Below are positions 1 through 23,087 of a stretch of DNA of 23,087 nt, in pieces. Both the position numbers and the translations under genes were made by a program. How positions within the stretch are numbered: position 1 is the stretch's first letter; every line of letters begins with the position of its first letter. The DNA comes from a virus. The notes beneath the pieces were generated by a model that worked only from the letters and a program-made list of their open reading frames with translations, searched no databases and was not told the DNA's origin. The stretch spans positions 1 to 23,087 of the IMG/VR virus record IMGVR_UViG_3300013131_000256, one strand, 5' to 3'.

Positions 1-693
1 ATCAACAAATTTACGAATAAAAGCACTATCACGATTATCATCTACAGATGTAATAGTATATTTTAAACGAGTCGTTAATGGAGCTTCTTTTTTAACTTTA
101 GCTAAACCTGCAATCTCCGCATCGATCTTTCTATTATCAGCTTGAGTTAATAATTTAACTGTAATATCATGTTGACTTGCAGGTAGTTTAAACTCAAATT
201 CGTTTTTGCCTGAAGCTAACAGTGTCCAATCAATTTCTTTGTCTTTTAGTTGAGTTAAATCTATTTCAACACGTTGTTTATTACCCGACGGCGTCACAAC
301 ATCAGTTTCATATTTAGCGCCATAGCCTAATACTCGTGCAGCAACCATTACGGCATTTTTATCGCCGATTAGCAAATCGCCGTAATCAAATGGAGTTACA
401 ATAAGTGCTTGAAATAATTTATCTAACACTACACCTTGCTTGATATAACTTTGATTGGTAAGTATATCTTCTTCTTTAGCAGTCATATACTTTATTTCAA
501 GCTTACCCGACTTTAATGGATGGCCTTCTGGATAGGGAATACCTTTACTTGGCAATTCAATGATTTCTGTAGGACCTGTATACGTACTTGTAGCCGTACT
601 AGGGGCTTGGGTTTGATAATTTGCTGTTGCCATTGCCTTTAATTGTGCATCTGATAATGGCCCGCCTTTGTACTCGTCGTTAACTGTTGGCAT
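1..693 (-). CDS. 26: Baseplate hub protein, T4 gp26-like (3' end cut by window edge)
   Basis: Starts at the ATG at 693-691 after AAGGA and runs off the left edge; 231 codons are visible and the C-terminus is missing. After a variable N-terminus the protein has the stretch IIELPSKGIPYPEGHPL and then KYMTAKEEDILTNQSYI, which I recognise as the conserved core of the T4_baseplate (gp26) family found in T4-like phages of marine bacteria. In T4, gp26 is part of the central hub of the baseplate, where tail assembly starts. T4 gp26 is about 208 residues, so probably only a little is missing. A late-promoter-like motif lies at 716-730, so the gene probably has its own late transcript and does not depend on the endonuclease gene before it. 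The family call is from memory of the motif, not from a search. Confidence 0.7.
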   Translation of the reverse strand, partial: MPTVNDEYKGGPLSDAQLKAMATANYQTQAPSTATSTYTGPTEIIELPSKGIPYPEGHPLKSGKLEIKYMTAKEEDILTNQSYIKQGVVLDKLFQALIVTPFDYGDLLIGDKNAVMVAARVLGYGAKYETDVVTPSGNKQRVEIDLTQLKDKEIDWTLLASGKNEFEFKLPASQHDITVKLLTQADNRKIDAEIAGLAKVKKEAPLTTRLKYTITSVDDNRDSAFIRKFVD

Positions 694-715
694 ATTGTTT
701 CCTTATAACTTTAAT

Positions 716-730
716 TTTATATAAATATAT
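716..730 (-). promoter_or_regulatory. Late-promoter-like motif upstream of the gp26-like gene
   Basis: The coding strand reads ATATATTTATATAAAA just after the HNH stop codon; the core ATATTTAT occupies 721-728, 27 nt before the ATG. It matches the ATATTTAT(A/T)NNAAA pattern found before nine other genes in the window. A promoter role is inferred from position and recurrence. Confidence 0.55.
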
Positions 731-733
731 GGG

Positions 734-1432
734 TTATCGATTTCCTTTCTGTAAATTCTCTTGCCATGGTATAAATCTTAAATTGTCCGGTGAAGCAATG
801 ATATCCGGATCTATACTATCTGCATATCCTTTAGATATTGGAATGACATGATCTATTTGATAGGCTCCATCAGTACCGGCAATTCCTCGTAGTTCCGGAT
901 CATATCCTGGAATTAAATGCGCATTGTCCTCTGTCAATCTCCATACATCGTAATAATAACGTTTGCGGTCTGGTAAGGTATCATACCAATGCTGCCAGGA
1001 TTTGTATCCGAGTTGTTTACATACATACTCTTTACGCCCAATCGATATTTTACTATTACGTATAGGATTTTTCCAGGCCTGTATATAATTTTCATATTGA
1101 GTTTCGGTATATTTTTTACCGGCATTCCATTGTTTACGAGTACCGTCTTTGTATTGTTGCCTACGAGTTTCACTTGATTTGCTAATACCTTCTTCTGTAT
1201 AAAAACCTCCGTTAACTCTGGCTACATGACCTCGTATATACTCGCCGAACTTACCGTTCTGATAATTTAGTTCTTGGTCACATCCGCATTTACATTTTGG
1301 ATGTATTCCGCCGTGGTAGACATTAATAAAGGTCTGTATTCCTTTTATTTTATGTGTTCTGGAATTATGGTTCTGCAAACTCTTGTAACTATTGAATTTG
1401 CGATTACAATCCGTACATGTAAATTCGGTCAT
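734..1432 (-). CDS. HNH homing-type endonuclease with C2H2 zinc finger
   Basis: Free-standing endonuclease of 232 residues. The chosen start is the ATG at 1432-1430 (MTEFTCTDC), preceded by AAGGA; a longer reading from a TTG at 1492 would translate through the regulatory hairpin and is unlikely. The N-terminus holds a C2H2 zinc finger (C6, C9, H22, H27; CX2CX12HX4H). It is followed by a CKCGC cluster (47-51) and H69, a small metal-binding module common in phage HNH enzymes. The C-terminal HNH domain shows the DH pair (194-195) in YQIDHVIPIS and the Asn-rich end PDNLRF...ENLQKGNR. Such enzymes cut a target in phages lacking the gene, so that it is copied in by repair. It sits between tail tube and baseplate hub genes, a typical intergenic homing site. 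Expression looks controlled by the hairpin at 1436-1477. Confidence 0.85.
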   Translation of the reverse strand: MTEFTCTDCNRKFNSYKSLQNHNSRTHKIKGIQTFINVYHGGIHPKCKCGCDQELNYQNGKFGEYIRGHVARVNGGFYTEEGISKSSETRRQQYKDGTRKQWNAGKKYTETQYENYIQAWKNPIRNSKISIGRKEYVCKQLGYKSWQHWYDTLPDRKRYYYDVWRLTEDNAHLIPGYDPELRGIAGTDGAYQIDHVIPISKGYADSIDPDIIASPDNLRFIPWQENLQKGNR

Positions 1433-1435
1433 AAA

Positions 1436-1477
1436 AAAATCCTTATACTTATTATTTCTAATAAATATAAGGATTTT
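1436..1477 (-). promoter_or_regulatory. RBS-sequestering hairpin with an internal late-promoter motif, before the HNH gene
   Basis: On the coding strand, arms of 19 nt (1477-1459 and 1454-1436) pair along their whole length with one G-U wobble, closing a GAAA tetraloop (1458-1455). The Shine-Dalgarno AAGGA lies wholly in the second arm, four bases before a 7-nt U run that leads into the ATG. The first arm contains the ATATTTAT motif (1468-1461). A transcript coming from gp19 would fold and hide the RBS, and the A/U-rich stem plus U run could also act as a terminator for gp19. A transcript starting just after the motif would lack the first arm and be translatable. This matches the known T4 control of I-TevI and a few other genes; here it is inferred from sequence. 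Confidence 0.8.
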
Positions 1478-1504
1478 AATTCTAACTTCCAAATATGACT
1501 GCCA

Positions 1505-1993
1505 TCAAAATTGGAGTATGGCGTAGTCATATTTCAGCGTAAGCTCAATGTTAACTGGATCTTCAGTTGCCCAATCCATGTCACCAAACGTTGCAGATGA
1601 AATAAATGCTCCTATCAAAGTCCATTCTTCAACTTTATCACCTACCGGTCCTAAAGTATTGAAAGTAATGTTCTTTTTATAAAAGTCACTATAACCATCA
1701 CGTCCGGTTACAGACTCATGGTGCAAACGTACCCATTCCATTACAGCCTGTGCTCCTGATGGAACAACTGGGTCATACAATGTTACGGTAACATCTTGCC
1801 AACGGCTCTTGCCTTTTAACTTGCGTTCAACGTTAATATGATCTAGAATCACCTCACCTTGGTCAATACTTGGACGACTTGCTGCCTTAATAAGGTATGC
1901 AGGAATTCCTTCAATGTACATAATGAAGCGATTTGCCATTTTAGGCTCATACGCGGTATAAAATATTTCGCTTGGATCTAATAATTCTGCCAT
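1505..1993 (-). CDS. 19: Tail tube protein, T4 gp19-like
   Basis: 162 residues, the same size as T4 gp19 (163). The start ATG at 1993 follows AGGA. The sequence AYEPKMANRFIMYIEGIPAY near the N-terminus, then a stretch around ASRPSID and LDHINVERKLKGKSRWQDVTV, fit the phage T4_gp19/tube family seen in contractile tails and related injection systems. About 24 stacked hexamers make the inner tube that carries DNA. The gene directly follows the sheath gene, as in T4, with a late-promoter-like motif at 2009-2023 between them, so tube protein can be made in excess from its own transcript. No odd feature in the coding sequence. Confidence 0.9.
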   Translation of the reverse strand: MAELLDPSEIFYTAYEPKMANRFIMYIEGIPAYLIKAASRPSIDQGEVILDHINVERKLKGKSRWQDVTVTLYDPVVPSGAQAVMEWVRLHHESVTGRDGYSDFYKKNITFNTLGPVGDKVEEWTLIGAFISSATFGDMDWATEDPVNIELTLKYDYAILQF

Positions 1994-2008
1994 TTTCTTA
2001 TCCTATTA

Positions 2009-2023
2009 TTTCTTATAAATATC
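2009..2023 (-). promoter_or_regulatory. 19: Late-promoter-like motif upstream of gp19
   Basis: The coding strand reads GATATTTATAAGAAAT; core ATATTTAT at 2015-2022, 21 nt before the ATG. Same pattern as upstream of gp18, phoH and others. I see no convincing RBS-pairing arm here, unlike at gp18. Confidence 0.6.
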
Positions 2024-2038
2024 TACTTTGCTAAAATC

Positions 2039-3820
2039 TTATTCTGGGAAACTAGCACCTGTTGGTAGAATATTGAAATCAACAATAATAAATTCGGCCG
2101 TTTTAGCAGGTTGAAGATAAATTGCTCCTCTCATTTCATTTCTATCAATTACATCAGGAGTATTATTTGTTTCATCCATTACAACTTTAAAGGCATATAA
2201 ACCTTGACGTTGTTGGATATTATCAAAGTATGGATTAACAATACTTAAGAATCTGTTTCTTGTTGCTGCCGTATTGTTTTCAAATACTAAATACTTGGTA
2301 CTTGAAGCAATAAACTTCTTAGCAGCAATTAACAGACGACGTACATTTACACGATCTAATGCAGATGCTTTCTTTTGCAATGTCTTTTGTCCAAATACAA
2401 CAACTCCGGTATTAGGGAAAGTTGCAATTGGATTTACAGATGCATCATATAAAGTATCTCTGTTTGCCAATGTTAATTTACGTTCGGTTTGAATTGCAAT
2501 ATCAATTCCACCACGATTTAAACCTGCAGGGGCAAACCATGGAGCAGCTACTCGGTCATTAAATGCATATACACCTGGAATCAATGCAGAAGCTGGAACC
2601 CATACATTCTTTCCTAAGTCATTGTCTGGAATTTTAATCCATGGCCAATAAATTGCAGCATAGTTACTATCACGGCCGTCGGCTATTGTAGTCGCAGTTG
2701 AAATTGAAGCTCCATACTCTACTGGATCGTATACTAAGAAACAATCTCCACGATCTTCTACCATGCTAACAGCTTCAGTGATAACAGCAGCATGATTTGT
2801 ATAGTTATCAATCAGGCCTGGTAATACTAACAAATTGATATCATATTCGTCTTGGTTTTTCAATAAACGAATTGCATCAACATAAGCATCTAATCCGTCA
2901 CTAGCATTGGCTAAATTATATCCTTGCGTATTAGTATTGCTAATAGTTTCAAAAAACGATTGCGGATGTTGTATATTACCGTCACTTCCTTGTGCAAATG
3001 TTCCAGATACCGCAGCAGGTAGTGATGCAGATGCAGCTCCTACACGTACACGGCCGTTACTATCTAAATAATTTAAAGTTGATTTAACTTCGCTAACACG
3101 TACATAACTTGACTTGTTAGGGAATGAACCAGACAATTGAAGAAATGGATCTGATGTTCCGCCATCACGTAATGTATATATTTGGTCTCCAATTGCACGA
3201 GCAATAAAGTTTGGTGAATTAAGATCCAATGTTAAATTATTGAATTGTTCAACAATTGTCTTTCTACGATTAGTATCATCACCGCGGCGAAGTAATAATG
3301 TAAATGTACCTTTAGCATTGTTTACATTGGATACTTCCCAACGTAAATTGTTAGCACTTCCACTTACAAGAATACCATTAAGCCCTTGGTCTGTGGTTAA
3401 ACCTTTTCCTAAGTTAACAGCACTAGACTGTCCACTATTAAGAATAGCCCCGTCCGCCAATGTAGTTAATTTAAATGAATATCCAGAACCAATTGATTGA
3501 GTCACATATGATGTTGCCGGGCTATATGCTCCAGCTAAAATACGTACTACAGTTAATGTATCTGCATACTTTAAATACTCTTGTGCCGCATAGTTAGTTA
3601 AATATTTGTAATCAGCTTCAACCGCTGCAGAACCGCTTGTAAATGCTCCGCCAAATATTTGTACAAACTCTGAGTAACTAGTTACTTGAGTAGGAATACC
3701 AGCAGGGCCTTTTGCAGTAGGTCCTATAATTGCAGCTCCAATTGCAGCAACTCCCGCAGGTAAAAACGATTGATCTACTTCATTCGTAAATACTCCGGGA
3801 GATATAATTTTTTCAGCCAT
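2039..3820 (-). CDS. 18: Tail sheath protein, T4 gp18-like
   Basis: 593 residues, slightly shorter than T4 gp18 (659). The N-terminus (ISPGVFTNEVDQSFL, then AIIGPTAKGPAGIPTQVTSY) is typical of contractile-tail sheath proteins. The C-terminal third (NRDTLYDASVNPIATFP, LQKKASALDRVNVRRL, then FENNTAATRNRF) is the conserved sheath domain that makes the inter-subunit handshake along the tail. Sheath contraction drives the tube through the host envelope. The ATG at 3820 is preceded by AGGAG, which lies in a possible hairpin with the late promoter motif (3822-3874). It comes just before gp19. The middle part, about residues 100-330, is likely the variable outer domain. Confidence 0.93.
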   Translation of the reverse strand: MAEKIISPGVFTNEVDQSFLPAGVAAIGAAIIGPTAKGPAGIPTQVTSYSEFVQIFGGAFTSGSAAVEADYKYLTNYAAQEYLKYADTLTVVRILAGAYSPATSYVTQSIGSGYSFKLTTLADGAILNSGQSSAVNLGKGLTTDQGLNGILVSGSANNLRWEVSNVNNAKGTFTLLLRRGDDTNRRKTIVEQFNNLTLDLNSPNFIARAIGDQIYTLRDGGTSDPFLQLSGSFPNKSSYVRVSEVKSTLNYLDSNGRVRVGAASASLPAAVSGTFAQGSDGNIQHPQSFFETISNTNTQGYNLANASDGLDAYVDAIRLLKNQDEYDINLLVLPGLIDNYTNHAAVITEAVSMVEDRGDCFLVYDPVEYGASISTATTIADGRDSNYAAIYWPWIKIPDNDLGKNVWVPASALIPGVYAFNDRVAAPWFAPAGLNRGGIDIAIQTERKLTLANRDTLYDASVNPIATFPNTGVVVFGQKTLQKKASALDRVNVRRLLIAAKKFIASSTKYLVFENNTAATRNRFLSIVNPYFDNIQQRQGLYAFKVVMDETNNTPDVIDRNEMRGAIYLQPAKTAEFIIVDFNILPTGASFPE

Positions 3821-3821
3821 T

Positions 3822-3874
3822 AGTTTGCTCCTAAATTGTTATTAACATGTTTCATATAAATATCGAAGCAAACT
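3822..3874 (-). promoter_or_regulatory. 18: Late-promoter motif within an RBS-pairing stem, before gp18
   Basis: The coding strand has AGTTTGCTTC (3874-3865) and GGAGCAAACT (3831-3822), a 10-bp stem with one G-T(U) wobble that holds most of the Shine-Dalgarno AGGAG. The loop (33 nt) contains GATATTTATATGAAA, core 3856-3863, 35 nt before the ATG. The layout parallels the stronger HNH hairpin: read-through RNA folds, RNA begun at the internal promoter cannot. Stem pairing is seen in the sequence; function is inferred. Confidence 0.6.
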
Positions 3875-3887
3875 GCCAAACACTATG

Positions 3888-4169
3888 TTATTGTGCTGCA
3901 TTAGGAGTAAATTCGCCGGTGGCTACATCTACTGTACCTGTGCCGTACTTTAAGTTAAATGTTTCAAGTAATTTGCGTTCTTCTTCTTGTAGATCGCGAT
4001 AATCTTGTTGTATTTGAGTTTTTGCTTTTTTTAAATCCTCAACATGTTGATCTGTTAGCATGATTTCTAATTCTAACTGACCAAACTCTAACACTTTGGC
4101 TTCGTAACGTTTACGAAGTTCTGTTAATGATTGAAGTTCTTCGGGCGTAAATTTTTTTGATTCTGACAT
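3888..4169 (-). CDS. Small coiled-coil protein upstream of the sheath gene
   Basis: 93 residues, start ATG at 4169 after AAGGA. Nearly all of it (about residues 8-75) is charged and helical with heptad-like spacing, predicting a coiled coil; the last residues (KYGTGTVDVATGEFTPNA) look like a short beta tail. No Cys, membrane segment or catalytic motif. Small proteins of this kind with a tail of similar style are common near the tail genes of marine T4-like phages, but I know no established function. It may be a structural or assembly helper for the tail. It carries its own late-promoter-like motif (4184-4200). Confidence 0.8.
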   Translation of the reverse strand: MSESKKFTPEELQSLTELRKRYEAKVLEFGQLELEIMLTDQHVEDLKKAKTQIQQDYRDLQEEERKLLETFNLKYGTGTVDVATGEFTPNAAQ

Positions 4170-4183
4170 AACTATTCCTTTTA

Positions 4184-4200
4184 TTTTATTATAAATATAT
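4184..4200 (-). promoter_or_regulatory. Late-promoter-like motif upstream of the 93-residue coiled-coil gene
   Basis: The coding strand reads ATATATTTATAATAAAA; core ATATTTAT at 4191-4198, 21 nt before the ATG and directly after the stop codon of the gene ending at 4200. A weak 6-bp pairing CTTTTA/TAAAAG (around the stop codon and the SD) brackets it, but in such AT-rich sequence it may be chance. Confidence 0.5.
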
Positions 4201-4580
4201 TAAAAGTATCTAAGTCCGGCATCTAATATAATAGCACCTGGAAATTTATCTATAGTCTGACCTGATGATATATCTCCATATGTTCTTAAGAATAATGATC
4301 CGGTATTAGAACCTGATCTAAAAAATTCTATACTACCGGTAAAAAATGTCGATCCTGATGTATAAAATGAAAGATATAATCCAGATCCGGTACCAGATTG
4401 AAAACTTCCGGATATATCAGAAAAATCTGGTAATCCAGATGATGATAATTGATATGATCCAGTAGCTAATCTTAACCATGTAGCCGATACCGTAGATTTA
4501 CCGCCGGCTACAGTTATCGTTGGCGATGATGATCCTGCTTGTGAAAACGATGCAGAATAAAGTGATACAAATGTTGCCAT
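4200..4580 (-). CDS. Ser/Gly-rich structural protein, fibre-like
   Basis: 126 residues very rich in Ser, Gly and Thr, with short beta-type repeats (GSF, TGS, SGS). No recognised domain. It starts only 4 nt after the stop of the large fibre-like gene upstream and has no clear Shine-Dalgarno, suggesting translational coupling. The C-terminus (FPGAIILDAGLRYF) is more hydrophobic and could be a packing or trimer-contact segment. The composition is like the two larger fibre-like proteins before it, so I infer a small fibre or decoration subunit of the virion. The exact role is unknown. Confidence 0.7.
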   Translation of the reverse strand: MATFVSLYSASFSQAGSSSPTITVAGGKSTVSATWLRLATGSYQLSSSGLPDFSDISGSFQSGTGSGLYLSFYTSGSTFFTGSIEFFRSGSNTGSLFLRTYGDISSGQTIDKFPGAIILDAGLRYF

Positions 4581-4584
4581 AATT

Positions 4585-5994
4585 TTATATTGTTACGTTA
4601 ATGATAAATCTTAATTTTAAAACAAATGGAGTGCCGGAATATGCATATGGATTGATCATTGCTAAAAATCCGACACTTCGGCAGTCATAAAATTCTATAT
4701 TACTGAGCTGTTGCGGGTCATAATAAGTTCCGATAAGATTCTTACCTATTTTTTTACCCCAGGCTACATCAGTAGGATATAATTTTTTACTTCTCCAGGT
4801 ACCTGGGCCTCCGACGGTATCCGAAACTATTGGACTTGTAGCTGACGGTACAAACGCACCCGGCGTTGTATAAAACTGTGGTGTATATTGAGTATACCAT
4901 GGATAAATACTTATTTGTGCCGCGCCATTTACTACATTAGAATTTCCTATATTTGTATTTAACCATGTATTATATGTAGAATTTACAAAATTGTAATACG
5001 TTGAATTAAACGCGAATTGATTATAATAACCGTTATTCACGTTACGTGTTGTATTAAATACATTATGTATAACACGTGTTATTATAAACTGGCCATTATC
5101 TTCATTGCCATATGAACCCGATAAATTTGATATAACTTGTACTCCGTTAATTTTAGTCCATGGCGTATCTGGTAAAAATACTGGGGATATAAAATTAGAA
5201 AGCGGGGTAGTTGCAATATATGCATTTATATCGGTAGCTAATGATCCTAAACCATTAAATGGCCCTGCAGGTCCTTGTGTTGATTGTTGTATGTCATTGT
5301 TAACAGCTATATTAACAAAAGGCAGTGACGATGTTATTGCTATTGAAATTTCTCCAGAAGTATATGTAGTTTGACCTCCGCCAGAACTTACAATTGACCA
5401 TCCACCAGGTAATGGATTTTCATAGCAATTAAATATATACGATTCGTTATTAGATGGTACTGTAAAATTACCGTCAATAGTGCCATTTATATCTCCGCCG
5501 GTTTGGCTAGGAAAAACTCTCACATCAACACCGCTTTTATTAATCACAGTTACCGACTTTCCTTTTTGAGGGGTTGTTGGTAATGTACAACAATATTGCG
5601 TACCACTGGCAGTTGCTATTAAATTTATACCGTACGATAATGAAGCCGATGTATTTGATCCTTGTATATCAGTAATCGAATTTGGAAAAAACGAAGCTGT
5701 TCCGTTTGGTTTAAAATCGTTAATAGGATATATTATACTATTTCCGACTGTCGTAAATCTAAAGTCTCCGCTCGATGTTATCGCCCCTACAATGCTTTGA
5801 TTACCGTTAAAAGTATTAGAGCCTGTTGTTGCATATGACCCAGTAAACGCATTAGTAATTACCGGCGAGCCGTTTGATGTAATAGTACCAGTAGTGTTAA
5901 TACTACCTGAAATAATTTGATTGCCGTTAACTGTTAATGAGCCGGTAATATTTACTGAGCCTGTGACATTTAACGAACCTGATAATGTTGGCAT
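4585..5994 (-). CDS. Fibre-like structural protein with N-terminal TGS repeats
   Basis: 469 residues. The N-terminus is a run of short repeats (SGSLNVTGSVNITGSLTVNG and similar, about residues 3-70) typical of trimeric beta-helical phage fibres. The middle (about 130-210) has a compact domain containing CCTLPTTPQKGKSVTVINKSG, and GPAGPF at about 240 is a short collagen-like trace. The C-terminal half is rich in Asn, Tyr and Thr and ends FVLKLRFIINVTI; it may be the receptor-facing part. The start ATG follows AGGA. It stands between a second fibre-like gene and the small Ser-rich protein, all in one close-packed run. It could be a tail, neck or head fibre; the sequence does not say which. Confidence 0.7.
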   Translation of the reverse strand: MPTLSGSLNVTGSVNITGSLTVNGNQIISGSINTTGTITSNGSPVITNAFTGSYATTGSNTFNGNQSIVGAITSSGDFRFTTVGNSIIYPINDFKPNGTASFFPNSITDIQGSNTSASLSYGINLIATASGTQYCCTLPTTPQKGKSVTVINKSGVDVRVFPSQTGGDINGTIDGNFTVPSNNESYIFNCYENPLPGGWSIVSSGGGQTTYTSGEISIAITSSLPFVNIAVNNDIQQSTQGPAGPFNGLGSLATDINAYIATTPLSNFISPVFLPDTPWTKINGVQVISNLSGSYGNEDNGQFIITRVIHNVFNTTRNVNNGYYNQFAFNSTYYNFVNSTYNTWLNTNIGNSNVVNGAAQISIYPWYTQYTPQFYTTPGAFVPSATSPIVSDTVGGPGTWRSKKLYPTDVAWGKKIGKNLIGTYYDPQQLSNIEFYDCRSVGFLAMINPYAYSGTPFVLKLRFIINVTI

Positions 5995-6009
5995 TTTATT
6001 CCTATTTTA

Positions 6010-7182
6010 TTATGACATTCTAATCATTATGAAACTACCATTTCTATACAATCCACCTAATGGTATTCCGCCGGCTGCTGCTGCCGTATCATTTGCAAAA
6101 TTTAAACTTTGTGATACTGTTGTTAATACTACATATGAAGGCGAACCTACAACGGTTATTTGATTATTAACTGATACTGGATCGTTAAATGTTACAGGGG
6201 CAAAATAACTAGATGATAGATAGGTAAATAAAGTAGGATTAAACCCAGCACTAGCTGTTATTTGAAATGATGATCCTGCACGTAATCTTAATCCTCCGGT
6301 TCCATTGATATCTACTGCCTTACCTACTGCTAACGTCGATCCCTGTGTCCCTAAGTATGAACTTAGTAATATTCCGCCATCATCACTTGTATTATGATTG
6401 TTACTTACTACAATACTAGCAGTTGTTGCAGTTGCTCCAGATCCAGATACTGATTGAATGGTCGTTGAATATGCAGTACTATAATCAATTTTTACATACG
6501 ATACGCCCGAAGGCTGTTCTCCTCTTAATTGACGATTTGCCCAGTCTATAGAAGCACTTGCATTTACGTCATATAAGCTACGCGTAGCATTTGTCCATAT
6601 CATTGCCGTTTTAGCGATATTGTCAGTCAATGTTCGTGTATTATAACTTACAGCTGTAACACTTGTAGAGTCATGTAATCTACGGTTCTCCCAATTTATA
6701 GAATCAACACCGCTAGTATCTGATAAAAGTCTATTTTCCCAATCAACAGATGTACCTCCAACACTATCAAGTAAGTATCGAGTTCCCCAATCAACAGATG
6801 TACCTCCACTATCATTTAACCAAAGTTTGCCATTACCAAATATAACAGTACCAACACCATCATTTTGGAATAATGCAGGAAAACCTAAGTTAGTATTAAT
6901 ACCACCATTAGCACCTGATACTATTAATGATCCTGTTATTCTAGCAGTACTACCATTAAAAGTAAAATTAGCTTCAGCAGTTACAGTACCATCGCCGTCA
7001 CTTGTAATAATTCTATCATTTCCGTTACTTGCAATTGCAGGAGTAATATTACTTGCAGTTGCGACTGACATGGAACTTGTTATAGATAACGGCGTAAAAC
7101 TACCCGTTATAAACGTGAAGTTATCATCTAATTCGGCATATGTTAATTCCGATCCTTTTACTAATCGTAGGGTAAGTGGCAT
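6010..7182 (-). CDS. Fibre-like protein with 16-residue repeats
   Basis: 390 residues. The N-terminus TLRLVKGSELTYAELDDNFT is a motif I know from the start of many phage fibre and virion appendage proteins. Residues about 122-220 hold at least six repeats of about 16 residues built on SVDWxxRxLxD, ending near SIDWANRQLRGE. A Ser/Thr-rich region follows. The C-terminal end (AAAAGGIPLGGLYRNGSF...IRMS) resembles a tip segment found in many fibres. Only a weak SD (TTGGA) precedes the ATG. A late-promoter-like motif lies between this gene and the gp15-like gene, so the fibre genes probably form their own late unit. It may make whisker, collar or tail fibres; position beside neck genes fits a neck fibre, but this is inference. 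Confidence 0.75.
   Translation of the reverse strand: MPLTLRLVKGSELTYAELDDNFTFITGSFTPLSITSSMSVATASNITPAIASNGNDRIITSDGDGTVTAEANFTFNGSTARITGSLIVSGANGGINTNLGFPALFQNDGVGTVIFGNGKLWLNDSGGTSVDWGTRYLLDSVGGTSVDWENRLLSDTSGVDSINWENRRLHDSTSVTAVSYNTRTLTDNIAKTAMIWTNATRSLYDVNASASIDWANRQLRGEQPSGVSYVKIDYSTAYSTTIQSVSGSGATATTASIVVSNNHNTSDDGGILLSSYLGTQGSTLAVGKAVDINGTGGLRLRAGSSFQITASAGFNPTLFTYLSSSYFAPVTFNDPVSVNNQITVVGSPSYVVLTTVSQSLNFANDTAAAAGGIPLGGLYRNGSFIMIRMS
6521..6815 (-). repeat. Tandem 16-codon repeats in the fibre-like gene
   Basis: About six degenerate units of 48 nt. A 23-bp stretch is identical in two neighbouring units (6738-6760 and 6786-6808, exactly 48 nt apart), so these two units are a recent duplication or are kept alike by recombination; the others share only the SVDWxxRxL protein pattern. 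Confidence 0.8.
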
Positions 7183-7202
7183 ATTTTAATCCAATTATAA
7201 AG

Positions 7203-7217
7203 TTTTATATAAATATG
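7203..7217 (-). promoter_or_regulatory. Late-promoter-like motif upstream of the fibre-like gene at 6010-7182
   Basis: The coding strand reads CATATTTATATAAAAC; core ATATTTAT at 7209-7216, 26 nt before the ATG, in the 37-nt gap after the gp15-like gene. CATATTT in the motif could pair with AAATATG across the start codon (7 bp), but this is AT-rich and weak evidence. Confidence 0.55.
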
Positions 7218-7219
7218 TA

Positions 7220-8056
7220 TCAATATCCGTTCGGTGGCGGATCTGTTACGTTAACGTTGAAGCTTTCGGTTTCACTACCAAATGTAATACGCTTAATTGA
7301 GAATTGTTTGATCATGCTAGATCTATGCAATTCATATGGCATTATCAATGTAGCCTTTACATTTAATGGTAATGTAGCTCTAACAATGCGTTCTTCGCCA
7401 GGGCCGTTACTTTGTTCAAATGTATAGTCTTGTATCTGAGTTACAAACTTCCATGTTGTTCCCCATGCAAATCCTCCAGTTGGCATAATTTGCTCAATGA
7501 CACTATTCATTTGTTCATTGTATTGTGTCCATATGGCTAATTCATATGATACGTCAATATACTCCGGAATGGATGAAATGTACAATTCTTTTGACGGTCT
7601 AATATTCTGCGTTACTGAAAATCGATCGTATTGATTTTTACGTGTATACTTGCTTTGAAACGTTAGTGTATTACGTGCATAATCATTTGTACTAACCGGA
7701 TTCCAATTGACATCTAATTTTTTTAATGTATCACGTTCTGTGATGCTGTTACGACGCACAGCAATTACCGGGGTCATTAACTTACCAGACTGATCTAACA
7801 TGTACCCGCGGGCACGAACAGATGACCATTTTTCTCCACTAGCATATTTTATAGGAACATCAATTATTTTTTCATGTTCTATGACTTGTGGCTGAATAAT
7901 GTCACGTAAATAAGATATAATTGCATAGTCAACATCATAGATAGTACATTTAGGAGTTTTGATAATATCATTGTCACGGCGTATTTCATCTGCTCGACTA
8001 AGCTTGATGTTATCTGTAAATGTACTATACGTTCTTTTTAATTCTGGTTTAGCCAT
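7220..8056 (-). CDS. Tail completion / sheath terminator protein, T4 gp15-like
   Basis: 278 residues, close to T4 gp15 (272). Features seen: a charged N-terminus with FTDNIKLSRADEIRRDNDIIKT, a central segment IPEYIDVSYELAIWTQYNEQMN, and a C-terminal SIKRITFGSETESF. I recognise this as a conserved protein of marine T4-like phages lying beside the neck genes. Its size and place fit gp15, the hexamer that caps the sheath and tube and joins the tail to the neck; gp3 (tail terminator) is the alternative. It overlaps the gp14-like gene by one base (TAATG) and has AGGA before the start, so the two are co-translated. Confidence 0.5.
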   Translation of the reverse strand: MAKPELKRTYSTFTDNIKLSRADEIRRDNDIIKTPKCTIYDVDYAIISYLRDIIQPQVIEHEKIIDVPIKYASGEKWSSVRARGYMLDQSGKLMTPVIAVRRNSITERDTLKKLDVNWNPVSTNDYARNTLTFQSKYTRKNQYDRFSVTQNIRPSKELYISSIPEYIDVSYELAIWTQYNEQMNSVIEQIMPTGGFAWGTTWKFVTQIQDYTFEQSNGPGEERIVRATLPLNVKATLIMPYELHRSSMIKQFSIKRITFGSETESFNVNVTDPPPNGY

Positions 8057-8589
8057 TACAAATTCCTAGGTTTAGAACTAACAACTGACGTGCCAGATCT
8101 TGTTTCTATTATATTCAATCCATTAATTCTGGTGATATGTGCTTCAATGATAACAGATAGATCCATACCAAATATACCACGTTCGCCAGCACCAATATCT
8201 GTATATTCATTACGGCCAGCAATATGTTCTTGACTCTGTGACTCATTATCGACTTCATAGTATTCCATGTCCCAATAAATGATATCACCTATTTCAATCA
8301 TAAGATTTTTTTCGATTAAATCAGGCTTTAAAAATGCAAATGTAGCACTACGATTTTTATCAATACCGTATCCATCATCTAAAGCAGCGGTTGCATCACG
8401 TGTTACTAGAGCATTCATACGCACGGGTTGATAATATGTTTTACGGTCAGACTCGCCGTAAATGTTTATATCAGTGTTTGGCAATGCTAATTTATATAAC
8501 ACAACTTCTGTATCTATGTAACGATTTATTAGTTCTCGATTTACAGAACGAAATAAGCTCATATCCCTATCGCTACCAAACAGTGCCAT
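8056..8589 (-). CDS. Neck protein, probably T4 gp14-like
   Basis: 177 residues, shorter than T4 gp14 (256). Sequence seen: an N-terminus rich in Arg/Asp, the segment SATFAFLKPDLIEKNLMIEIGDIIYWDMEYYEV, and a C-terminal part with DLSVIIEAHITRINGLNIIETR. No enzyme motif. It lies in the order gp13-like, this gene, gp15-like, which in T4 is 13-14-15; that order is the main reason for the call. In T4 gp13 and gp14 make the neck that closes the filled head and receives the tail. The start follows AGGA and lies 4 nt after the stop of the gp13-like gene. Confidence 0.5.
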   Translation of the reverse strand: MALFGSDRDMSLFRSVNRELINRYIDTEVVLYKLALPNTDINIYGESDRKTYYQPVRMNALVTRDATAALDDGYGIDKNRSATFAFLKPDLIEKNLMIEIGDIIYWDMEYYEVDNESQSQEHIAGRNEYTDIGAGERGIFGMDLSVIIEAHITRINGLNIIETRSGTSVVSSKPRNL

Positions 8590-8593
8590 TATG

Positions 8594-9769
8594 TTATCCT
8601 ATATAAATTTTAAGTGGTATGAAATTCATTTGTCCTTGCAACGCAGTCGCCTCTGCTTGCTTGCGTTCTAATTGTGATTGCCTTGACATTGTATCTAGTA
8701 TATCTTTCAACTCTTGTATTAACGCATCTTTTTCTGTTTGCGCAGAACTAATTAAATCAGCGCCGTTCAATGTTATTTCAGCATTTGGAATTGGAATTGA
8801 AGAATACTTACTACGAACCCAACCTAACATTTCTTTTGCCAATGCCAATGCATATCTACGTATCCATTGTCTACCAACACTATTAACATTGTTATAAATA
8901 ACGTTATTATAAGGCACATTTGAAAAATCTGATATTGTACCGGTAGTATGACCGTTACCTGTTTTTAATGGATTGCTACGATCGGCTTTTTTAATATATT
9001 CAAAATATATCTTATTAAATGCATTACCATCTGGTATAGGGAATATACGTATACGATTGTTATGTATTTCAAATGAATATGCAGAACGACGTACTAAGTC
9101 GTTAAATTCAATTGCCTGTAAACGTAATATATCGGCATAAATAGGCATCATCATAAATGATACGCCTGGCGAAAAACTTCCAAATCCAAATGCGTCTAAC
9201 ATTTGTTGAGTTCCTACGCCTGATCCTATAAACGGGTCAAAGAAACGAACTAATGCCGGAGGCGGTTCGTGATAAATACGTTTAATTTCAATTTCGGTTT
9301 GTCCTGCAGTACCCGACTCTAAACTTACAATGTTAGGATCGGTTAAATCATAGATTTGTTTGTTACGTGTCATTGCAATACTACCAGTATACCAAGTAAC
9401 ATTGCCTCTAGTACCTGTTTCTACGCCATATTCTTCTGCTAAAGCAACTACTCCGCCTAATCCAGCAGATATGTTTTGTCCGGTTAAATTACTCGAAGTA
9501 CTAGCTCCTTGCAAGTTTAACATGTTATCACGAATATTATAAGCATTTAGTTGTGCTCCATACTCTGATACGGCTTCTTCAAAACATGTATAAAAATGTA
9601 TGTCTTGCAATTCTATTTCGCTTAACGGATATCCTAAACGTTGTGCACACCATTTAGCAATTTTATCAGCATCAGTTATAAATGATGCATCCGAATCATA
9701 TATACCAAACGGAGTATCGCCGGCAGAAAATGAACTCGAACCAGGCCATATAGGAATTTTAACTGACAT
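8594..9769 (-). CDS. Neck / head-completion protein, T4 gp13-like
   Basis: 391 residues, longer than T4 gp13 (309). The C-terminal third holds GRQWIRRYALALAKEMLGWV and then RSKYSSIPIPNAEITLNGAD followed by an acidic helix, which I recognise as the signature of a widespread neck protein of T4-like phages. The N-terminal half includes WCAQRLGYPLSEIEL and a variable region. It is predicted to join the head portal vertex to the tail. The ATG at 9769 follows AAGG, which, with the ATG, lies in a possible hairpin also holding the late-promoter motif (9768-9820). It is the first gene of the neck run 13-14-15. Confidence 0.6.
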   Translation of the reverse strand: MSVKIPIWPGSSSFSAGDTPFGIYDSDASFITDADKIAKWCAQRLGYPLSEIELQDIHFYTCFEEAVSEYGAQLNAYNIRDNMLNLQGASTSSNLTGQNISAGLGGVVALAEEYGVETGTRGNVTWYTGSIAMTRNKQIYDLTDPNIVSLESGTAGQTEIEIKRIYHEPPPALVRFFDPFIGSGVGTQQMLDAFGFGSFSPGVSFMMMPIYADILRLQAIEFNDLVRRSAYSFEIHNNRIRIFPIPDGNAFNKIYFEYIKKADRSNPLKTGNGHTTGTISDFSNVPYNNVIYNNVNSVGRQWIRRYALALAKEMLGWVRSKYSSIPIPNAEITLNGADLISSAQTEKDALIQELKDILDTMSRQSQLERKQAEATALQGQMNFIPLKIYIG

Positions 9770-9820
9770 GTATTACCTTTTCTTATAAATATCGTTAATA
9801 TAGTGAAAGCTAGAATACAT
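9768..9820 (-). promoter_or_regulatory. Late-promoter motif within an RBS-pairing hairpin, before the gp13-like gene
   Basis: The coding strand has ATGTATT (9820-9814) and AATACAT (9774-9768), a perfect 7-bp pair that includes two bases of the start codon; farther in, CTTTC (9809-9805) can pair with GAAAAG (9782-9777), including part of the SD, with a bulge. The 22-nt loop contains GATATTTATAA, core 9785-9792, 15 nt before the ATG. Same geometry as before gp18 and the HNH gene, but interrupted and so less certain. Confidence 0.5.
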
Positions 9821-9867
9821 TTATACTATTAATACAATATCAACGTTTATGTTTATTGCTATCTACA

Positions 9868-9902
9868 AGTGTACCGTAATACTTTGTTAATTACCGTACA
9901 CT
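9868..9902 (-). terminator. Hairpin directly after the phoH stop codon
   Basis: AGTGTAC and GTACACT pair, then a C-C (G-G on the other strand) mismatch, then GTAAT with ATTAC, giving 12 paired bases around a 9-nt loop. It begins at the last base of the phoH stop codon. There is no T run on the coding strand, so it may be a weak terminator or a 3'-end protecting stem, not a full intrinsic terminator. Between it and the gp13-like gene lies about 100 nt with only the late-promoter motif. Confidence 0.5.
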
Positions 9903-10582
9903 TAGTCTCTATATTCGCTGTAAATTTTAAGAATAGGTTCTACAATTTCATGGCGATGGTTAGTCTTAAGAACATGTATTTTAACGCCTTTCACGTTTTC
10001 TTCCAACCGTGCAAAGAAGCTAATGCCAGAATCTTTTTTATTTTTTAAATCCGTTTGACTAATATCTCCACAGAAAACCATTTTACCGCCTCGACCTAAT
10101 CGGCCTAACATCATTTCTGTTTGGCCATGTGTAATGTTCTGGCATTCATCAACGATTACAAATGTATTAGGAAATGTTCTGCCTCGCATAAATGCAAATG
10201 GTACAATTTCAATTTCTCCATTAGCAACCATTTTATCTATCTTCTCTCTGTTATATAACAAATACAAGTTAGAATAGATAGGAGCTAACCATGGATCCAT
10301 TTTTTCTTTAAGATCGCCTGGCAAGAATCCAATTTCTTCTTTAGCTACCGTAGGTCTTGTAATTACAATTTTTTCTATTTCACGTTTAAAGAACATGTCT
10401 ATTGCACATTGACAAGCTGCCAATGTCTTACCTGAACCAGCCTGACCTTTCAATAATACAACTGGATTGTCATATATCAATGCCTTGGCTTGTTTCTGTT
10501 CTTCATTTAATTCGATAGCAAACTTGATAGGATTCTTTGGTTTGCGTTTATCAAAATTTGATAACTTAGTAGCTTGTTCCAT
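9902..10582 (-). CDS. phoH: PhoH-like P-loop ATPase
   Basis: 226 residues, nearly just the ATPase core of the PhoH family. Walker A is GQAGSGKT (46-53), followed by ITRPTV and GFLPGDLKEKM, both family hallmarks; Walker B is FVIVDECQN; CGDISQTDL and the Arg-rich KTNHRHEIV complete the core. PhoH-type proteins are common in phages of marine and freshwater bacteria; the family is related to helicase superfamily 1 and some members act on RNA, but the phage role is not settled. The gene stands alone between the terminator after gp23 and the hairpin at 9868-9902, with its own late-promoter motif, so it is a single-gene transcription unit in the middle of virion genes. Confidence 0.92.
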   Translation of the reverse strand: MEQATKLSNFDKRKPKNPIKFAIELNEEQKQAKALIYDNPVVLLKGQAGSGKTLAACQCAIDMFFKREIEKIVITRPTVAKEEIGFLPGDLKEKMDPWLAPIYSNLYLLYNREKIDKMVANGEIEIVPFAFMRGRTFPNTFVIVDECQNITHGQTEMMLGRLGRGGKMVFCGDISQTDLKNKKDSGISFFARLEENVKGVKIHVLKTNHRHEIVEPILKIYSEYRD

Positions 10583-10588
10583 AACTTA

Positions 10589-10619
10589 TACCTTTCGTAT
10601 AAATATCCTTTGAAAAGTA
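10589..10619 (-). promoter_or_regulatory. phoH: Late-promoter motif of phoH within a short RBS-pairing stem
   Basis: The coding strand reads GGATATTTATACGAAAGG; core ATATTTAT at 10599-10606, 16 nt before the ATG and 17 nt after the terminator stem. TACTTTTC (10619-10612) can pair with GAAAGGTA (10596-10589): 8 bp with one wobble, covering the SD AAAGG, with a 15-nt loop holding the motif. Because a terminator comes just before, this position is the best evidence that the motif is a promoter. Confidence 0.6.
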
Positions 10620-10641
10620 AAAAGGCGACCGAAGCCGCCTC
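10615..10641 (-). terminator. Intrinsic terminator after the major capsid gene, C(UUCG)G loop
   Basis: The coding strand reads AGGCGGC-TTCG-GTCGCCT (10640-10623) followed by a T run (TTTTTA). Seven pairs including one G-U wobble close the very stable cUUCGg tetraloop. It starts about 38 nt after the gp23 stop codon. It is by far the most GC-rich stretch nearby and the best intrinsic terminator in the window. Confidence 0.92.
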
Positions 10642-10678
10642 TTTACAAATTAAACAATTATTAATTATTAATTAACAA

Positions 10679-12406
10679 TTAAAGTTGGTTTAATCCACCT
10701 ACCCAAATCTTACCGTAGAATTCTGGACGAACCATTTTCTTCGCGTAACGAGTCATCACACCTTTTCTTGGAGTGAAGTTAGTTGGGTCATAAACAAGTG
10801 GAGTCATCATCAATGGAACATACGGAGCATAAACAGCACCAGTTTCAAGGAACTGACTTCCACGGTATCCTAATAGGATAGTGTTTTCAGTCATATAAGG
10901 ATTCTTATATACTTGATAACGGTTGTTAATAGCACCTACTTTTTGTACACCCATTGCAAAGTTCATTTTGTTACCGTCAGTATCAGCAGCATATCCTGGG
11001 ATAGACTCAAGAATAGTTGCTACAGTTGGAGAACATACTAAGAAGTTCGCTCCACCGCGCATAGTTAACTGATGAATTTTGTTAGATACTTTTTGGATTT
11101 TAGTTCCTAAAGTTTGGAACCAAGTACCTTGGTTATATGCCTGACCTGCAGTAGCAGCATTTACAAATGCATTTGTTGCAGCATCATAAACATAACCAAT
11201 CTGTGCTGACCAATACTCAGTTGTTTGAGCGTTTTGGATCAACATGTCTAAGATCTCAAGATCAATTTCTTGTGAAATATACTCAGACAACATGCTAGTC
11301 AATTCCGCTTCAGCGTCAATTGAGTGGTAAGCATTTAAGTCTTGAGCAAACTCAGGAGACCAAATAGCTTTTAACTTACGAGTCTTGGCAACGATTGCTT
11401 CAGAACGAAGTTCTAAGTTAATTTCTGGAATAGCTAAGTTTGTGCTTGAGTTTGTATTGTTACCAACAGCTGTCGGATCTTCAAAATCACCACGGCTGTT
11501 ATCAAGTGGTTGCTTATGATAAACTAATACAGGCGAATTAAATGCAGCTCCCGGATCGATCAAGAACTCGATGTGACCTTTATCTGCAGAAATACGTGTA
11601 AATTCAGGATACAATCCAGTAAGTGCACCAGCACCTGCCTGTACATTAAATCCACGAATACCTTTTAAGTCAGGATTACTAACACCTAACGAACCAGTCG
11701 GGATAGATAAGATAGTGAATCCAGCAAGACCGTTAGCAACTACAGAAGCAGAAAATTCTGCATTGAAGTTAGTAAACCAATCAAATTGTGCTTGAGATAA
11801 TGTACCATTGCTAGTAAATGCGCTATTTCCAACTGCTACAGATCCAGTACGTGCATTTGTTACAGCGTCAGTTAAAGCGCCTAAAGATGCAGTAACGTTG
11901 TTAACAGAATAACCAAAACGTCCAGCACCGTAAAGACCTTCGCTAGGAGCAGATCCACCACGATCTGAATCGGTAATACCGAATACAGAGTCAGCTTGAG
12001 AAGTACGTCCTTGACCAGTTAAAAAGTCATTACCAGTACCAGTAACACCGCGTTGAGTGCCTTGAGCAGTACCATATTTGAAATCCAAATAGAATACAAG
12101 ACCTGATGGTAGGTTCATTGGTTGTACACTAACGAAATCTTTTGCTGCAATTTCAGCAAAGATACGACGTACTAATGGTAAAGCTACACCAGCCCACTGT
12201 TCAGCATTTGAATCAGTACCGGTAGAGTTAGCTTCAGTTACAAGTTGCTTAGCTTGGTTCTCTAAAAGAACAGCCATGCCCTTGCGCTCAACCTCATTAC
12301 TTAAGCCTTCCAAAAGACCAGTACGTGCCCACTTCTTTTCAAGTTGGATCGATACTGCATTTTGATTTGCTTGAGTATCATGAGGTAACAAAGAATTTAA
12401 ATTCAT
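10679..12406 (-). CDS. 23: Major capsid protein precursor, T4 gp23-like
   Basis: 575 residues (T4 gp23 is 521). The N-terminal propeptide ends at a likely prohead protease site, QLVTE58|A59, followed by a segment with EQWAGVALPLVRRIFAEI and VSVQPMNLPSGLVFYLD, which is highly conserved in gp23 just after its cleavage site (E65 in T4). The C-terminal part (MMTPLVYDPTNFTPRKGVMT and RYAKKMVRPEFYGKIWV) is equally typical. The HK97-fold protein builds the head lattice. The start follows GAGGA, 23 nt after the scaffold gene, with which it is surely co-transcribed; a strong terminator follows. The P3 residue of the cleavage site is Val, not the usual Leu/Ile. Confidence 0.96.
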   Translation of the reverse strand: MNLNSLLPHDTQANQNAVSIQLEKKWARTGLLEGLSNEVERKGMAVLLENQAKQLVTEANSTGTDSNAEQWAGVALPLVRRIFAEIAAKDFVSVQPMNLPSGLVFYLDFKYGTAQGTQRGVTGTGNDFLTGQGRTSQADSVFGITDSDRGGSAPSEGLYGAGRFGYSVNNVTASLGALTDAVTNARTGSVAVGNSAFTSNGTLSQAQFDWFTNFNAEFSASVVANGLAGFTILSIPTGSLGVSNPDLKGIRGFNVQAGAGALTGLYPEFTRISADKGHIEFLIDPGAAFNSPVLVYHKQPLDNSRGDFEDPTAVGNNTNSSTNLAIPEINLELRSEAIVAKTRKLKAIWSPEFAQDLNAYHSIDAEAELTSMLSEYISQEIDLEILDMLIQNAQTTEYWSAQIGYVYDAATNAFVNAATAGQAYNQGTWFQTLGTKIQKVSNKIHQLTMRGGANFLVCSPTVATILESIPGYAADTDGNKMNFAMGVQKVGAINNRYQVYKNPYMTENTILLGYRGSQFLETGAVYAPYVPLMMTPLVYDPTNFTPRKGVMTRYAKKMVRPEFYGKIWVGGLNQL

Positions 12407-12428
12407 TTTTTTTCCTCTTGTTTGTTAA

Positions 12429-13325
12429 TTACTTTAAATTAGCCAATTTCTTCCAACGTTCAGCTAAAGTATTACCTTCAGAAAGAATTTCTTTCTTTGG
12501 AGCAGTACTACGTGTTGGTTTAGAAGCATAGCCTTCTTTAATGTTTTGTTTTTTCGCTGTTTTAGAAACAGTTAAAGATTCACACAATGTGCTAAATACT
12601 AACTTAACTTCACGCAAATTATTTGCACGGTCAAAGTTTTCAATAACTTTCATTTTTTGTGATTCATTTAATTCATAGTTTCTAAACAACTTGTTAGAAA
12701 ATAATAGTTTTGCATTAAGAAGATTTACTTCGTTAATTTTGTTTTTCAAGAATTTGATAACACGAATAGCTTCTTCTAATTCTTTTTCAGCTTCTTCGTT
12801 AGTTTCTTTTTCTTCTTCTTCTTTCATTTCCTTTTCTTCTTCTTCTTTCATTTCTTCGTCTTCACCTTCTGCTTCACGTAAAGCATTGATAATTTCGTCG
12901 ATTGAAATTTCACCTTCTCCTGGATCTTCTGTTTTAGATGAATATGCATCTACTTTGTTATCACCAGTTCCGATGTCAGAAGAATCTAAGTCTTCTTCGG
13001 TTACTTCTTCGTCACCTTCAAGTTCACGAATGATTGCTTCTAAATCCAATCCTTCCTCTTCCATTTCTTCTTCTTCAATAGCTGGGCCTGGATCCGGTGT
13101 ACCATCAGTGTCATTTTCTTCACCTTCTTCAGTTACTTCTGGAGCTGGTGCTTCAATTTCTTCTTCTTCTTGGTACATTTCATCATCAGCTTCAGATAAG
13201 CGAGCAGATAACATGCTTTGGAGTCTTGGGGTGAAAGCTTCTTCTAATGCAATTTTGGCATTTGCTAGTGCAGTTTCGCGTACAGCTTTGGCATCAGCAA
13301 TTGCCTCTTTTAACAATTTGTTCAT
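12429..13325 (-). CDS. 22: Prohead core scaffold protein, T4 gp22-like
   Basis: 298 residues (T4 gp22 is 269). The N-terminus (KEAIADAKAVRETALANAKI) and LEEAFTPRLQSMLSARLSEA are typical of gp22 in marine T4-like phages. The centre is extremely acidic with long Glu/Asp runs and two copies of KEEEEKEMKEEEE-type sequence, a nucleotide-level repeat near 12800-12855. The C-terminal third is helical and basic. A likely protease site is LSE45|A46. Scaffold fills the prohead and is cut to peptides by gp21 before DNA packaging. The start follows GAGGA; the gene opens the unit that continues into gp23, after the terminator of the bS21 gene. Confidence 0.85.
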   Translation of the reverse strand: MNKLLKEAIADAKAVRETALANAKIALEEAFTPRLQSMLSARLSEADDEMYQEEEEIEAPAPEVTEEGEENDTDGTPDPGPAIEEEEMEEEGLDLEAIIRELEGDEEVTEEDLDSSDIGTGDNKVDAYSSKTEDPGEGEISIDEIINALREAEGEDEEMKEEEEKEMKEEEEKETNEEAEKELEEAIRVIKFLKNKINEVNLLNAKLLFSNKLFRNYELNESQKMKVIENFDRANNLREVKLVFSTLCESLTVSKTAKKQNIKEGYASKPTRSTAPKKEILSEGNTLAERWKKLANLK

Positions 13326-13440
13326 TGCTTTTCCTCGTATTTAATTTGGAAATAAGATTATTGGAATCTTAATAAAGATATAAAAATAATTTAGAGTGAC
13401 TATATATTGAGATATAGTATCAAGACAATTATATATATAC
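13326..13440 (-). promoter_or_regulatory. Leader/promoter region of the gp22-gp23 unit
   Basis: 115 nt between a terminator and the scaffold start. It holds a near copy of the late motif, ATCTTTATTAAGA on the coding strand (13379-13367; one core mismatch, A to C), 41 nt before the ATG, and overlapping small stems (ATCTT/AAGAT; AAGATT/AATCTT). A TTGTCT...TATAGT pair farther upstream could be an early-type promoter. Since the major capsid unit needs a strong promoter and lies behind a terminator, one must be here; which element serves is uncertain. Confidence 0.4.
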
Positions 13441-13448
13441 ACGATAGT

Positions 13449-13478
13449 AAAAAAGATGCCGTTAATGACATCTTTTTT
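13449..13478 (-). terminator. Intrinsic terminator after the bS21 gene
   Basis: Ten-bp stem AAAAAAGATG/CATCTTTTTT with a 10-nt loop; on the coding strand it ends in a run of six T. It lies about 20 nt after the bS21 stop codon. Since both strands have T runs after the stem it could work in both directions, but no plus-strand gene comes up to it. Confidence 0.8.
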
Positions 13479-13496
13479 TTTAATTTTTTTTTACAA

Positions 13497-13751
13497 CTAC
13501 ATGTTTTCTGACTGCTTTCGTTGTAAATAAGCACTACGTTTACGTTGTTCCTTCTTCTTAAAGGATGGCTTAATGTATTCGGTTCGATCCTTCAATTCAA
13601 TTAAAATTTTAGAATCTTTAATCATTTTCTTCCATTTACGTAATGCAAATGAAAGATCTCGTTTACCATCATCATAAGGTAACTTTGTAACTCGTACTCC
13701 TGTCATTGAACCAGGAATAATGCTTTCGAAATGTTTTTGTTTTTTATTCAT
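13497..13751 (-). CDS. rpsU: Phage-encoded ribosomal protein bS21
   Basis: 84 residues with the bS21 pattern: VRVTKLPYDDGKRDLSFALR, then KWKKMIKDSKILIELKDRTE, then YIKPS and a Lys/Arg-rich helix KKKEQRKRSAYLQRK. Cellular bS21 is about 55-70 residues; here about 15 residues are added at the N-terminus. bS21 sits on the small subunit next to the 3' end of 16S rRNA and affects initiation. The SAYLQ end matches the AxYxQ end of Bacteroidota bS21, whose Tyr helps hold the anti-SD. The chosen start is ATG 13751; a TTG at 13775 would add eight residues. No Shine-Dalgarno is seen, unlike most neighbours. It is the last gene before a terminator. Phage bS21 genes are known in aquatic phages; alignment here is by eye. 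Confidence 0.85.
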   Translation of the reverse strand: MNKKQKHFESIIPGSMTGVRVTKLPYDDGKRDLSFALRKWKKMIKDSKILIELKDRTEYIKPSFKKKEQRKRSAYLQRKQSENM

Positions 13752-13805
13752 ATATAACTGTTTAATTTGTTGCAATATAAGTACTAATTTTCAAAAAGTC
13801 AAATA

Positions 13806-14360
13806 TTACTTCTTAAGTTTAGCTGATATAGCATCTAATTCTCCTATAAGCGTAGCAATTGCTTCCTTACTATCATATAATTTATAGTCTAGATCTTTAT
13901 TCCAATAGTTATTAAACACTTTAAGTGATTCATCTGATAGTTTAGTTTGCATATATTTTATAAATGGTTTTGGTTTAAATCCGATACTAGAGCCGTGGAA
14001 ACCCGTACGAGTCATTAAACGTAGCATTGCTGGCCGAACACTCATCCATTTTGTTTTAGCGCCTTTATTCTGTGTATAAAAATCGTTAAATGCTTTAAGT
14101 AGCTTAGCCGCATCTGGTTTTGAAATTTGATAACCAGTTTCGTCACGTTCAAGCCATTTGTTTTCTAATTCAAATAAACCTAAAGATTCTAAATACGTAT
14201 CTAACGCATCTAATACCTGATCTTCGGCGCCATCACGTTCACCCATACGATAAATTTTACCCCATGCGTTTTCCAATGGATCAACAGCATCTGCTACTAC
14301 TTTACGAACTTCTTCGTAGATTAGTTGTCTAAACTGAGACAGTTTTATTGTTTTTTTCAT
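13806..14360 (-). CDS. Putative internal head protein with N-terminal capsid-targeting leader
   Basis: 184 residues, family not recognised. It starts KLSQFRQLIYE16|EVRK: a short basic-hydrophobic leader ending in IxE, the T4 prohead-protease site, as at the start of two neighbours. The rest is a mixed helical, basic domain (WGKIYRMGERDGAEDQVL, then WMSVRPAMLRLMTRTGFHG) with no catalytic motif that I can name. No clear SD before the ATG. It stands between a small coiled-coil gene and bS21 in the prohead block. I infer that it is packaged into the head during assembly; a role after injection is possible but not shown. Confidence 0.65.
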   Translation of the reverse strand: MKKTIKLSQFRQLIYEEVRKVVADAVDPLENAWGKIYRMGERDGAEDQVLDALDTYLESLGLFELENKWLERDETGYQISKPDAAKLLKAFNDFYTQNKGAKTKWMSVRPAMLRLMTRTGFHGSSIGFKPKPFIKYMQTKLSDESLKVFNNYWNKDLDYKLYDSKEAIATLIGELDAISAKLKK

Positions 14361-14369
14361 GTTATATCT

Positions 14370-14774
14370 TTACTTTAAAGCTTCATTTACTTTATAATAC
14401 TTGTTCAATACCATACCCATGTCTTCATATGCAGCTTCTAAACGTTGTTGCATTCCAGACATTTCTTGTGCAGTCTTTTCAAATACTTTATAAGCTTCAT
14501 TCATTTGCTTCATATGACGTGACACCGTAACATTATCAAACCAATGTTCCGACTCTTGAATTGTCAAGTTCTCTGCAGTAGTGACAATGTTTTGTAATGT
14601 CTCTGCTACTTCTTTCAATCCTTGTGCACGATAAATCATTTCTCCTAATTTATGGTATTCTGATACGGCACGTAGAAAATTACGTTTTTCTTCGCTGGTA
14701 ACTTTCTTTTCATCATCCATGCCTACATTCTCATTAAGAATGTTTTTTAGCAATTGTTGTTCAAATTTCTTCAT
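14370..14774 (-). CDS. Helical prohead-block protein with capsid-targeting-like leader
   Basis: 134 residues, almost entirely alpha-helical and charged, probably a coiled coil. N-terminus KFEQQLLKNILNE15|N fits a 15-residue leader ending in a LxE protease site. No known domain. It overlaps the preceding gene by 14 nt; the nearest SD (AGGA) lies about 12 nt before the ATG, inside that gene. Similar small helical genes in this place occur in marine T4-like phages next to the prohead protease. Probably a core or internal head protein; T4 gp67 and gp68 are functional analogues by position only. Confidence 0.7.
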   Translation of the reverse strand: MKKFEQQLLKNILNENVGMDDEKKVTSEEKRNFLRAVSEYHKLGEMIYRAQGLKEVAETLQNIVTTAENLTIQESEHWFDNVTVSRHMKQMNEAYKVFEKTAQEMSGMQQRLEAAYEDMGMVLNKYYKVNEALK

Positions 14775-15087
14775 TTTGCATAGATCCTATTTTTTCTAAT
14801 TTGTCGATTATGTTAGATAAGCCGTCCATATTAGTTATCACTGCTTTAGTATATCTACTAGCTTGTGTGCCTAATTGTTTATACATAGTATTTTCTAGAT
14901 CTGACACTTCTAGATCATCTAACATGTTTATTAACGCCTCTTCAAATGCATATACCTGATCATATAATTCTGATAATCGATCAGCTACTCCTTGTAAATC
15001 TTCAAATCCTTCTGATATTAATTTTTTATCGTTTGATTTAAGTTTACCGGCAAATAATTTGGCATATCTTGATTTTAAATCTGACAT
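14761..15087 (-). CDS. Small helical prohead-block protein
   Basis: 108 residues. The start is the ATG at 15087 (MSDLKSRYAKLFAGKL) preceded by AAGGA at the right distance; a longer reading beginning at 15204 would overlap the previous gene and has no RBS. The N-terminal basic part reaches ISE26|G27, a good (L/I)xE site. The remainder is an acidic helical, coiled-coil-like segment (LQGVADRLSELYDQVYAFEE). No known family. Position and composition suggest a prohead core component. Confidence 0.75.
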   Translation of the reverse strand: MSDLKSRYAKLFAGKLKSNDKKLISEGFEDLQGVADRLSELYDQVYAFEEALINMLDDLEVSDLENTMYKQLGTQASRYTKAVITNMDGLSNIIDKLEKIGSMQNEEI

Positions 15088-15094
15088 ATTATCC

Positions 15095-15373
15095 TTAAAT
15101 ATTAATTTCTCTAGGAATGTTTCCAAATACGTCTGGCATAATACCTGTACCTCTTTTACCCGGTACGTTGAACGGCCCGTATAAACTAGCATGTGACGAA
15201 TCAAATAAGCTATTAAAAAACTTTTTACCGTTCTTTGGATTACCTAATTGTGCATTTGCTATAGGAGAAATGTTAGTTCCTAAAATAGTTCCGGTTCCTA
15301 ATTGACCTGGATTACTTGGACCATATGCGGATGAATGGGCCAAATCTATTAAACCTCTATTTGGTGCTGCCAT
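15095..15373 (-). CDS. Small Gly/Pro-rich protein with two copies of an HxSxYGP...GTG motif
   Basis: 92 residues, unknown family. It contains two similar segments: HSSAYGPSNPGQLGTGTI (about 13-30) and HASLYGPFNVPGKRGTGIMP (about 60-79), an internal duplication. Low in charge, rich in Gly, Asn, Pro; no membrane segment. It follows the protease gene with one base between them, preceded by GGAG inside the protease end. It may be a small capsid or prohead component. Both copies carrying the same aromatic-Gly-Pro core suggests a repeated binding unit. Confidence 0.7.
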   Translation of the reverse strand: MAAPNRGLIDLAHSSAYGPSNPGQLGTGTILGTNISPIANAQLGNPKNGKKFFNSLFDSSHASLYGPFNVPGKRGTGIMPDVFGNIPREINI

Positions 15374-15374
15374 A

Positions 15375-15980
15375 TTAGAACTCCATAATTATATCGGAAA
15401 TAATACGTTCGATATTTCCGTATTTGTTAGATGTATTTTTATTAATGCCTTCATTAACAGGTGAAAGAAATGCTCCATGCGTCGATGGATTACTAACAAA
15501 GTCAAAAGCAATCAATTCAAAATCGGGTTGAACTTCCATTGAGGTGCTACCTTCACGCATAACTTCTTTTACAGAACCTAATCCACGTGAACTAATACCT
15601 AATTTAATTCCTGATTGAAACAATGCTTTTAATATATTACCAGACGGTGTTGGCAGTACTTCGACAGTGCCTACCAAATCATTTCCGTTCCAGCCCATCG
15701 ACAAAACATTATGAGATACGTTATTTAAATTGACCACTGAGCTATCTGGATGGTCTAATTCTCCTAATGCCCTACGTTCTGCTATATACGTCGATTGATA
15801 CTTTTTTGCTTCACGCATTAACGTTTCCATTGGATATACACGGCCGTTTTGGTTACGTGCATCCGCTCTTTGAAGAACGCCTGTAACAATTAATTTACCG
15901 TTATTATTAGCTAACGATTCGTTAATTTGTTGAGGTGATACTTCAAATAGGCTATAATCGACAATTAATTGTTTAGACAT
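15375..15980 (-). CDS. 21: Prohead core protease, T4 gp21-like
   Basis: 201 residues (T4 gp21 is 212). Family motifs: GRVYPMETLMREAKKY, the catalytic His in ELDHP (H77), the catalytic Ser in GISSRGLG (S130 or S131), and FDFVSNPS with D160 as possible third member. It is a serine protease with the herpesvirus-assemblin-like fold; it is activated in the finished prohead, cuts scaffold, capsid and internal proteins after (L/I)xE, and then degrades itself. Possible self-cleavage sites here are INE21|S and VNE177|G. The start has GAGGA, which overlaps the stop of the upstream gene. It lies between portal and scaffold genes as in T4. Confidence 0.93.
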   Translation of the reverse strand: MSKQLIVDYSLFEVSPQQINESLANNNGKLIVTGVLQRADARNQNGRVYPMETLMREAKKYQSTYIAERRALGELDHPDSSVVNLNNVSHNVLSMGWNGNDLVGTVEVLPTPSGNILKALFQSGIKLGISSRGLGSVKEVMREGSTSMEVQPDFELIAFDFVSNPSTHGAFLSPVNEGINKNTSNKYGNIERIISDIIMEF

Positions 15981-15984
15981 TTTA

Positions 15985-16785
15985 TTATCCTCTACGTGCT
16001 AAGGTTGTATAAGGTGATATAGTACCATCAAATGTTGGGCCAGGCATTGTAGATGTTGTTCCCCAATATCTATCCAATCCATTAGTAGTAGTACTTACAG
16101 ATGCTGTCGTAGATGCAAAAGTTGTACTAATACCAGGAGCTCCGCCTTCATTAACATGTGTTATAGTTAATGATCCAGACCCAGCTGCAATTGTCGGAGT
16201 AAATAATGTACTAGGAGCAATTGTATTTGTAAATCCGGCAACAACTGCAGTAGCTGCTTGATTATTGATAGCTGCATAAAATCTACTAATTAAACTTCCG
16301 GTAATATTACCTCCGTTTTCAGCATTTGTATATGAAGCTGTCACTAAACCAGACAATCCTGTAGTATTTGTATACGAATATCCTGTTGATCCTGATACAA
16401 CTAAGAATCTAAATTTTCTTGTTGAATTTACGTGATTATATGAATAGTCGATAGTTCCATCATAGGTAGAAACATCAAAATAATATTCATGTAGTCCAGC
16501 GCCAGATCCAGTTACAGTGTTTGTCAATGTACTAACCCATTCAAATTTATTAACTTCTGCTACATGGCCTACAATCGATGGACTAGATCCGCCAGCGCTT
16601 GCAGCTGCAGTTGTCGGGTCGGCTGAGCTATATAAACTCTCATTGATAATAAGTGGATCATCCCACATTGCTTTGTTTGATTCGCGAATGTATTCTTGGC
16701 GAGCAGCTTCCATACCCTTGCTTTCAATTAAACTTTTAATACGTGGCTGTCTTACATAGTCACGCCAATCGATAAAATGGCTCAT
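15985..16785 (-). CDS. Prohead-block structural protein: helical leader plus Ser/Thr/Gly-rich domain
   Basis: 266 residues, no known family. Residues 1-50 are helical and charged (WRDYVRQPRIKSLIESKG) and end at LIINE49|S, a good prohead-protease site. After that the protein changes to a low-charge Ser/Thr/Gly-rich beta-type domain. This suggests a leader that takes the beta domain into or onto the prohead and is then removed. It overlaps the previous gene by ATGA and has AAGGA before its start, so it is made with the prohead genes. Could be an inner-head or decoration protein; which one cannot be told. Confidence 0.65.
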   Translation of the reverse strand: MSHFIDWRDYVRQPRIKSLIESKGMEAARQEYIRESNKAMWDDPLIINESLYSSADPTTAAASAGGSSPSIVGHVAEVNKFEWVSTLTNTVTGSGAGLHEYYFDVSTYDGTIDYSYNHVNSTRKFRFLVVSGSTGYSYTNTTGLSGLVTASYTNAENGGNITGSLISRFYAAINNQAATAVVAGFTNTIAPSTLFTPTIAAGSGSLTITHVNEGGAPGISTTFASTTASVSTTTNGLDRYWGTTSTMPGPTFDGTISPYTTLARRG

Positions 16786-17819
16786 TGCGATAATTCCTTT
16801 AATTTATTTGAGATTCTAACAATACGTTCATTAATTTTTGAAAATCGTAAACTTGTTGATTTCCAAAAATGATTTGATTGTACACCCATTTCTGTTTTTA
16901 AACGTAGATTGTTATGTACAATTTTTTCCATTTCGCTTAACATGCGATTAACTTCCATTATACCGGCATTAACTTTTTGTGCCGGTGTTGAAGTAGGATC
17001 TTTTTTATAGTCTCTATATGATACTGCTTCTTCGATGCTGTATCCTGACGGTGATTTATATTCAACACTCTTATGCAAAAATCCTTTACGCTTAAGTGCG
17101 TCAAATATTGCAATAATTGCTTCCGATGTCGGATATCCATTTCTTTCTGCTATCTTATCAACAAAAGCTGTAACTAACTTATCCATTTGTGGATTGACAG
17201 CTTCATTGATAGGCTGTACACCGTACATTTCAGACATCATTTTTTTATATGCTGATTTATTTTCGTTCCATATTGGTTTGAAAATTTTATTAGTCTTTTT
17301 AACTGGCATCATTCCGCCCTGTTTTAAAGTATCGTCATCAGCTTTACCAAATGCATATGGAGTTTGATATCCAGGTACTCCAGCAGTAGTTGACATTTCA
17401 TTTACTGATGAACTATACAATTCAATACCATTATCATTTAAAACTCGAGTCAATGTATCAAATATATCTTGATCTTCTGTAGCAAATACGTTACTTCCGT
17501 ATGTCACAATGTCTTTACTTTGTAATGCGGCGCGTAAATCATAATCATCACGTATAGCTTCAACTGCCTTACGTGCATCACGATTGGAAATTTCTACGTA
17601 GTATGGCTCATCGACACCTAAGGCATTTTCTTCCATCTTAGCAACAGTACCTAATCGTTTATGTAAATACTTATCTGATTTATCAATGTCGCCATCATTA
17701 TCAATATCCTTGTCATCCAAGTCTTCAAAATCTTCTTCTGCTTCTTTGTCAGATATACGATCAACTTTAGCTTCATTTAAAAGCTGAAAATGTCTTTCTA
17801 TGTCTTTTAAAAAACTCAT
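16782..17819 (-). CDS. Prohead core/internal protein with EF-hand-like calcium loop
   Basis: 345 residues. The leader KDIERHFQLLNE16|A ends in a LxE protease site. Residues 38-49 form a full EF-hand loop: D38, D40, D42, G43, D44, I45, D46 and D49, in an acidic region and followed by KYLHKRLGTV. Then comes a segment with YYVEISNRDARKAVEAIRDD, a linker (GVPGYQTPYAFGKADDDTL), and two helical parts. Similar EF-hand sequences occur in prohead genes of marine T4-like phages, as I recall; no function is established. ATGA overlaps join it to both neighbours, and GGGAG precedes the start. Likely a core protein cut during maturation. Confidence 0.7.
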   Translation of the reverse strand: MSFLKDIERHFQLLNEAKVDRISDKEAEEDFEDLDDKDIDNDGDIDKSDKYLHKRLGTVAKMEENALGVDEPYYVEISNRDARKAVEAIRDDYDLRAALQSKDIVTYGSNVFATEDQDIFDTLTRVLNDNGIELYSSSVNEMSTTAGVPGYQTPYAFGKADDDTLKQGGMMPVKKTNKIFKPIWNENKSAYKKMMSEMYGVQPINEAVNPQMDKLVTAFVDKIAERNGYPTSEAIIAIFDALKRKGFLHKSVEYKSPSGYSIEEAVSYRDYKKDPTSTPAQKVNAGIMEVNRMLSEMEKIVHNNLRLKTEMGVQSNHFWKSTSLRFSKINERIVRISNKLKELSQ

Positions 17820-18124
17820 GCTACTCCCTGACGTTTAAATAAATAAACAGATGCGGCTGTCCCGCCTGATATTTTACTAATAGAAAAATCATATACGCTT
17901 TTTGCGGTAAGATCGCCTAAATTCAATGTCCCGCCGTTTGATAAGCTTGCAGTTGCGCCGCCGGCTGCTACTACCATAATAGCTCCGTATCCGTAATTTG
18001 ATCCGGTAAAATCAACTTGACCGGAAGTATATTGATATGAAGTAATATATTTGCCAGGATGTCCTAAACGTTCAAATTGACTAGCAGCAGTAGCTGTATA
18101 TGTATATGGTCCTTGTTCTGGCAT
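17816..18124 (-). CDS. Small beta-rich virion protein
   Basis: 102 residues, Gly/Ser/Thr/Tyr-rich, with SYQYTSGQVDFTGSNYGYGA and ending VYLFKRQGVA. No charged helical leader, so unlike its neighbours it does not look like a core protein. I recall similar small proteins beside the portal gene in aquatic T4-like phages, without known function. A single compact beta domain is likely, perhaps decorating head or portal vertex. It starts 2 nt after the upstream stop, with AAGGA, and its stop overlaps the next start (ATGA). Confidence 0.65.
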   Translation of the reverse strand: MPEQGPYTYTATAASQFERLGHPGKYITSYQYTSGQVDFTGSNYGYGAIMVVAAGGATASLSNGGTLNLGDLTAKSVYDFSISKISGGTAASVYLFKRQGVA

Positions 18125-18125
18125 A

Positions 18126-18962
18126 TTATCCTTTTACCTTATTTAATTCGTCTACTAATTCATAGTATTTTAACATAGTAACAATATCTTTATCTTCAAT
18201 CGTATGTTTCTTATTTAATTGAGATAATAAATTAGATACTTCTGTTAATTTAATACGTACTACTTTACTAGGTACAGATGTTTTAAGTTTACCAAGTTGT
18301 TCTTGTAAAGTTTTAATTTCTTTAGATACATACTTTTTAAGTCCAATTGAGTTACTCACATTGTTAATGTATTCACGTAACATACCTTTTTGAGGAGCCG
18401 TTAACACTGAATACTTTTCGTTGAACTTATCAATAAGAATTTTTGAAGCTAAAATTTGCAAATCTTTGTTTTCAGCTACTAATGCAGAATTAGTACTATT
18501 TTTACGTTCTGGACTAGCAACATGCTCAATAATAGTGAACTTGTTAACTACGTATTCTTTTGGATCATCTGCTTCGGCATATTCAAATAATTTATATGCT
18601 GCAGCATGTAATTTATAATTACTAACTCGTGCTTTGAAGAATTCTTCAATATCATATGTAGCACGAATTTCTTTAATTAGATTATATTTTTCACGCTTTA
18701 AACCCGTTTCATTAATGGCTTTACGTGCCGTCACAACTGCAGATACAAATAAATCCGCTTTGGCATCGTTAAACTTTTCTTCGTGAAGTGAACGATATAA
18801 TTTAAGTTCTTGTCCTAAAAGAGAATTTAATTTGAAATTTCTTTTAATGATACGTAATGCTTTAGAATCACGGTTATTCATTGTATCCGATGCTACTTGT
18901 CTTACCAATAGTTCGAATATCAAACCGGTATTTTTTACTTTTGAATGTTTAATTCGTTTCAT
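18126..18962 (-). CDS. Conserved helical protein downstream of the portal gene, function unknown
   Basis: 278 residues, basic and almost all helical: KRIKHSKVKNTGLIFELLVR at the start, then NNRDSKALRIIKRNF, LYRSLHEEKFNDAKADLF, and a C-terminal coiled-coil-like stretch. No membrane segment or catalytic motif. I recognise the KHSKVKNTGLIFELL start from other aquatic T4-like phages, where it also follows portal, but no role is known to me. IFE17|L could be a protease site, though the motif may equally be structural. The start has AGGA and a late-promoter-like motif, so it likely opens the prohead transcript. Confidence 0.75.
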   Translation of the reverse strand: MKRIKHSKVKNTGLIFELLVRQVASDTMNNRDSKALRIIKRNFKLNSLLGQELKLYRSLHEEKFNDAKADLFVSAVVTARKAINETGLKREKYNLIKEIRATYDIEEFFKARVSNYKLHAAAYKLFEYAEADDPKEYVVNKFTIIEHVASPERKNSTNSALVAENKDLQILASKILIDKFNEKYSVLTAPQKGMLREYINNVSNSIGLKKYVSKEIKTLQEQLGKLKTSVPSKVVRIKLTEVSNLLSQLNKKHTIEDKDIVTMLKYYELVDELNKVKG

Positions 18963-18986
18963 TAAATGCGTCCTGTTAGTACGTAT

Positions 18987-19002
18987 ATTTTTAATAAATA
19001 TG
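18987..19002 (-). promoter_or_regulatory. Late-promoter-like motif before the prohead block
   Basis: The coding strand reads CATATTTATTAAAAAT; core ATATTTAT at 18994-19001, 31 nt before the ATG of the 278-residue gene. It lies in the 57-nt gap after the portal stop codon and would drive the long run of close-packed prohead genes to the terminator after bS21, since no other good copy of the motif is seen in that 5.5 kb. Confidence 0.55.
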
Positions 19003-19019
19003 TGTCTAGTTACAAACTA

Positions 19020-20894
19020 TTAATCTAATAACTGTCGTTCATCTAACATAGTTCCTGCATCATCGTCTTGTACATCTTCAATCAATGTTTGTTTAAGAAC
19101 TTTTGGCGATTTAAATTTAGATTTTAATGTGTCTATTAAATTTTTAGATGAAATATTTTCCGTACTTAACGGCGATCCGCCTTTAAAGTTATGTTGTAAT
19201 GGCGACTTATCGGCACTAAAAGTTTTAGTTAATTCTTTGGCTCCTAATGGATCTCTACCATGCGGACTAGAATGTTTGCCCCATGTACTAGCATCTTTAG
19301 GTCTACCTGGGCCGGCTACATGTTCTTGTTCAATTGGAAGGTCGCCTATTTTATTGGCTACATGCATACTTGCAATGTCATGCGGCGTACCAAAACTCAT
19401 GTTAGTCTTAACCGGATCATTACCTTCTGATTTAATTTGTTCCTTGCGGAAGTCTTGTTTAAGATCTTCAATAACCTGCTCTTGTTCTGTTGCCCATTCT
19501 TGTTGAGTCATTCCGTAAATATTTTCGTAAATCCATTTTTCAGAAAACATTCCGCTTTCTTTAAGATTACCTGCCAAATCTACTTTAGTAGCCAAAGTTT
19601 CTAACTTTTGCTTTTCGTAAATTAGTGACGGATTGGTTAATGATAAACTAAAGTTAGTTAAATCTTCATCTTCAAATCCTTGTGCATATAAATGTACAAT
19701 TGCAATCTTTGTTAACTCTGATACAAATATCTTTTGTAGACGTTCTATTGTTCTTGCAAAACGTACATCTTCTGCCGCTAACGTTGCTTTACCTTCAACT
19801 CCCTCATCATATCCTAAAAATGCTTTTGGAATTTTTAATGCGGCATGCATTTTATTTCTTAAGTATTCAATGTCTTCAATTTGGCCATCATTACTTAAAC
19901 CATTTAATGTATCAATAGATGTTCCAGACTCTCCTCCGCGTACTGGTAAGAAATAATCTTCTAACATGTTTTGCATATTAAATTTAAGATTATATTGACC
20001 CGTAGTTTCATCTATATACGGAATCTTTTTCATCTTTTGGACAATACTATCGATATGTGCATCTACTTCTGCCGGTGGTAAATTACCTACATCTATTTTA
20101 AAAATACGTCTCTCGGGTGCACGCATGATACGATGAATTAACATTGCATCTTCCATCAATGTCAATTGTTTGAAAATCTTACGTGCTGGCTCAATCATTG
20201 ATTTGCCGTATGGAAGGAAGTTTGTATCGGATATTAATCGGAAGTGTGCTACTTGATAATTTTCCAACGGAGCTCTTTCTGTTTTAGTACGTCCGGCTGC
20301 ATACATTGTATGACTACCCTCAAATAAAAATCTATATGCATATGGATTATCTGGATCATATCCTTCTTCACGACGTACTTCGTATGCTGAAAGTGGTACT
20401 ACGTTAATAATACCTAATTCATCTTCAATATCTAAATATAAAAAGAAATCTCCATACTTACATGCGTTACGAATCCATGGCCATAAATTATAATCTATGT
20501 TAAGAATATCGTAAAATAAATTACGTAATACTTTATATACTTCATTGTTAGGCGTGCGAATAGTTAAAGTATCTCCGTCGGCATCTTTTACTGTTGATTC
20601 ATCTGCATAGATATCTAATGCTGATGATAGAATTGGATCCATATCCATTGTTTCGTAGTCAGAAAACAATTCTAACTTTGAAGTATGAAATGTATACGAT
20701 TGATTATATGTACCATATGACTGTCCACGTTGCAATCCGGCAAATCGGTCTATATACCTATTACTTGATAATGCTCCAGATGATTGAAGTCTGTTAGTAT
20801 CAATTACTTTTAATCTGTTTTTGGCTATTCGCCTAACAACTACATTTGTTGAAAATAAACGTCGTAGTCGATTCGATAATGAAGTGTCTGCCAT
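19020..20894 (-). CDS. 20: Portal protein, T4 gp20-like
   Basis: 624 residues (T4 gp20 is 524). Typical gp20 sequence: MDMDPILSSALDIYADEST, the segment YNLWPWIRNACKYGDFFLYL, then MEDAMLIHRIMRAPERRIF, IEDIEYLRNKMHAALKIPK and FLGYDEG. Twelve copies form the ring at one head vertex that starts head assembly and through which DNA passes. The extra length is in the C-terminus after about residue 500, a charged, Pro/Gly/Ser-rich tail (GPGRPKDASTWGKHSSPHGR). A late motif lies only 15 nt before the ATG and no good SD is seen. It directly follows the terminase gene. Confidence 0.94.
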   Translation of the reverse strand: MADTSLSNRLRRLFSTNVVVRRIAKNRLKVIDTNRLQSSGALSSNRYIDRFAGLQRGQSYGTYNQSYTFHTSKLELFSDYETMDMDPILSSALDIYADESTVKDADGDTLTIRTPNNEVYKVLRNLFYDILNIDYNLWPWIRNACKYGDFFLYLDIEDELGIINVVPLSAYEVRREEGYDPDNPYAYRFLFEGSHTMYAAGRTKTERAPLENYQVAHFRLISDTNFLPYGKSMIEPARKIFKQLTLMEDAMLIHRIMRAPERRIFKIDVGNLPPAEVDAHIDSIVQKMKKIPYIDETTGQYNLKFNMQNMLEDYFLPVRGGESGTSIDTLNGLSNDGQIEDIEYLRNKMHAALKIPKAFLGYDEGVEGKATLAAEDVRFARTIERLQKIFVSELTKIAIVHLYAQGFEDEDLTNFSLSLTNPSLIYEKQKLETLATKVDLAGNLKESGMFSEKWIYENIYGMTQQEWATEQEQVIEDLKQDFRKEQIKSEGNDPVKTNMSFGTPHDIASMHVANKIGDLPIEQEHVAGPGRPKDASTWGKHSSPHGRDPLGAKELTKTFSADKSPLQHNFKGGSPLSTENISSKNLIDTLKSKFKSPKVLKQTLIEDVQDDDAGTMLDERQLLD

Positions 20895-20902
20895 ACTTTA
20901 TG

Positions 20903-20919
20903 TTTTTATATAAATATCA
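20903..20919 (-). promoter_or_regulatory. 20: Late-promoter-like motif upstream of the portal gene
   Basis: The coding strand reads GATATTTATATAAAAAC, overlapping the terminase stop codon TGA; core ATATTTAT at 20910-20917, 15 nt before the ATG. TTACTATG before it can pair loosely with CATAAAGTA after it (2-nt bulge); I regard that pairing as weak. Confidence 0.55.
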
Positions 20920-22482
20920 TAGTAACCATTTAAGACCGTTACTATCTCCGTTCCAGTCCCATGATCCATTTGAAGAATTTTTAGAAGAATAGATGCTAGG
21001 ATTAACTTTACCAAAATGACCTAACGATTTTCTAGAAAGATCTATTCCTTGTTGACGTAAACGTAATGCCGTATCTCGTACCCATAATGCAATTGCAAAT
21101 GACATTACCAAGTCGTCATTATAACCGCGCTGTGCTTCCGCTCTGCTACCGTTCCAGATAAATACATACAATTCATCTGTTAATCTTCTACTTTTTACGA
21201 TAGGACCTTTTTCTCTAAAATAAGTTTCTAGTTTAGAAATCATTAACGGTCTTGTTTTTGATGTAGTAGAAAATCCTGGAACTTTGTCTGATTTGGATTT
21301 TAAATCATATCCTTTAGACAAATGTACATCTTCGTCTACATATGCATCTTGTCGATATGAATAGTATAAATTTTCATAGTTACGATCAATTGCTATTTGT
21401 ATAACAGCCCATCCTATATTTGCATTTTCAATAACTAGCAATGCATTGTTATAATCAGTAGCGACAGATACTAGCATATTGCCGTATTCCGTAGTTCCTA
21501 TCTTTCCACGATACTCTGCTACTTGTGTCATGGTTTCAATTTCTAACACATGGAATGCGGAATAATCGGCGCCGTCGCCTCGAGCAACGTCAGCTACTAC
21601 TACATAACTTTTATTATAATCTGGATAGTCCCATACCCAATAGTTACTATCAAATCCTCGTTTTTCGATAGGATCTTTTACATATGTTTGCTCATACCAT
21701 TGTATAACCGGGCCATCTACGACAGTGTGTCCAGATGATATAAAGTCACAATCACATTCTTGCGCCGCTTCTTTATCTCCTAACAATCTTGTTTGTTCTT
21801 CTCTCCATGTTTCATTACGATCTGGATGTACTGTCCAGTGTAGTTTAATTGGATTGAATTGTCCTCCCGCTTCAGCATCTACCCATAATTTATGAAACAA
21901 GTTACCGGTACCGTTAGGTGTTGATAATATAATAGCACCTCCACCTGTCGCCAATGTTTGTTGAGCTGATGTCCATATTTCATCAATACCTTTAATAAAG
22001 GCAGCTTCATCTATTACTAACAATGACAATGCTTCTGAACGACCCGATGTCCCTGCACTAGAAACGGCTTTGATTTGCGATCCGTTTTTAAATCTTAGTG
22101 ATAATTTATTATCTTCAATTGATTTACCTTTCAACCAACCCGGCAAATTATCATGCATCACTCTTACTTTTGTTACTAAGTTTTTAGCAACGTCTTGAGT
22201 TGTAGCAATTACTAATACGTTAAAGTCATTTTTAAATAACATTGCCCAAAGAGCATATCCTGCAGTTAAAGTAGATATACCTAACTGTCTAGACTTAAGA
22301 ATAATATTATATCGGTTATCATGTAGACTATGTAAAGTATCTTCTTGGAAAGGATACAAATTAAAATACATCTTTCCTTTTGTAGGGTGTTGAATAATAC
22401 AGTATTTACGCATAAAATGTACAGGGTCAGCTGCACATTTTTTATACTCTTCTGCTATAATTTCTTTTAATGATTTTGACAT
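20917..22482 (-). CDS. 17: Terminase large subunit, T4 gp17-like
   Basis: 521 residues (T4 gp17 is 610; the difference is mainly at the N-terminus). ATPase domain: Walker A KSRQLGIST (63-71), Walker B LLVIDEA (154-160, D158 and E159), coupling motif STPNGTGN (187-194). Nuclease domain: D298 in VVADVARGDGADYSAF, E352 in LVIENANIG and D456/D457 in YNDDLVMSF, the acidic residues that bind metal in gp17. The enzyme pumps DNA into the prohead through the portal and cuts the concatemer. The small subunit gp16 is not in this window. The start has no clear SD; the gap of 20 nt before it contains TTCTTTATATTAAA, a poor copy of the late motif. Confidence 0.96.
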   Translation of the reverse strand: MSKSLKEIIAEEYKKCAADPVHFMRKYCIIQHPTKGKMYFNLYPFQEDTLHSLHDNRYNIILKSRQLGISTLTAGYALWAMLFKNDFNVLVIATTQDVAKNLVTKVRVMHDNLPGWLKGKSIEDNKLSLRFKNGSQIKAVSSAGTSGRSEALSLLVIDEAAFIKGIDEIWTSAQQTLATGGGAIILSTPNGTGNLFHKLWVDAEAGGQFNPIKLHWTVHPDRNETWREEQTRLLGDKEAAQECDCDFISSGHTVVDGPVIQWYEQTYVKDPIEKRGFDSNYWVWDYPDYNKSYVVVADVARGDGADYSAFHVLEIETMTQVAEYRGKIGTTEYGNMLVSVATDYNNALLVIENANIGWAVIQIAIDRNYENLYYSYRQDAYVDEDVHLSKGYDLKSKSDKVPGFSTTSKTRPLMISKLETYFREKGPIVKSRRLTDELYVFIWNGSRAEAQRGYNDDLVMSFAIALWVRDTALRLRQQGIDLSRKSLGHFGKVNPSIYSSKNSSNGSWDWNGDSNGLKWLL

Positions 22483-22502
22483 AACTGTTTAATATAAAGA
22501 AT

Positions 22503-22928
22503 TTATAACGTAAAAACAAGAATTAATGTGGGAATTGCAATTATAAGTGCAGATCCGCCTACAATAACACCATTACGTTGTCTACGATATTTTCTTGCTT
22601 CTTTAACGGCTAATTCAATTTGACTATCTTTAGCTTGTAATGTTTTTCCATATGCAATGCTATCACTTTTATATGTAGCTTCTCGTTGCTGATATCGTAA
22701 AATAATACCGTCTTTATAACTTATTTGTTTGTTAAGATCTGTATTAATTTCATATGAAATTTTTAATTCTTTTTTAGCAAAATCGCCTGATTCTAGATCT
22801 AAAATAATCTTTTTAAATGTAGGAGTCGGTAAACAAATTAGACTATCTTTATTTGTTATACCTATCTGTGAAATAGTCGTTAATGTCATTGTTAGTAAAG
22901 CCATTAACACGATTAACTGTTTCTTCAT
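22503..22928 (-). CDS. Small membrane protein with signal peptide, coiled coil and C-terminal membrane segment (possible spanin-like lysis protein)
   Basis: 141 residues. An N-terminal signal-like segment (KKQLIVLMALLTMTLTT) without a lipobox Cys is followed by a short domain (DSLICLPTPTFKKIILDLE), a long charged coiled coil (about 45-115, ending ARKYRRQRNG) and a hydrophobic C-terminus (VIVGGSALIIAIPTLILVFTL). Signal peptide plus C-terminal anchor puts the coiled coil in the periplasm. Proteins of this form are frequent in Bacteroidota phages, as I recall. With the overlapping upstream coiled-coil gene it could be a lysis pair such as spanins, but that is inference; no endolysin or holin is seen. 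ATG is preceded by GGAAAG. It reads straight into the terminase gene. Confidence 0.75.
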   Translation of the reverse strand: MKKQLIVLMALLTMTLTTISQIGITNKDSLICLPTPTFKKIILDLESGDFAKKELKISYEINTDLNKQISYKDGIILRYQQREATYKSDSIAYGKTLQAKDSQIELAVKEARKYRRQRNGVIVGGSALIIAIPTLILVFTL

Positions 22929-23087
22929 GTTCTTTCCGTAATGATTGTATTTCTTTTTGTTTCTTTACAATGTTTGTTTCTATTTGTGCGATTGATTTAT
23001 TTAAGGAATCAATCTCTAAACCAATTTTATTACGTTCTATTGCATTGTTTTGTATAACTGTATTTAAACTATCTATTTGATGTTGTA
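22849..23087 (-). CDS. Coiled-coil protein, 5' end cut by window edge
   Basis: Open from the right edge to a TAA at 22851-22849; 78 codons visible, N-terminus missing. The visible part is a coiled coil (IDSLNTVIQNNAIERNKIGL and onwards) ending in VNRVNGFTNNDINDYFTDRY plus NK. This type of end, with a coiled coil followed by a short acidic-aromatic FTxRY tail, I have seen in small proteins of Bacteroidota phages. It overlaps the next gene by 80 nt in another frame, much more than elsewhere in the window, as in Rz/Rz1-type lysis pairs. The N-terminal anchor that would support this is outside the window. Confidence 0.7.
   Translation of the reverse strand, partial: QHQIDSLNTVIQNNAIERNKIGLEIDSLNKSIAQIETNIVKKQKEIQSLRKEHEETVNRVNGFTNNDINDYFTDRYNK

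Follow-up and report, generated by a model that had tools for sequence, protein, structure and literature searches.

The window analysed here, a 23,087-nt stretch of viral DNA, encodes a ribosomal protein bS21 that belongs to a large family of N-terminally extended bS21 proteins in T4-like phages. The genes of this family, which is new here, lie between the prohead protease and scaffold genes and are co-directional with them, and late-gene Shine-Dalgarno sequences (SDs) accompany the extended protein, as judged from 126 bS21-positive versus 63 bS21-negative loci. Based on sequence comparison, this association across the phage family suggests that the virus refits host ribosomes.

An extended bS21 gene within the head gene block

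The bS21 gene (13497..13751, minus strand) encodes 84 amino acids from an ATG at 13751, and its relatives share the start Met. The preliminary description of this DNA had reported a bS21 gene, and both the open reading frame and a match to Pfam Ribosomal_S21 (PF01165) bear this out. The match of the window protein had an E-value of 4e-6 and a bit score of 26.9, just under the cut-off of 27; it scored 27.3 bits in the genome search, and its relatives scored 29-46 bits. All genes around bS21 are co-directional and form a T4-like head and tail block in the order TerL, portal, protease, bS21, scaffold, MCP, PhoH, neck, sheath and tube, and the window thus holds the T4-like Gp17-Gp20-Gp21-Gp23 order with sheath and tube. 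On the minus strand we located the large terminase (TerL; 20917..22482; PF03237, 1e-10), the portal (Gp20; 19020..20894; PF07230, 8e-82), the prohead protease (15375..15980; PF03420, 4e-25), the scaffold or prohead core gene (12429..13325; assigned by position and size, with no family match), the major capsid protein (Gp23, MCP; 10679..12406; PF07068, 2e-80) and the tail sheath (2039..3820; PF04984/PF17482). An ORF between the tail tube and the next gene (734..1492, minus strand) has a C2H2-like finger with a weak HNH match, and is probably a homing-type insert.

Scans yielded 140 bS21-positive loci, with bS21 on the plus strand in 140/140. In the syntenic loci bS21 runs with the head genes, and its place between protease and scaffold is fixed. 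Among the relatives that share its KKQK motif the longest contig measures 160 kb, the window itself being a 23-kb fragment.

By sequence, the best solved structure for the window protein was bS21 of Flavobacterium johnsoniae (7jil; phmmer). A family profile built from 45 relatives likewise scored 51 bits with 7jil and 45 with 9i5v, compared to at most 38 for other bacteria, and its two top alignments both cover position 54. In F. johnsoniae, Tyr54 of bS21 stacks on the hidden anti-SD. The phmmer alignment to 7jil placed Tyr75 of the window protein (codon 13527..13529, minus strand) on this residue, and Y or F occupied position 54 in 88/88 KKQK relatives. It had been proposed beforehand that the SAYLQ end keeps the anti-SD Tyr, and an alignment with Bacteroidota bS21 had been suggested; in that alignment Bacteroidia bS21 was the best match and the Tyr of SAYLQ, Tyr75, fell on F. 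johnsoniae Tyr54, as proposed. The ribosome-binding C-terminal half is conserved among the relatives, the anti-SD contact included. An AlphaFold2 model of the window protein (mean pLDDT 87.5) had predicted helices at residues 33-47, 49-55 and 62-83 and contained the two-helix bS21 architecture. With this model, Foldseek ranked ribosomal small-subunit chains first and returned no significant match, and searches of PHROGs and INPHARED with the window protein found little. A lone Tyr54 protein (L254) was seen inside the Arg54 clade, an indication that this position switches, perhaps with the host.

The N-terminal extension

The extension comprises approximately 17 codons (MNKKQKHFESIIPGSMT; 13701..13751, minus strand) and is absent from host bS21. 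In aromatic-54 phage members the core of helix 1 starts at residue ∼31, versus residue 14 in 80/80 host proteins, which confirms the extension noted in the preliminary description. KKQK..G was invariant among 11 aligned members (invariant in A1: K3, K4, Q5, K6, S10, I11, P13 and G14), a conservation that is partly due to how members were found, as KKQK was among the patterns of the viral scans, the first of which used six along the protein. The arm is variable in members that were located via MCP rather than by these patterns. Across all bS21-positive loci, however, a motif of the type G-x(3-7)-V-x-V occurred in 105/109 of the aromatic and 24/31 of the Arg/Lys54 proteins. The AlphaFold2 model predicted a short helix at residues 3-10 of the extension. 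A search of host cells with two short patterns found no extended bS21.

Shine-Dalgarno sequences on late genes

We calculated SD energies for the duplex of positions -22..-4 with CACCUCCUUUCU, with shuffled sequences as control. An SD 4-mer at 4-12 nt was present before 17/25 genes of the window (mean 1.6 and maximum 6 in 2000 shuffles). Most starts were set by the longest ATG frame, so these figures carry noise. SDs preceded the protease (-5.9 kcal/mol), scaffold (-5.9), MCP (-6.3) and sheath (-6.5) genes, with GAGGA at 13332..13336 (minus strand) 6-7 nt before the scaffold ATG and at 12413..12417 (minus strand) before the capsid gene. The statement that bS21 lacks an SD (+0.8 kcal/mol) and that most late genes have one therefore stands, with the qualification that the portal (+1.6) and TerL (+2.1) genes are SD-less as well.

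The same pattern was found in the aromatic-54 bS21-positive loci, in which SDs preceded MCP in 83/95, scaffold in 97/102, portal in 1/68, TerL in 3/45 and bS21 in 0/109 cases. These SDs had a strength of -6 to -9 kcal/mol and a spacing peak of 5-9 nt, and clustered within the structural block (pooled p=6e-9). At loci with no bS21 in the protease-MCP interval, SDs were found on MCP in 10/63 and on scaffold in 18/63 cases. An MCP energy below -4 was associated with bS21 presence at p=2e-26 (Fisher), although the loci share ancestry and include near-copies. bS21 changed three times on the MCP tree, twice on branches where the MCP SD also changes. The branch changes behind the association are few, and support for the L279/L282 branch is weak. 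An immuto-like phage had no SDs anywhere along its genome, Flavobacterium phage 11b showed almost no SD use and crAss001 slight use only. Arg/Lys54 relatives carry SDs on the same genes as the aromatic-54 phages. In six bS21-less loci (L214, L216, L219, L228, L229 and L238) the scaffold SD TTTAAGGAGAAA was kept and MCP had no SD.

No SD enrichment was found in viral contigs with an unextended Bacteroidetes-type bS21 (L378-L388, not all independent), so the SD link points to the extended type. The broader idea that SDs accompany any phage bS21 in Bacteroidota was rejected, as the loci of the type described by Chen et al. are without SDs.

The leader of the bS21 gene

The leader of the window gene (AAACAGTTATAT-ATG; 13752..13775, minus strand) is SD-less. 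AGTT, often as AGTT(AT)-ATG, was found within the last 12 nt of 50/78 phage bS21 leaders (4.1 expected). For 66 distinct phage leaders the mean energy was -0.9 kcal/mol with none below -5, versus a mean of -19 for rpsU of Flavobacteriia, of which 80/80 had an SD below -10; in a broader Bacteroidota sample 63% of rpsU genes were below -10 kcal/mol. F. johnsoniae rpsU is autoregulated through its own SD (McNutt 2023, PMC9976891), with a reported strength of < -13 kcal/mol for such regulation. Since it has no rpsU-type SD, the phage bS21 gene should lie outside this feedback loop. In a more distant phage (L389:∼8001), the bS21 gene next to scaffold and MCP has a very strong SD of -13 kcal/mol, and SDs are present elsewhere too.

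Upstream of bS21, TTGACT-17-TATATT (13774..13802, minus strand) resembles a promoter by consensus match only (10/12), and such sites were no commoner in the region than in shuffles. By RNA folding, a stable, terminator-like hairpin separates bS21 from scaffold (13449..13478, minus strand; -12.8 kcal/mol, z -3.55); its 3' arm and tail are U-rich, and a simple terminator scan did not pick it up. Given this hairpin and the promoter-like match, bS21 may be transcribed as a separate unit.

The T4 late promoter is TATAAATA. In the phage group, TATTTATA was strand-biased upstream of genes (123 sense versus 16 antisense in nine sets), for instance in the leaders of the window genes starting at 20894, 10582 and 9769 and also in G001-G011, and probably serves as late promoter throughout this group. 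At aromatic-54 loci it was absent close upstream of MCP, scaffold and nearly all bS21 genes.

The probable host

The Bacteroidota host named in the preliminary description could be narrowed to a probable one, as the GroEL phylogeny of the relatives together with the bS21 profile indicates that the host of the window phage is probably a member of the Bacteroidia. The GroEL tree included proteins from three long bS21-positive aromatic contigs (BLAST-chosen frames), with plasmid records as outgroup. Phages G004 and G006 grouped with the Bacteroidia cell G058 (95/98), and phage G002, from the window's own subclade, with cell G019 (82/74). The Pseudomonadota, like most Arg54 Bacteroidota genomes, fell elsewhere (87/93). 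In both cells residue 54 is Tyr, and SDs are not enriched before their genes. An aromatic residue at this position is a mark of Bacteroidia (PMC9976891). GroEL was encoded by six long contigs of the phage group (L337:15715-17331, L340, L353, L373, L366 and L345), four of these proteins being close to Bacteroidota GroEL and two divergent. CRISPR spacers of 395 Bacteroidota genomes gave no convincing match to 20 kb of the window, the matches being mostly phoH-like and low-complexity. The host promoter TAnnTTTG was not enriched even in phage immuto and is hence uninformative.

Possible role of the phage bS21

The reading we favor, if at somewhat short of even chances, is that the phage bS21 replaces host bS21 and that ribosomes with the extended protein use the SDs on late mRNAs of the phage in its Bacteroidia host. 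SD-blind host ribosomes would make the phage bS21 from its SD-less message, and the protein would take the place of host bS21 on the 30S platform, an incorporation that we infer. Ribosomes carrying the N-terminally extended bS21 would then initiate at ordinary-strength SDs, which would have been placed before the scaffold, capsid, protease, neck and sheath genes. Both a changed access to the anti-SD and any part of the extension in it are presumed. The phage gene, having presumably lost the very strong rpsU SD used by many Flavobacteriia, would escape the feedback. The proposal that unmodified ribosomes produce bS21 first is consistent with the data and not more, since the TerL and portal genes are SD-less too. 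The full version of this idea, in which bS21 with the new arm turns SD-blind Bacteroidia ribosomes into SD users and the late genes are written in an SD code, we hold only tentatively. The kept Tyr/Phe54 would by itself predict continued sequestration of the anti-SD, and the phage SDs, at -6 to -9 kcal/mol, are weaker than the < -13 of rpsU autoregulation. In addition, the L301/L304/L327 lineage keeps weak MCP SDs although it is bS21-less in a 297-kb contig.

The main rival is host range, because the same picture is seen in Arg54 relatives, whose hosts possibly use SDs. In this explanation phages with extended bS21 simply infect SD-using bacteria and their bS21-less relatives SD-blind Bacteroidia, and the SDs say nothing about bS21. 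The Arg/Lys54 members that share SDs on the same genes, including Microcystis phage Mel-JY01, may indeed have SD-using hosts, and all examined phages without extended bS21 whose Bacteroidota host is known, or inferred from bS21, made no or slight use of SDs. However, all KKQK members carry the aromatic residue that marks Bacteroidia, the family profile fits Bacteroidia bS21 best, three members carry GroELs that fall with Bacteroidia cells lacking SDs on their genes, and the SDs are not general but unevenly spread along the genome. We consider a pure host effect rather unlikely. Somewhat less credence still is due to a conservative replacement, in which the phage bS21 continues to hide the anti-SD, supplies bS21 and shuts off host rpsU via the host's feedback, with late-gene SDs that are inherited or act otherwise. 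It would fit the kept Tyr/Phe54, the loss of the autoregulatory SD from the phage gene, the aromatic-54 bS21 without SDs in Chen-type phages and the scaffold SD that persists in some bS21-less phages; it leaves unexplained that MCP SDs and bS21 vanish together on two branches and that SD spacing is strict. A role outside the ribosome, such as that of a virion component or an RNA chaperone, could be reflected in the fixed place of bS21 between protease and scaffold, and virion packaging was mentioned as a possibility by Chen et al. (2022, PMC9723584), but the conserved C-terminal half, with its ribosome-binding and anti-SD contacts, makes such a role improbable.

If the refitting of ribosomes took place as we favor, one viral protein would switch the message choice of the ribosome, and the phage would make a specialised ribosome with its own initiation signal. 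For the role of phage bS21, the association names ordinary SDs on capsid and scaffold genes as the candidate signal and the KKQK..PG arm as the candidate part of the protein, with immuto-like phages, which are without both bS21 and SDs, as a natural control.

Comparison with known systems

The idea that phage bS21 is exchanged into Bacteroidetes ribosomes (Chen 2022; McNutt 2023), the retention of Tyr54 (Chen 2022, PMC9723584) and the link to SD-selective ribosomes (McNutt 2023, PMC9976891) have already been published. In F. johnsoniae, loss of bS21 or mutation of its C-terminus raises translation of SD-bearing messages (PMC9976891). The window protein shares with Bacteroidia bS21 (PF01165; 7jil) the core helices, the FIKPSV..R region and the aromatic residue 54; it differs in its 17-aa N-terminal extension, its location in a phage head block and the absence of the extended rpsU SD (+0.8 versus a mean of -19 kcal/mol in 80 Flavobacteriia). 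The bS21 of Pelagibacter phage HTVC008M, which belongs to another host group, shows only weak sequence similarity to an Arg54 member and was reported to enter E. coli 70S ribosomes (Mizuno 2019, PMC6375957).

Two phages come closest in gene order. Mel-JY01 (PP395634, L088) has a TerL 62.8% identical to that of the window, the same gene order with bS21 between protease and scaffold, and late-gene SDs, whereas it lacks the KKQK extension and has Lys54, an SD on its bS21 gene and a reported cyanobacterial host, Microcystis; it sits within the bS21-positive clade. Flavobacterium phage immuto (MW353177), isolated on Flavobacterium, has a TerL 59.1% identical and the same head gene order, but no bS21 in its whole 160-kb genome and no SDs in the 37-kb region read.

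The bS21 phages of Bacteroidetes described by Chen et al. (PMC9723584) also have an aromatic residue 54 and a bS21 gene near TerL, portal, protease and MCP. For these phages selective translation of phage mRNA was proposed, with the signal not named. Their genomes measure 293-331 kb. Their bS21 gene lies on the strand opposite to the head genes, as it does in IMG/VR examples of this type (L385-L388), whereas the window gene is co-directional with the head genes; three of them (L385, L387 and L388) have neither extension nor SDs, unlike the window with its extended protein and late-gene SDs. By strand and extension, the window bS21 belongs to a different group from this published set. New here are the extended-bS21 family, the SD pattern, the co-change of bS21 and SDs, the host affinity of GroEL and the SD-less state of the Chen-type loci.
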